From Oscillibacter sp. (GTDB lineage Bacteria; Bacillota; Clostridia; Oscillospirales; Oscillospiraceae), in contig JALCRQ010000002.1 of NCBI GenBank assembly GCA_022652655.1, positions 1 through 64,000 on the forward strand: DNA of 64,000 nucleotides, in the 5' to 3' direction. The notes below the pieces were generated by a model that made no database searches, had not been told where the DNA came from, and worked only from the letters and a program-made list of their open reading frames with translations. Numbering within the stretch: position 1 is the first letter of the stretch; each line of letters starts with the position of its first letter. The position numbers were made by a program, and so were the translations under genes. This document shows positions 1 to 64,000 of this stretch, in pieces.

Positions 1-134
1 TCCTGTTCAAACAGCTGGCGCACCTGGGAGTAATCCAGCTTGCCCTCCTGCCCCGCGCTCTGCCAGAGATAGCTCAGACACAGCACAATCACTGCCAGCA
101 GCAGGATGAAGGAAACGCTTGTCGTTCGTTTCAC
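1..134 (-). CDS. ftsH: ATP-dependent zinc metalloprotease FtsH, N-terminal fragment (runs off left edge)
   Basis: Reverse translation from GTG at 134: (M)KRTTSVSFILLLAVIVLCLSYLWQSAGQEGKLDYSQVRQLFEQ, a typical FtsH N-terminal TM; tilS-hpt-ftsH order; start overlaps hpt stop (GTGA). Confidence 0.7.
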   Translation of the reverse strand, partial: MKRTTSVSFILLLAVIVLCLSYLWQSAGQEGKLDYSQVRQLFEQ

Positions 135-682
135 TTGGAATATACCTCCGGCTTTAAAACCCCGATATACGGGATATTGCGGTAATGCTGCGCGTAGTCC
201 AGCCCGTAGCCCACCACGAACTCGTCCGGAACCGTAAAGCCCGCGAGATCCGCGCAGATCGCCTTAGTGCGGCGGGAGGGCTTGTCCAGCAGCGTCACAA
301 TGGTAATGGACGCCGCGCCCTTGGTCAGCAGGTAGTTCTTCAGAAAGGCCAGCGTGCTGCCGGAATCCAGAATATCCTCCACAATAATGATGTTGCGGCC
401 GGTGATATCCTGCTGGACGTCATGGGTGATCTGCACCCGGCCAGAGGAGACGGTGGAGTTCTGATAGGACGACACCGCGATAAATTCCAGATCGCTCTGA
501 AGGGGACACGCCCGGATGAGATCCGCCATAAATACAAAGCAGCCCTTCAAAACGCCGAGAAACAGCGGGCGCCTGCCCTGAAATTCCTCCGTGATCTGCT
601 CGCCCATCTCCTGGATCCGGGCTTTGATCTGCTCCTCCGTCAAAAGCACCTTCAGAATATCGTGCTCCAGCTCATTTTTCAT
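131..682 (-). CDS. hpt: Hypoxanthine phosphoribosyltransferase
   Basis: MKNELEHDILKVLLTEEQIKARIQEMGEQI... with PRPP motif IIIVEDILDSGSTL; overlaps tilS stop. Confidence 0.95.
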   Translation of the reverse strand: MKNELEHDILKVLLTEEQIKARIQEMGEQITEEFQGRRPLFLGVLKGCFVFMADLIRACPLQSDLEFIAVSSYQNSTVSSGRVQITHDVQQDITGRNIIIVEDILDSGSTLAFLKNYLLTKGAASITIVTLLDKPSRRTKAICADLAGFTVPDEFVVGYGLDYAQHYRNIPYIGVLKPEVYSK

Positions 683-2046
683 AACCGCTCTCCTCTGTCT
701 TCCTTGATGATTTGAATAAACCGGCAGGCTTCTCCCTCCGGCAAAAATTGTGTATCCACGCCCAGCGGCCAGACGGCAGCCAATCGGCCCTCCGCGTAAA
801 AAGCCGGCAGGCTGTCCCGCTGAGAAAGGGAGATGCCCCGGTCCAGGCACAGCCGCTTCACCGTCCGTGCTCCGCCCCGGGTCTCCGGCAGGGTCAGCCG
901 GTCCTGGGGCCGGACGGGGCCCACGCACAGCGCGTCTTCCCCGGCCTCCGGTTTTTTCCGCAGGGCCAGTCCCTCCCCGCTTCGCTCTGCCAGCAGGGTC
1001 AGGGTGTACGCGCCCCAGCGCAGGGGAACTCCCGGCTCCAGCGGAAGCTCCCGGAGCTCCCGGGGCGGGCGCTCCAGACACAGCCGCCTCCCCTCCAGGC
1101 ATCCGGTGACGCCGTGGGGCAGACTGATGCGGGCGCTGCCTCCCCGGGTCTCCGACAGCCGGCGGAGCGCCTCCAGATGGACGGCGCCGACGTCCTTCCG
1201 GCCTGCGCCCAACAGGTCGAACAGGCCCAGCAGCACCCGGGGCAGCGCCGCCTCCGGCACCCGGGCAAGATCGTCCAGCGAAACCGTCACCCGGCCCGGC
1301 TGCACAAAAGCCCGGGAGAGCGCTTCCTGCGCAGCCTGGTCCATGCCGCTGTCCGCCGCCCGCAGAATTTCGGCCGCGGCGCTCATGTGCTCCACCGCCC
1401 GGGGATTGATCTCCCGCAAAAGCGGCATTACCCGCAGCCGCAGCAGATTCCGGGCCGCGGCCTCCGGATCGGCGTTGGTGCCGTCCTCCACATGAGAAAG
1501 CCCGTGGGCGGCGGCGTACGCCTCCAGCTCCCGGCGGGAAAGCTCCAGAAACGGGCGGAGAACGCCGTCCCGCTCCTGCGGGATGCCGGCAAGGCCCCGG
1601 AGCCCCGTCCCGCGCACCAGGTTCAGCAGCATGGTCTCCGCGTTGTCGTCGGCGTGGTGGGCGGTGAGGATCCGGGCACAGCCCGTCCGCGCCGCGGTGT
1701 CCTTTAAAAAGGCGTACCGCAGCTTCCGGGCGGCCTCCTCCGGGGAAAGGCCCTCCCGTTCCGCCTCCGCCCTGACGTCGCCGCGGCCCGCGGCAAACGG
1801 GATTTCCCATCGGCGGCAGACGTCCCGGACGAAGGATTCGTCCCGATCCGCCTCCGCGCCCCGGAGCTGATGGTTGAAGTGGGCGGCGGTGACGGAAAAG
1901 CCCCGCTCCCGCCCCCAGGTGCTCATAAAATGCAGCAGGCACATGGAGTCCAGTCCGCCGGAGACGGCGCACAGCGCCCGGCTCCCCGCCGGAAGAACGC
2001 GCAGGAGAACTGTCCCGGCGGGCTCCAGCTCACTCGTCCTCGTCAT
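679..2046 (-). CDS. tilS: tRNA(Ile)-lysidine synthetase TilS
   Basis: P-loop AVSGGLDSMCLLH, AHFNHQLRGAEADRDE, TAHHADDNAETMLLNLVRGTGLRGLAGI; start chosen at MTRTSELEPAG just before dnaB stop. Confidence 0.93.
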   Translation of the reverse strand: MTRTSELEPAGTVLLRVLPAGSRALCAVSGGLDSMCLLHFMSTWGRERGFSVTAAHFNHQLRGAEADRDESFVRDVCRRWEIPFAAGRGDVRAEAEREGLSPEEAARKLRYAFLKDTAARTGCARILTAHHADDNAETMLLNLVRGTGLRGLAGIPQERDGVLRPFLELSRRELEAYAAAHGLSHVEDGTNADPEAAARNLLRLRVMPLLREINPRAVEHMSAAAEILRAADSGMDQAAQEALSRAFVQPGRVTVSLDDLARVPEAALPRVLLGLFDLLGAGRKDVGAVHLEALRRLSETRGGSARISLPHGVTGCLEGRRLCLERPPRELRELPLEPGVPLRWGAYTLTLLAERSGEGLALRKKPEAGEDALCVGPVRPQDRLTLPETRGGARTVKRLCLDRGISLSQRDSLPAFYAEGRLAAVWPLGVDTQFLPEGEACRFIQIIKEDRGERL

Positions 2047-3385
2047 ACCGGTTTTCCAGCGTGCCGAAGGTGGTGTACTCCGGCATCCAGCGCAGCTCCA
2101 CCTTGCCGGTTTCGCCGTGGCGGTTCTTGGCCACGATGCACTCGGCGATGTTGCGCTTTTCGGAGTCCTCATTATAATAGTCGTCCCGGTACAAAAAGAG
2201 CACGATGTCCGCGTCCTGTTCGATGGCGCCGGATTCCCGGAGATCCGAGAGCATGGGGCGCTTGTCATCCCGCTTCTCGTTGGCGCGGGAGAGCTGGGAG
2301 AGGCACAAAACCGGCACCTGCAGCTCCTTGGCCATGATCTTCATCATCCGGGAGATGTCGGACACCACCTGCTGGCGGTTCTCGCCGGAATAGCCCCGGT
2401 CCCCGGCGGAGGTCATCAGCTGGAGGTAGTCGATGACCACCAGCCCCAGGCTGTCGATCCGCCGGCACTTGGCGTTCATATCCGCCACGGACAAAAGCGG
2501 GTTGTCGTCAATGCGGATGTCCACCCGGTTGAGCACGGTGGCGGCATCGGCAATTTTCTGCCAGTCCGTCTCCCGCAGATTTCCCGTCCGCAGACGCCCG
2601 TTCTCCACCAGCGCCTCCGAGGACAAAAGCCGGGTCACCAGCTGCTCCCGGGACATCTCCAGGGAGAACACCGCAATGGTCTTTCCGGAGGACTTGGCCA
2701 CGTTGATGGCCACGTTCAGCGCCAGGGACGTCTTGCCCATGCCGGGCCGTGCGGCCAGCAGAATGAGGTCGGATTTGTTGAGGCCCGCAATCTTGTCGTC
2801 GATGGCCGAAAGGCCCGTGGGCAGGCCGGGCAGCGTTTTCCCGCCGTTCTCGCTGAGCTCCGAAAGGCTGTCCAGCACACCGGGCAGCACCTGGCGCACC
2901 GGCACCATGTCCTGGGAGCTTTGCCCCCGGCGGATGGCGTAGATCTTCTGCTCCGCCTCCTCCAGCGTCTGTCCCGCCTCCCCGGCCCCCTCCTGAATGA
3001 GGGCCGTGATCTCCGAAGCCGCCTGGGCCACCGCCCGCAGCAGCGATTTGTCCCGGACGATCTTCACATAGGCCATCACGTTGGCCGACGTAGGCGTGAT
3101 CTCCATCAGCTGGGCGAGATAGTCCCGGGTGGTATTCTCGTCGTAAACGCCGCTGTGCTGCATCTCCTCCGCCACGGTAATGCCGTCGATGGGCTTGGCA
3201 TAGGAGAACATGGAGTAGATCGTCTCAAAAATCTCCCGGTTCTGCCGCAGGTAAAAATCAGAGGGCTGGAGCTTGTCCATCACATCCTTGATGCACTGGG
3301 CGTCGATGAGCATCGACCCCAGCACCGCCTGCTCCCCCTCCAGGGAGTGGGGCATCTGGCGCAGCAGCAGATCTTCGTTTGCCAT
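2030..3385 (-). CDS. dnaB: Replicative DNA helicase DnaB
   Basis: Starts MANEDLLLRQMPHSLEGEQAVLGSML; Walker A AARPGMGKTSLALN; SLEMSREQLVTRLL. Confidence 0.96.
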   Translation of the reverse strand: MANEDLLLRQMPHSLEGEQAVLGSMLIDAQCIKDVMDKLQPSDFYLRQNREIFETIYSMFSYAKPIDGITVAEEMQHSGVYDENTTRDYLAQLMEITPTSANVMAYVKIVRDKSLLRAVAQAASEITALIQEGAGEAGQTLEEAEQKIYAIRRGQSSQDMVPVRQVLPGVLDSLSELSENGGKTLPGLPTGLSAIDDKIAGLNKSDLILLAARPGMGKTSLALNVAINVAKSSGKTIAVFSLEMSREQLVTRLLSSEALVENGRLRTGNLRETDWQKIADAATVLNRVDIRIDDNPLLSVADMNAKCRRIDSLGLVVIDYLQLMTSAGDRGYSGENRQQVVSDISRMMKIMAKELQVPVLCLSQLSRANEKRDDKRPMLSDLRESGAIEQDADIVLFLYRDDYYNEDSEKRNIAECIVAKNRHGETGKVELRWMPEYTTFGTLENRYDEDE

Positions 3386-3531
3386 CCTGAACACCTTCCT
3401 CGTGGGATTCCACCGGCCCCGGCGCCTGCCGCGGGGGGCCTTCCGGTAAAGGGGAAACGGTTTCCCCGCCGCGGCGGGAAAGCCGTTCAAGCCGCGGGAC
3501 GGGGCGCGCCCGTCTTCCGCGGAATATGGAT

Positions 3532-3981
3532 TTATTTCTCCTCTGAGACCACCACGTTGACCGTGCCGGCCACGTCAAAGCCCAGCTTGGCCTTCACCTG
3601 ATAGGTGCCGAAGGCCTTGATGGGCTCCTCCAGCTGGAGCTTCTGCTTGGGAATGTCGATGGAATACTGCTTGGCCAGGCCCTCGGAGATCTCCTTGGCG
3701 GTGACGGCGCCGAACAGCCGTCCGCCGGTGCCGGCCCGGGCAGTCAGGCGCACCATGCAGCCCTGGAGCTTCTCCGCCGCAGCCTCGGCCTCTGCCTTCT
3801 GGCGGGCCTCCTCCGCTTTCCGGGCCTTCTCCTTGAGATTCATGGTGTTGACGGCGTCCGCCGTGGCGGGAACCGCCATCTTCCGGGGCAGAAGATAGTT
3901 CCGGGCATACCCCTCGGACGCCTCGATCATCTGGCCCTTTTTCCCCTGGCCTTTTACATCCTGCTGCAAAATTACTTTCAT
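3532..3981 (-). CDS. rplI: 50S ribosomal protein L9
   Basis: MKVILQQDVKGQGKKGQMIEASEGYARNYLLPRKMAVPAT. Confidence 0.97.
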   Translation of the reverse strand: MKVILQQDVKGQGKKGQMIEASEGYARNYLLPRKMAVPATADAVNTMNLKEKARKAEEARQKAEAEAAAEKLQGCMVRLTARAGTGGRLFGAVTAKEISEGLAKQYSIDIPKQKLQLEEPIKAFGTYQVKAKLGFDVAGTVNVVVSEEK

Positions 3982-4037
3982 TGTCTTTCTCCTTTATCTT
4001 TCCAGTCCGCAAAGCGGCGCAAACAACCCCGCCGCAG

Positions 4038-6026
4038 CTATTTTTCCAGGTAGTCGTTGATGGCCGCCAGCAGTTGGTTGCGCACCACATCCGGATCCCC
4101 GTTGTCCACACGGCCGCCGGCGGTGGTGGAATTTCCCCCGCCGCCCAGGGACTCCAAAATCACCTGCACGTTGATATCCCCCAGAGAGCGGGCCGACATC
4201 ATGGTGTCCCCGCCCATCCGGTAAATCACAAAGGACGCCCGGACGCCCTTGAGCGTCAGCAGCTCGTCCGCCGCCTGGGCGGCGGCCACCCGGTCCACGC
4301 CGTCCTCCGGGATCGCCGCCACCGCGATGTCCCCGTGGACGACCTCCGCCCGGCGCATAATGTCGTAGCGGGTGATCAGCTCGCTGAGATCGTTCTGAAA
4401 GAGGCGCTGCACATCCGCCGTATCCGCGCCAGCCCGGCGCAGGAACGCCGCCGCCTCAAAGGTGCGGCCGCCGGTGCGCATGGTGAAGTGCTTGGTGTCC
4501 AGCACGATGCCGGCCAGCAGCGCCTCCGCCTCCTCATGCAGGAGATCCGACGGCTCCGCCAGATATTGCAGAAGCTCCGTCACCAGCTCGGAGGTAGAGG
4601 AGGCGTAGGGCTCGTGGAAGCTCAGCGCCGCGTTTTCAATATAGCTGGCCGCCCGGCGGTGGTGGTCGATGACGGCCACGCGGTTGCAGGCCTCCAGTAC
4701 CTGGGGCGACTCCACAAAGTCCGGCCGGTTGGTGTCCACCACAATCAGCAGCGCTCCCGGCTTCATCTGCACAAACGCATCGTCTGCCGTGATAAATGTG
4801 TCCTTGTATTCCGGCAGGCCGGACAGCTCGGCAAGCACCGGCCCAGCCGCGTTGGCCGTGAGGTCGATGATAATCTGCGCGCTGCGGCCCCGCTTGCGGG
4901 CAATGCACAAAAGGCCCGCCGCGGCGCCTACGCTGTCCATATCCGCGTAGCTGTGACCCATGATGAAAATCTGCTTGGCGTCCTCCATCAGCTCGCCCAG
5001 CGCGTTGGCCATCACCCGGGATTTGACCTTGGTGCGCTTCTCCGCCGTTTTGGCGCGGCCGCCGTAAAAGGCGAAATCCAGCCGCGAGCGGACCACCGCC
5101 TGGTCGCCGCCCCGGGACAGCGCCATCTCCAGGGAGAGGTTGGCGTTTTTGTAGAGCTCCGCGATCTCCTGGCAGTCCTTGCCGATGCCGATGGACAGCG
5201 TGGGGTGGATCCCCTCGCCGGCCTTGATCTCCCGGATGGTGTCCAGCACGGAGAATTTCTCTGTCTCCAGCCGCTCGTAGTGCTGTTCCTCAAAGACCAG
5301 CAGATAGTGATCCCGGTCGGTTTTGATGAGCAGGCCCGCGTTCTCCGCCCAGGCGTTCAGCCGCTCGTCGATCTGCGCCAGAAGCGCGCTGCGCTGGGAG
5401 TCCGGGCAGGACTTCATCAGATCTTCGTAGTTATCCACCTGGAGAATGGCGATCACCGGGCGGGTGGCTTCGTACCGCTCCCGCATCTCGTCGCCGTCGG
5501 TGGTGTCCACCCAGTACGTGGTGGCCACCAGGTTCTGTCCGCCGTCCCGGCTCTTGGCCCGCACCAGGCTGCCGTAGACCCGGAAATTCCGGTTGTTCAT
5601 TTTGACCCGCTGGGGACTCTCCTGCTTGCCCTCCAGCAGCCATTGGAAGGAAAATTCGGGCACCGCGTCCTCCACCCGGATCTCAAAAAGATGCTCCCGC
5701 ACGCCGGCCAGCTGGAGAAAATTCTCGTTGCTCCAGATCACCTCGCCGGTATCCGGGCGGAACACCATAATGGGCAGCGGGGAGTTGATCAGCGTGGATT
5801 TGCTGGCGGTGTCCACGCTCCCCGCCACCTTGTCGATATACTGGAGCACCTGCGTCCGCCGTTTCCGGCCGCTGCGGCTGAAAACCAGATACAGTACCAC
5901 CGTAATGCAGCCCTCGGCCGCTGCCAGCAGCGGCTGGAAGGGGATGGCGGCGGCGGTAAAGATCAGCAGAACCAAAAAGTACACTTTCAGATTCGGCTCC
6001 AGCAGCCGGGAAAGTTTTTTGTTCAT
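4038..6026 (-). CDS. gdpP: Cyclic-di-AMP phosphodiesterase GdpP-type (2 TM, degenerate GGDEF, DHH/DHHA1)
   Basis: N-terminal TMs MNKKLSRLLEPNLKVYFLVLLIF; DHH motifs GHSYADMDSVGAA and VIDHHRRA; C-terminal GGGGNSTTAGG; gdpP-rplI-dnaB order. Confidence 0.93.
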   Translation of the reverse strand: MNKKLSRLLEPNLKVYFLVLLIFTAAAIPFQPLLAAAEGCITVVLYLVFSRSGRKRRTQVLQYIDKVAGSVDTASKSTLINSPLPIMVFRPDTGEVIWSNENFLQLAGVREHLFEIRVEDAVPEFSFQWLLEGKQESPQRVKMNNRNFRVYGSLVRAKSRDGGQNLVATTYWVDTTDGDEMRERYEATRPVIAILQVDNYEDLMKSCPDSQRSALLAQIDERLNAWAENAGLLIKTDRDHYLLVFEEQHYERLETEKFSVLDTIREIKAGEGIHPTLSIGIGKDCQEIAELYKNANLSLEMALSRGGDQAVVRSRLDFAFYGGRAKTAEKRTKVKSRVMANALGELMEDAKQIFIMGHSYADMDSVGAAAGLLCIARKRGRSAQIIIDLTANAAGPVLAELSGLPEYKDTFITADDAFVQMKPGALLIVVDTNRPDFVESPQVLEACNRVAVIDHHRRAASYIENAALSFHEPYASSTSELVTELLQYLAEPSDLLHEEAEALLAGIVLDTKHFTMRTGGRTFEAAAFLRRAGADTADVQRLFQNDLSELITRYDIMRRAEVVHGDIAVAAIPEDGVDRVAAAQAADELLTLKGVRASFVIYRMGGDTMMSARSLGDINVQVILESLGGGGNSTTAGGRVDNGDPDVVRNQLLAAINDYLEK

Positions 6027-6239
6027 ACGTTCCTCCATACGGACGCCCGCAGCGGAATGGAAACCCGGATTTCCGCGGCGCGGCGTCCCTGAAAACTCCG
6101 GATGAGGCCGGAGCTGTTTCAATCTTATAAGTATAGGTTAGTATAGCAGGTTTCGCGCCCCGGTGCAAGGAAAACACCCCGGGATACGGCAAAATACGGG
6201 GCGCCCGGTAAAAATATGTATACAATGGGCCAAATAGGT

Positions 6240-6377
6240 GTTATAATAGCACGGTAATAGTTTTAATCCGCGCAGCCCGCCTCCGGGCGGCGGCGCGTTG
6301 AAATTCCCCGCCACGGTCCCGGTGCTCTCCCTCTTTGGCGTCACCGGCATGAGGCGGAAGCCTCTTTTTTCTTTTGT
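6240..6377 (+). ncRNA. Candidate small RNA or attenuated leader upstream of rnjA (TATAAT-like -10, terminator GAGGC-GGAA-GCCTC-TTTTTT)
   Basis: TATAAT at ~6240-6245; internal hairpin CGCGC.GCCCGC/GGGCGG.GCGCG; intrinsic-terminator-like end at ~6353-6377. No family identified by eye. Confidence 0.35.
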
Positions 6378-6704
6378 ATTTTACTGGTTGGGCCGTGCTC
6401 CCGCCAGTTAAATAAAGCGGCGCATTGCCGCTTGGGCTGTCCCGGGTCGTCCGGGTGCAGACCTCTATTTTTTCAGATGCGGCCGGGGCGGCCGCACGGA
6501 TCGCCGGCCTGCGCGCCGGAAAATTTTCATACGGCGCGGCTGCGCCGGAATCCGCTCTGCCGGCGAAACGGGGTCAGGCAGTCGGATCCGCACAGCCGCA
6601 GGACACGGCGTCGCCGTGTCTTCTTTTGGCGTGCGTTTTTTGCCGCGGCGCCGCATGAAACCGTCCGCCCCGCAGCCTCTGCATTTTATCAAAGGAGTTA
6701 TTCT

Positions 6705-8366
6705 ATGGCAGAAAAATTGAAAATCATTCCCCTGGGCGGGCTGGATGAGATCGGGAAAAACATGACCGTCTACGAGTTCGGCGGTGATTTTATCGTGGTG
6801 GACTGCGGCATGGCCTTCCCCGGCGACGACATGTACGGCATCGACTCCGTCATTCCCGACGTCTCCTTCCTGATCAAGAACAAAAGCCGCATCCGCGGTC
6901 TTTTCATCACCCACGGCCACGAGGATCACATCGGCGCCATTCCCTACGTGCTCAAGCAGGTCAACATGCCCATCTTCTGCACCCGCTTTACCGCCGGCCT
7001 GATCCGGCTGAAGCTGGAGGAGCAGGGACTTGCCAAGTGCACCAAGCTGGTCACCGTGGAGCCCGGCGAGACGGTGAAGGCCGGCAAGTTCCAGGTGGAG
7101 TTCATCCACGTCAACCACTCCATCGCGGATTCCGTGTCCTTTGCCATTCACACCCACATGGGCACCGTGATTCACACCGGCGACTTCAAAATCGACTCCA
7201 CCCCCATCGACGGCGACGTCATCGATCTGGCCCGCTTCGGCGAGCTGGGCAAAGCGGGGGTTCTGGCGCTGCTGGCGGACTCCACCAATGTGGAGCGCCC
7301 CGGCTACACCATGTCTGAGAGCGTGGTGGGCAAGACCTTCATGCGGCAGTTCACCGGCTGCAAGGACCGCATCATCGTCACCACCTTCGCCTCCAACGTC
7401 CACCGCATCCAGCAGGTGCTGGACGCCGCCGCGGCCTGCGGCCGGAAGGTGGCCGTCACCGGCCGCTCCATGGAGAACATTATGAAAGTCTCCACGGAGC
7501 TCGGCTACATGAAGCCGCCCAAAAACACGCTGATGGACGTCACCAAGCTCAAGGGGCTGCCCAAAAACAAGCAGGTCATCGTCACCACCGGCTCCCAGGG
7601 TGAGGAGATGTCGGCGCTGTACCGCATGGCCTTCTCCACCCACAAGCAGGTAGAAATCGGCCCCGGCGACAAGGTCATTATCTCCGCCTCCGCCATTCCC
7701 GGCAACGAGGTGGAAATCGGCCGGGTCATCAACGAGCTGTTCCGCAAGGGCGCCAACGTGATCTACGACCGGGCCGACATGCTCCATGTTTCGGGGCATG
7801 CCTGCCAGGAGGAGCTGAAGATCATCCACGCCCTGACCAAGCCCCGGTTCTTCATTCCGCTCCACGGCGAGCAGCGGATGCTGCAGATCCACGCCCGGAT
7901 TGCCCAGGAGATGGGCATGGACCGCAACCACATCGCCATCGCGGAAAACGGCAATATCATTGAGCTTACGGCTAAAACCATGAAGCTTGGCGGCTCTGTG
8001 CCCGCCGGTGAGGTCTTTGTGGACGGCTCCGGCGTAGGCGATGTGGGCGCGGTGGTCATGCGGGACCGCAAGCGCCTGGCCGAGGACGGCATGGTGGTGG
8101 TGGTGCTCCCCGTCTCCTCCCACGACGGACAGCTGCTCAGCTCGCCCGAGATTATCACCCGGGGCTTTATCTACGTCAAGGAATCGGAGGACATGATGAA
8201 GGAGCTCCAGAGCATCGCAGCCGACGCGGCCTCCGGCGCCCGCAGGCCGAAAGGCGCCCGGGACGACGGGGATCTGCGCTCCTCCGTGAAATCCGCCGTC
8301 AGCAACTATCTCTTTAAGACCACCAAGCGCAACCCCATGGTCATCCCCGTTGTGACCCGTCTTTAA
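6705..8366 (+). CDS. rnjA: Ribonuclease J
   Basis: MAEKLKIIPLGGLDEIGKNMTVYEFGGDFIVVDCGMAFP; metallo-beta-lactamase HGHEDHIGA; RBS AAAGGAG. Confidence 0.95.
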   Translation: MAEKLKIIPLGGLDEIGKNMTVYEFGGDFIVVDCGMAFPGDDMYGIDSVIPDVSFLIKNKSRIRGLFITHGHEDHIGAIPYVLKQVNMPIFCTRFTAGLIRLKLEEQGLAKCTKLVTVEPGETVKAGKFQVEFIHVNHSIADSVSFAIHTHMGTVIHTGDFKIDSTPIDGDVIDLARFGELGKAGVLALLADSTNVERPGYTMSESVVGKTFMRQFTGCKDRIIVTTFASNVHRIQQVLDAAAACGRKVAVTGRSMENIMKVSTELGYMKPPKNTLMDVTKLKGLPKNKQVIVTTGSQGEEMSALYRMAFSTHKQVEIGPGDKVIISASAIPGNEVEIGRVINELFRKGANVIYDRADMLHVSGHACQEELKIIHALTKPRFFIPLHGEQRMLQIHARIAQEMGMDRNHIAIAENGNIIELTAKTMKLGGSVPAGEVFVDGSGVGDVGAVVMRDRKRLAEDGMVVVVLPVSSHDGQLLSSPEIITRGFIYVKESEDMMKELQSIAADAASGARRPKGARDDGDLRSSVKSAVSNYLFKTTKRNPMVIPVVTRL

Positions 8367-8412
8367 ATCCCCGCCGGGAGGCGTACCCGTCTCCCCTGCC
8401 GGATCAACAGAA

Positions 8413-8450
8413 AAGGCGCCCGTGTAAAAACACGGGCGCCTTGATTTTTT
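8413..8450. terminator. Bidirectional rho-independent terminator between convergent rnjA and the glutaredoxin-like gene
   Basis: AAGGCGCCCGTG-taaaa-CACGGGCGCCTT then ..TTTTTT. Confidence 0.9.
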
Positions 8451-8716
8451 CAGCGCAGCTCGTCCAGATCGTCGGGCAGGCCGAAGTAGATTTTTTCTCC
8501 TCCGTCCACCACCAGGCAGGGGATGCCCACGCTCCCCGCGGCCTTCACCGCGTCGAACTCCGGCCGGGTGTCCCGGTACTTCAAAAACCGCTTGAGGGGC
8601 GCCATGCCGGAGGTGATGTCCTCGGCGGCAAAGGGGATTCCGCTCCGGGTCAGGGCTTCCTTCACCGGCGGACAGTCCGGGCAGTCGGAGCTGAAATACA
8701 GTACAATCCTTCTCAT
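8450..8716 (-). CDS. Glutaredoxin-like protein
   Basis: MRRIVLYFSSDCPDCPPVKEALTRSGIPF with CPDC redox motif; VGIPCLVVDGG. Confidence 0.8.
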   Translation of the reverse strand: MRRIVLYFSSDCPDCPPVKEALTRSGIPFAAEDITSGMAPLKRFLKYRDTRPEFDAVKAAGSVGIPCLVVDGGEKIYFGLPDDLDELR

Positions 8717-8734
8717 TGCGATTCCTCCTCCGGG

Positions 8735-9664
8735 TCAGGCCCGGGGCGGCTCCGGCTTTGCCGCCGGGGCGTCGTTCTCCAGCAGAACCTTGGCGCTGGC
8801 GGCAAGGCCCGCCAGACCCTGGAGCTCGGAGGGAATGATGATCTTGGTGGCCTGGCCGTCCGCCACCTTGGCCATGGCTTCCAGCGCCTTGAGCTTGATG
8901 ACCTGCGTGTTGGGGTTGGCCTCGTTCATCAGCTTGATGGAGTCGGCCAGGGCGGACTGCACCTTCATAATGGCCTCCGCGTCGCCCTCCGCCTTCAAAA
9001 TGGCGGCCTGCTTGGCGGCGTCGGCCCGCAGAATGGCGGACTGCTTTTCGCCCTCGGCCACCAGAATCTGGCTGGCCTTCTGCCCCTCGGCCTGCAAAAT
9101 GGCCTCCCGGCGCTCCCGCTCGGCCTTCATCTGCTTTTCCATGGCGTTCTGGATTTCCTTGGGCGGAATGATGTTCTTCAGCTCCACCCGGTTGACCTTG
9201 ATGCCCCAGGGATCCGTGGCCTCATCCAGAATAATGCGCATTTTGGTGTTAATAATATCACGGCTGGTCAGGGACTGATCCAACTCCATGTCGCCGATGA
9301 TGTTCCGCAGCGTGGTGGCCGTCAGGTTTTCAATGGCGTTCATGGGGTGCTCGATGCCGTAGGTATAGAGCTTGGGATCCGTGATCTGGAAATAGATCAC
9401 CGTGTCGATCTGCATGGTGACGTTGTCCTTGGTAATCACGGGCTGGGGGGCGAAGTCCGCCACCTGCTCCTTCAGGGAGACGCGCTTGACAATCCGGTCC
9501 ACAAAGGGCGTTTTGACGTGAGGCCCCTGGTTCCAGACCGTGCGGAATTTGCCCAGCCGCTCCACCACGAAGGCCCGGGACTGCTGCACCACCTTAAAGT
9601 TGGCGACAAACAGCAGCAGCGCCAGTACCACAATCACAACAACCGCAATCAAAACAGAATTCAT
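8735..9664 (-). CDS. SPFH/band 7 (stomatin-like) membrane protein
   Basis: MNSVLIAVVVIVVLALLLFVANFKVVQQSRAFVVERLGKFRTVWNQGPHVKTPFVDRIV; alanine-rich coiled coil; paired with NfeD. Confidence 0.92.
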   Translation of the reverse strand: MNSVLIAVVVIVVLALLLFVANFKVVQQSRAFVVERLGKFRTVWNQGPHVKTPFVDRIVKRVSLKEQVADFAPQPVITKDNVTMQIDTVIYFQITDPKLYTYGIEHPMNAIENLTATTLRNIIGDMELDQSLTSRDIINTKMRIILDEATDPWGIKVNRVELKNIIPPKEIQNAMEKQMKAERERREAILQAEGQKASQILVAEGEKQSAILRADAAKQAAILKAEGDAEAIMKVQSALADSIKLMNEANPNTQVIKLKALEAMAKVADGQATKIIIPSELQGLAGLAASAKVLLENDAPAAKPEPPRA

Positions 9665-9815
9665 CTCTATTACCCATCCCTTCATTTCACTTTCAGGCGC
9701 CGGCGGCCAATAAACGGCCGAAAGCGCATTTTTTTAAAGCTTCCGCTCCGGCGGCGGAAAAGCCGCGCCGAAAGCGCAAAACAACCGCCCACGGTTCAAA
9801 TCGCTGAAATCCGCT

Positions 9816-10268
9816 TCAAACCCCGGCCTCCGCCTTTTTCTCGCTGGCCGCCACGATCAGCTTGACGCCCTCGATCCGCCGCACCTCCACCAGGGTGCCC
9901 GCAGGGATGACGCTGCCGTCCGCGCTCCGGGCGGTCCAGGTCTTGCCGTCCACATAGACGGCGCCGGCGGTGTTTTCGTTGTCGATGGTCTCCGTAACCT
10001 TGGCCGCGGCGCCCACCACCCGGTCGGCGTTGGTGGGAATACTGCCGCCCCGGAATTTTCGGATCAGCGGCCGCACTGCCAGCACCACAGCGGCGGCGAC
10101 AACGATAAAAACGAGAATCTGCAGCCACAAAGGCGCGCCCAGAGCGGCGGCCAGCAGCGCGCACAGCGCGCCCAGGGCAAACCAGACGGACACCAGTCCC
10201 ACCGTCATCGCTTCCACGATGCCGAAGGCCACCGCCGCGCCCAGCCAGATCCACATGGTCAGATTCAT
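9816..10268 (-). CDS. NfeD family protein
   Basis: Multiple TMs plus C-terminal OB-like domain (VDGKTWTARSADGSVIPAGTLVEVRRIEGVKLIV); adjacent to SPFH gene. Confidence 0.88.
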   Translation of the reverse strand: MNLTMWIWLGAAVAFGIVEAMTVGLVSVWFALGALCALLAAALGAPLWLQILVFIVVAAAVVLAVRPLIRKFRGGSIPTNADRVVGAAAKVTETIDNENTAGAVYVDGKTWTARSADGSVIPAGTLVEVRRIEGVKLIVAASEKKAEAGV

Positions 10269-10480
10269 TCGGTTCTCCTTTCAAAAGCTCCCGCCCGCGG
10301 CTTCGCGGGCATATTGGGGAACGATCCTATTTTATCATCTTTTTGCAGGGAATACCACTGTTATTTTCTTCTGCCGTTTTGCCGCAGGCGTTTCTTTTTT
10401 CGCCTGTGCGTTGCAGGATGGATTCCGGTCTGCTATACTGAAAAAAATAACGATCCGCGAGGATATGAGGAGATCTGCAC

Positions 10481-11590
10481 ATGATCCTGACAATTCCCTG
10501 TCTTTTTGGACTGGAAAGCCTGGTGGCGGACGAAATGAAGCGTCTGAACCTCCGGGACGTGCGGGCGGAAAACGGCCGCGTTCACTGCGAGGGCTCCGGG
10601 GCCGACATTGCCCGGCTGAATATCGGCCTGCGCTGCGGCGCCAGGGTGCTGATGGAGTTGGGGCGCTTCCCCGCCGCCACCTTCGACCAGCTCTTTGAAG
10701 GCGTCCGGGCCCTGCCGTGGGAGGATTATATCCCCCGGGACGGGGAGTTCCCTGTAAAGGGTTACAGCCTGAACTCCCAGCTCCACTCCATTCCCGCCTG
10801 TCAGGCCATCGTCAAAAAGGCGGCGGCCAAACGGCTGGGGGAGAAATACGGAATGGAGACGCTGCCGGAGACCGGCAGCCGCTACCATATCCAGTTCGCC
10901 ATTATTAAGGATGAGGCCGCGCTGTACCTGGACACCTCCGGGGAGGGCCTTTACAAGCGCGGCTACCGCGCCCAGGGCGTGGTGGCGCCCCTGCGGGAGA
11001 CGCTGGCCGCCGCGCTGGTCACTCTCTCCCGCTACCGGGGCAGGGATCCCTTCTGCGACCCCTTCTGCGGCTCCGGCACCATCCCCATCGAGGCGGCGCT
11101 GATCGCCAAAAACCGGGCGCCGGGGCTGGACCGCAGCTTTGCCGCCCAAAAGTGGAAAACCCTCCCCTCCTCCGTCTGGACCGACGCGGCCCAGGAGGCC
11201 ATGGATCGGGAATTTCACGGCAGCTACGACATCTGGGGCGGCGACATCGACCCCGAGGCCGTGGCCCTCAGCCGGCACAACGCGGAGCTGGCCGGGGTGG
11301 ACGACTGCGTCCGCTTTGAGGTGGCCGACGCGGGGAAATTCCACCGGGACAGCGAATACGGCCAGCTGGTGACCAACCCGCCCTACGGCGAGCGGCTGCT
11401 GGACAGGTACCAGGCGGAGGAGCTTTACAGGGCGTTCGGCGCGGCCTTCCGCACCATGCCGCCCAAATGGCGGGCGGTGATCCTCTCCTCCCACACGGAG
11501 TTCGAGCGCTGCTTCGGCGCTCCCGCCGACAAGCGCCGCAAGCTGTACAATGGCATGCTCCGGTGCGACGCCTTCCTGTACGGCCGGTAA
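10481..11590 (+). CDS. THUMP-domain class I SAM-dependent RNA methyltransferase (RlmL/YpsC-like)
   Basis: MILTIPCLFGLESLVADEMKRLNL; DPFCGSGTIPIEAALIAKNRAPG; LVTNPPYGERL. Confidence 0.9.
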   Translation: MILTIPCLFGLESLVADEMKRLNLRDVRAENGRVHCEGSGADIARLNIGLRCGARVLMELGRFPAATFDQLFEGVRALPWEDYIPRDGEFPVKGYSLNSQLHSIPACQAIVKKAAAKRLGEKYGMETLPETGSRYHIQFAIIKDEAALYLDTSGEGLYKRGYRAQGVVAPLRETLAAALVTLSRYRGRDPFCDPFCGSGTIPIEAALIAKNRAPGLDRSFAAQKWKTLPSSVWTDAAQEAMDREFHGSYDIWGGDIDPEAVALSRHNAELAGVDDCVRFEVADAGKFHRDSEYGQLVTNPPYGERLLDRYQAEELYRAFGAAFRTMPPKWRAVILSSHTEFERCFGAPADKRRKLYNGMLRCDAFLYGR

Positions 11591-11689
11591 ACATCCGGCG
11601 GACGGGAATTTTTGTCCGATTTGAATACTGTTCGCAATATTCCGACAGAAAACGACTGTTTGTATTGCATTTTCCAGGGGGTGTTCCTT

Positions 11690-12643
11690 GTGAAGCACAT
11701 TTTTATCATCAATCCCCGGGCCGGAAAGCGAGATCAGACCTCCCGCGTGATGCAGATGGCGGACGGCCTGCGGAAAGCGTTCGGTCTGGACTGCTCCTGC
11801 CTTCTGACCCAGCGCCCGGGCCACGCCCGGGAGCTGGCCCGCCGGGCGGCGGAGGACGGGGACGTCCGGGTGTACGCCTGCGGCGGAGACGGCACCGCCT
11901 CGGAGGTGGCCAACGGCCTGGCCGGCTGTGCAGACGCCGCCATGTCCTGTATCCCCATCGGCACCGGCAACGACTTCCTCAAAAATTTCGGAGACTGCGC
12001 CCCGCTTTTTTCCCAGGCAGAAAATCTCTGGGACGGGCCCCAGGCCCCGCTGGATCTCATCGAGTGCTGCGGGAGGTACTGTCTCACCATCGCCTGCACC
12101 GGCATCGACGCCCGGGTGGCTGCGGATGTGCACAGATACGGCGGCTCCCCCCTGCTCAGCGGCCGGGGCAGCTACCTGGCCGCGGTGGCAGCCAACTTCC
12201 TCTTTCGGGACATCGGCCAGCAGTGGACCGTCTCGCTGGACGGCGAGACCTTCTCCGGGGAGTACGCCCTGGCGGCCGTGTGCAACGGGCGGTATTACGG
12301 CGGCGGCTCCACGCCGGTGCCGGAGGCCCGGATGGATGACGAGGTGCTCAACACCATCCTCATCCGGAACGTCAGCCGTCCGACCTTCGCCCGGCTGTTC
12401 TCCGACTATTCCGCCGGCCGGTACTGGAAATTCCCCCAGCTGGCCCGGGTGTCCTCCGCCCGATCCGTCCGCATCCGCTCCGACCGGGAGCTGACCGTCT
12501 GCCTGGACGGCGAAACCTTCTCCGCCCATGAGTTTACCGCGGGCCTGGCGCCGTGCAAAATCAATTTCTTCGGCCCCGCCGGCTGGGACTGCAACCGCAC
12601 CGCCGCGCCGTCCGCCGGGGAATCATTTACAAAAACTTCATAA
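11690..12643 (+). CDS. Diacylglycerol/lipid kinase family protein (YegS/DgkB-like)
   Basis: GTG start VKHIFIINPRAGKRDQ; CGGDGTASEVANGL; PIGTGNDFLKNFG. Confidence 0.88.
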   Translation: MKHIFIINPRAGKRDQTSRVMQMADGLRKAFGLDCSCLLTQRPGHARELARRAAEDGDVRVYACGGDGTASEVANGLAGCADAAMSCIPIGTGNDFLKNFGDCAPLFSQAENLWDGPQAPLDLIECCGRYCLTIACTGIDARVAADVHRYGGSPLLSGRGSYLAAVAANFLFRDIGQQWTVSLDGETFSGEYALAAVCNGRYYGGGSTPVPEARMDDEVLNTILIRNVSRPTFARLFSDYSAGRYWKFPQLARVSSARSVRIRSDRELTVCLDGETFSAHEFTAGLAPCKINFFGPAGWDCNRTAAPSAGESFTKTS

Positions 12644-12661
12644 CTTTTCTGCAATCCCCCC

Positions 12662-12690
12662 TTTACAAACCGGGATTCCTGTACTATGAT
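12662..12690 (+). promoter_or_regulatory. Sigma-A promoter of groESL
   Basis: TTTACA - 17 bp - TATGAT immediately upstream of CIRCE. Confidence 0.8.
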
Positions 12691-12697
12691 AGCAGCG

Positions 12698-13055
<358 letters not shown>

Positions 13056-13235
13056 ACGCTTTGCTTTCGAATAAAAGGCGCTTTGCACCTTTTATTGGAG
13101 AACACCGGTCTGCGGACTGGTGAACGCCGCTCAAGGCGGCTGAGTTAAGGTTTTTTGCCACGCACATGCCGCGGCAAAAATAATCCCGGCTCATTTTGCC
13201 CACGGCGAAATTTCTGTTAAAATCACATCTTCTAA

Positions 13236-14891
<1,656 letters not shown>

Positions 14892-14927
14892 TTCCCGATT
14901 CCGCCTGTCGCACCGAATCATCTCACG

Positions 14928-14969
14928 GAGGGCCCGGCTGGGAACACTCCCGGCCGGGCCCTCGTTTTT
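14928..14969 (+). terminator. Rho-independent terminator after groEL
   Basis: GAGGGCCCGGC.../...GGCCGGGCCCTC-GTTTTT. Confidence 0.9.
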
Positions 14970-14993
14970 CCCGCTTAAAATCGCGGAAAGGCC

Positions 14994-15023
14994 TTGACAA
15001 ACCGGTTGCAAAACTGGTATAGT
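14994..15023 (+). promoter_or_regulatory. Promoter of tRNA cluster
   Basis: TTGACA - 18 bp - TATAGT upstream of tRNA-Met. Confidence 0.75.
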
Positions 15024-15054
15024 AATCCGTGCCCGTTGTGAAGCGGACAAGTTT

Positions 15055-15131
15055 GGCGGCATAGCTCAGTTGGCTAGAGCATGCGGTTCATACCCGCAGT
15101 GTCCCCGGTTCGAATCCAGGTGCCGCTACCA
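15055..15131 (+). tRNA. tRNA-Met (CAT), CCA encoded
   Basis: Cloverleaf: acceptor GGCGGCA/TGCCGCT, anticodon stem-loop TGCGG-TTCATAC-CCGCA, T-arm GGTTCGAATCC. Could be elongator Met or lysidine-modified Ile2 (CAT). Confidence 0.93.
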
Positions 15132-15295
15132 TCCTGAATACCGGTGTGCCCCGGGCACGCCGGTATTTGGGAGCACCATTCTCGTATTGGATAAAGGCCA
15201 GGCAGGTTGGGTCTTATTCAAGGTCAAGACACAGCCGCGCACTGCGCGTTTCGGCCCCGGCCGAGGCAAGCGGGGCATCGTCTGTGCCGATGCAC

Positions 15296-15370
15296 GGCCC
15301 GTTGGTCAAGTGGTTAAGACACGGCCCTTTCACGGCTGTAACATGGGTTCGAATCCCGTACGGGTCACCA
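15296..15370 (+). tRNA. tRNA-Glu (TTC), CCA encoded
   Basis: GGCCCGT...ACGGGTC-A-CCA; anticodon loop CTTTCAC. Confidence 0.95.
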
Positions 15371-15409
15371 TTTCTCTCCCGGTAGAACGCCGGCGGGGAA
15401 ATTCCTTGT

Positions 15410-15486
15410 GGAGGCTTAGCTCAGCTGGTTAGAGCGCCTGCTTCACACGCAGGAGGTCGACAGTTCGAGTCTGCCAGTCTCCACCA
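15410..15486 (+). tRNA. tRNA-Val (CAC), CCA encoded
   Basis: CCTGC-TTCACAC-GCAGG anticodon arm; GGAGGCT/AGTCTCC acceptor. Confidence 0.95.
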
Positions 15487-15530
15487 AGAAAAGTCCTGAA
15501 ACCGCAATGGTTTCAGGACTTTTCTTTTTT
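15486..15530 (+). terminator. Strong terminator hairpin directly after tRNA-Val
   Basis: AAGAAAAGTCCTGAAACC-gcaat-GGTTTCAGGACTTTTCTT-TTTT. Confidence 0.9.
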
Positions 15531-15739
15531 GTACTATTTGGAATTATTAGGAAAATACGACACGAATACGACAAATTCTCTTTTTTCAGACTGCTGCATT
15601 GGTTGATTTTAGGCAGCAAGCTCTCTTTTCTGATACGATAGTTATCCATGTGATAATGGTTAGCCCTCATAGCCTTGAGCTTGTCTTTTCTGTTCATATC
15701 GTTTCTCCTCAATTAAAAAAAGGAGATGCACAGCACGAA

Positions 15740-16503
15740 TTACTGTGCATCTCCTGCTTGAGCAGTTTTTAGAGTCTTTTTCAGCGTTTCTGGACTGGTG
15801 TGGTCATAGATCCTAGTCAGCATTTTCAGGTCACTGTGCCCTAGCAAACGCGCCACCATGTACGGATCTATTCCCAGAGCAATCCACAGGGTTGCTCTGG
15901 TGTGTCGCAACTCATGCACAGACAGCTTCGGAATGTCCGGATACTCCGCACAGACCGCCTCCATAAAAGGCTTATACACCCGGTTGACCCAATTGTTGGG
16001 TTGATAGGGTTTTCCCTCAGGACTATGAAATATGTACTCGGTCTTAACAGTCCGCTTGCCCACCACAATCTCCTGGGGCAATGCCTTCAGTCGATTTAAG
16101 AGCTCCTGATCCATAAGGGGGATGCTCCGTTGGCGATACTTATTTTTCAAGCCATTGCTTTCAGAGACCCATTTCCCCTGATCCTCCGAGTGATAAAACA
16201 CCAGCCCCTGATTGATGTGCAGCAGCGCATGATCGGTGTCTACATCTTCCCACCGCAAGCCCAGCAGCTCACTGCGGGATATGCCTGTTTCCATCGCCAG
16301 CATAATCGACAATCCATTTTCACAGGCCTTGGCCATCGCGTACACCTGGTCATACTGCTCCTGTGTGAATGTGTGCTTCTCTGTTACCGTCTCGTATTTT
16401 GGCATCCGGAGGCTTTTTACCATAGGACTGCTGCTGCAAAGTTGGTTATCCACCCCAGTTTGAAAAATCAGACTCAGCGCATTAAAGTCTTTTTTAATGG
16501 TGT
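15740..16503 (-). pseudogene. Tyrosine recombinase/phage integrase, catalytic domain retained, N-terminal part missing
   Basis: ORF contains SRSELLGLRW, HELRHTRAT, LLGHSDLKMLTRIYDH (R..HxxR..H..Y). Frame extends to TIKKDFNALSLIF near 16500, then runs into symporter sequence with no arm-binding domain. Sits beside tRNA-Val. Confidence 0.8.
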
Positions 16504-17811
16504 GTGCTGCTGGGCGTAGGTGTGCTGTATACGATTATCTCGGGCTGCATTCAGGTTCGCCGTTTTGGCTACATTATGAAGCGGACTCTGCTGCGCCCGT
16601 TTTTCCACGGGGATAGACAGGCTGCGGAAAAAGGCACCGTCACTTCGTTTCAGGCCCTGTGTACGGCGCTTGCCTCCTGCGTGGGTTCCGGCAATATCAT
16701 CGGCGTATCCACAGCCTTAATTGCCGGGGGACTGGGCGCGATTTTCTGGATGTGGGTCGCAGCCTTTGTGGGCATGGCGACAAAATACGGGGAGATCGTG
16801 CTGGGAGTCATGTACCGTCGGCGGGATTCGGAGGGCCAGTATGTGGGCGGCCCCTTCTACTATATGGAGGACGGGCTACATCTCAAATGGCTGGCCGGCC
16901 TGTGCGCAGCCTTCATGGTCACACAGATTATCGGCGGAAACTTTATCCAGTCCAACGCCGTCAGCGGTGTTCTGCACGATCAGTTTCATATGCCGCCTCA
17001 GGCGACTGCCATCGCTCTGGTGGTCTTGATCTTTGTCATCAGCGCAGGCGGCCTGAAACGGCTGACGAGAGTGGCCCAGAGGGTAACTCCCTTTATGGCA
17101 ACCGTTTATATTGTCGGCGGTCTTCTGATTATTCTCTTTAATATTACGAAGCTTCCGGGTGTGATTGTTTCCATTTTTACGGAGGCATTTGGCCTGCGCG
17201 CGGTGGGCGGCGGTGCGCTGGGAGCCATGACGATTGCCATGCAAAAGGGCATCGCCCGGGGTCTGTATTCCAATGAGGCGGGCGAAGGTTCGGCTCCGGT
17301 TCTGCACTCCTCCGCGGATGTCAGACACCCGGTGGAGCAGGGAATCCACGGCGTCACAGAGGTGTTTGTGGATACTTTCGTCATCTGCACCATCACGGGC
17401 CTCGTAATCGGCGTCACCGGCGTTCTGGACGGTGCATACTCCGGAAATATCATGGCAATCAAGGCATTTGCCTCCGTTTGGGGGCCTCTGGGTTATGTTG
17501 TCTCGGTGTCTCTGCTGCTGTTTTGCTTTACGAGTCTCATGTGCCAGTGGTATTTTGGCTTTGTGGGACTGAACTATCTCTTTGGCTTTCGTGTCGCCGA
17601 TAAATTCAAGTATATCTTCCCCTTCTTCTGTGCGATCGGTGCGCTTCTAAAGCTGGAAATGGTCTGGACCATCCAGGACATTGTGCTGGCGCTCCTGACG
17701 ATCCCCAACCTGCTGGCGCTGATCCTGCTGGCGCCTAAGGTGCGCAAGGCGACGAAGGAGTACTTTTCTTCCGACCTCTACCGCATTTCCAGACAGCAGC
17801 TTTCCCACTGA
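16504..17811 (+). CDS. AGCS-family sodium:alanine/amino acid symporter, apparently 5'-truncated
   Basis: LLGVGVLYTIISGCIQVRRFGYIMKRTL... ALASCVGSGNIIGVSTALIAGG; QKGIARGLYSNEAGEGSAPVLHSSA. Usual N-terminal segment before first TM absent; only GTG at 16504 available. Confidence 0.85.
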   Translation: MLLGVGVLYTIISGCIQVRRFGYIMKRTLLRPFFHGDRQAAEKGTVTSFQALCTALASCVGSGNIIGVSTALIAGGLGAIFWMWVAAFVGMATKYGEIVLGVMYRRRDSEGQYVGGPFYYMEDGLHLKWLAGLCAAFMVTQIIGGNFIQSNAVSGVLHDQFHMPPQATAIALVVLIFVISAGGLKRLTRVAQRVTPFMATVYIVGGLLIILFNITKLPGVIVSIFTEAFGLRAVGGGALGAMTIAMQKGIARGLYSNEAGEGSAPVLHSSADVRHPVEQGIHGVTEVFVDTFVICTITGLVIGVTGVLDGAYSGNIMAIKAFASVWGPLGYVVSVSLLLFCFTSLMCQWYFGFVGLNYLFGFRVADKFKYIFPFFCAIGALLKLEMVWTIQDIVLALLTIPNLLALILLAPKVRKATKEYFSSDLYRISRQQLSH

Positions 17812-17812
17812 G

Positions 17813-18196
17813 ATCGGAACCCTCTTAAATTCTGGCAGCTCCACCAGTATTCTGGCCGGCACCACCGCCGGCGTGGATCCGGTGATGCACCGGTTTTTCC
17901 TGGAGGAGAAAAAGGGCACCATGCTGCCCCGGGTGGCCCCGGAGCTCAGCGTCGACACCTACTGGTACTACAAAAGCGCCCACACGGTGGACCAGACCTG
18001 GTCCGTCCGGGCGGCGGGCGTCCGGCAGCGGCACATCGATCAGGCCCAGAGCGTCAACCTATATATCACCAACGACTACACCCTCCGGCAGGTGCTGAAC
18101 CTGTACCTGCTGGCCTGGGAGCGGGGCGTCAAAACCGTCTACTACGTGCGCAGCAAATCCCTGGAGGTGGAGGAATGCGAAAGCTGTTCCTCCTGA
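17813..18196 (+). pseudogene. nrdA: Class I ribonucleotide reductase alpha subunit, C-terminal remnant only
   Basis: In-frame IGTLLNSGSSTSILAGTTAGVDPVMHRFFLEEKKGTMLPRVAPELSVDTYWYYKSAHTVDQTWSVRAAGVRQRHIDQAQSVNLYITNDYTLRQVLNLYLLAWERGVKTVYYVRSKSLEVEECESCSS*; catalytic barrel missing; precedes nrdB. Confidence 0.85.
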
Positions 18197-18224
18197 TGGA
18201 GGGAAACGGAAAGGAAGAATCGGT

Positions 18225-19265
18225 ATGGAGCTTACACGCAGGCCGCTGTTCAATCCCGGCGGCGACACGGAGGTCCGCGACCGCAGGATGATCGGCGGCA
18301 ACACCACGAATCTCAACGATTTCAACAACCTGAAATACCCCTGGACCAGCGACTGGTACCGCCAGGCCATGAACAACTTCTGGATTCCTGAGGAGATCAA
18401 TCTGGGCCGGGACGTAAAGGATTACCCCCGCCTCCCCGCCGCCGAGCGGAGAACCTACGACAAGATTCTCAGCTTTCTCGTGTTTCTGGACTCCATTCAG
18501 ACGGCCAACCTCCCGGCGGTGGGCGAATACATCACCGCCAACGAGGTAAACCTGTGCCTCACTATCCAGAGCTTTCAGGAATGTGTTCACTCCCAGGCGT
18601 ACAGCTATATGCTGGACACCATCTGCTCCCCCACGGAGCGCAGCGACATCCTCTACCAGTGGAAAAACGACGCCCATCTGCTGCGGCGCAACACGTTCAT
18701 CGGCGATCTCTACAATGAGTTTCAGCTCAAAAAGGACGAGCGCACCTTTCTGCGGGTGCTGGTGGCCAACTATATCCTGGAGGGCGTGTACTTTTATAGC
18801 GGCTTCATGTTCTTCTACAACCTGGGCCGAAACGGGAAAATGCCCGGCTCCGTGCAGGAGATCCGCTACATCAACCGGGATGAAAACACCCACCTGTGGC
18901 TGTTCCGCAGCATCCTGCTGGAGCTCCGGGAGGAGCGGCCGGAGCTCTTTTCCCCGGAGAACGCAGAGATGATCCGGGGAATGATCGACGAGGGCGTCCG
19001 GCAGGAGACGGAGTGGGGCCGGTACGTCATCGGCGATGAGGTGCAGGGGCTCAACACCGCCATGGTGACGGATTATATCCGGTATCTGGGGAATCTGCGC
19101 TGCTCCTCTCTGGGCCTGGGTACCCTGTACGAGGGGTATGACCGGGAGCCGGAGAGCATGCGCTGGGTCAGCCAGTACGCCGACGCCAATCTGGTAAAAA
19201 CCGACTTCTTTGAAGCCAAATCCACCGCCTACGCCAAATCCGCCGCGCTGGTGGACGACCTTTAA
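18225..19265 (+). CDS. nrdB: Class I ribonucleotide reductase beta subunit
   Basis: FLVFLDSIQTANLPA, SFQECVHSQAYSYML (metal ligands plus radical Tyr position), ILEGVYFYSGFMFF, RDENTHLWLF. Confidence 0.95.
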   Translation: MELTRRPLFNPGGDTEVRDRRMIGGNTTNLNDFNNLKYPWTSDWYRQAMNNFWIPEEINLGRDVKDYPRLPAAERRTYDKILSFLVFLDSIQTANLPAVGEYITANEVNLCLTIQSFQECVHSQAYSYMLDTICSPTERSDILYQWKNDAHLLRRNTFIGDLYNEFQLKKDERTFLRVLVANYILEGVYFYSGFMFFYNLGRNGKMPGSVQEIRYINRDENTHLWLFRSILLELREERPELFSPENAEMIRGMIDEGVRQETEWGRYVIGDEVQGLNTAMVTDYIRYLGNLRCSSLGLGTLYEGYDREPESMRWVSQYADANLVKTDFFEAKSTAYAKSAALVDDL

Positions 19266-19301
19266 GGCGTTCCGCACCGGAACGGCGCGGACCATACGCA
19301 T

Positions 19302-19339
19302 AAAAAGAGCCGGTCTGAACAAGCTGTTCAGACCGGCTC
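19302..19339 (-). terminator. Terminator downstream of the lysis cassette (minus strand)
   Basis: On minus strand GAGCCGGTCTGAACA-gct-TGTTCAGACCGGCTC-TTTTT. Confidence 0.8.
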
Positions 19340-19417
19340 CGCCGTTTATTCAATCGGTGCCGCCGGCACTTTTTAAAAGGGCGGCGAACTCCGGGAATTT
19401 TCCCGCAGATGGGGCTT

Positions 19418-20500
19418 TTACTGATTGTATCCGGGCCGGTATGCCCCGGCCACCCAGCCTGCGGGCCTTCCCCGCCGCATGACGGCGCCGCCGTTGTCGT
19501 CGGAGGAGAGGGACGTGTTGCCCTCAACGGTCACAAGGTCGCCGCCGGGCAGCACCTGCTCCACAATGCCCACGTGCCGAATCACCTTTCCCCCGAAGTC
19601 CATCAGCGCGATGTCACCGGGCCTGAAGTCCCCCGTCACCCACTGGCCGTGGGCCTTGGCCCAGCCGGCAAGGGTGCCGCAGCTGGCGGTCTTGACGGGC
19701 AGCGGCAGCCCCGCCCGGGCGAACACCCACCAGACGAACACCATGCACCAGGGATAGGCCGCGCCGGAGACGGGGCGGCCGTAGTAATCGTCGTTGTACT
19801 TGACGCGGTTGCTCCCCGGGGGAGATTCTTTGACGCCGATCTCCCCCGCCGCCGCAGCCAGCACCCGGGCCCGCTTCCGGCTGTTTTCGTCCGGCTGCTC
19901 CGCCGGATGCCGCACCCACACGCAGATCCAGTGCTGCACCTTCCGGGCGGAGGACCGGACGACGGTTCCGGAAAAATCGCACTGGCTGGAGGCCCCGCCG
20001 TCCAGCATCACCGCGCTCTCCCAGCCCGCGGCGGCCAGATCGTCCCGGAGGCCCTCCGGCGTCCGGGCGGCGGCGCTGCCGTCCCGGGTGCAGTACAGGG
20101 CCAGGCGGCCCTGCTTGAGTCCGATGGCGCTGCGCCCCCGCTTTCCGCCCTGGCCGGAATCATAGGTCAGCTTCGGGAGCTTTTTCCCGCCGGCGATCAG
20201 GGTCGTGCAGGCGATGAAATTCGCCTTTTGAGAGGTCTTGACGTTCTCCATCGTCAGATCCGGCCCGGTATCCCAGGCGAAGCCCAGGACGTTGTATCCG
20301 GCGTTTTTGAGCACAACTCCGTCCGCCTTGAGCCAGCAGTTCACCGCGCCGGTTTTGAGATCGTAGAGCGTCCCGTTGAGAAGATAGTCCGCGCCGGTTT
20401 CCGCTTTGACCTGCCGGAGGGTCTTTTTTCGATCCGTGACATGGAGGGTTATCCGCTCCACCGTGTCCATGGGGATGGTCAGCGCCGCAAAATCAGCCAT
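19418..20500 (-). CDS. Phage-type endolysin: phosphodiester glycosidase (NAGPA-like) domain plus CHAP amidase domain
   Basis: RGRSAIGLKQGRLALYC...VMLDGGASSQCDFSG (NAGPA-like); VKYNDDYYGRPVSGAAYPWCMVFVWWVF...DFRPGDIALMDFGGKVIRHVGIVEQVLPGGDLVTVEGNT (CHAP). Confidence 0.85.
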   Translation of the reverse strand: MADFAALTIPMDTVERITLHVTDRKKTLRQVKAETGADYLLNGTLYDLKTGAVNCWLKADGVVLKNAGYNVLGFAWDTGPDLTMENVKTSQKANFIACTTLIAGGKKLPKLTYDSGQGGKRGRSAIGLKQGRLALYCTRDGSAAARTPEGLRDDLAAAGWESAVMLDGGASSQCDFSGTVVRSSARKVQHWICVWVRHPAEQPDENSRKRARVLAAAAGEIGVKESPPGSNRVKYNDDYYGRPVSGAAYPWCMVFVWWVFARAGLPLPVKTASCGTLAGWAKAHGQWVTGDFRPGDIALMDFGGKVIRHVGIVEQVLPGGDLVTVEGNTSLSSDDNGGAVMRRGRPAGWVAGAYRPGYNQ

Positions 20501-20678
20501 TGCCGCCGCTCCCCTTTACCGCCTGCGTTCCGAAATAGAACGCGATGACCACGGTGAACACCGTGAGAAACTGCTCCGCCGAGACCATTTTCACTACAGC
20601 CATATACGAAAAGACCACCGCCAGCAAAATGGTCACAATCGATTTGACATCCACCAGTCTGCAAATTTTTTCCCGCAT
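20493..20678 (-). CDS. Phage holin-like protein
   Basis: MREKICRLVDVKSIVTILLAVVFSYMAVVKMVSAEQFLTVFTVVIAFYFGTQAVKGSGGNG: two TMs, overlaps endolysin start. Confidence 0.75.
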   Translation of the reverse strand: MREKICRLVDVKSIVTILLAVVFSYMAVVKMVSAEQFLTVFTVVIAFYFGTQAVKGSGGNG

Positions 20679-20692
20679 CCGCCCTTCTCCTT

Positions 20693-20995
20693 TCAATGAA
20701 GCCCCGGGCAGCCGCACAGCACCCAGGTAAAAAATGCCGCGGCCGCCGCGTAAATAAGCCGGTTGACCAAGCCGTCCCACCGCCGCCCGGGCCGCGCCTC
20801 CATGAGATCCACCTTGCCCGCCAGCGCGTTGACGCTGCGGGCCATGCCGTCCTGCTTGGTGGCCATGACCTCCACCGCCGTGGCCAGCCGGTTCACCGCC
20901 GCGCTGGACTTTTCGGCGTTGTCCATCCGATGCTTCAGGGATTTGATCTCGTGGCCGTGGCCCTCCAGGGCCACCGCGATCTGTTCTTCCGTCAT
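20693..20995 (-). CDS. XhlA-like (hemolysin/holin accessory) protein
   Basis: MTEEQIAVALEGHGHEIKSLKHRMDNAEKSSAAVNRLATAVEVMATKQDGMARSVNALAGKVDLMEARPGRRWDGLVNRLIYAAAAAFFTWVL: heptad-rich N-term, single C-terminal TM, adjacent to holin. Confidence 0.65.
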   Translation of the reverse strand: MTEEQIAVALEGHGHEIKSLKHRMDNAEKSSAAVNRLATAVEVMATKQDGMARSVNALAGKVDLMEARPGRRWDGLVNRLIYAAAAAFFTWVLCGCPGLH

Positions 20996-21245
20996 CCTAT
21001 CGCCTCCGCTTTCAAAAGGTGCCGGCAAAGCCGGGCCGTTTGCACGGATTTGTGCACAGGGCGGATGAGCGGCGGGCACATTTATGATCTCCGCCGGCTG
21101 CCGCCTTTACGAAACCCGCCGGTAAAATTTTACGGGCCCGTATATGGAAAACGGTTCCTCCGAATGCTACAATACTCTTATGAGAACACAATGCGGGTTT
21201 TCGCCGCCTGGGCGGCGATTTCTCCCGATGGAAAGGAAGTTGGGG

Positions 21246-22994
21246 ATGAGAAGAACCAAAATTGTCTGCACACTGGGCCCCGCCACGGATGCGGAGGGGG
21301 TTCTGCGGGCTATGCTGCTCTCCGGCATGAACGTGGCGCGGTTTAATTTTTCACACGGCTCCCACCAGGAGCACAAGGCCCGGCTGGACGCCCTGAAAGC
21401 CCTGCGGAAGGAGCTGAACCTCCCGGTGGCCGCCATGCTGGACACCCGGGGCCCCGAGATCCGGCTCCGGACCTTTGCAGGCGGACGGGTGCAGCTCAAA
21501 AGCGGGCAGGAGTTTACCCTGACCACCGAGGACGCGCCGGGCGACGAGCACGGCTGCTCCGTCACCTACGCCAATCTCCCCGGGGACGTCCGTCCCGGCG
21601 ACGCCGTTTTGCTGGACGACGGGCTGGTGCGCCTGACCGTGCTGGAGTGCACGCCCTCCTCCGTCCGCTGCCGGGTGGAAAACGACGGCGTGATGAAGGA
21701 CCGCAAGGGCGTCAACATCCCGGGCGTGCGGCTGTCCATGCCGTATCTCAGCGCCCAGGACCGGGCTGATCTCCTCTTTGGAATTGAGCAGGGCTTCGAC
21801 TTTGTCGCGGCCAGCTTCGTGCGCTCCGCCGCCGACGTGCGGGCCATCCGGGGCCTGCTGACGGAGCACGGCTCCCAGCTCCGCATTATCGCCAAAATCG
21901 AAAATCAGGAGGGGCTGACCAACCTGCCGGAAATTCTCTCCGCCGCCGATGGGCTGATGGTGGCCCGGGGCGATCTGGGCGTGGAGATCGATTTTGCTGA
22001 GATCCCCGTTTTGCAAAAGCAGATGATCGCCCGGTGTGTGGCCTGCGGAAAACCGGTGATCACCGCCACGCAGATGCTGGATTCCATGATGGATCACCCC
22101 CGTCCCACCCGGGCCGAGATCACGGATGTGGCCAACGCCATCTATGACGGAACCTCCGCCATCATGCTCTCCGGGGAGACGGCGGCGGGAAAATACCCGG
22201 TGGAATCTGTGCGCACCATGAACGCCATCGCCCTGCGCACGGAGGCGGACATCAACTACGCCAAGCGGATGGAGCGGACGGAGGAGCAGAGCGGCGAGCG
22301 GCTGTCCATCGCGGCGGCCACGGCCCACGCGGCCTGCACCACGGCTCAGGACGTCCATGCGGACGCCATTATCACCGTCAGCCAGAGCGGCACCACGGCG
22401 CGGCTGGTCAGCCGGTTTCACCCCGGCACGCCGGTGATCGCCTGCCTTTTGAAAGAGGAAATCCGGCGTCAGATGGCCCTGTACTGGGGCGTCACACCGA
22501 TTCTGATGCCGGTGGCGGACAGCACCGACGACCTGGTGGAGAAGGCCGTCGGCTCCGCCGAAGCCGCCGGACTGGTGCGCCCCGGCGATTTGGTGGTTCT
22601 CACCGCCGGCGTCCCTGTGGGCGTGCCGGGCACCACCAACATGATCAAGGTCCACGCGGTGGGCAGCGTCCTGCTCAACGGCGTGGGCGTTGGGAAGGCC
22701 ACCGTCACCGGCAGGCTGTGCGTATGCGCCTCCCCCTCTGAAATCTCCTCGAAATTTACACCGGGAGACATTCTGGTGATCCCCTACACCAACCACGAAA
22801 TGGTGGATACCGTGCGCCAGGCCGCCGCGGTGATCTGCGAGGAATCCGGCGCCGACAGCCACGCGGCGGCGCTGGGGCTGGCCCTGAACAAGGCGGTGAT
22901 CGTCGGTGCGGCGGGGGCCACCCGCACGCTGAAGAACGGCGCCGCCGTATCCGTGGACTGCGGCCGGGGCGTTGTGCTGGCCCTGCCCCAGTAA
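21246..22994 (+). CDS. pyk: Pyruvate kinase with C-terminal PEP-utilising domain
   Basis: MRRTKIVCTLGPATD; MVARGDLGVEIDFAEIPVLQKQMI; C-terminal ESGADSHAAALGLALNKAVIVGA. Confidence 0.96.
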   Translation: MRRTKIVCTLGPATDAEGVLRAMLLSGMNVARFNFSHGSHQEHKARLDALKALRKELNLPVAAMLDTRGPEIRLRTFAGGRVQLKSGQEFTLTTEDAPGDEHGCSVTYANLPGDVRPGDAVLLDDGLVRLTVLECTPSSVRCRVENDGVMKDRKGVNIPGVRLSMPYLSAQDRADLLFGIEQGFDFVAASFVRSAADVRAIRGLLTEHGSQLRIIAKIENQEGLTNLPEILSAADGLMVARGDLGVEIDFAEIPVLQKQMIARCVACGKPVITATQMLDSMMDHPRPTRAEITDVANAIYDGTSAIMLSGETAAGKYPVESVRTMNAIALRTEADINYAKRMERTEEQSGERLSIAAATAHAACTTAQDVHADAIITVSQSGTTARLVSRFHPGTPVIACLLKEEIRRQMALYWGVTPILMPVADSTDDLVEKAVGSAEAAGLVRPGDLVVLTAGVPVGVPGTTNMIKVHAVGSVLLNGVGVGKATVTGRLCVCASPSEISSKFTPGDILVIPYTNHEMVDTVRQAAAVICEESGADSHAAALGLALNKAVIVGAAGATRTLKNGAAVSVDCGRGVVLALPQ

Positions 22995-23007
22995 GTCCCT
23001 CTGCGAT

Positions 23008-23047
23008 AAAAAAAAGCCGGAGCGTTCAAAACGCTCCGGCTTTTTTA
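23008..23047. terminator. Bidirectional terminator
   Basis: AAAAAAGCCGGAGCGTT-caaa-ACGCTCCGGCTTTTTT between convergent pyk and XRE gene. Confidence 0.92.
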
Positions 23048-23055
23048 TTGCATGC

Positions 23056-23661
23056 TCAGCCCTCCGCGGAAGCCCCGGCGGCCTGTCCGGCGTCGGGCGC
23101 AGCGGCGGTTTTCCGGTACTGGCGCACCAGCAGCGCCCGGGAGACGGAGCTGCCCTGGTTGAAAAGCTCCCACGGCTGATCCGACGCGAAGCGCAGCGTA
23201 TCCCGCTCCTGCAGCTCGTATGTCTCCCCGCCCACGGCGATCCAGCCGGTGCCGGAGATCATGGCGGCGATGCACACGCACCCGGGAATATCCGGTTCCG
23301 GGCGGTAGCGGCCGCTGATGTACACATCCACAAATCCGCTCGCAAGCCGGGTGGCCTCATCGTAGGGCATGGAGGCCCGGAGAATGACCTTCCCCCCGTC
23401 CAGCCGCACAGGCCTGTTGTCCAGTTCCCGGGAAAGCCGCAGCGGCTCAAAGCTGTCATTGCGCAAAAATGCCTCCGCAGGAACCTTCAGCGCCGCCGCC
23501 AGACGGCCCAGAATGGCCACGGAGGGGTTTGCCTCCCCCCGCTCGATCTGGCCCAGCATACTGCGGGACACCCCGGACAGGGCGGCCGTCCGCTCCAGGC
23601 TCAGCTTCTGCTGCTTGCGGATGCGCTTGATATTTTCAGCTGCCGCCGCGTTCAGATCCAT
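23056..23661 (-). CDS. XRE-family transcriptional regulator with C-terminal cupin
   Basis: MDLNAAAAENIKRIRKQQKLSLERTAALSGVSRSMLGQIERGEANPSVAILGRLAAAL plus cupin-like GTGWIAVGGETYELQERDTLRFAS. Confidence 0.9.
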   Translation of the reverse strand: MDLNAAAAENIKRIRKQQKLSLERTAALSGVSRSMLGQIERGEANPSVAILGRLAAALKVPAEAFLRNDSFEPLRLSRELDNRPVRLDGGKVILRASMPYDEATRLASGFVDVYISGRYRPEPDIPGCVCIAAMISGTGWIAVGGETYELQERDTLRFASDQPWELFNQGSSVSRALLVRQYRKTAAAPDAGQAAGASAEG

Positions 23662-23814
23662 AGCCGCCTCCCCCCTCGAAATGAGCAATATATTGTCTGA
23701 TTGTTTTCTTATGGTATCCCATATGGCGAATTTTGTCAAGCAAAAGGAGGGGGCGCAGCCCCCTCCCGAGACAGTCAAAAGCATGCCCTTCCGGATGTCC
23801 CTCCGGGCAAAGGC

Positions 23815-25269
23815 TTAAACCCGCTTCCAGACCGCGCCGCCGGGCACGTCGGTGATCTCGATTCCCTGGGCCTTCAGCTCGCCGCGGATGCGGTCGGCCT
23901 CAGCAAAGTTCTTGGCCTTTTTGGCCTCGGCCCGGAGCCGCACCTGTTCGTCCACAGCCGGGTCGCCCTCGCCCTCCACAGTAAAGCCGCCGGCAGTGGT
24001 GGCGTTTTTCTTTGCCGCAGCATCGGCTGCGCGCTTCTTTTCCGCCCGGTCCATAAGGCCCAGCCCCAGCACCGTGTCGAAATCCGCCAGCGCCCGGAGC
24101 TTGGTGGAGTCCCCGGCGCCGGATTTGAGCACGTCGTACAGCACCGTCAGCGCCTGAGCTGTGGCCAGGTCGTTGTCCAGGGCGGCGGTGAACTCCTCCC
24201 GGAGCGCGGTAAACGCCGCCTCGTCCACCGGCGACGGATCGTCGGGATTCAGCGCCGCGATCCGGGCCACGAGCTTCTCGTAGCTGGCCCTGGCGTTATC
24301 CAGATTCTCCCAGGTAAACAGCAGTGTCCGGCGATAGTGGGACTGGAGGCAGAACAGGCGGTACACCAGCGGGTCATACCCCTTCTTCTCCAGAAGGGAG
24401 ACGGTCAGAAACTCCCCGCTGGACTTGCTCATCTTGCCCTCTGGTGTGTTGAGGTGCATGACATGCACCCACCAGTTGCACCAGTGATGCCCAAGATAGC
24501 TTTCGGACTGGGCGATCTCGTTGGTGTGATGGGGGAAGGCGTTGTCGATGCCGCCGCAGTGAATGTCCAGATCCTCCCCCAGATACTTCATGGAGATGCC
24601 GGAGCACTCGATATGCCAGCCGGGGTAGCCGGTGCCCCAGGGGGAATCCCACTTCAGGGCCTGATCCTCGAATTTGGACTTGGTGAACCAGAGGACGAAG
24701 TCGTTTTTGCTCCGCTTGTTGGTGTCCTCCTCCACGCCCTCCCGGACGCCTACCGCCAGGTCCTCCTCCTTGTGCTCATTGAAAATATAGTATTTTTTGA
24801 GCTTGGAGGTGTCGAAATACACGTTGCCGCCCGCCTGATAGGCGTAGCCGGTGTCCAGCAGCTTCGTGATGATCCGGATATACTCGGCGATGCAGCCGGT
24901 GGCGGGCTGCACCACATCCGGCCGCTTGATGTTGAGCTTTTTGCAGTCGTCGAAAAAGGCGTCGGTGTAATACTGGGCGATCTGCATCACCGTCTTGTGC
25001 TCCCGGTGGGCCCCCTTGAGCATCTTATCCTCGCCGGTGTCGGCGTCGGAGGTAAGGTGCCCCACGTCGGTGATGTTCATCACGCGCTTGACCTGGTAGC
25101 CGGAGTAGCGCAGATATTTCTCCAGCACATCCTCCATGATGTAGGAGCGCAGGTTTCCGATATGGGCGAAGTGATAAACGGTGGGCCCGCAGGTGTACAT
25201 TTTTACAAGGTCGGGGTGATTGGGCACAAATTCCTGTTTGGTGTGCGTGGCGGAATTGTATAGCTGCAT
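23815..25269 (-). CDS. cysS: Cysteinyl-tRNA synthetase
   Basis: MQLYNSATHTKQEFVPNHPDLVKMYTCGPTVYHFAHIGN; KMSKS; WHIECSGISMKYLG. Confidence 0.97.
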   Translation of the reverse strand: MQLYNSATHTKQEFVPNHPDLVKMYTCGPTVYHFAHIGNLRSYIMEDVLEKYLRYSGYQVKRVMNITDVGHLTSDADTGEDKMLKGAHREHKTVMQIAQYYTDAFFDDCKKLNIKRPDVVQPATGCIAEYIRIITKLLDTGYAYQAGGNVYFDTSKLKKYYIFNEHKEEDLAVGVREGVEEDTNKRSKNDFVLWFTKSKFEDQALKWDSPWGTGYPGWHIECSGISMKYLGEDLDIHCGGIDNAFPHHTNEIAQSESYLGHHWCNWWVHVMHLNTPEGKMSKSSGEFLTVSLLEKKGYDPLVYRLFCLQSHYRRTLLFTWENLDNARASYEKLVARIAALNPDDPSPVDEAAFTALREEFTAALDNDLATAQALTVLYDVLKSGAGDSTKLRALADFDTVLGLGLMDRAEKKRAADAAAKKNATTAGGFTVEGEGDPAVDEQVRLRAEAKKAKNFAEADRIRGELKAQGIEITDVPGGAVWKRV

Positions 25270-25273
25270 GACG

Positions 25274-25942
25274 TTACGCAGTCCTTTCCTTTTGTTTTTT
25301 AAGCTCCTGCTCCAGCCGGTCAACCCGCTGGAACAGGGCAAGCAGTTCTTCCTGAACAGGATCCTCCACATGGATCTGATCCACATCGTCGGCGTAGGAC
25401 GCCTGGGGCTTCTCGCCGGCCACCCGCACGACCTGGGCGGGGACGCCCACAGCGGTGCAGTTGGGCGGGATCTCATCCAGCACCACCGCGCCTGCGGCGA
25501 TCCGGGCGTGGTCGCCTACCCGGAAGGGCCCCAGAACCTTGGCTCCGGAGCCGATAAGCACATCGCTGCCGATGGTGGGATGGCGTTTGCCCCTGTCCTT
25601 CCCGGTGCCGCCCAGGGTCACGCCCTGAAAGAGCAGCACGTCGTCCCCGATCTCGGCAGTCTCGCCGATGACGATGCCCATGCCGTGGTCGATGACCAGG
25701 CGCCGGCCGATGACAGCGCCGGGGTGGATCTCGATGCCGGTCTTTTTCCGGGCGCGTTGGGAGATCCAGCGGGCCAGGAAGAAATGGCGGCGGCAGTAAA
25801 AAAAGTGGGCGATGCGGTGATAAATCACGGCGTGGACGCCGGGATACAGCAGAAAAATCTCCAGCTTGCTGCGGGCCGCGGGATCCCGCCGCTGGTAGGC
25901 GCTCAGCAAGTCATTCAATCTGGCAAAAAGCATGGGAAACAC
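25274..25942 (-). CDS. cysE: Serine O-acetyltransferase
   Basis: GIEIHPGAVIGRRLVIDHGMGIVIGETAEIGDDVLLFQGVTLGGTGKDRGKRHPTIGSDVLIGSGAKVLG hexapeptide repeats. Confidence 0.95.
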   Translation of the reverse strand: MFPMLFARLNDLLSAYQRRDPAARSKLEIFLLYPGVHAVIYHRIAHFFYCRRHFFLARWISQRARKKTGIEIHPGAVIGRRLVIDHGMGIVIGETAEIGDDVLLFQGVTLGGTGKDRGKRHPTIGSDVLIGSGAKVLGPFRVGDHARIAAGAVVLDEIPPNCTAVGVPAQVVRVAGEKPQASYADDVDQIHVEDPVQEELLALFQRVDRLEQELKKQKERTA

Positions 25943-26089
25943 TCCTCCTCCGAATGATCCGGGTATGTACGCAGCCTGGGACTCCCCCGCGGCACAGGGC
26001 GCCGCGGCGGCCGCAACATCGCCGGAGGTCGGAAAAGATCCCTCTCATAAAAAAGCTCCTCTCAAAATGCGGCGCTTCGCGCCGTTCCC

Positions 26090-26335
26090 TCAAAAACAAA
26101 ACGCCCCCTGTACCCGCCAGGGGTACAAGAGGCGTCGGAAAGACGCGGTTCCACTCTTGTATTCACTCACGCCGACCGCAGCAGCCGGACGGCCCGATAA
26201 CGGCGGCCTTGCCGGGGGCCATTGCGCCCCGCGCTCCCGGATGCACTTCACGGTTCCCCTCCGCAGACGCGTTTCCAGCCGCTGACGCGCCCTCTCTGTT
26301 CTTTGGGTTGCCGTTACTCTTTCCGTTCCTCGCGC
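26090..26335 (-). promoter_or_regulatory. T-box riboswitch (Cys specifier TGC) upstream of cysE-cysS
   Basis: Minus strand: specifier region GTGAAG-TGC-ATCC (26243-26245); T-box AAGAGTGGAACCGCG; terminator ACGCCTCTTGTACCC-ctggc-GGGTACAGGGGGCGT-TTTGTTTTT. Confidence 0.92.
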
Positions 26336-26355
26336 AAAAGAAATTACTGGATAGT

Positions 26356-26385
26356 ATATTAGCATAGGTCTGTCCGCCGTGTCAA
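26356..26385 (-). promoter_or_regulatory. Promoter of the T-box/cysE operon
   Basis: Minus strand TTGACA - 18 bp - TAATAT. Confidence 0.75.
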
Positions 26386-26422
26386 GGGCATTTGCCTCCG
26401 CCGGGAGAGGGGGCTTTTCCCC

Positions 26423-26956
26423 TCACGCCGAGGCGATGACGTCGGCGTTCTTCACGAAATACTCCACGCCGGAATAGACGGTGGTGACCACGATGACGCC
26501 CACGCAGACGGTGTTCAGCAGCGCCGGGATGGGCAGCAGCATCAGAATCACACACACCATGGTGGAGGCGGTTTTCACCTTGCCGGACCAGCCCGCGGCA
26601 ATGACGCGTCCCTTGTCGGAGGCGATCATCCGCAGACCGCTGACGGCAAACTCCCGGCAGATCACAGCCAGCAGCGCCCAGGCGGGCATGGTTCCGATCT
26701 CCACAAACCAGAGCATCGCCGCCGTGACCAGCATTTTATCCGCCAGGGGATCCGCAAATTTTCCGAAATCCGTCACCAGGTTCCGGGCCCGGGCGATTTT
26801 GCCGTCCAGCAAGTCCGTCAGACTGGCAATCACAAACACGGCCAGGGCAAAATACCCCGCCGCCGGGCTGCCGGCGGCCCGGCCCCAGTAGAGGATCCCC
26901 ATAAAGGCGGGGATCAGCACAATACGCAAAACCGTCAGTTTATTGGGAAGATTCAT
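26423..26956 (-). CDS. pgsA: CDP-diacylglycerol--glycerol-3-phosphate 3-phosphatidyltransferase
   Basis: MNLPNKLTVLRIVLIPAFMGILYW; DLLDGKIARARNLVTDFGKFADPLADKML. Confidence 0.95.
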   Translation of the reverse strand: MNLPNKLTVLRIVLIPAFMGILYWGRAAGSPAAGYFALAVFVIASLTDLLDGKIARARNLVTDFGKFADPLADKMLVTAAMLWFVEIGTMPAWALLAVICREFAVSGLRMIASDKGRVIAAGWSGKVKTASTMVCVILMLLPIPALLNTVCVGVIVVTTVYSGVEYFVKNADVIASA

Positions 26957-27014
26957 GGAAAATACCATTCCTTTCGCGTTGCTTTCTGCAGGCGGCAAAG
27001 CCGCGCCGGGCGCT

Positions 27015-28334
27015 TTAGACCGTCTCGCCCGTCAGTTCGCCGTCCATGGTGCCGGTGAGGCGCACGCGGACAAACGTCCCCGGGGAGAGCTCCTCCGGAG
27101 AGGTAAACCAGATCCCGCCGTCGATGCCGGGGGATTCGGCGTAGCTGCGGCCGGTATACCGCTGGGCCTGGGTGTCGAACCCCTCGCACAGGACCTCCCG
27201 TACCGTGCCCAGGCAGCTTTCATTGTATGCGTCGATGATGTCCGACTGGACGTCCTCCAGCAGCTCCTTGCGGCGCAGCGCCTCCTCCATGGACACGTGC
27301 TCCATCCGGGCCGCCGGCGTCCCGTCCTCCGGAGAGAAGGGGAATACCCCCGCCCGCTCGATCTTCATGTCCCGCAGAAAGCCGCACAGCTCCTCAAAGG
27401 CCGCGTCGTCCTCGTAGGGCAGGCCCGTGATGAGGGTCGTGCGCAGCACCAGGCCGGGAATCCGCGCCCGCAGCCGCCCCAGCAGCTCCGTCAGCTCCGC
27501 CTTGGTGTCCCGCCGGTTCATCTTTTTGAGAATCGTGTCGTTGCAGTGCTGGATGGGCAGGTCGATATAGCTGCAGACCTTCTCCTCCGACGCAATGGCG
27601 TCGATGAGCTCCTCCGTGATCTCGTCGGGATAGAGGTAGTGCAGCCGGATCCAGCGGAAGTTAAGTTTACATAATTCATGCAGCAGCTCCGCCAGGTGGT
27701 GCTGCCCGTCCCAGTCGGTGCCGTAGCGGGTGATGTCCTGGGCAATGACGATGCACTCCTTCACGCCGGCGTCGGAGAGCTCCCGGGCCTCCTCCAGCAG
27801 CCCGGCCATAGGCCGGGAGCGGTACCGTCCCCGCAGGGACGGGATTACGCAGTAGGCGCAGCAGTTGTCGCAGCCCTCGGCAATCCGGAGGTAGGCGTAC
27901 CAGGGCGGGGTGGTCAAAATCCGCTCCCCGGCCTGGGCGCAGGTGTGGATATTATCGAAGCGGGCCGGCCGTTCCCCGGCCATGACTCCCTCCACGGCGT
28001 CCACAATGCCGCCGTAGCTGCCGGTACCCAGGATTCCGTCCACCTCCGGCAGCTCCCGCAGGACGTCCTCCCTGTACCGCTGGGCCATGCAGCCCGTGAC
28101 CACGATCTTCCGGAGTTTTCCCGCGGTCTTCAGCTCCGCCATCTGTAAAATGGTGTCGATGGCCTCCTGACAGGCGCTGGCCAAAAAGCCGCAGGTATTC
28201 ACCACCGCCACGTCGGCCCCGTCGGGGTCGGCCAGGACGGTGTGGCCGGCCTTCTGCACAGCCGCCATCATCTGTTCGCAGTTCACCTGGTTTTTAGCGC
28301 AGCCCAGGGAGATAAACGCAACTCGATAACTCAA
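27015..28334 (-). CDS. rimO: Ribosomal protein S12 methylthiotransferase RimO
   Basis: MSYRVAFISLGCAKNQVNCEQMM; radical SAM EGCDNCCAYCVIPSLRGRYRSRP. Confidence 0.95.
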   Translation of the reverse strand: MSYRVAFISLGCAKNQVNCEQMMAAVQKAGHTVLADPDGADVAVVNTCGFLASACQEAIDTILQMAELKTAGKLRKIVVTGCMAQRYREDVLRELPEVDGILGTGSYGGIVDAVEGVMAGERPARFDNIHTCAQAGERILTTPPWYAYLRIAEGCDNCCAYCVIPSLRGRYRSRPMAGLLEEARELSDAGVKECIVIAQDITRYGTDWDGQHHLAELLHELCKLNFRWIRLHYLYPDEITEELIDAIASEEKVCSYIDLPIQHCNDTILKKMNRRDTKAELTELLGRLRARIPGLVLRTTLITGLPYEDDAAFEELCGFLRDMKIERAGVFPFSPEDGTPAARMEHVSMEEALRRKELLEDVQSDIIDAYNESCLGTVREVLCEGFDTQAQRYTGRSYAESPGIDGGIWFTSPEELSPGTFVRVRLTGTMDGELTGETV

Positions 28335-28397
28335 AACAGTTCCTCCAAATCCGTGCTTTAAAAAGAATCATTCGGGCAGACGCCCCGCCGGACGCCG

Positions 28398-29007
28398 TCA
28401 CTCCTCCTCCGGAGCCCGGCCCCAGACGCTCAGCGCCGCCCGCACGTCAGCCCAGCCGAAGCCCCGGCGCAAAAGCGCGTCCGAGGCGCGGCGGCGCTCC
28501 CGCTCGTCCGGTATTCCGCCTTTAAAGCGGTCCCGCAAAACCTGCTCCGCCAGCTCCCCGGCATCCGGGGCGGCGGCCATGGCGTCGTCCCACAGCTCCC
28601 GGGAAACGCCGTGGCGCAGCAGCTCCTGCCGGTACCGGGCGGGGCCGTAGCCCATGGATGCGCAGTGGCGCACCAGCAGGGCCGCGTAGTCGGCGTCGTT
28701 CAAGGCGCCGATGGCCTCCAGCCACTCTGCGGCGTAGTCCGCGTCCCGGGCCGACGCCCCGCGGTCCCGCAGTTTTTTTTCAAGATCGGCCCGGGACATG
28801 GCCCGCCGGCCCACCAGCACCGCGGCCTGAGCCCGGGCGTCGGAACCGGAGGCAGAGGCCCGGAGCCGCTCCAACTGGGGCTCATCCAGGCTGTCCCCGA
28901 CCCGGAGGCTGAACTCCAGCAGCTCCTGCTCCGTGATTTTCAAAAGCGTGCCGTCCTCCAAAAAAACCAGAATCCGGCCTTTTTTGTGCTTGGACGGCTC
29001 GATTTTG

Positions 29008-29018
<11 letters not shown>
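28398..29018 (-). CDS. recX: Regulatory protein RecX
   Basis: Overlaps rec[30 protein letters not shown]...[21 protein letters not shown]. Confidence 0.9.
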
Positions 29019-30114
<1,096 letters not shown>

Positions 30115-30175
30115 TCCTCGTTCCTCCCGCATTTTCATATGGCCGGTTCTCCGGCCCGTCCGCCGCCGGACGGCG

Positions 30176-31042
30176 TCAGACCTCTGTACACAGTGTGCCG
30201 AAAACCACCCGGGGAATCTCGTGCAGGTCCCGGATCACCTGAATATCGCCGAAGCCCTGGGCGCGCATGATGCGCAGTACCGCGTCCGCCTGTCCGGCGC
30301 CCACCTCGAAATAGAGCCGCCCGCCGGGGATCAGCGCCTCTTTCCACTGCTCCGACACGGCGCGGTAAAAGGTCAGGCCGTCCTCTCCCCCGTCCAGCGC
30401 CAGATGGGGCTCGTAGTCCCGCACCGACACATCCAGGCCGGCGAGGTCGCCGCTGGGAATATACGGCGGGTTGCAGACGATGCACTGAAACTCGCCCAGC
30501 GCCCGGGCAGGCTTGTCCAGCGCGTCGGCCTGCACCGCCACCACCCGGCCGGAAAGGCCGCTGCGGCGGATGTTCTGCCGGCAGATTTTCAGCGCCGCGT
30601 CGCTGAGCTCGCCCAGAACCACCCGGGCCCGGGGCATACGGGATGCAAGGGCCAAACCCACACAGCCGCTGCCGGCGCACAGATCCAGCACCCGGCACTC
30701 GCCCAGTCCCGTACAGTAGCCGATGGCCTCCCCCGCCAGCACCTCGGTGTCCGGCCGGGGAATCAGCACGTCCGCGGAGATGTCCAGGGGCAGGCCGTAG
30801 AACTCCCACTCCCCGATGAGATACGCCACCGGTTCGCCCCGCAGATGCCGCTCCACCAGCTCCCAGGTCTTTTCCTCCAGCTCCGGAGAGGCGTACAGCC
30901 CCCCGTCCCGGAGGAGCTGCTCCCGGGATTTTCCCGTGGCGAAGCAGACCAGCTCCCGGGCCTCCAGCGAGGGCTCCCCGCTGTCTGCGTCCCGCAGCCG
31001 CCTGCGGACGTCCAGATATAAGTTGTTGTATGTCGTCGCCAT
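30176..31042 (-). CDS. prmC: Release factor glutamine methyltransferase PrmC
   Basis: [29 protein letters not shown]. Confidence 0.94.
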
Positions 31043-32007
31043 TACCAGGTATCTTTCCCTTTCTCCTCCGGAACGACCAGCTCCAGCGCCCGAATGGCGC
31101 ACTCGATCATGGAGTCGTCCGGCTCAAAAGTTGTGAAGTTCTGCATCCACAGGCCCGGGGCCGTCAAAAGCCGGGTGAGGGCATTGTCGTGCCGCCCCAC
31201 CCAGCGGTTGAACTCGTAGGTCACAGCCACCACCAGCGGCAAAAGCGCCAGATGCACCAGCGTCCGCAGCCAGGTGTTGGTAAACCGCCAGAAGGCGAAT
31301 ACCACGCTGGAAAAGAGGATGGAGACAAAAATCACCACAAAGAGAAAGCTAGTGCCGCAGCGGGGATGGTGCCGGGGCTGGATGCGGACGTTCTCCACCG
31401 TCAGAGGCAGCCCCGCCTCATAGCAGAAGATGGTCTTGTGCTCCGCGCCGTGGTACTGGAATACCCGGTGAATGTCCCGCATTTTGGAGCACAAAAACAG
31501 ATACAGCAGAAAGAGCACGATCTTTAAAAGGCCCTCGATGACATTCCGGCCCCACAGGGGAAAGCCCGGAAAGAAGTGCAGCAGCCCGCCGGTCAAAAAG
31601 GTGGGCAGCACCAGAAACAGCAGCACGGAAAACCCGATCCCCAGCACAACAGAAAAGCCCACAATGAATTTTTCCAGCTTTTCGCCGGTAAAATGCGCCT
31701 CCAGCCACTGCTCGAATTTCGACGGCTGGGCGGCCTCCTCCTCGGGATAGAAGTCCGCCGAGTACATCAGGGCCTGGACGCCCTTGACCATGGCGTCCAG
31801 AAAATTCACCACGCCCCGGATCAGCGGCACGCCCAGAATGGGATGGCGGTCCTTCACAAGCCGGAGCTCCTCCGTCTTTTCCACCAGACCGCCGTCCTGT
31901 GCCCGGACGACAACGGCCTGCTTCTCCGGACCCCGCATCAAAATTCCCTCGATCAGGGCCTGTCCGCCGATGCTGGTGCGAAAACAGCTTTTTTGATTCT
32001 GTATCAT
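31042..32007 (-). CDS. DUF1385 (YqhQ-like) membrane protein
   Basis: TSIGGQALIEGILMRGP; FQYHGAEHKTIFCYEAGLPLTVENVRIQPRHHPRCGTSFLF. Confidence 0.93.
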   Translation of the reverse strand: MIQNQKSCFRTSIGGQALIEGILMRGPEKQAVVVRAQDGGLVEKTEELRLVKDRHPILGVPLIRGVVNFLDAMVKGVQALMYSADFYPEEEAAQPSKFEQWLEAHFTGEKLEKFIVGFSVVLGIGFSVLLFLVLPTFLTGGLLHFFPGFPLWGRNVIEGLLKIVLFLLYLFLCSKMRDIHRVFQYHGAEHKTIFCYEAGLPLTVENVRIQPRHHPRCGTSFLFVVIFVSILFSSVVFAFWRFTNTWLRTLVHLALLPLVVAVTYEFNRWVGRHDNALTRLLTAPGLWMQNFTTFEPDDSMIECAIRALELVVPEEKGKDTW

Positions 32008-32081
32008 ACGGTTCCTTTCCTGCTTCTCAGTATACGCCGTCCGCGAAAGAAATGCAAACATTTGTTCTATTTTCGTCAAAC

Positions 32082-33542
32082 CTATTCGTCCCGGATGGGT
32101 AGCCGGATGGTTACAACACAGCCGCCGCCCTCGGCGTTTTCAATATCGAACGTCCCGTTGTGCAGCTTGACGATCTCGTCGCACACGGCCAGACCGATGC
32201 CGCTGCCCCGGGCCTTGGAGGAGCCCTTGTAGAATTTGCGCTTGACGAAGGGCAGCTCGCCCTCGGGAATACCGGGGCCGAAGTCCCGCACCCGCACCAC
32301 CTCCATGCCGTCCTCCGCGCTGATGGACGCGGTGATGCGCTTGCCGGAGCCGCCGTGCTTGGCGGCGTTGTCCAGCACGTTGCAGAAAACCTGCTTGAGC
32401 CGCTCGGGGTCGCCGGGGATGGGATCCAGCTCCTCGTCCCCCGCCTCGTACTGCAGCTCGATGCCCTCCTGCCGGAAAAGCTCCCGGTAGGTGAAAATGG
32501 CGTCCTCGAACTCCGCCTGCAGATCCACCTGCTCCACCCGGAGGGTAAACCGCCCGTCCTCCATCTTGGAGAACTCCAGCAGCTCCTCCACCATGGTGGT
32601 GAGCCGGCGGGATTCCTTGAGAATAATGCGGATTCCCCGGCGCATCTGGACGGGATCCCCGGTGGTGTCCGCCAGGATCGTCTCGCCCCAGCCGTTGATG
32701 GCCGTCAGCGGCGTGCGCAGCTCGTGGGACACCGAGGAGATAAACTCCGTCTTCATCTTTTCGCTCTGGCTGATCTTCAGCGACATGTCGTTGATGTTCT
32801 CCACCAGCTCTCCCAACTCGTCGGTATACTTGTTCTCGATCTGGATTCCGTAGCTGCCGGCGGAGATGCGCTTGGCGGCGTCGGACACCACGGCCAGCGG
32901 CTCCACCACGTTGTTGATAAAGATCAGGTTGGCGGTGAGCACCAACGCCATAATGATGACGGCGATGACGATGATGGCCAGCACCGAGATAAGGATCTGC
33001 CGGTTCACCGCCCGCAGAGACGTCACAAAGCGCAGCACGCCCACCACCTTGCCGTTGAAGCTCAGCGGATAGGAGACGGCCAGAATATTCTCGTCGGTCT
33101 GGGGATCGCGGCCCTGGAAGGGCGCCATCTTGCCGGTGGAAATTGCCTGGAGAATGTCGTCGGTATCCGGGGTAGTGCCCGCGGTGAGGTTGGAGGCCGA
33201 CACCTGGATGCGGCCCACGCTGTTGATGATCTGGAGCTCCATGCGCCCCTTGTCCTCAAATCCGTCGGTATAGCTCACGGCCTGCTGATAGAACTCCGTG
33301 TAGCTGTTCATGGAGTAGGTGTTAAAAAACTCCGCGGCGGTCCGGGCCTTCTGTTCCAGGCCGGTGCGCATGGCGCTGTAATAATAGCTGGCGATTCCGG
33401 CGGAAAACAGCGTCACGATCAGGATGAGAAGCACGAGAACGGGCGCCACGGTGTTCACCATCCACCGCTGGCGCAGGCCGCGGATGTGCAGGGCCTTTCG
33501 CTTTTTCTGTGTCGGCTGTTCCTCCGGCGAATGTGACTTCAT
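32082..33542 (-). CDS. HAMP-containing sensor histidine kinase
   Basis: Two TMs flanking extracytoplasmic domain, HAMP, FISSVSHELRTPLTAINGWGETIL, DPERLKQVFCNVLDNAAKHGG, GSGIGLAVCDEIVKLH. Confidence 0.95.
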   Translation of the reverse strand: MKSHSPEEQPTQKKRKALHIRGLRQRWMVNTVAPVLVLLILIVTLFSAGIASYYYSAMRTGLEQKARTAAEFFNTYSMNSYTEFYQQAVSYTDGFEDKGRMELQIINSVGRIQVSASNLTAGTTPDTDDILQAISTGKMAPFQGRDPQTDENILAVSYPLSFNGKVVGVLRFVTSLRAVNRQILISVLAIIVIAVIIMALVLTANLIFINNVVEPLAVVSDAAKRISAGSYGIQIENKYTDELGELVENINDMSLKISQSEKMKTEFISSVSHELRTPLTAINGWGETILADTTGDPVQMRRGIRIILKESRRLTTMVEELLEFSKMEDGRFTLRVEQVDLQAEFEDAIFTYRELFRQEGIELQYEAGDEELDPIPGDPERLKQVFCNVLDNAAKHGGSGKRITASISAEDGMEVVRVRDFGPGIPEGELPFVKRKFYKGSSKARGSGIGLAVCDEIVKLHNGTFDIENAEGGGCVVTIRLPIRDE

Positions 33543-33608
33543 GCCCCTCCGCCTCCTTTCGCGCAAATGGACGGGACGGCGGCCTCTGGCTCTGCCGTCC
33601 GCCGCCGT

Positions 33609-34295
33609 TTAAAATCCCCACTTATATCCGTAGCCCCACACGGTTGTGATGTAGGTGGGGTTCTGGACGTTGTCCTCAATTTTCAGCCGCAGACGCCGGA
33701 TATTTACGTCCACGATCTTCAGCTCACCGAAGTAGTCCCGGCCCCAGACCATGTCCAGAATTTCCTCCCGGGAGAGGGCCTTTCCGGGGTTCTCCATAAA
33801 GACCTTCATAATGGAGTACTCCACCTGGGTGAGCTTGATGCGCTTGCCGTCCTTCTCCAGCGTGCGGTTCCGGGTGTTGAGCAGGAACGGCGGCTGGCTG
33901 ATCTCCCCGGTCTGGACGGAATCGTCGCCGCCCGCCCGGCGGAACAGGGCGTCCACCCGGGCGGTGAGCTCCGCCGGGGAAAACGGCTTCGTCACATAGT
34001 CATCGGCGCCGGTCATCAGCCCCGTCACCTTGTCCATCTCCTGGGAGCGGGCCGTGAGCATGATGATGCCGATTTTCATATTGGTAGCCCGGATCCGGCG
34101 GCAGACCTCAAATCCGTCGATTCCGGGAAGCATAATGTCCAGCAGCGCCACGCCGGCGTCCGCGTTCTCCCGCAGGAGCTCCAGCGCCGCCTCCCCGGTC
34201 TCGGCCTCCACCACGTCATAGCCGGCGCGGCGCAGGTTGATCACAATAAAACTGCGGATGCTGGATTCATCCTCCAGAACCAAAACTTTTTTCAT
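33609..34295 (-). CDS. OmpR/PhoB-family response regulator
   Basis: KKVLVLEDESSIRSFIVINLRRAGYDVVEAE...ALLDIMLPGIDGFEVCRRIR; winged helix C-terminus. Confidence 0.95.
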   Translation of the reverse strand: MKKVLVLEDESSIRSFIVINLRRAGYDVVEAETGEAALELLRENADAGVALLDIMLPGIDGFEVCRRIRATNMKIGIIMLTARSQEMDKVTGLMTGADDYVTKPFSPAELTARVDALFRRAGGDDSVQTGEISQPPFLLNTRNRTLEKDGKRIKLTQVEYSIMKVFMENPGKALSREEILDMVWGRDYFGELKIVDVNIRRLRLKIEDNVQNPTYITTVWGYGYKWGF

Positions 34296-34353
34296 GCCGT
34301 TCTCCTCTCCGGGGAACCGGCCCGGCCTTTTCCGGCCGGAGCGCCGCGCCCCG

Positions 34354-35724
34354 TCAGTTGTCGTTGGACGTCCATTCGCTGGTAATCAGATTGAACCGGC
34401 CCCGGAGGCTGTCCTCCGTAACGCCGCTCTGCCAGGTCCCATCCTGGTTCAGCAGCTCGGCGGCATAGATGGTCTCCGCCTGCCGGACCAGTAAAAACCG
34501 GTTGCCCCGGGCCGCGTTCACGGCCCGGTTGCTGCCCGTAATCGTGTAGATTTTCAAAAACTCCTGAGGCACGGAACCCGCGTCTCCCCGGGTGAAGAAG
34601 GTCACGGCCGTCTCATTGGCGTTGGGCTGCGTGCGGGCAACGCCGATTTTTCCGCTCCAGGTGTCCGGCAAAACTAGGTACCACCCGTCGTCCATGTTGT
34701 GATACGTGGACTCCGCCGCCTTGCTCTCTCCGGCGGACGTATAGCTCTTCCAGTCCACCAGGCAGTTTTGGCCCGGCCCCGTACTGCCGGGCCGGAGGGA
34801 TTCCCGCCGGGGAGCGGGAATTTCGGTGATTCCGTCCCCGTTGATGTCCGTGGGATAGAGGGAGACAAACCGGTAAATCTCTGTGGAGACGCCGGTTCGG
34901 TCGGAGAGGACGGGATTGGTCAGCTCCCCGCCCCGGGCAATCAGGACATCCGTAATCTCCTCGTTGGAGTCACTCACGCCCGTTACAAACAGCGCCGGGA
35001 TCTTCCCCTGCAGCGTGCCGGTCTTGACCCGGCCCATATTGCTCAGCTCCGCCATGGTCATGGAAATTCTGGCGGTGGAGGTGCGCTCCAGCGCCGTGTC
35101 TTTCTGCCAGGTATAGTAATCCGCCACGCCGCTGCCCTCGTCGTCGGAGTGAAGCACCACAATTTCCCGGTGCTGGTCCCCGTTCAGGTCAGTGACGGCA
35201 TAGCGCACATAGTTGGTGCGCATCAGCTCCTGTGGTTCTCTGCCCCGCGCGGTGTACACCGTCAGCGCCTGCAGCTCGGTCCCCACCTTCCAGCCCACGA
35301 TCAGCTCGGGACGCCCGTCCTGATCCAGATCGTTGTAGGCCACGCTGTTGATGGCCGTTCCGCTGCTCTCAATCACCGCCGCCTGCTTGTACGACTGTTC
35401 GGTCTTGGCGAAAATGTAAATCTTCAGAGGCCGCTCGTCCGCGCTCTTGCGGAGGAAGGCCAGCGCCTCCTCCTGTCCGTCCCCGTCCAGATCCACCAGC
35501 TGCACGGGCTGGATGTTGGTGCCCGACGCGGGGGCGGCGTATTCGGCCCCGCCGTCGATCAGCTTTTGGATAAGGTCGTTGAGCTCCGTATACTCTGCGG
35601 GAAGCTGGGGCAGGGCATAGAGATCGTCCGGCGAGGCCGCAAAGCGGAAGGCGCAGCCGCAGGCGGAAAGGCAGGTCAACACCGCGAGGCAGAGCGCCCA
35701 GAGCTTTTTCATTCTGTTTTCCAT
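34354..35724 (-). CDS. VCBS/FG-GAP-repeat lipoprotein, putative extracellular beta-propeller
   Basis: Signal with lipobox LTCLSACGC; repeated DLDGDGQEE, DLDQDGRPELIVG, DLNGDQHREIVVL, DINGDGITEIP. Confidence 0.75.
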   Translation of the reverse strand: MENRMKKLWALCLAVLTCLSACGCAFRFAASPDDLYALPQLPAEYTELNDLIQKLIDGGAEYAAPASGTNIQPVQLVDLDGDGQEEALAFLRKSADERPLKIYIFAKTEQSYKQAAVIESSGTAINSVAYNDLDQDGRPELIVGWKVGTELQALTVYTARGREPQELMRTNYVRYAVTDLNGDQHREIVVLHSDDEGSGVADYYTWQKDTALERTSTARISMTMAELSNMGRVKTGTLQGKIPALFVTGVSDSNEEITDVLIARGGELTNPVLSDRTGVSTEIYRFVSLYPTDINGDGITEIPAPRRESLRPGSTGPGQNCLVDWKSYTSAGESKAAESTYHNMDDGWYLVLPDTWSGKIGVARTQPNANETAVTFFTRGDAGSVPQEFLKIYTITGSNRAVNAARGNRFLLVRQAETIYAAELLNQDGTWQSGVTEDSLRGRFNLITSEWTSNDN

Positions 35725-35905
35725 TCTCTGCTCCTCCTCTCGCCCCCGGGGCTTTTGTCCGTTAATCATATTCTTGTATATCATATCATGTTTTGCGGAG
35801 TTTTGGTAGCGTTTCTTTGGCTTCTTCCGGCTTTTTTCAGGCGCCCCGGCACCGGAAAACCCTCTTGAATTTTGAGTTTTGCTGTGTTATGATGACAAAG
35901 CCTGA

Positions 35906-35992
35906 GCCGGTGTGTTGGAATTGGTAGACGAGGAGGACTCAAAATCCTTTGCCAGCGATGGCGTGCGGGTTCGAGTCCCGCCACCGGCACCA
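35906..35992 (+). tRNA. tRNA-Leu (CAA), CCA encoded
   Basis: GCCGGTG...CACCGGC-A-CCA, long variable arm, anticodon loop CTCAAAA; upstream TTGAAT-17-TATGAT. Confidence 0.95.
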
Positions 35993-35998
35993 GTGAAA

Positions 35999-36038
35999 AG
36001 AGCGCAGGTTGTCTTTTGACCGCCTGCGCTCTCATTTT
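35999..36038 (+). terminator. Terminator after tRNA-Leu
   Basis: GAGCGCAGG.../...CCTGCGCTC-TCATTTT. Confidence 0.75.
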
Positions 36039-36114
36039 AATAAGCTGAACGTCTTGTGAAACCGATGCAGCTGCCCCTGCATTGCCGGACGCCGTCCGGG
36101 TGGAAGCGCCCGGC

Positions 36115-36158
36115 AAAGAGCATACCGGGACGGCCCGTGCCGTCCCGGTATGCTCTTT
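36115..36158. repeat. Perfect 20-bp inverted repeat with 4-nt loop (terminator-like)
   Basis: AAAGAGCATACCGGGACGGC-ccgt-GCCGTCCCGGTATGCTCTTT. Confidence 0.9.
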
Positions 36159-36212
36159 ATGCGCTATGCGCCTCAATCGTCGGATTTTTCTCCTCGCAAT
36201 CTGGGCCGCCGG

Positions 36213-36686
36213 TCAGATTTCGCTTACCCGGTTGCGCCACGCGATTTCCATGTCCAGCTCCCGCCGCAGCTTTTCGTTCTCGGCCACCAGCTCGTCATAG
36301 TGCCGGGTCTGGACATAGTATTTTACGAAGCTGAAGGTGGCCTCCCCGAACTCCTCCTCCGTATAGGAGGGAAGGAGGGAGCCGTTGACCCGCTTCAGCC
36401 CCTGCACGGAAACCAGCACAATCCGGCGGTGCTTTTCCGAAAGCTGAATCAGCTTCAATTTTTCCGGAATTTCCAAATGCAGATCATAGCCGGTGTTCAC
36501 CAGCTCCAGCAGACGGCGCTGCTCCGGCTTGGCGGAGACGATGACGCCGTACTTTGCAAAAAGGTTCTTCAAATAGTCAACGGAGACGTCTTCCCGGGTG
36601 ATGGTACCCTTGCCAATACCCGAAAACATGGTGTTGGAAAGAGAAAAGCTTACAAATACCTCGCTGCCGGTCTGAGGATAGCTCAT
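36213..36686 (-). CDS. Uncharacterised 157-aa protein
   Basis: Good RBS (GGAGGTAACGGCT-ATG) and promoter-like TTGTGC-17-TAGAAT upstream; no family recognised. Confidence 0.7.
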   Translation of the reverse strand: MSYPQTGSEVFVSFSLSNTMFSGIGKGTITREDVSVDYLKNLFAKYGVIVSAKPEQRRLLELVNTGYDLHLEIPEKLKLIQLSEKHRRIVLVSVQGLKRVNGSLLPSYTEEEFGEATFSFVKYYVQTRHYDELVAENEKLRRELDMEIAWRNRVSEI

Positions 36687-36891
36687 AGCCGTTACCTCCG
36701 ATATATTCTTTAAATTTGCAGGGCGGCCCTGCCGTCCGCATCTCTATTCTATTACACTTTGCGAAAACGCACAACATATTTTGCGCAAAATATTACGTCC
36801 TTTAAGAAAAATGTTAACTTGCGCATAACAGGCGCTCTCCCCCCAGGGGCCATCGCAGCGCATGCTCCCCGCAGATTTTTGGGCAAACGGG

Positions 36892-36926
36892 CAAAAGAAA
36901 TCCGCCCCGGACTGATCCGGAGCGGA
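36892..36926 (-). terminator. Terminator of zinc-ribbon gene (minus strand)
   Basis: Minus strand TCCGCTCCGG-atcagt-CCGGGGCGGA-TTTCTTTTG. Confidence 0.75.
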
Positions 36927-36942
36927 AAGAGGGTAACGACCG

Positions 36943-37218
36943 TTATCTTCTATTGCTGAAACAATCGCTGCAATAAACGGGACGGTCATCGCGAGGCTGG
37001 AAGGGAACTTTGCAGGGGCGGCCACATTCGGCACAAACTGCGTCGTACATCTTCCGCTCGCCGCGGTCAGAAGACATGCCTTTGCGTGCCATACGGCAGG
37101 CCTTGCAGCGCTGGGGTTCATTGGTGAAGCCTTTTTCAGCAAAGAACTCCTGTTCGCTGGCAGTAAAAGTGAATTCCTGGCCGCAGTCCTTGCAGACGAG
37201 TGTTTTGTCCTGATACAT
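36943..37218 (-). CDS. Double zinc-ribbon protein
   Basis: MYQDKTLVCKDCGQEFTFTASEQEFFAEKGFTNEPQRCKACRMARKG...CAECGRPCKVPFQPRDDRPVYCSDCF: four CxxC knuckles; promoter TTGACT-17-TATACT at 37264-37292. Confidence 0.88.
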   Translation of the reverse strand: MYQDKTLVCKDCGQEFTFTASEQEFFAEKGFTNEPQRCKACRMARKGMSSDRGERKMYDAVCAECGRPCKVPFQPRDDRPVYCSDCFSNRR

Positions 37219-37391
37219 GTAATACCTCTTTTAAATTAGTTCGCCATGATAGACGATTACTAGAGTATACGCCGGTTTTTTTGTAAAGTCAATAGGGAGA
37301 AAAATACATTTTTCCCTCTCCCGGAAAATCCCGGCCGAAGTCCGTTTTTTCTCCGCCACCCCCCGATTTCTGCGGACGCGGCGGCTTTTTC

Positions 37392-38015
37392 TCAGGTGTT
37401 TTTCATGACGATGGTCTCCACGGAATCGGCCACGTGCTCGCAGGCGTCCGCGCAGTTCTCCATATAGTCGAAAATCTCCCGCCAGGAGAACACGTCGAAC
37501 ACGTCCTGATAGGTGCCCCGAATCTTTCGGACCGCCTCCAGATAAAACCGGTCGCAGTCCTCCTCGGCTTGGTTGATGGCCACGATAATCTCGTGGAGGC
37601 GCTCCGCCTTTTTGAAGTTCTCCAGCTCGCCCATCATGTCCTTCATCAGGCCGCAGATCCCGCAGATCTTCCGTCCGAACTCCACAGCCTCCGGCGCCAC
37701 GGACTGAATCTGCCCGATGTAAAACCGCTGCAGCACCTCCTCCACCTTGTCCGTCACCTCGTCGATGGACTGGCTGATGCCCGCCAGATCCTCCCGGTCG
37801 AACGGCGTGACGAAGGCCTTGGCCAGCGCCAGAGACATCTGATGCTTCTTCTGATCCGCCCCGTGTTCGATCCCGTGCATGGTCTCCAACATGTGCCCGA
37901 TTTCCCCGGCCTGAAAATTCTCCAGACATTCCGTCAGATACTCCGCCGCCCGGCAGGCATGCTCCGCGGCCTCGATGAAGTTGGTAAAATAGAAGCGATC
38001 CGCCTTACTTGCCAT
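37392..38015 (-). CDS. DUF47/PhoU-like phosphate transport accessory protein
   Basis: Four-helix PhoU-like sequence (MASKADRFYFTNFIEAAEHACRAAEYLTECLENF) next to Pit transporter. Confidence 0.88.
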   Translation of the reverse strand: MASKADRFYFTNFIEAAEHACRAAEYLTECLENFQAGEIGHMLETMHGIEHGADQKKHQMSLALAKAFVTPFDREDLAGISQSIDEVTDKVEEVLQRFYIGQIQSVAPEAVEFGRKICGICGLMKDMMGELENFKKAERLHEIIVAINQAEEDCDRFYLEAVRKIRGTYQDVFDVFSWREIFDYMENCADACEHVADSVETIVMKNT

Positions 38016-38040
38016 AAGATGTCATTCCTTTCTCTGTCGA

Positions 38041-39093
38041 TCAAAACAGCCGCATAAAAAGCTTTGCCATCAAAAATCCGATGAGCCCGCAGCCCGGGAA
38101 CGTCAAAATCCAGGTCAGCCCCATCTCCTTCACCACTGAGAAGTTGATGGCGGACAGCCGCCGCACGGCGCCCACGCCCATGATCGCGGTGGTTTTGGCG
38201 TGGGTGGTGGACACGGGAATCCCGAAAACTGAGCTGATCAGCAGGCAGACGGACGCCGCGATGTCTGCCGAAAAGCCCTGGTATTTTTCCAGCTTGACCA
38301 TGTCCATGCCCACGGATTTGATGATTTTCTTGCCCCCGATGGAGGTGCCCAGCGCCATCACCGCCGAGCACAGCAGCATCAGCCACACGGGCATGGCCAC
38401 GGCCTTTGCCGGCTGGCTGCCGTTGACCAGAAACAGGCTCAGCAGGATCACGCCCATAAACTTCTGGCCGTCCTGCGCGCCGTGCATAAAGCTCATGCAC
38501 GCCGCGCCGAAAATCTGCGCGGCCCGAAAGATCTTCTCGGTTTTCTTCCGGTTTGCACGGCGGAAAACCGCCACCACCAGTCTGCATACCAGCCAGCCCA
38601 GGCCGAAGCCCAGCAGCACGGACATACCCAGGCCGTACACCACCTTGATCCACTCCGCGCCGTTGACGCCGCCCAAACCGCCGTGGAGCGCCACGGCTCC
38701 GCCGGTGAGCCCGGCGATCAGCGCGTGGCTTTCGCTGGTGGGGATGCCGAAGTACCACGCCAGTGTCGCCCACACCACAATGGCGAACAGCGCGGCGCTC
38801 AGCGCCACGATGGCCTCATGGGAGTCGGAGCCGAAATCCACCATTCTGGTGATCGTCTCGGCCACAGTGGCGTTGAGGGAGCTCATAATCAGCACCCCCA
38901 GAAAATTGAACACAGCCGCCATCAAAATGGCGGCCCGGGGCGCCATGCAGCGGGTCACCACGCAGGTGGCGATGGCGTTGGGCGCGTCGGTCCAGCCGTT
39001 GACCAGAATCACGGCCAGCGTCAGCACAATCGCCGCGCACAAAAGCGGGTCGCGGGTCATCTCTCCCCAGAAATATGCAAAAGATAAATTCAT
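38041..39093 (-). CDS. pit: Inorganic phosphate transporter (PiT family)
   Basis: VNGWTDAPNAIATCVVTRCM; GIPTSESHALIAGLTGGA; GIPVSTTHAKTTAIMGVG. Confidence 0.93.
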   Translation of the reverse strand: MNLSFAYFWGEMTRDPLLCAAIVLTLAVILVNGWTDAPNAIATCVVTRCMAPRAAILMAAVFNFLGVLIMSSLNATVAETITRMVDFGSDSHEAIVALSAALFAIVVWATLAWYFGIPTSESHALIAGLTGGAVALHGGLGGVNGAEWIKVVYGLGMSVLLGFGLGWLVCRLVVAVFRRANRKKTEKIFRAAQIFGAACMSFMHGAQDGQKFMGVILLSLFLVNGSQPAKAVAMPVWLMLLCSAVMALGTSIGGKKIIKSVGMDMVKLEKYQGFSADIAASVCLLISSVFGIPVSTTHAKTTAIMGVGAVRRLSAINFSVVKEMGLTWILTFPGCGLIGFLMAKLFMRLF

Positions 39094-39501
39094 GGATCAA
39101 CCTCCGGCTGAGGACGGCGGTCTGCCGTCCGGATCAAGCGGGCACGTTTCAAAACACGTCTGGGGCCGGCAGAATCCTTCCCGCCCCGACTCTGATTTTC
39201 TGTCGATTTTACCCGATCAAAGTTTATTCTACCATGAATTTCGTAAAGATACGATAAAAATTCCGGGCTTTGTAGTTTCCCGCCCGGAAAGATCTCCGGA
39301 TTCCGCCTAAAGCCGTGTCCGGCGGTGCCGGCCGCAAAATATTTGCGCATGGGACAAGGTTCCCCTTTTCAGCGGAAAATAATCTATGCTATAATAGCTC
39401 ACCGGAAGCGGTTATGCGCACGCCTGCCGCACTCTGTGCGCTTAAATCAAGGCGGCGGACTTTTACGGCAAGCTCATACGGGTATAGAGAGGATCGATTC
39501 T

Positions 39502-40110
39502 ATGGACAACACCACCCTGCAAATTCGGGCCGCAGTCCCCCAGGACGCGGAGGCTCTGCTGCGCATATACGCGCCGTATGTCACCCAGACCGCCGTGACC
39601 TTCGAGTACCATGTTCCCACCGCCGAGGAATTTCAAAACCGGATCCGGCGGGTTCTGCAAAAATATCCCTATCTGGTGGCGGAGGCGGACGGAGAGATCG
39701 TGGGCTACGCCTACGCAGGCCCCTTCCGGGAACGGGCCGCGTACGGCTGGACGGCGGAAACCTCCATCTACATATCCGAGGGCAGCCGGAAAACGGGAGC
39801 CGGGGGCAAGCTCTACCGGACGCTGGAGCGCGTGCTGCAGACGCAGAATATTCTCAATCTCAACGCGTTTGTGGCCTATCCCCGGGAGGAGGACGTCCAT
39901 CTCACAAAGAACAGCATGCAGTTCCACGCCCACATGGGCTACGAGCTTCTGGGCCGGTTCCCGGAGTGCGGCTATAAATTTCACCGCTGGTACGACATGC
40001 TCTGGATGGGCAAGTCCATCGGCGCGCACACCGCCCTGCAAACCCCCGTCAGGACGTTTGACGAGGTGCGGGCGGAGCTCCCCCGGATCGCGGCGCTGGA
40101 GACAGGCTGA
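39502..40110 (+). CDS. GNAT N-acetyltransferase (phosphinothricin acetyltransferase-like)
   Basis: IRAAVPQDAEALLRIYAPYVTQTAVTFEYHVPTAEEFQNRI...GYKFHRWYDMLWMGK. Confidence 0.88.
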   Translation: MDNTTLQIRAAVPQDAEALLRIYAPYVTQTAVTFEYHVPTAEEFQNRIRRVLQKYPYLVAEADGEIVGYAYAGPFRERAAYGWTAETSIYISEGSRKTGAGGKLYRTLERVLQTQNILNLNAFVAYPREEDVHLTKNSMQFHAHMGYELLGRFPECGYKFHRWYDMLWMGKSIGAHTALQTPVRTFDEVRAELPRIAALETG

Positions 40111-40166
40111 TCCTCCGGCCGGAGGTATCCGCCGGGCGGCTCCCCGCTTTTAAAAGGGTAATATTC

Positions 40167-40214
40167 AACCCCCCGCCTGCATCCGTGTCAAATGCAAGCG
40201 GGGGGTGGTTTTTT
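40167..40214. terminator. Terminator
   Basis: CCCCCCGCcTGCAT...ATGCAaGCGGGGGG-TGGTTTTTT. Confidence 0.85.
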
Positions 40215-40232
40215 AAACGCTCCTGCGGGCGC

Positions 40233-41369
40233 TTAAAGCGAGCGGATAAAACGCTGGATCCGGTTCAGTCCGTCCCGGAGCTCGTCGTCACCGTAGCAGT
40301 AGGAAATCCGCATGTAGCCCTCGGTTCCGAAATAGCAGCCCGGCACCGCGGCCACCAGGCCCTCCCGCACCATCCGGGTACAGAAGGTCAGGGAATCCAT
40401 CCCGAACTGGGAAATCCCGGCGAAGACATAGAACGCCCCCTCGGGCTTTTCCACCGGCAGCCCCATCTCGGTCAGGCGGCTGTACACATAGTCCCGGCGG
40501 CGCCGGAACAGCGCCACATCGGCGGAGTTGTCGTAATTCAGCGCCTCCGCGCAGGCCGGCTGAATGAAGGACGGCGCGGCCACGACTCCGTACTGGTGCA
40601 CCATCTGCGCCCGCTCCCGGACGGCGGCGTCCGCCATCAGGTAGCCCACCCGCCATCCGGTCATGGCGTAGGGCTTGGAAAAGCTCTGCACCACGAGGAT
40701 CCGGTCGTGCATGTCCTGGTAGGCGGAAAAGCTGCGGAAGCTGTCGGTATAAGTGAGCTGGCGGTACACCTCGTCGCACAGGACAAAGACGGGCTGGTCC
40801 TTTAAAACCCGGTGCAGCCCCTCCAGCGTCTCCTGTGTATAAACGCAGCCGGTGGGATTGTTGGGGGAGGTCAGAATCACGGCTTTGGTCTTTGCCGTCA
40901 GCGCCCTGCGGAGCTTGTCCGGATCCACCTGAAAACGGTCGTTCTCGGTGGGCAGCGCCACCGGAACGCCCCGGCACAGGCGGACAATGGCCTCATAGAG
41001 GCTGAAGGCGGGGGTGGGGATGATCACCTCGTCCCCGGGGTTGAGAATCGTAAAGAGGCCGGCAAACAGGGCGCCGGTGGCCCCGATGGTGACGATGATC
41101 TCCTCCGGATCGTAGGCAAGCCCGTTCCGGCGCCGTTCAAAAGCGGCGATGGCCTGACGCAGATACAGATTGCCGTTTCCCTCGGGATAATGGGTGTCGT
41201 TGGCGTCCAGCGCCCGTTTGGCCGCCTCCTTCACCGCCTCCGGCGTATTCAGATCCGGCTCTCCGATGGTCAGGGATACGGCGCCCGGAGTGCTCCGGGC
41301 CAGATCGGCAAACGCGCGGATGCCGATGGGCGGAATATCCAGCACCGCCCGGTTCAGCGTCAGTTCCAT
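40233..41369 (-). CDS. Class I/II pyridoxal-phosphate aminotransferase
   Basis: ILTSPNNPTGCVYTQETL; VVQSFSKPYAMTGWRVGYL. Confidence 0.93.
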   Translation of the reverse strand: MELTLNRAVLDIPPIGIRAFADLARSTPGAVSLTIGEPDLNTPEAVKEAAKRALDANDTHYPEGNGNLYLRQAIAAFERRRNGLAYDPEEIIVTIGATGALFAGLFTILNPGDEVIIPTPAFSLYEAIVRLCRGVPVALPTENDRFQVDPDKLRRALTAKTKAVILTSPNNPTGCVYTQETLEGLHRVLKDQPVFVLCDEVYRQLTYTDSFRSFSAYQDMHDRILVVQSFSKPYAMTGWRVGYLMADAAVRERAQMVHQYGVVAAPSFIQPACAEALNYDNSADVALFRRRRDYVYSRLTEMGLPVEKPEGAFYVFAGISQFGMDSLTFCTRMVREGLVAAVPGCYFGTEGYMRISYCYGDDELRDGLNRIQRFIRSL

Positions 41370-41554
41370 GTTCTCACGCCCCTTTCGTAATTTAAAGCAC
41401 AGTATACCCCGGCAAACGAGGCCCTGTCAACGGCGGTTTCCACAAAACCGGACGGCGGGAAAATTGACAATCCCGCAATTTATGATACAATAACCGCAAA
41501 ATAGCCATTGCATCCGCGCTTTGGCGCGGGCGGACAGAGACGGAGGAACCGGCC

Positions 41555-42325
41555 ATGGAGGAAAATGCCGCCCTGCTGGGGCAAAAATATCTGGAGTGCT
41601 TCTGCCGCCGCTCACGGGACGGCTTTTTTGTGCGCTACGCGGATCCGGCGCTGCCGGACATGTACTGCCACAACTTTCTGGAGCTGAAAAAGCCGGTGGG
41701 CACGCTGCTGCTGCGCAAAACCCTGGAGGAGCGGATCGCCGCCGCCCGGGCCGCCGGAGCGGCATTTTTCCGTCTGGAGCTGGGAATCGAGCCCGCCTCC
41801 CTGCCGGGGGCCTTTCCCCAAGGCGGCGAACCGGAGCACAACGGGCTCTACCGCCTCGCGCCGGAGCGGGCTGCGGTAGAGCGCTGGGCCTCCCCGCCGG
41901 AGTGCGCAATCCGGCCCATGGCGGATTCCGCCGATACGGCGGCGCTGGCGGAGATTGAGCTTTCAAACGCGGATGGCTGCGGCCGGGGCTTCTGTCTCCG
42001 GCGGGCAGAGCGCCGGGCCCGGGTCTATACCTCCGGCGGACCGTGCCGGAATTTCCTGGCGGACTGGAACGGGCAGGCGGCGGGTACCTGTGTGCTTTTC
42101 ACATACGGCGGCATGGGCCGGCTGGAGGATCTGGTGGTCCGCCCGGAGCTGCGCCGCAGAAAAATTGCCTCCTCCCTGCTGCGGACGCTGGTGCTGCGGG
42201 GAATGGACGACGGCTGCCGGGTCTTTTTCCTCACCGCCGACGAGGACGATACGCCCAAGGCTCTCTACCGGGCGCTGGGCTTTGAAAAAACCGTGGACAC
42301 CTGGGCGCTGACCTGGCGCCTTTAA
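41555..42325 (+). CDS. GNAT family N-acetyltransferase with N-terminal extension
   Basis: C-terminal GRLEDLVVRPELRRRKIASSLLRTLVLRGMDDGCRVFFLTADEDDTPKALYRALGFEK. Confidence 0.82.
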   Translation: MEENAALLGQKYLECFCRRSRDGFFVRYADPALPDMYCHNFLELKKPVGTLLLRKTLEERIAAARAAGAAFFRLELGIEPASLPGAFPQGGEPEHNGLYRLAPERAAVERWASPPECAIRPMADSADTAALAEIELSNADGCGRGFCLRRAERRARVYTSGGPCRNFLADWNGQAAGTCVLFTYGGMGRLEDLVVRPELRRRKIASSLLRTLVLRGMDDGCRVFFLTADEDDTPKALYRALGFEKTVDTWALTWRL

Positions 42326-42350
42326 GGCGGAACGGCACCACGCAAACCGC

Positions 42351-42392
42351 AAAAACGCGCCGCCGGGAACATTCCCGGCGGCGCGTTTTTTT
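42351..42392. terminator. Bidirectional terminator
   Basis: AAAAACGCGCCGCCGGGAA-cat-TCCCGGCGGCGCGTTTTTTT. Confidence 0.92.
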
Positions 42393-42431
42393 ACCGGAGC
42401 GCTGCACTCCCGCGGATCCGAATCTCGGCGG

Positions 42432-44261
42432 CTACGCGGCGGGAGCGGTCGTGCCGGCGGTCTGGCCCGACGGGGCCGCAGCCGTGCCGGCCTTAAAGCC
42501 GGTAAGCGTCACGCCGTAGGCGGCCACAATCGTACCGGAGGCCTGGGTGTCGTAGGTGATCTCCACGTCGTCGCCCACATTGAGAATCACCGCATCCGCG
42601 TCGTCCGACGCGCTGATCTGGTAGTAGTGCTCATCTCCCGCCAGGCGGATAAAGTACTGGCTGTTGCCGCCCATGACGGCGCTGCGCAGCTCCGTGACGG
42701 GGCCGGAGACAGAGCCCCGGGCGGATTCCGCGGGCTGGGCCTGGCTGGGATCGATGAGGTTGTTGTTATTGAGCATCACCCGGTAGTTGCTCTCGCAGTC
42801 GGCCACCGTCTGGCCCGTGGCCACGATCTGGTACTGGGAGACGTTGACCATGGCGTACATCTTCACCAGGCCCGCCGCGTCCTTCAAAGACATGAAGTAT
42901 GTGGGCTGTCCGGCAATATTCAGCAGCAGCGGGAAGGTGGCGGTGTACTTCATCTGCTGCACCTGGCCCTGGGCGGACTCCATGGCGGAGAGCTCCTTGG
43001 CGCCGGCCACAGAATAGAATTTTGTCTCCTTGGTGCGCTGGTTGCTGAGAATGAAGCCCACGTTGGACTGGTCGGAGGTGACGGAGGTGACGCCGGTGTA
43101 CATATACACGTCGTCCCCGCCCACCAGATAGTTGTAGCCCTCAGTGGTGACCTTCACGCCCTTCTGTCCGAAAACGGAGTTGAGAAAGCCGTTGTGATAC
43201 TGGCCGTAATAGTCGTACTGCTGCATGATAAGATCGGCGTTGTAGACCCGGTCCACCCACTCGGGCACCTTTTCATAGTACTTGCTCTCGCCGGTGACAG
43301 CGTTGACCAGCACCGCGCCGGAATTGTCCGTGCCGCCGAAAAGGCCCACGCGCTTGACCACCCGGGAGCAGATCCACCAGGGCGTGCCGTCGTCGTCGAT
43401 CTCAAAGTTGGGCTCGTCAAAGAGGTAGGTGGGATAGTGGAACCGCAGATACCGGTAGAGGTTGCGGTTAAAATGCTCCGCCGTGGTGTACTTCATGCCC
43501 TCCTTCAGCCGGACCACCTGGACATTCTGGGTGGTCATGTCAATGATGAGATAGGCGGGAAGTCCCTGGGAGCGGTTGGTAAACCATTTGATAATATCGC
43601 CGTAGCGCAGGGAAGTCACCCGGACGGGGCGGCCATTGTAGTTGATCTGGGTGTAGTCGTCCATGACCTCAAACTGAGACACCATGTCGCTGAGCTCGCC
43701 CAGCTTCCGGCTGCCCAGGCGCTTGGCGGAGTCCTCGTCCAGCATGGGAATCTGGTCATAGGAGATTTCCTCCACCTCGGAGGCGAAGTCGCCGGTCTGC
43801 ACCTTCAGCAGCTTGCTGTACGCCCCCGCCCGAATCACCACCCAGGAGGACAGCGCGCCCACCAGCACCGTGGCGATCAGGAGCAGAACCGCGAAAAACG
43901 GAATCCGGCACTGCTTTTTGACAAAGCCGAAATAGCCCTTGACGCCCTCGCCCTGAAACCCGGAGGTCAGCACGGCGCAGATGCAGTAGGCCGCGCAGAC
44001 GAGGAAAATAAAGACATAGAAATCCTCGCTGTGCAGATTGAGCGCCGGAAGCTCCAGATAGAAGTAGATCGCGGCGAAGGCCAGCGTGACCAGGATGTTG
44101 ATCAGCGTCCGGGTAAAGGCGTTTCCCACGGGTTTGCGGGGTTTTCTCTTGGCCGCATGGGCCTGACGGTACTGATTAAAATCCACCGTGGGACCCTGGT
44201 CGGGCGAAAAGCCGCCGTTTCCGCCGGGCGGCGTAAAGCCCCCGAAGTGTATAAAGCCCAT
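42432..44261 (-). CDS. Uncharacterised multi-TM membrane protein with large C-terminal region
   Basis: 609-aa ORF; several N-terminal TMs (TLINILVTLAFAAIYFYLEL, FYVFIFLVCAAYCICAVL, IPFFAVLLLIATVLVGAL), long soluble region, Ala/Thr/Gly-rich tail; start codon approximate. Confidence 0.8.
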   Translation of the reverse strand: MGFIHFGGFTPPGGNGGFSPDQGPTVDFNQYRQAHAAKRKPRKPVGNAFTRTLINILVTLAFAAIYFYLELPALNLHSEDFYVFIFLVCAAYCICAVLTSGFQGEGVKGYFGFVKKQCRIPFFAVLLLIATVLVGALSSWVVIRAGAYSKLLKVQTGDFASEVEEISYDQIPMLDEDSAKRLGSRKLGELSDMVSQFEVMDDYTQINYNGRPVRVTSLRYGDIIKWFTNRSQGLPAYLIIDMTTQNVQVVRLKEGMKYTTAEHFNRNLYRYLRFHYPTYLFDEPNFEIDDDGTPWWICSRVVKRVGLFGGTDNSGAVLVNAVTGESKYYEKVPEWVDRVYNADLIMQQYDYYGQYHNGFLNSVFGQKGVKVTTEGYNYLVGGDDVYMYTGVTSVTSDQSNVGFILSNQRTKETKFYSVAGAKELSAMESAQGQVQQMKYTATFPLLLNIAGQPTYFMSLKDAAGLVKMYAMVNVSQYQIVATGQTVADCESNYRVMLNNNNLIDPSQAQPAESARGSVSGPVTELRSAVMGGNSQYFIRLAGDEHYYQISASDDADAVILNVGDDVEITYDTQASGTIVAAYGVTLTGFKAGTAAAPSGQTAGTTAPAA

Positions 44262-44399
44262 ATATGGTTCTCCTTTATCGATCGTTTGTGGATGGATGTG
44301 TTCCGTCTTTTTCAGCTTGGATCAGATCATTATACGCTGCCCGGGCAAAAAACACAAGGCCGTGCGGCCCGGAGTGTCTCCGCTCCGGGCCGCATGGCG

Positions 44400-46856
<2,457 letters not shown>

Positions 46857-46913
46857 TGTGTTTCTCTCCTTTCCGTGGGAGACCGTGTTTTTCAAGCAAT
46901 CTCAGACGGTTTG

Positions 46914-47438
46914 TTATTCGCTTTTGCCCATTTCCCCGCGTTCCTTCTCCAGGGCGCGGATTTGATCCCGCAGCTGCGCCGCGCGCTCAAACTCCTCCTG
47001 ATGGACGGCCCTGCGCAGCTCAGAGCGCAGCGCGTTAAGCTGACGCGTCCGGGCAAACCTGCCCTGCGTCTCGCTGTCCACCAGGCTCTCCACGGGAGCG
47101 GGTTTCTGTTCCTGACGGGCGGGAGCTGCGCTCAGAGCGGGCATTTCGGTGAAGAAATCGTCAAAGGGATCCTCGCCGAAGAAGCTGTCCATGCCGCCGG
47201 GCAGGGCGCGCCGGGGGCTGAAAAAGCCGTCCAGCAGTCCGCCGCCGAAGAAGCCGCCGTTCAGGAAATTCTCCATGCCGGCAAACATTCTGCGCCCCTG
47301 GGCGGCGATGGCCTGGGTGTAGCCCAGCTTTTCCGCGCACTCGCTGCACAGATGTTTTTGGGTTATTTTGCCGTTGATGTTGCTCTCGTATACAAAGGTA
47401 ACCTCATTCTTACCGCAATTTTCGCATTTCATAATCAA
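46914..47438 (-). CDS. mcsA: McsA-like protein (zinc-binding, UvrB/UvrC motif)
   Basis: MKCENCGKNEVTFVYESNINGKITQKHLCSECAEKLGY; C-terminal UVR LRRAVHQEEFERAAQLRDQIRALE; between ctsR and clpC. Confidence 0.92.
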   Translation of the reverse strand: MIMKCENCGKNEVTFVYESNINGKITQKHLCSECAEKLGYTQAIAAQGRRMFAGMENFLNGGFFGGGLLDGFFSPRRALPGGMDSFFGEDPFDDFFTEMPALSAAPARQEQKPAPVESLVDSETQGRFARTRQLNALRSELRRAVHQEEFERAAQLRDQIRALEKERGEMGKSE

Positions 47439-47493
47439 TTCCTCCTATAAAATCAAGATATGAATGAACTTTTTCAGATCCGGGCCCCCGGGC

Positions 47494-47946
47494 TCACACC
47501 TGATGGATGAGCACCTGCTTGACAAGGTCGGCCCGGACGGCGTCCCGGAAGCTCCGGGGCACCTTTAAAAGCGCCTTGTCCCCCACGGCCAGCGCCAGGG
47601 TCTGGCCCACCGGCTCCGCCAGCGCGCCGGATTCCACCAGATTGCCCAGGATGGCCCGGGCGCTGGGCAGATCCAGCTCCTCACCGATGGAGTTGATCAC
47701 CTGCATTAAAAGTGTCTGGCGATCCACATGCACCCGGGTGATGCGGATGTATCCGTTGCCGCCCCGGCGGCTCTCCACAATATAGCCGTGCTCCGGTGAA
47801 AAGCGGGTGGAGACCACATAGTTGATCTGGCTGGGCACGCAGTTGAACTGCTGCGCCAGATCGTTCCGCTGAATCTCCAGCACGCCGCCGTCGGCCTCCT
47901 GCAGTCCCTCCTGGAGGAACTGGGCTATCAAATCCGTCAATCCCAT
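47494..47946 (-). CDS. ctsR: Class III stress repressor CtsR
   Basis: LTDLIAQFLQEGLQEADGGVLEIQRNDLAQQFNCVPSQINYVVSTRFSPEHGYIVESRRGGNGYIRI. Confidence 0.95.
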   Translation of the reverse strand: MGLTDLIAQFLQEGLQEADGGVLEIQRNDLAQQFNCVPSQINYVVSTRFSPEHGYIVESRRGGNGYIRITRVHVDRQTLLMQVINSIGEELDLPSARAILGNLVESGALAEPVGQTLALAVGDKALLKVPRSFRDAVRADLVKQVLIHQV

Positions 47947-47996
47947 TTTGCGGACATCCCCTTTCCGTAAGCAAGCCCGTCAGTGTTTTATCTGAC

Positions 47997-48013
47997 TTTG
48001 ACTTTCTTTGATC
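47997..48013 (-). promoter_or_regulatory. CtsR box 1 (downstream of -10)
   Basis: Minus strand GATCAAA-GAA-AGTCAAA, near-consensus to RGTCAAA-NAN-RGTCAAA. Confidence 0.75.
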
Positions 48014-48028
48014 TTCTTTGTAAATCGT

Positions 48029-48056
48029 AGTATACCACGGTGCCGCCGTTTGTCAA
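48029..48056 (-). promoter_or_regulatory. ctsR operon promoter
   Basis: Minus strand TTGACA - 16 bp - TATACT. Confidence 0.8.
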
Positions 48057-48064
48057 TAGGTTTT

Positions 48065-48081
48065 TTTGACTTTTCCTGACC
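48065..48081 (-). promoter_or_regulatory. Possible CtsR box 2 (upstream of -35)
   Basis: Minus strand GGTCAGG-AAA-AGTCAAA. Confidence 0.5.
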
Positions 48082-48210
48082 AAGATGAAAACAATTTGTG
48101 AACGGCCTGTTTTCCGGGGGAATCCTTTGCCGTTTTTTTAACAAAACGCCTTGCTTTTTTGCGATTGTATGCTAAAATAAGTGTTACTAATTTTGATGGA
48201 GGTGCTTCCC

Positions 48211-48384
48211 ATGGCTTATAAAATTACATCCGCCTGTGTCAGCTGCGGCTCCTGCGCAAGCGTCTGCCCCGCTGGTGCAATCTCTCAGGGCGATACATCC
48301 TACGTCATCGACGCCGATGCCTGCCTGAGCTGCGGCTCCTGCTGCGATACCTGCCCCAACGGCGCCATCGTTCCCGCCGAATAA
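48211..48384 (+). CDS. 2[4Fe-4S] ferredoxin
   Basis: MAYKITSACVSCGSCASVCPAGAISQGDTSYVIDADACLSCGSCCDTCPNGAIVPAE. Confidence 0.96.
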   Translation: MAYKITSACVSCGSCASVCPAGAISQGDTSYVIDADACLSCGSCCDTCPNGAIVPAE

Positions 48385-48397
48385 GGAGACCTTTTTC

Positions 48398-48437
48398 AAG
48401 AGCACCGCAGGCAAATCCGCCTGCGGTGCTCTTCTTC
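48398..48437 (+). terminator. Terminator after ferredoxin
   Basis: AAGAGCACCGCAGGC-aaatcc-GCCTGCGGTGCTCTT. Confidence 0.85.
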
Positions 48438-48486
48438 TGCTTGCGGACGGGGCGTTTTTCGCCTATAATAGCGGCAGACAAATCTG

Positions 48487-49236
48487 ATGTTTGGAGGGGA
48501 CGCCATGGAGCATCTGGACCGTCTGGACGGTACGAACTGGGTATTCCGGTACGGCGGCTCCTTTCCCCCGGGCACGGACTCGTTTCTGCTCTCCGCCTTT
48601 CCCGGTCTGCGCCGGGGCCAGAGCGTGTGCGATCTGGGCTGCGGGGCGGGCCTTCTGGGGCTGCTCCTGCTGCGGCGGGAACCGTCCCTCCGGGTGACCG
48701 GGGTGGAGCTGGACCGGGACGCCTGCCTTCTGGCGGAGGAGAACGCCCGGGCCAACGGCCTTTCGGAGCGTCTGCGCTTTGTGGGCGCCGACCTCCGGAA
48801 ACCGGAGGAGCTGCCCGCCCCGGGGAGCTTCGATCTGGCAGTGTGCAATCCCCCCTATTTTCCGCCGGACAGCGGCGCTCTGTCGCCTCAGGCGTCCCGC
48901 AGGGCCGCCCGGGCAGAGCTCACCTGCTCCCTGGATCAGGTGTGCGCCGCGGCGGCCCGGCTGGTGCGCTGGGGCGGCCGCTTCGCTGTGGTCTACCGGC
49001 CGGAACGTCTGACGGATCTGCTGAATACCATGCGGCAGAGGGGGCTGGAGCCCAAGCGTCTGCGCTTTGTGCAGCGAACCGCCTCCTCCGCTCCCTCCCT
49101 TCTGCTGGCGGAGGGCCGCCGGGGCGGCGGGCCGGGGCTGCGGACGGAGGCGCCGCTGCTGCTGGAGGGGCCGGACGGCAGGTCCTCGGCGGAGCTGGAC
49201 GCCATCTATTGGAAAGGACCGGTGACAACGCTATGA
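48487..49236 (+). CDS. tRNA1(Val) (adenine-N6)-methyltransferase-like (YfiC/TrmN6 family)
   Basis: VCDLGCGAGLLGLLLLRREP; LAVCNPPYFPPDSGALSP; next to rsmI (ATGA overlap). Confidence 0.88.
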   Translation: MFGGDAMEHLDRLDGTNWVFRYGGSFPPGTDSFLLSAFPGLRRGQSVCDLGCGAGLLGLLLLRREPSLRVTGVELDRDACLLAEENARANGLSERLRFVGADLRKPEELPAPGSFDLAVCNPPYFPPDSGALSPQASRRAARAELTCSLDQVCAAAARLVRWGGRFAVVYRPERLTDLLNTMRQRGLEPKRLRFVQRTASSAPSLLLAEGRRGGGPGLRTEAPLLLEGPDGRSSAELDAIYWKGPVTTL

Positions 49237-50072
49237 GCGGAACCCTGTATCTGGTTGCGACCCCCATCGGGAATCTGGGCGATTTTTCTCCCCGGGCGGC
49301 GGAAACGCTGCAAAGCGTGGATTTTATCGCCGCGGAGGACACCCGGGTCTCCCTGAAGCTGCTGAACCGCTTCGGCATCAAAAAATCCATGGTCAGCTAT
49401 CACGAGCACAACCATGTCTCCGCGGGCCAGTCCATCCTCCGGCGGCTGCTGGCCGGAGAGAGCTGCGCCTTGGTCACCGACGCCGGAATGCCCGCCGTCT
49501 CCGACCCCGGGGAGGATCTGGTGCGCGCCTGCGCGGAAAACGGCGTGCCGGTGACGGTGATTCCGGGCTGCTGCGCCGCGGTGTGCGCGCTGGCGGCCTC
49601 CGGCCTGCCCACCGGCCGCTTTACCTTCGAGGGATTCCTGGCCGTCAACAGAAAAAGCCGCCGGGAGCATCTGCAGTCCCTGCGGGGCGAGGAGCGCACC
49701 ATGCTGTTCCACGAGGCGCCCCACAAGCTGCGCACCACCCTGGACGACCTGGCGGACGCCTTCGGCCCGGAGCGGCCGGTGGCCCTGTGCCGGGAGATGA
49801 CCAAGCTCCACGAGGAGATTCTGCGCACCACCCTGGGCGGCGCCCAGGAGCACTACCGGGAGAACACCCCCAAGGGCGAATACGTCCTGGTGGTGGCCGG
49901 CGCAAAGCGGCCGGATCCCACCTCCGTCACGCTGGAGGAGGGCGTGGATCTGGTTTTGAAAATGCGGGAGGCCGGTACCCGGATGAAGGACGCCGTCCGC
50001 CAGGTGGCGGAGGATACGGGCCTGTCCCGAAACGAGCTGTACCACGCCGCCGTCGGCGGCCGCCCCGAGTAA
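49233..50072 (+). CDS. rsmI: 16S rRNA (cytidine-2'-O)-methyltransferase RsmI
   Basis: MSGTLYLVATPIGNLGDFSPRAAETLQSVDFIAAEDTR; ALVTDAGMPAVSDPG. Confidence 0.96.
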   Translation: MSGTLYLVATPIGNLGDFSPRAAETLQSVDFIAAEDTRVSLKLLNRFGIKKSMVSYHEHNHVSAGQSILRRLLAGESCALVTDAGMPAVSDPGEDLVRACAENGVPVTVIPGCCAAVCALAASGLPTGRFTFEGFLAVNRKSRREHLQSLRGEERTMLFHEAPHKLRTTLDDLADAFGPERPVALCREMTKLHEEILRTTLGGAQEHYRENTPKGEYVLVVAGAKRPDPTSVTLEEGVDLVLKMREAGTRMKDAVRQVAEDTGLSRNELYHAAVGGRPE

Positions 50073-50091
50073 GTCCCCCTGCCGGCAAACA

Positions 50092-50124
50092 AAAAAAGAG
50101 ACGCCCCGAGGGGCGTCTTTTTTA
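50092..50124. terminator. Bidirectional terminator
   Basis: GACGCCC-CGAG-GGGCGTC flanked by A- and T-runs. Confidence 0.88.
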
Positions 50125-50143
50125 TTTGCTCTTTTAGGAGCTT

Positions 50144-50386
50144 TTACAGATTTTTCAGTTCCTTCAGGCATTTGGGACACACATTTTTCCCCCTGAAGGT
50201 CGTGATATCCTTGGTGCTGTCGCAAAAAACGCAGCTGGGTTTATATTTTTTCAGAATGACGGAGGACCCTTCCACATAGATTTCCAATGCGTCCCGCTCC
50301 GCAATATCCAGCGTCCGGCGCATCTCGATGGGAAGCACGATCCGGCCCAGCTCATCGACTTTTCTGACAATTCCGGTTGATTTCAT
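50144..50386 (-). CDS. AbrB/SpoVT-family transition-state regulator
   Basis: MKSTGIVRKVDELGRIVLPIEMRRTLDIAERDALEIYVEGSSVILKKYKPSCVFC. Confidence 0.94.
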   Translation of the reverse strand: MKSTGIVRKVDELGRIVLPIEMRRTLDIAERDALEIYVEGSSVILKKYKPSCVFCDSTKDITTFRGKNVCPKCLKELKNL

Positions 50387-50563
50387 CTGTTGACTCCTTT
50401 CCCGGGCAGACCCCGTAGTACCCCACTGAGCGAAACTCAGTTATGTTAAGTGAACAATAACATATTCTGGATAACGCTGTCAACTAATTTTTACATATAT
50501 TTACAATCAATTCATAAATTCGGCAGACTGTGACAGTCCGCGGAACCGGAAAGGCGGTAGGAT

Positions 50564-51199
50564 ATGGCAATGACAGTGGTTTGGACCGGCATGGTGGCGG
50601 TTTCCGTCCTGTTCGGCGCGCTGACAGGCCGCCTGGACGCGGTGGCCTCCGCCGCGCTGGAGGGGGCCTCCGCCGCCGTGACCCTGTGCATTTCCACGGC
50701 AGGCGTGCTGTGCCTGTGGAGCGGCGTCATGGAGATCATGCGCCGGTGCGGACTGGCTGAAAAGCTGGCCCGTGCCTTCCGGCCCCTTCTGCGGCTGCTG
50801 CTGCCGCAGGCGTGCCGGGACGCGGACACGCTGGCCTCCATTTCCGCCAACGTCTCGGCCAATCTGCTGGGGCTGGGAAACGCGGCGACGCCTCCGGGAA
50901 TCCGCGCCGCGGAGCGTATGGCCCGGGGCTGCGGCGGCGTGGCCTCCGACGAGCTGTGCCTGCTGGTGGTTTTGAACACCGCCTCCATTCAGCTCATTCC
51001 GGCCACGGTGGCCGGCGTCCGGGCGGCCTGCGGAGCCAGGGCCCCCTTCGACATTCTGCCGGCGGTCTGGCTGGCCTCCGCGCTGAGCGTAACCGCGGGG
51101 ATCCTGGCCGCCAAGGGCATGGCCCGGGTGGGACTGTGCGTCCGGCGGCCCCGGCGGCAGCGCCGAGGCGCTCCTGTCCGGAGAGGGGCGGCGCTATGA
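50564..51199 (+). CDS. spmA: Spore maturation protein A
   Basis: Nucleoside-recognition/gate domain; NVSANLLGLGNAATPPGIRAAERM; ELCLLVVLNTASIQLIPATV; followed by spmB. Confidence 0.9.
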   Translation: MAMTVVWTGMVAVSVLFGALTGRLDAVASAALEGASAAVTLCISTAGVLCLWSGVMEIMRRCGLAEKLARAFRPLLRLLLPQACRDADTLASISANVSANLLGLGNAATPPGIRAAERMARGCGGVASDELCLLVVLNTASIQLIPATVAGVRAACGARAPFDILPAVWLASALSVTAGILAAKGMARVGLCVRRPRRQRRGAPVRRGAAL

Positions 51200-51717
51200 A
51201 GCTCTCATCCCTGGCAGTCCCCCTGCTGCTGGCCGGCACGGCGGTTTACGCCATGACCCGGAAGGTGGATGTATATGACGCGCTGACCGCCGGCGCAGGC
51301 GACGGGCTGACCATCATTCTCCGCATTCTTCCGGCTCTGGTGGGGCTTTTGACGGCGGTGTCCATGTTCCGGGCCTCCGGCGCCATGGAATGGCTGACCG
51401 GGCTGTGCTCTCCCCTGCTTTCAAAGCTGGGTGTTCCGGCGGAGCTGATGCCGCTGATGCTGATCCGTCCGATTTCCGGCAACGGCGCTCTGGCGGTGGG
51501 CAGCGAGCTCATCCGCACCTACGGCGCCGACAGCACCGTCGGCCGCACGGCGGCCGTGATGCTGGGCAGCACGGAGACCACCTTCTATACCATTGCGGTC
51601 TATTACGGCTCCGCGGGAATCCGGCGCACCCGGCACACGATCCCCGCGGCCATCACCGCCGATCTGGCGGGATTTTTCGCCTCCGCGCTGGCTGTGCGGA
51701 TTTTCTTCCCGGGCTGA
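51196..51717 (+). CDS. spmB: Spore maturation protein B
   Basis: KVDVYDALTAGAGDGLTIILRILPALVGLL; RPISGNGALAVGSELIRTYGADSTVGRTAAVMLGSTETTFYTIAVYYGSAGIRRTRHTIPAA. Confidence 0.93.
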   Translation: MKLSSLAVPLLLAGTAVYAMTRKVDVYDALTAGAGDGLTIILRILPALVGLLTAVSMFRASGAMEWLTGLCSPLLSKLGVPAELMPLMLIRPISGNGALAVGSELIRTYGADSTVGRTAAVMLGSTETTFYTIAVYYGSAGIRRTRHTIPAAITADLAGFFASALAVRIFFPG

Positions 51718-51818
51718 ACCGGCAGAGCCGGACGCGAAAAAGCCGGGGCCCTTCCGCGAAAGGGTCCCGGCAGTTCTGCTGCCGGCACAAACGCTGTTTG
51801 AACCGGGCCAAACGCGCG

Positions 51819-52349
51819 TCACAGATTTTTTCCCAGGTCATACGCCTGACGCGGATAATCGGTGCCCTCCAGCGCCGCGGCGTTGGCGCAGTCCACGGCA
51901 GCCACCGTTCCCGCCATCGTCCACTCAAGGTACTTGGCCATCTCGCGGAACGACGTCAGAGCCCCCTCCGCCGCCGCGGTATCCGCATCCGCCATAGCCA
52001 GAAGCAGCGCTGTTTTCTTCCGCCCGTGCAGCGCGGCGCCGCTGGCGTAGAACCGGTCGATCACCGTCTTGAGCTGCGCGCTGACGGCGTAGTAGTAGAT
52101 GGGAGAGGCGAAGATCACCGCGTCTGCCTCCAGCAGCCGCAGCGTCAGCTCCCGCATGTCGTCCTGAAACACGCATACGCCGCTGTCGCGGCATTTTTCG
52201 CAGGCGATGCAGGGATGGACATTCCGATACGCGGCGTCAAACCGATAGACCTGATGGCCCGCCTCCTCCGCACCCCGGAGGAACTGCCGGGCCAGGGCGG
52301 CGGTGGTGCCGCTGCGATGGGCGCTGCCTGTGATCATTACAATTTTCAT
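51819..52349 (-). CDS. Flavodoxin-fold NAD(P)H-dependent oxidoreductase, iron-sulfur flavoprotein-like
   Basis: MKIVMITGSAHRSGTTAALARQF; CIACEKCRDSGVC (Cx2Cx2Cx5C); SPIYYYAVSAQLKTVIDRFY. Confidence 0.88.
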   Translation of the reverse strand: MKIVMITGSAHRSGTTAALARQFLRGAEEAGHQVYRFDAAYRNVHPCIACEKCRDSGVCVFQDDMRELTLRLLEADAVIFASPIYYYAVSAQLKTVIDRFYASGAALHGRKKTALLLAMADADTAAAEGALTSFREMAKYLEWTMAGTVAAVDCANAAALEGTDYPRQAYDLGKNL

Positions 52350-52390
52350 AACTGTCCTTCTCCTTTTTCAACCATTCTCCGGCCGGCTTC

Positions 52391-53008
52391 TCAGCGGATA
52401 AAATGCGTGGGAGTCCACTCCTCCTTGGCCGGCAGACCGTACCGCTCTTTCCCCAGGGCGATGCTGCGCATGAGGAACGTCATGTTCTCCGCCAGCACGC
52501 GCATGGTCTGCAGCCCCTCCGCGTCCCGGGCGGCCTCGCCGGGCGCCCGGCCGTGGATGCTGTTCCAGTACTGGCTGGAGGCCACCGGCATGCCGCTGAT
52601 GGTGAAATATTTGTTGAGCTCGTCAAAGGTGGCAGACAGCCCGCCCCGCCGGGCGGCCACCACGCTGGCGCCCACCTTCATGGTCTTGTCGAAGGCGGTG
52701 CTGAAAAAGAGCCTGTCCAAAAAGGCGATCAGGGTGGCGTTGGCGGACGCGTAGTAAACCGGGCTGGCCGCCACCAGGCCGTCGCAGGCTTCCAGCTTCG
52801 GGGCCGTCTCGTTCACCAGATCGTCAAAGACGCATCTGCCCGTCTTTCCGCAGGAGCGGCAGGCGATACAGCCCCGAATATCCCGGCTGCCCACCAGGAT
52901 GGTCTCCGTTTCGACGCCGTTTTTGGCGAATATCTTTTCCATTTCCCCCAGGGCCACGGCGGTATTGCCGTCCGCGTGGGGACTTCCGTTCAGCATTAAA
53001 ACCTTCAT
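52391..53008 (-). CDS. Flavodoxin-fold NAD(P)H-dependent oxidoreductase, iron-sulfur flavoprotein-like
   Basis: MKVLMLNGSPHADGNTAVALGEM; CIACRSCGKTGRC (Cx2Cx2Cx5C); SPVYYASANATLIAFLDRLFF. Confidence 0.88.
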   Translation of the reverse strand: MKVLMLNGSPHADGNTAVALGEMEKIFAKNGVETETILVGSRDIRGCIACRSCGKTGRCVFDDLVNETAPKLEACDGLVAASPVYYASANATLIAFLDRLFFSTAFDKTMKVGASVVAARRGGLSATFDELNKYFTISGMPVASSQYWNSIHGRAPGEAARDAEGLQTMRVLAENMTFLMRSIALGKERYGLPAKEEWTPTHFIR

Positions 53009-53278
53009 AGCGCTCCTCCTGCCGCCTGTGTCCCCCATGCCGTGCCTGACGCCGGCCGGAGGACGGATTTTCCGTACCTCTATATTATAATGGAACGCCC
53101 AAAAATAACAAGTACCGTTCCCGCCGCTGCGGGCCCCGCGCCAAGGAAGGGTCTCCCCTCCGCCCGCAGCCCCGCCAAAACCGCATCGCAAGCCGGCCTC
53201 TGCAATTTGAATGAAAAAAGCATCCCCCCGGCGCCGTTTTCCGCCGCAGCGGGAAACAGAGCGGGAAGGGATGTTTTT

Positions 53279-53355
53279 TGGCGTCCCCGGGCGGATTCGA
53301 ACCGCCGGCCTTCCGCTTAGGAGGCGGACGCTCTATCCAGCTGAGCTACGGAGAC
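53279..53355 (-). tRNA. tRNA-Arg (CCT), CCA encoded
   Basis: Minus strand GTCTCCGTAGCTCAGCTGGATAGAGCGTCCGCCTCCTAAGCGGAAGGCCGGCGGTTCGAATCCGCCCGGGGACGCCA. Confidence 0.95.
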
Positions 53356-53601
53356 ATCTGCCGGTTCCGGCGGCCCGCGGGCCTCTCGGAAAACGGCAGA
53401 TTTTATTTTACCCGGTTCTCCCCATCCTGTCAATGTCCCCGGGGAAAAAGGAGCCGAATCTTTCCCGGCGCAGGCAGGTTTCCGCCCCGGGCCGGAGCCG
53501 CCGCGGCTTTTCTCCCGGCAGAGAGCAGCGCCCATTCCGCCGGGAAAAAGCAAAAGCGCACGTAATTCGCGGATTTATTTCAAAATAAGGGTGATTTTAT
53601 C

Positions 53602-53630
53602 TTGAAAAGAGTAAAAAAAGAGCATATAAT
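53602..53630 (+). promoter_or_regulatory. typA promoter
   Basis: TTGAAA - 17 bp - TATAAT. Confidence 0.75.
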
Positions 53631-53713
53631 ATTTTTCTGTGTGTAGGAAAAAGACTTGAATTTCCCAAAGGAACGGGAAAATTTCACAAGCCATCAAGAA
53701 AGGGGCACTTCCT

Positions 53714-55540
53714 TTGCAGAACGAACAGATCAGAAATGTCGCCATCATCGCCCATGTCGACCACGGCAAGACGACTCTGGTGGACCAGATGCTTCGCCAG
53801 GGCGGCGTATACCGTGCCAATCAGGAGGTCGTGGACCGGGTTATGGACTCCGGCGATCTGGAGCGGGAACGCGGCATTACGATTTTGGCGAAAAACACCG
53901 CCATTGACTATAAAGGCGTCAAAATCAACATTGTGGACACCCCGGGCCATGCCGACTTCGGCGGCGAGGTGGAGCGGATTCTCAAAATGGTCAACGGCGT
54001 CATCCTCCTGGTGGACGCCGCCGAGGGCCCCATGCCCCAGACCCGTTTCGTGCTCAGCCGCGCGCTGGAGCTGGGCCACCGGGTCATCGTGGTGGTCAAC
54101 AAAATCGACCGGCCCGATCAGCGAATCCACGCGGTGATCGACGAGATCCTGGAACTGCTGATGGATCTGAACGCCACAGCGGAGCAGCTGGATTCCCCCA
54201 TGCTGTTCTGCTCTGCGCGCCAGGGCATCTGCTCCTATTCCCCCGATGAGCTGGGCACCGACCTCAAGCCGCTTTTCGAGACGATTCTGGAGTATATCCC
54301 CGCGCCGGAGGCGGAGGTGGACAAGCCGTTCCAGATGCTGGTTTCCTCCATCGACTACAACGACTTTGTGGGCCGGATCGCCATCGGCCGGATCGAGCAG
54401 GGCACGCTGCGGCAGAATCAGGAGATCAGCGTGTGCAACTATCACGCGCCGGAGGCGGAGCTGCGCAAGGCCAAGGCCACCGCCATCTATGAGTTCGACG
54501 GTCTGGACCGCAAGCCCATCACCGAGGCCACCGCCGGCAACATCATCGCCATGTCCGGGATTCCCGACATCACCATCGGCGATACCATCTGCGACCCCAC
54601 CTATGTGGAGGCGCTGCCCTTTGTGAAAATTTCCAAGCCCACCATGGAGATGACCTTCTCCATCAACGACTCCCCCTACGCCGGACGCGAGGGAAAATAC
54701 GTCACCTCCCGCAACCTGCGGGACCGGCTTTTCAAGGAAATGCTCAAGGACGTGTCCCTGAAGGTGATGGAAATTCCCGGCGCTACGGACTCCTTCAACG
54801 TGGCCGGCCGCGGCGAAATGCACTTCTCCATCCTCATTGAGACCATGCGCCGGGAGGGCTACGAATTCCAGGTCTCTCCCCCCCGCGTGCTGTATCAGGA
54901 GATTGACGGCAAAAAATGCGAGCCCATCGAGCGTCTGGTGGTGGACGTGCCTGCGGAAACCATCGGCGCCGTCATCGAAAAGCTGGGCCAGCGCAAGGGC
55001 GACATGGTGGAGATGACCCCCGTGGGCGACCGGATGAAGGCAGAGTTTCTGATTCCCGCCCGAGGCCTTTTCGGCTACCGCAACGATTTTATGACGGACA
55101 CCAAGGGCGAGGGCATTATGGCCTCCGTGTTCGATTCCTACGCGCCGTACAGAGGCGACATTCAGCGCCGGGGCATGGGCAGCCTGGTCTGCTCCGAAAC
55201 CGGCGAATCCATCACCTACGGCCTCTACAACGCCCAGGAGCGCGGCTCCCTCTTTATCGGCGCCGGCCTCCCCGTATACGAGGGAATGGTCATCGGACTT
55301 GCCAACCGGGGCGAGGACATCACGGTCAACGCCTGCAAGAAAAAGCAGCTGACCAACACCCGGGCCTCCGGATCCGACGACGCGCTGCGTCTGGTGCCCC
55401 CCAAGCAGATGAGCCTGGAGCAGTGCATGGAATTTCTGGCGGACGATGAGCTTTTGGAGGTCACACCCAAAAGCCTCCGGATCCGCAAGCGCATTTTGAA
55501 TCACGAGCAGCGTATGAAGTCCATGCACGGAAAGAAGTAA
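53714..55540 (+). CDS. typA: Translational GTPase TypA/BipA (TTG start)
   Basis: [66 protein letters not shown]. Confidence 0.97.
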
Positions 55541-55565
55541 TTTCAATCCGGAGCGCTGTCTATCA

Positions 55566-55611
55566 AAAGTCCCCGCCGCAGAACCGATCTGCGGCGGGGA
55601 CTTTCTCTTTT
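55566..55611 (+). terminator. Terminator after typA
   Basis: AAAGTCCCCGCCGCAG-aaccgat-CTGCGGCGGGGACTTT-CTCTTTT. Confidence 0.88.
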
Positions 55612-55651
55612 CGCACCGGCAAAGGGGACTTCTCCGGCGCCGGAGGGCCGG

Positions 55652-56764
55652 TCAGCGGGCAGGGTACTCCGGCGGGCCGGATTTGGCCCGGCGGGTCTTG
55701 AACCGGTACATCTGCTCGTCCGCCCGGCGGGCGGCGGAGTGAAACGACTCGCCCTCCTTGGAAAAGCTGTAGCCGTAGGAGATGTTGGGCAGCGCCGGAT
55801 GGATGGAGCGCAGGGCCCGGATCCGCAGAATCATCATTGCGGCCGCGGCTTTCACGGCCTTTTCATCCGCCTGGCCCAGCACCATAAACTCGTCGCCGCC
55901 GATCCGGTAGCACCGGCCGATGTGGGAAAAGCACTCCCGCAGAACCGACGCCGCCAGGCACAGGCACTGGTCGCCGGTCTGATGGCCATACCGGTCGTTG
56001 ATGCCCTTGAAGTCATCCAGATCGAAGATAATCAGCAGCGTGCCCGTCCGAAGGGGCCGGCCGGTGGCCTGGGTAAAGGCAGCCCGGTTGAATACGCCGG
56101 TCAGCTGGTCGTACTTGAATTGCAGCTCCCGCTGGAAGATGTAGTACAGCAGCATGGCCAGCGTCACGCAGCGCCAGCTGGTATGCAGCTGGGGAAACAT
56201 CATCTGCACGGAAATTCCGGCCAAAAACAGCAGGTAGAGCAGCGTGAGATAGACCTTTTCCCAGAGAAACAGGCGGGAAGCCTGCCGGAAATTGGCCGCC
56301 GCCAGCAGAAGAAGTCCGCCCAGAAACACCGCGGTATAGACGAAAAACAGCGGCCCCCGGGCATAGACGTTCTCCGCGGACACGGAAAAAATCCAGCCTG
56401 TCCAGCCGGACGCGGCACACAGTACCCCCAGTACGACGCCGGGCAGCCACGGCAGATACCGGCAGCGCGCCAGCCGTTCGTCGTAGGCCCCCGCCAGGAT
56501 GTAGGACAGCGCCCCCGAGCAGGAAAACCCCACGGCGTTGGCAGCGATATTCGCCGCCCGCAGCCCGACGGCGCCCGGCTGCTCCAATATTGCGGCAGCT
56601 GCCTCCGCCGCTATCACCACAATCGTCAGCACGATAGAAATCCGGTAGGCCCGGTTCCTCTGGGCGGAGGGGAGTACATTTCTCCGCAGCAGCCACAGCA
56701 GGCACAAAAGTGCCGTGATATCAATGAGGCTGTTGGCTGTGAGATTCTGAAGCAGGACTTCCAT
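55652..56764 (-). CDS. Membrane-bound GGDEF diguanylate cyclase
   Basis: Multiple N-terminal TMs; QLTGVFNRAAF, IFDLDDFKGINDRYGHQTGDQCL, YRIGGDEFMVL (intact GGDEF). Confidence 0.92.
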   Translation of the reverse strand: MEVLLQNLTANSLIDITALLCLLWLLRRNVLPSAQRNRAYRISIVLTIVVIAAEAAAAILEQPGAVGLRAANIAANAVGFSCSGALSYILAGAYDERLARCRYLPWLPGVVLGVLCAASGWTGWIFSVSAENVYARGPLFFVYTAVFLGGLLLLAAANFRQASRLFLWEKVYLTLLYLLFLAGISVQMMFPQLHTSWRCVTLAMLLYYIFQRELQFKYDQLTGVFNRAAFTQATGRPLRTGTLLIIFDLDDFKGINDRYGHQTGDQCLCLAASVLRECFSHIGRCYRIGGDEFMVLGQADEKAVKAAAAMMILRIRALRSIHPALPNISYGYSFSKEGESFHSAARRADEQMYRFKTRRAKSGPPEYPAR

Positions 56765-56784
56765 GCGGAGCGCTCCTCTCTTTA

Positions 56785-57621
56785 TTAATGGGACTGTTCT
56801 GTCCGGCGGAACACGTGGATGCGGAAGGCGATGCGGGTGGTGAGGGTTGAAAGCTCCTCCAGCCGGGCCGCGCCCTCCCGGGGTGTCTTCCAGCAGTAGG
56901 GCGTCATCTCGAACAGCGCCCGGATGTCCCTGGGGGAGGTGAGGGTGATGCGCCCGTCCACCGGCACGATGTCCTCGTACGAAAAGCCGTCGTAGGGCGT
57001 CGCCTTCTCCTCGTTAGGATAGGGCTTTTCATAGAGCACCTGCTTGAGCTCCCACAGGTGCATGGCCGCGGGCACCACGTAGAGAAAAACGCCGCCGGGC
57101 CGGAGTACCCGGCGAAATTCGTCCAGTGCCAGCGGGGAAAAGCAGTCCAGCAGCAGGTCCACGGACGCGTCCGCCAGAGGCAGGCTGTAGGAGGAGGCCA
57201 CGGCGAACTCGATCCGCCGGTCCCGTTTGGCGGCGGAGCGGAGGATGAATTTGGAGATGTCGGTGCCTGCCATGGCGGGCCGGCGGCCGCTGTCCATCAG
57301 CGCCTGAAAAATCCCGGCGGTGTAATAGCCCTCTCCGCAGCCGGCGTCCAGCACGGCGGGGGCGGCAGGCGTCTCCCGGACGCAAAGGCCGCACAGCGCC
57401 GAGAGCAGCGGGGCATAGTAGCCCCCCGAGAGGAACGTCCGCCGGGCGGCGGCCATGTCCCGGTCGTCACCGGGGGCGGCGGAGTGCTTGCGGTTTACCG
57501 GCAGCAGATAGGTGTACCCCTCCCGGGCCACGTCGTAGCTGTGCCCCGCGGCGCAGCGGTATGTGCGGGCATCCCGGGTCAGGGGAGCGCCGCAGACCGG
57601 GCAGCAAAAAAGGCTCTCCAT
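56785..57621 (-). CDS. RlmA/TlrB-type 23S rRNA (guanine-N1) methyltransferase
   Basis: Zinc-binding CCPVCGAPLTRDARTYRCAAGHSYDVAREGYTYLL; VLDAGCGEGYYTAGI. Confidence 0.88.
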   Translation of the reverse strand: MESLFCCPVCGAPLTRDARTYRCAAGHSYDVAREGYTYLLPVNRKHSAAPGDDRDMAAARRTFLSGGYYAPLLSALCGLCVRETPAAPAVLDAGCGEGYYTAGIFQALMDSGRRPAMAGTDISKFILRSAAKRDRRIEFAVASSYSLPLADASVDLLLDCFSPLALDEFRRVLRPGGVFLYVVPAAMHLWELKQVLYEKPYPNEEKATPYDGFSYEDIVPVDGRITLTSPRDIRALFEMTPYCWKTPREGAARLEELSTLTTRIAFRIHVFRRTEQSH

Positions 57622-57625
57622 AGCG

Positions 57626-59017
57626 TCAGAACTCCTTTTGGCGGACCGTCACGTCGTTGATCCATTTCCGGCTTCGAAGGCGGAGAATGCCCGCCGGCAT
57701 CTTAAAGAGGTTTTCGGACTGGGTGGCCACGCACACCAGTGCCACGGGCGCGTTGAAAACCAGCGCGGCCAGGGCCGTGATGGGAATGGCGGCAAACCAC
57801 AGCGGGCACAGATCCAGCACCGCCGCCATGCGGGCGTCCCCTCCCGCCCGGAGCAGTCCGGTGATATTGGTAATGTCAAACGCCCGCATGGGCATCATGC
57901 AGAGATAGGCCACGCACATGACGACGGCGATTTTTTCCGCCAGCGGCGTGAGGCTGAAAAGCGGATAGAGGTACGGAATAAAGACCGTGGGCAGCAAGAT
58001 GGCCAGTGCCAGAGAGATCAGCACGCCCACGGCGGCAGAGAGCGCCAAAAGCCGCGCGCCCAGCCGGTAGACCTGCTCTTTGCCGGCGCCCTCACCGATG
58101 CGCTTGCCCACGATGACGGCGGTGGCTCCCGCCAGGCCGAAGCAGGTCACGGTGGAAAACTTGTCGATGTTGCCCATAATGGCGTAGGCCGCCAGCATGT
58201 CGGCGGAGACGGTCATGTGCCCCATGATGGTGGTCATCACGGAGGTCCCCAGGCCCCAGAGCGTCTCGTTTAGAATAATGGGGCCGGAATAGCGCAGCGC
58301 GCTTTTGGCGATCTGCGCTCCGGGACGGAACAGCGCCCGGGGCAGCAGCGGAATGCGGCGGTTGACCAGCGCGTAGGCCAGAACGATGGCGAATTCCGCC
58401 ACCCGGGACAGCAGCGTAGCGGCGGCCGCGCCGGTAATCCCCAGGGCCGGCGCGCCGAAATGCCCGAAGATCAGGCAGTAGTTGAGGAAGGTGTTGAGCA
58501 GCATGGACGCGCCGAACACCAGCATGCCGAACCGCGGGTTCTCCGTGGAGCGCTGCATGCCCACATAGACGGAGCTGACGGCGTTGAATATGTAGGACAC
58601 CCCCACGATGCGCAGATAGGGCGCGCCCAGCCGGATGAGCAGGGCGTTGTCCGTAACGATGCCCATGACGGCCAGGGGAAAGAAGAACAGCACAGCGGCC
58701 ATCACCGCGGCCAGCGCCGCCCCCGCGTACAGGGCCACCCCCATGCAGCGGTTGATGGACTCCATATCGCCCCGGCCCCAGTACTGGCTCACCAGAACGG
58801 TAAGCCCGCTCATGAGGCCGAACACAATCACCTGAATGAGAAAAATCGGCACGTTGGCCGCGGTGACGGCGGACAGCTCCGCATTGCCCAGCAGGCCCAC
58901 CATGAAGGTGTCCACGAAGCCGAGGGACGTGGTAATGAGATTTTGAAGGATCAGCGGCAGGGCCAGCGCCCAGACGCGGCGGTAGAAGCCCGGTTCCCGG
59001 CGCAGACATTGCAGCAT
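57626..59017 (-). CDS. MATE family efflux transporter
   Basis: LALPLILQNLITTSLGFVDTFMVGLLGNAELSAVTAANVP; 12-TM MATE pattern. Confidence 0.93.
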   Translation of the reverse strand: MLQCLRREPGFYRRVWALALPLILQNLITTSLGFVDTFMVGLLGNAELSAVTAANVPIFLIQVIVFGLMSGLTVLVSQYWGRGDMESINRCMGVALYAGAALAAVMAAVLFFFPLAVMGIVTDNALLIRLGAPYLRIVGVSYIFNAVSSVYVGMQRSTENPRFGMLVFGASMLLNTFLNYCLIFGHFGAPALGITGAAAATLLSRVAEFAIVLAYALVNRRIPLLPRALFRPGAQIAKSALRYSGPIILNETLWGLGTSVMTTIMGHMTVSADMLAAYAIMGNIDKFSTVTCFGLAGATAVIVGKRIGEGAGKEQVYRLGARLLALSAAVGVLISLALAILLPTVFIPYLYPLFSLTPLAEKIAVVMCVAYLCMMPMRAFDITNITGLLRAGGDARMAAVLDLCPLWFAAIPITALAALVFNAPVALVCVATQSENLFKMPAGILRLRSRKWINDVTVRQKEF

Positions 59018-59052
59018 AGAAAACCTCTTTCGCGGCAGATCGCCGTCTTATT

Positions 59053-60186
59053 TTAAAGCATGGGGAAACGCGCCCGGACATGCTCCGCCAGCGCGTCCGC
59101 GCAGGCGTCCACGTCGGCGCGGGTGTTCTCCGGCCCGAAGCTCAGGCGAATCACGCCGGCGGCCACCCGTCCCGGCAGCTTCAGCGCCGCCACCACATGG
59201 CTGGGCTTCCCCCGGTGGCAGGCGGAGCCGGCGGAGATGCAGATCCCCTTTTCCGAAAGGTCGCTGACGATATTCTGGCTGGGATAGCCCGGCAGCGACA
59301 CAGCCAGGATGTGGGGCGCGGCGCCCCGTCCGATGAGCACCAGACCCGGAATCCCGGAGAGCCGCTCTTTAGCGTAGGCCTTTAGCTCCGCCATCCGCTC
59401 CAGCTTCTCCCCCAGATTCGCCGCCCGCAGCTCCGCGGCCTTGGCAAAGCCCGCGATCTGCGCGGTGGCCTCCGTGCCGGAGCGCAGTCCGCCCTCCTGT
59501 CCTCCGCCGGCCAGCAGCGGCTTCACGTTCCGCATCCGGCTGCCCAGATACAGCGCGCCGATTCCCTTGGGCCCGCCGATTTTATGGGCGGAGAGGGTGA
59601 TGAGATCGGCCCCCAGGGCATCCGCCCGGAAGGGAATTTTCAAGAAGCCCTGCACCGCGTCCGTATGGAGCAGCGTTTTGGGGTTCCGGGCCGCCAGTCC
59701 CTCCGCGATTTCCCGGACGGGAAAGACGCAGCCCGTTTCGTTGTTCACCAGCATCACGCTGACCAGCGCGGTATCCGGCCGCACCGCGGCCAGCACCTGC
59801 TCCGCCGGAATCTCCCCGTTTTGGTCGGGGGCGAGCCGCGTCACCTCAAAGCCCTGCCGCTCCAGCCACAGGCACGGTTCCAGCACCGCGCTGTGCTCCA
59901 CGGCGGTGGTGACGATATGCCGCCCCAGATGCCGGTTCTGCCAGCAGGCGGCCTCCAGAGCCCAGTTGTCCCCCTCCGTACCGCAGGAGGTGAAGCGGAG
60001 CCGATCCGCCGGGCAGCCCAGCGCCCCCGCCACAGTCTCCCTCCAGCGGGCCACGTCCTTTTTGGCCGTCTGTCCCAGAGTATACTGAGAGCTGGGATTG
60101 CCGTATTCGCCCGTCAGGACCGCATACATGGCGTCCGCCACGGCCCGGGGCACCGGGGTGGTGGCGGCGTGATCCAGGTAAATCAT
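59053..60186 (-). CDS. Cysteine desulfurase (NifS/IscS-like)
   Basis: MIYLDHAATTPVPRAVADAM; HTDAVQGFLKIPF; SLSAHKIGGPKGIGALYL; SAGSACHRGKPSHV. Confidence 0.95.
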   Translation of the reverse strand: MIYLDHAATTPVPRAVADAMYAVLTGEYGNPSSQYTLGQTAKKDVARWRETVAGALGCPADRLRFTSCGTEGDNWALEAACWQNRHLGRHIVTTAVEHSAVLEPCLWLERQGFEVTRLAPDQNGEIPAEQVLAAVRPDTALVSVMLVNNETGCVFPVREIAEGLAARNPKTLLHTDAVQGFLKIPFRADALGADLITLSAHKIGGPKGIGALYLGSRMRNVKPLLAGGGQEGGLRSGTEATAQIAGFAKAAELRAANLGEKLERMAELKAYAKERLSGIPGLVLIGRGAAPHILAVSLPGYPSQNIVSDLSEKGICISAGSACHRGKPSHVVAALKLPGRVAAGVIRLSFGPENTRADVDACADALAEHVRARFPML

Positions 60187-60381
60187 AAAAAACACTCCTA
60201 TTGCGTCTGCGGACTTGCCGCCCGCGCTGAAAACAGGTATAATGGAACCGCTGAAAAAGCTGCGGCCTGCTGCAGCCCGTGTGCCGTCCCGGCGGTAAAA
60301 CGCCCCGGGATTTTCCCGGCACGCGGCAGCCCGTACAAATATTCATTATAAAAGATTTCTTTAAAATAGCAAGGAGAACTC

Positions 60382-61695
60382 ATGAAAGTCACCTTTTACA
60401 CCCTGGGCTGCAAGGTCAACCAGTACGAAACCCAGGCCCTGGAGCAGCTTCTGCGCTCCCGGGGCCATGAGATTGCGCCCTTTCCCGGCCCGGCGGACGC
60501 CTACGTGATCAACACCTGCTCCGTCACCGCCGTCAGCGACCAAAAATCCCGGCAGGCGGTCCACCGCATCCGCCGGGAGCATCCCAGCGCCGTGGTGGCG
60601 GTCTGCGGGTGTTATGTCCAGACCCATCCGGAGCAGGCCCGGGCCCTGGGGGCGGACCTCATCGCCGGAACCGGCGACCGGCTGGGCTTTGCGGAGCTGC
60701 TGGAGAACGCGGCCCGGACGGCCGCCCAAAGGGACGGCGCCCCCGCCGCGCCTGCGGAGGCCCTGGACAACTCCCTGCGGCGCAGGGAGTTTGAGGTGCT
60801 GCCCGCCGGCGGACTGGAGAGCCGCACCCGGGCCATGCTGAAGGTGGAGGACGGCTGCGTCAACTTCTGCTCCTACTGCATTATCCCCTACGCCCGGGGG
60901 CCGGTGCGCTCCGAGCCCGCAGAGACGGCGGCGGAGCAGGCCCGGGAGCTGGCCGGCGCCGGCTACCGGGAGCTCGTGGTGACGGGCATCGAGATCTCCT
61001 CCTGGGGCCGGGATCTGCCCGGAAATCCGGAGCTCACGGAGCTTCTGCGCGCCGTCTGCACCGCCGTGCCGGACACCCGCGTCCGCCTGGGCTCCCTGGA
61101 GCCCAGAACCGTTACGGAGGCGTTCTGCCGCACCGCCGCGGCGCTGCCGAACCTGTGTCCCCAGTTCCACCTCTCCCTGCAGAGCGGCTGCGACGCCACC
61201 CTCCGGCGAATGAACCGGAAGTACGATACGGCCCGGTATCTTCAGTCCGTGGAGCTGGTGCACCGGTTCTATGACCGTCCCGCCGTCACCACCGATCTCA
61301 TCACCGGCTTTCCCGGGGAGACGGAGGAGGAGTTTGAGGCCACGCTGGCCTTTCTCCGCCGCTGCGGCTTTGCACAGATGCACGTGTTCCCCTACTCCGT
61401 CCGGCCCGGAACACCGGCGGCGGCTATGGAGCAGCTGCCCCGCCCCGTCCGGGAGGAGCGGGCCCGCCGGGCCTCCGCCCTGGCGGCGGAGCTGCACGCA
61501 GACTATCTGGCAGGATGCGTGGGCAGCGTCTTGCCGGTGCTTTTCGAGCAGCCCTCCGGCGGGCTGTTTTCGGGCCGCGCCCCCAATTACATGGAGGTGC
61601 TGGCAGAGGGCGAAGGGCTCCACAACGTGCTCAGAGACGTCAAGATAACCGGCACGGACGGAAAAGTCCTGCTGGGTGAAATTCTGGAGGGATAA
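60382..61695 (+). CDS. mtaB: tRNA t6A37 methylthiotransferase MtaB
   Basis: MKVTFYTLGCKVNQYETQALEQLL; EDGCVNFCSYCIIPYARGPVRSEP; C-terminal TRAM. Confidence 0.95.
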   Translation: MKVTFYTLGCKVNQYETQALEQLLRSRGHEIAPFPGPADAYVINTCSVTAVSDQKSRQAVHRIRREHPSAVVAVCGCYVQTHPEQARALGADLIAGTGDRLGFAELLENAARTAAQRDGAPAAPAEALDNSLRRREFEVLPAGGLESRTRAMLKVEDGCVNFCSYCIIPYARGPVRSEPAETAAEQARELAGAGYRELVVTGIEISSWGRDLPGNPELTELLRAVCTAVPDTRVRLGSLEPRTVTEAFCRTAAALPNLCPQFHLSLQSGCDATLRRMNRKYDTARYLQSVELVHRFYDRPAVTTDLITGFPGETEEEFEATLAFLRRCGFAQMHVFPYSVRPGTPAAAMEQLPRPVREERARRASALAAELHADYLAGCVGSVLPVLFEQPSGGLFSGRAPNYMEVLAEGEGLHNVLRDVKITGTDGKVLLGEILEG

Positions 61696-61698
61696 GGG

Positions 61699-62271
61699 AT
61701 GAGAAGTCACTTTTTTGCCTATATTTCCCGGATGCGGTTTATCTCCCGCTGGGCGCTGATGCGCAACACCGCGCCGGAAAACGTGCAGGAGCACAGCCAT
61801 CAGGTGGCGGTGCTGGCCCACGCCCTGGCCGTGATCCGCAACCAGATCTTCGGCGGCCATGTGGACGCCGGGACGGTGGCGGCCGCGGCGCTGTACCACG
61901 ACGCCTCGGAGATCATCACCGGAGATCTGCCCACGCCCATCAAGTACTACAACCCCGCCATCAAAAAAGCCTACAAGGACGTGGAGGCGGTGGCCGATGA
62001 AAAGCTGCTGGGCATGCTGCCTCCGGAGCTGCGTCCGGAATACCAGCGTCTGCTCTCCGGCGGCGGGGAGATCGCCGTCCTGGTCAAGGCGGCGGACAAG
62101 CTGGCCGCGTACCTCAAATGCGTGGAGGAGCTGAAGGCGGGGAACTGCGAATTCCGTCAGGCCGCGGAGCAGACCCGTGCGGCGCTGGAGGAGTTTGACC
62201 TGCCGGAGGTGCGCTATTTTCTGGAAACCTTTGCGCCCAGCTTTTCTCTGTCGCTGGACGAGCTCAAATAA
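61699..62271 (+). CDS. HD-domain 5'-deoxynucleotidase (YfbR-like)
   Basis: RNTAPENVQEHSHQVAVLAHALAVIRNQIFG; ALYHDASEIITGDLPTPIKYYNPAIKKAYKDVE. Confidence 0.92.
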   Translation: MRSHFFAYISRMRFISRWALMRNTAPENVQEHSHQVAVLAHALAVIRNQIFGGHVDAGTVAAAALYHDASEIITGDLPTPIKYYNPAIKKAYKDVEAVADEKLLGMLPPELRPEYQRLLSGGGEIAVLVKAADKLAAYLKCVEELKAGNCEFRQAAEQTRAALEEFDLPEVRYFLETFAPSFSLSLDELK

Positions 62272-62276
62272 GCAAA

Positions 62277-62307
62277 GCGCCGGGAGACAAGTCTCCCGGC
62301 GTTTTTT
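62277..62307. terminator. Terminator
   Basis: CGCCGGGAGAC-aa-GTCTCCCGGCG-TTTTTT. Confidence 0.88.
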
Positions 62308-62321
62308 CAGGCCCAAACGCG

Positions 62322-64000
62322 TCAGTTCAGCGTGTCCGCCCTCCGGGCAAACAGCTCCTCCACCCGCGCCGCCGCGGCGGGGCACGTCCGCAGCTCCGGG
62401 TCGGCGGCCAGCAGCTGATCCGCCGCGGCCTGGGCCTCCTGCAAAAGCTTCGTATCGCAGCCCAGATCCGCCACCTTCAGTCCCGGCAGGCCGTGCTGGC
62501 GCAGGCCGAAAAAATCTCCCGGCCCCCGGAGGCGCAGATCCTCCTCCGCGATTTTAAACCCGTCGGAGGTGCGGGTCATCACCCGCAGCCGGGCACGGGT
62601 TTCCTCGCCGGTGTTGTCGGAGATCAGGATGCAGTAGGACTTGTGCGTCCCCCGGCCCACCCGGCCCCGGAGCTGGTGGAGCTGGGAGAGGCCGAAGCGC
62701 TCCGCGTTCTCCACCACCATCAGGGTTGCGTTGGGCACGTCCACGCCCACCTCGATCACCGTGGTGGACACCAGCACATCCGTCTCATGGGCGGCGAAGG
62801 CGGCCATCACCGCGTCCTTTTCCCGGGGCTTCATCCGCCCGTGGAGCACCGCCACCCGGAGCTCGGACAGGGGCCCGGCCCGGAGCTTCCGGGCGTACTC
62901 CGTCACGGCCTTCCGCTCGTCCGGCGCCTCCCCGTCCTCCTCCACCATGGGGCAGACCACATAGCTCTGCCGGCCCTGGGCGGCCTGGGCCCGGATAAAC
63001 CGGTACACCCGCTGGTGGTAGCTGCCGGGCACGGCGAAGGTGTCGATGCTCTGCCGCCCCGGCGGCAGCTCGTCCAGCACCGACACGTCCAGATCCCCGT
63101 AGAGAATCAGCGCCAGCGTCCGGGGAATGGGCGTGGCCGACATGACCAGCATGTGGGGGCTGTCCCCCTTGGCGCTCAGCGCCGAGCGCTGGGCGACGCC
63201 GAAGCGGTGCTGCTCGTCCGTCACCACCAGCCCCAGATTGGCCCAGCGCACATCCTCCGTGAGAAGGGCGTGGGTGCCGATGACGAAGTCCGTCTCGCCC
63301 TCCTCCAGCCTTTGCAGCAGTTCCCGCCGCTCCTTCTGCCGGGCGGAGCCCGTGAGCAGGGCGCAGCGGACGCCCAGGCCCTCCAGCAGGGGCCTCAGCC
63401 CCTCAAAATGCTGGCGGGCCAAAATTTCCGTAGGGGCCATCAGGGCCGCCTGGTGGCCGTTTTTCACCATGAAGTAGACGCAGGCGGCGGCCACCATGGT
63501 CTTGCCGGAGCCCACGTCGCCCTGGCACAGGCGGTTCATGGGCCTGCCGCTTTTCATGTCGCCCAGGGCCTCGCCGATGCACCGCCGCTGGGCGCCGGTG
63601 AGCTGAAAGGGCAGTCGGGCAAAAAAGGGAGTCAGATCCACCTCTTTGCAGGGGGCCACAGGGAGCACGCTCCGCCGGGAGCGGAGTCGGCGCAGGCCGA
63701 TGGTAAAGAGGAACAGTTCCTCAAAGGCCAGCCGCCGCCGGGCCAGCTCCAAAGCCCGGGCATTCTGGGGAAAGTGGATATTCTCGTAGGCGAAGCCGAT
63801 CCGGCAGAGCTGGTGTTCCCGGCGCACCCCGTCGGGCAGGACGTCGGGCAGGATGTCGGTGCAGGCGTCCAGTCCCTGCCGGACGGAGCGGGAGAGAATC
63901 AGCTGGGAGACGCCGGCGGTAAGGGGATAGATGGGCACAATCCGCCCGGTAAATTCCCGGCGGCCCTCCGGCTCCACCACGGGGCCGGCCATCTGGCGGC
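62322..64000 (-). CDS. recG: ATP-dependent DNA helicase RecG, C-terminal part (runs off right edge)
   Basis: GDVGSGKTMVAAACVYFMVKNGHQAALMAPTEILARQHF; TNATLMVVENAERFGLSQLHQLRGRVGRG. Confidence 0.95.
   Translation of the reverse strand, partial: RQMAGPVVEPEGRREFTGRIVPIYPLTAGVSQLILSRSVRQGLDACTDILPDVLPDGVRREHQLCRIGFAYENIHFPQNARALELARRRLAFEELFLFTIGLRRLRSRRSVLPVAPCKEVDLTPFFARLPFQLTGAQRRCIGEALGDMKSGRPMNRLCQGDVGSGKTMVAAACVYFMVKNGHQAALMAPTEILARQHFEGLRPLLEGLGVRCALLTGSARQKERRELLQRLEEGETDFVIGTHALLTEDVRWANLGLVVTDEQHRFGVAQRSALSAKGDSPHMLVMSATPIPRTLALILYGDLDVSVLDELPPGRQSIDTFAVPGSYHQRVYRFIRAQAAQGRQSYVVCPMVEEDGEAPDERKAVTEYARKLRAGPLSELRVAVLHGRMKPREKDAVMAAFAAHETDVLVSTTVIEVGVDVPNATLMVVENAERFGLSQLHQLRGRVGRGTHKSYCILISDNTGEETRARLRVMTRTSDGFKIAEEDLRLRGPGDFFGLRQHGLPGLKVADLGCDTKLLQEAQAAADQLLAADPELRTCPAAAARVEELFARRADTLN

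Follow-up and report, generated by a model that had tools for sequence, protein, structure and literature searches.

The closest described counterparts of the locus analysed here are the class I ribonucleotide reductase alpha subunits (NrdA) of the NF009028/PRK12364 type, and ordinary truncated pseudogenes of the kind left when an integrative element sited at a tRNA gene decays. With the former, the locus shares a gap-free C-terminus with a YY dyad and a CESC end, but it lacks approximately 740 residues at the N-terminus, among them the core of the catalytic barrel and the regulatory region. As in the latter, a tRNA gene, a broken integrase, a foreign fragment and a broken neighbour stand in a row, but no second attachment site has been found and the sequences show no decay yet. 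A literature search on truncated nrdA or orphan NrdB yielded nothing directly matching. The locus lies in a window of 64,000 nucleotides from Oscillibacter sp. (the whole stretch of DNA analysed, taken from a contig of 122,626 bases), in an assembly of 1.80 Mb and 63 contigs with 94% completeness, and its features follow one another along the window as listed in the table. In our opinion, with a probability of about 0.6, nrdA was once functional and lost most of its length in a recent local rearrangement beside a tRNA-Val integration site. The nrdA stub does not represent a new function; it is a broken gene of the ordinary kind or else the product of an assembly join.

Features of the locus around the nrdA stub (window coordinates)
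Feature	Position	Strand	Evidence
tRNA-Val (cac)	15410..15486	+	ARAGORN; third in a Met-Glu-Val cluster
Tyrosine integrase, C-terminal part only	15740..16501	-	Pfam Phage_integrase; 81% DNA identity to G014
AgcS-type alanine:cation symporter, ~22 N-terminal residues missing	16502..17811	+	TIGR00835, 417 bits
Junction sequence, from symporter stop codon to nrdA homology	17812..17836		No match in G025
nrdA 3' stub, last 119 codons and stop	17837..18196	+	83% identity to NrdA 739-859 of G025
nrdB, intact	18225..19265	+	NF007184 equivalog; alignments with solved R2 chains

Every profile and alignment places the stub at the extreme end of the alpha subunit. Of the 523 positions of the Pfam family Ribonuc_red_lgC, the match covers only 452-523 (E 6e-23), and of the 842 positions of NCBIfam NF009028 only 723-842, while the 859-residue NrdA of a congener (G025) is matched from residue 739 onwards, its C-terminus being aligned gap-free with the 119 residues of the stub. 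Homology to full-length NrdA begins with SSTSILAGTT at 17837, the DNA match to G025 starting at 17836. Both the radical-transfer dyad and the redox cysteines typical of a functional NrdA are kept (KTVYYVRSKS...ECESC), as seen in the alignment to G025 and to PDB 7agj, whereas a complete catalytic barrel with active-site residues is missing. An earlier note on this DNA had assigned 17813-18196 to the last ~125 residues of the protein; the assignment to the alpha tail and the CESC redox-type end stand, but the length has to be reduced to 119 residues, since 17812-17836 is junction sequence. Its statement that the catalytic and allosteric parts were gone is borne out, and the remainder of the gene was not found elsewhere in the assembly. 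As the core of the active-site barrel is missing, the stub, judged from its sequence, cannot be a reductase. Moreover, its first in-frame start is a GTG at 17873, inside the conserved region, with no ribosome-binding site apparent ahead of it.

The integrase and the symporter upstream of the stub are themselves incomplete, which makes three broken genes in the patchwork after tRNA-Val. The integrase fragment corresponds to about residues 127-382 of a 382-residue relative (a full-length relative is located at L113:3661-4809), and its DNA match to the intact, 382-residue integrase of the congener G014 stops at 16501; in the rest of the assembly only remote integrases, and not the missing N-terminal part, were found. 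The symporter reading frame (16504-17811) starts inside the first membrane segment, while that of its best match found, a Fusobacterium protein with 50% identity, has about 22 more N-terminal residues and a similar C-terminal end. No second copy of the symporter was found in the assembly, the paralogues of the same genome reaching only ~38%, and searches of 295 genomes from the order (threshold E 1e-150) and of 399 from the phylum (E 1e-130) gave no match. Its third-position GC content (GC3) is 0.68, compared with 0.88 for the nrdA tail, 0.84 for nrdB and 0.84-0.85 for groEL and pyk. The symporter fragment is thus foreign, while the host-like GC3 of the tail and of nrdB suggests that the nrdAB operon had long been resident in the host. 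The previous idea that an unrelated symporter had replaced nrdA is therefore only partly correct: a symporter does lie upstream, but a simple replacement does not fit, since both symporter and integrase are truncated and the locus forms a patchwork whose two breaks are separated by 1.3 kb.

As regards the integration site, the same tRNA Met-Glu-Val cluster occurs in congeners, and in one of them (G013) another integrase reading frame follows it directly (L127:8570-10876). Several congener contigs stop just past tRNA-Val. Given this second integrase and these contig ends, an integration hot spot is suggested, and tRNA-Val is likely to be the integrase attachment site in the genus. A repeat of the tRNA-Val end, which would mark the far end of the element, was sought on the far side and not found. 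The pyruvate kinase neighbourhoods of the congeners differ between species and speak for neither reading. Directly after tRNA-Val, a perfect 18-bp inverted repeat (15486-15526; AAGAAAAGTCCTGAAACC / GGTTTCAGGACTTTTCTT) is probably a transcription terminator.

As to when the break arose, the tail is unchanged at all 61 sites that are conserved in at least 95% of the homologues, so that the relaxed selection expected of a truncated pseudogene is not observed. Relative to G025, dN/dS is ~0.14 in the tail and ~0.12 in nrdB; for the integrase fragment it is about 0.07 relative to G014. In a neutral simulation, the chance of so clean a tail was ~6% at 2% divergence and 1% at 3%. Since the tail is undecayed, the cut would be either recent, with roughly 2-3% neutral divergence as the upper limit, or an artefact of assembly that is absent from the living genome; the earlier impression that the loss looked recent is in agreement with all three kinds of data.

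Downstream, nrdB is an intact class I beta subunit gene. The protein (346 residues) is of full length, scores 543.5 bits against the NF007184 equivalog cut-off of 310 and is 79% identical to the NrdB of G025, and its ATG is preceded by a Shine-Dalgarno-like AAGGAAG. Alignment to the solved R2 chains 6zjk and 7ail showed D89, E119, H122, E186, E220, H223 and Tyr126 to be intact, residues which, by reference to E. coli R2, we take to be the diiron ligands and the radical tyrosine, as had already been noticed from the motifs. Among 80 nrdB homologue loci from public genomes (L033-L112), nrdA lies upstream in 79. Some of these genes are complete, some lack only the first ~100-130 residues of the query, and others are interrupted by the end of a contig, so that relatives have a longer gene at the homologous position. 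A free-standing tail was found in 0/80, and a natural short nrdA family was not seen in these loci; neither was any relative found among them with an nrdA naturally starting where the stub does. The exception (L083) has no nrdA in the 10.4 kb around nrdB, which is next to feoB and metK; in this Lachnospiraceae MAG (Lapin-005 bin77), the full-length nrdB (L083:4995-6038) is situated between feoB and a DNA methylase-like reading frame.

The rest of the assembly provides no other source of a class I or class II enzyme. The stub is the sole match in the 1.8 Mb to the barrel family, which covers class II as well, and the full-length NrdA of G025 used as query finds only the stub and a weak N-terminal match beside the NrdD gene. 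No second nrdA and no NrdJ were thus found in the assembly, which lends no support to the suggestion that another nrdA might exist; from the forced reliance on NrdD or NrdJ that had been put forward, NrdD remains, being complete and of full length in the same assembly. In fact, NrdA was matched in only 1 of 36 congeners (G025), NrdB, among the congeners scanned for it, again only in G025, and NrdD in 12 of the 13 genomes scanned. Members of the genus therefore usually do without the class I enzyme, and reliance on NrdD, the anaerobic enzyme, is normal.

These data can be brought together in the following scheme. A mobile element would have entered after tRNA-Val, and one deletion or illegitimate join, with its break at 16501/16502, would have removed the start of both the integrase gene and the symporter gene, which point away from each other. 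Another join, which we place after this one, would then have fused the 3' flank of the symporter into nrdA (break within 17812-17837), with the loss of ~740 codons. With neither the core of the active-site barrel nor the regulatory region in the stub, nrdB would be left intact but without a catalytic partner, and dNTPs would be supplied by NrdD; the likeliest activity of the orphan NrdB is none and, given a real loss, its gene would be expected to decay eventually. Such a loss would be tolerable because NrdD is present and NrdA is absent in 35/36 congeners.

The competing explanation, less probable in our view although a serious one, is that of an assembly or library chimera, in which a foreign 1.3-kb symporter fragment bridges two true ends and the living cell has a complete nrdA. 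Two mid-gene breaks so close together, a fragment with no close relative in the genus, the order or the phylum at the thresholds used, its deviating GC3 and the lack of decay in the truncated nrdA and integrase sequences would fit a chimeric contig as well; moreover, neither junction was seen at any other locus and no relative matched across the joins. The exact junction patterns had no match in viral contigs either, which tells little. The two close breaks around a foreign fragment and the lack of decay count against a rearrangement, as does the missing tRNA-Val repeat. Nevertheless, the contig is 122 kb long, and no other contig end carries the 5' part missing from nrdA or from the integrase, although short contigs may have been discarded. 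Furthermore, no sizeable shared sequence able to drive a k-mer misjoin is apparent at the joins, to judge from the relatives that show the true continuation, and in MAGs misassembly is said to occur less often than mis-binning does (PMC8201837). An Illumina adapter at the join was also considered, nine bases matching (AGATCGGAA at 17811), but the match was not counted because the tenth base does not agree. For the rearrangement itself, intact relatives fix the position of both truncations to the base or almost to the base, and G013 has another integrase that uses the site behind tRNA-Val. On balance, we consider a real, recent rearrangement to be likelier than a chimeric assembly.

A very improbable alternative is that the 119-residue tail has been retained as a functional peptide, for example as an NrdB-binding or thiol-redox protein. 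Its frame is open, all 61 conserved sites are unchanged, the YY dyad and CESC are kept and an intact nrdB adjoins, but recency accounts for the conservation equally well, the neighbouring integrase fragment is equally undecayed, and the first in-frame start has the shortcomings described above. With no free-standing tail in the 80 loci, this option, which had been raised in the earlier note, found no positive support. Its more specific form, in which the translated tail would protect or regulate the orphan NrdB in an anaerobe, is more improbable still.

If the rearrangement is real, the locus would show a class I ribonucleotide reductase shortly after it was lost, in a genus that has this oxygen-dependent enzyme as an occasional extra to NrdD, apparently acquired horizontally; its reach beyond class I loss in the genus is small. 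Should it prove an artefact, it would serve as a reminder that claims of gene loss in draft assemblies need read support at the joins. As for the acquisition, nrdAB seems to move between gut anaerobes, since families and phyla are intermixed in the nrdB tree, where the window and G025 do not form a pair. In this tree (L033-L112), families of Bacillota are mixed with Actinomycetota (Eggerthellaceae, Collinsella, Olsenella), together with single Spirochaetota and Pseudomonadota MAGs, a mixture due to transfer among gut anaerobes or, for some rows, to mis-binning.

Downstream of nrdB, on the minus strand, a set of phage-type lysis genes of mostly host-like composition was observed (19418-21079), comprising an endolysin (phosphodiester glycosidase and CHAP), a small holin-like reading frame and an XhlA-like one. 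The possibility of a phage-borne nrdAB, which these genes prompted, was rejected: viral nrdB matches were few (the best 72%) and phage records gave only short weak matches, while bacterial genomes reached up to 82%, and the composition of the nrdA tail and of nrdB is host-like.
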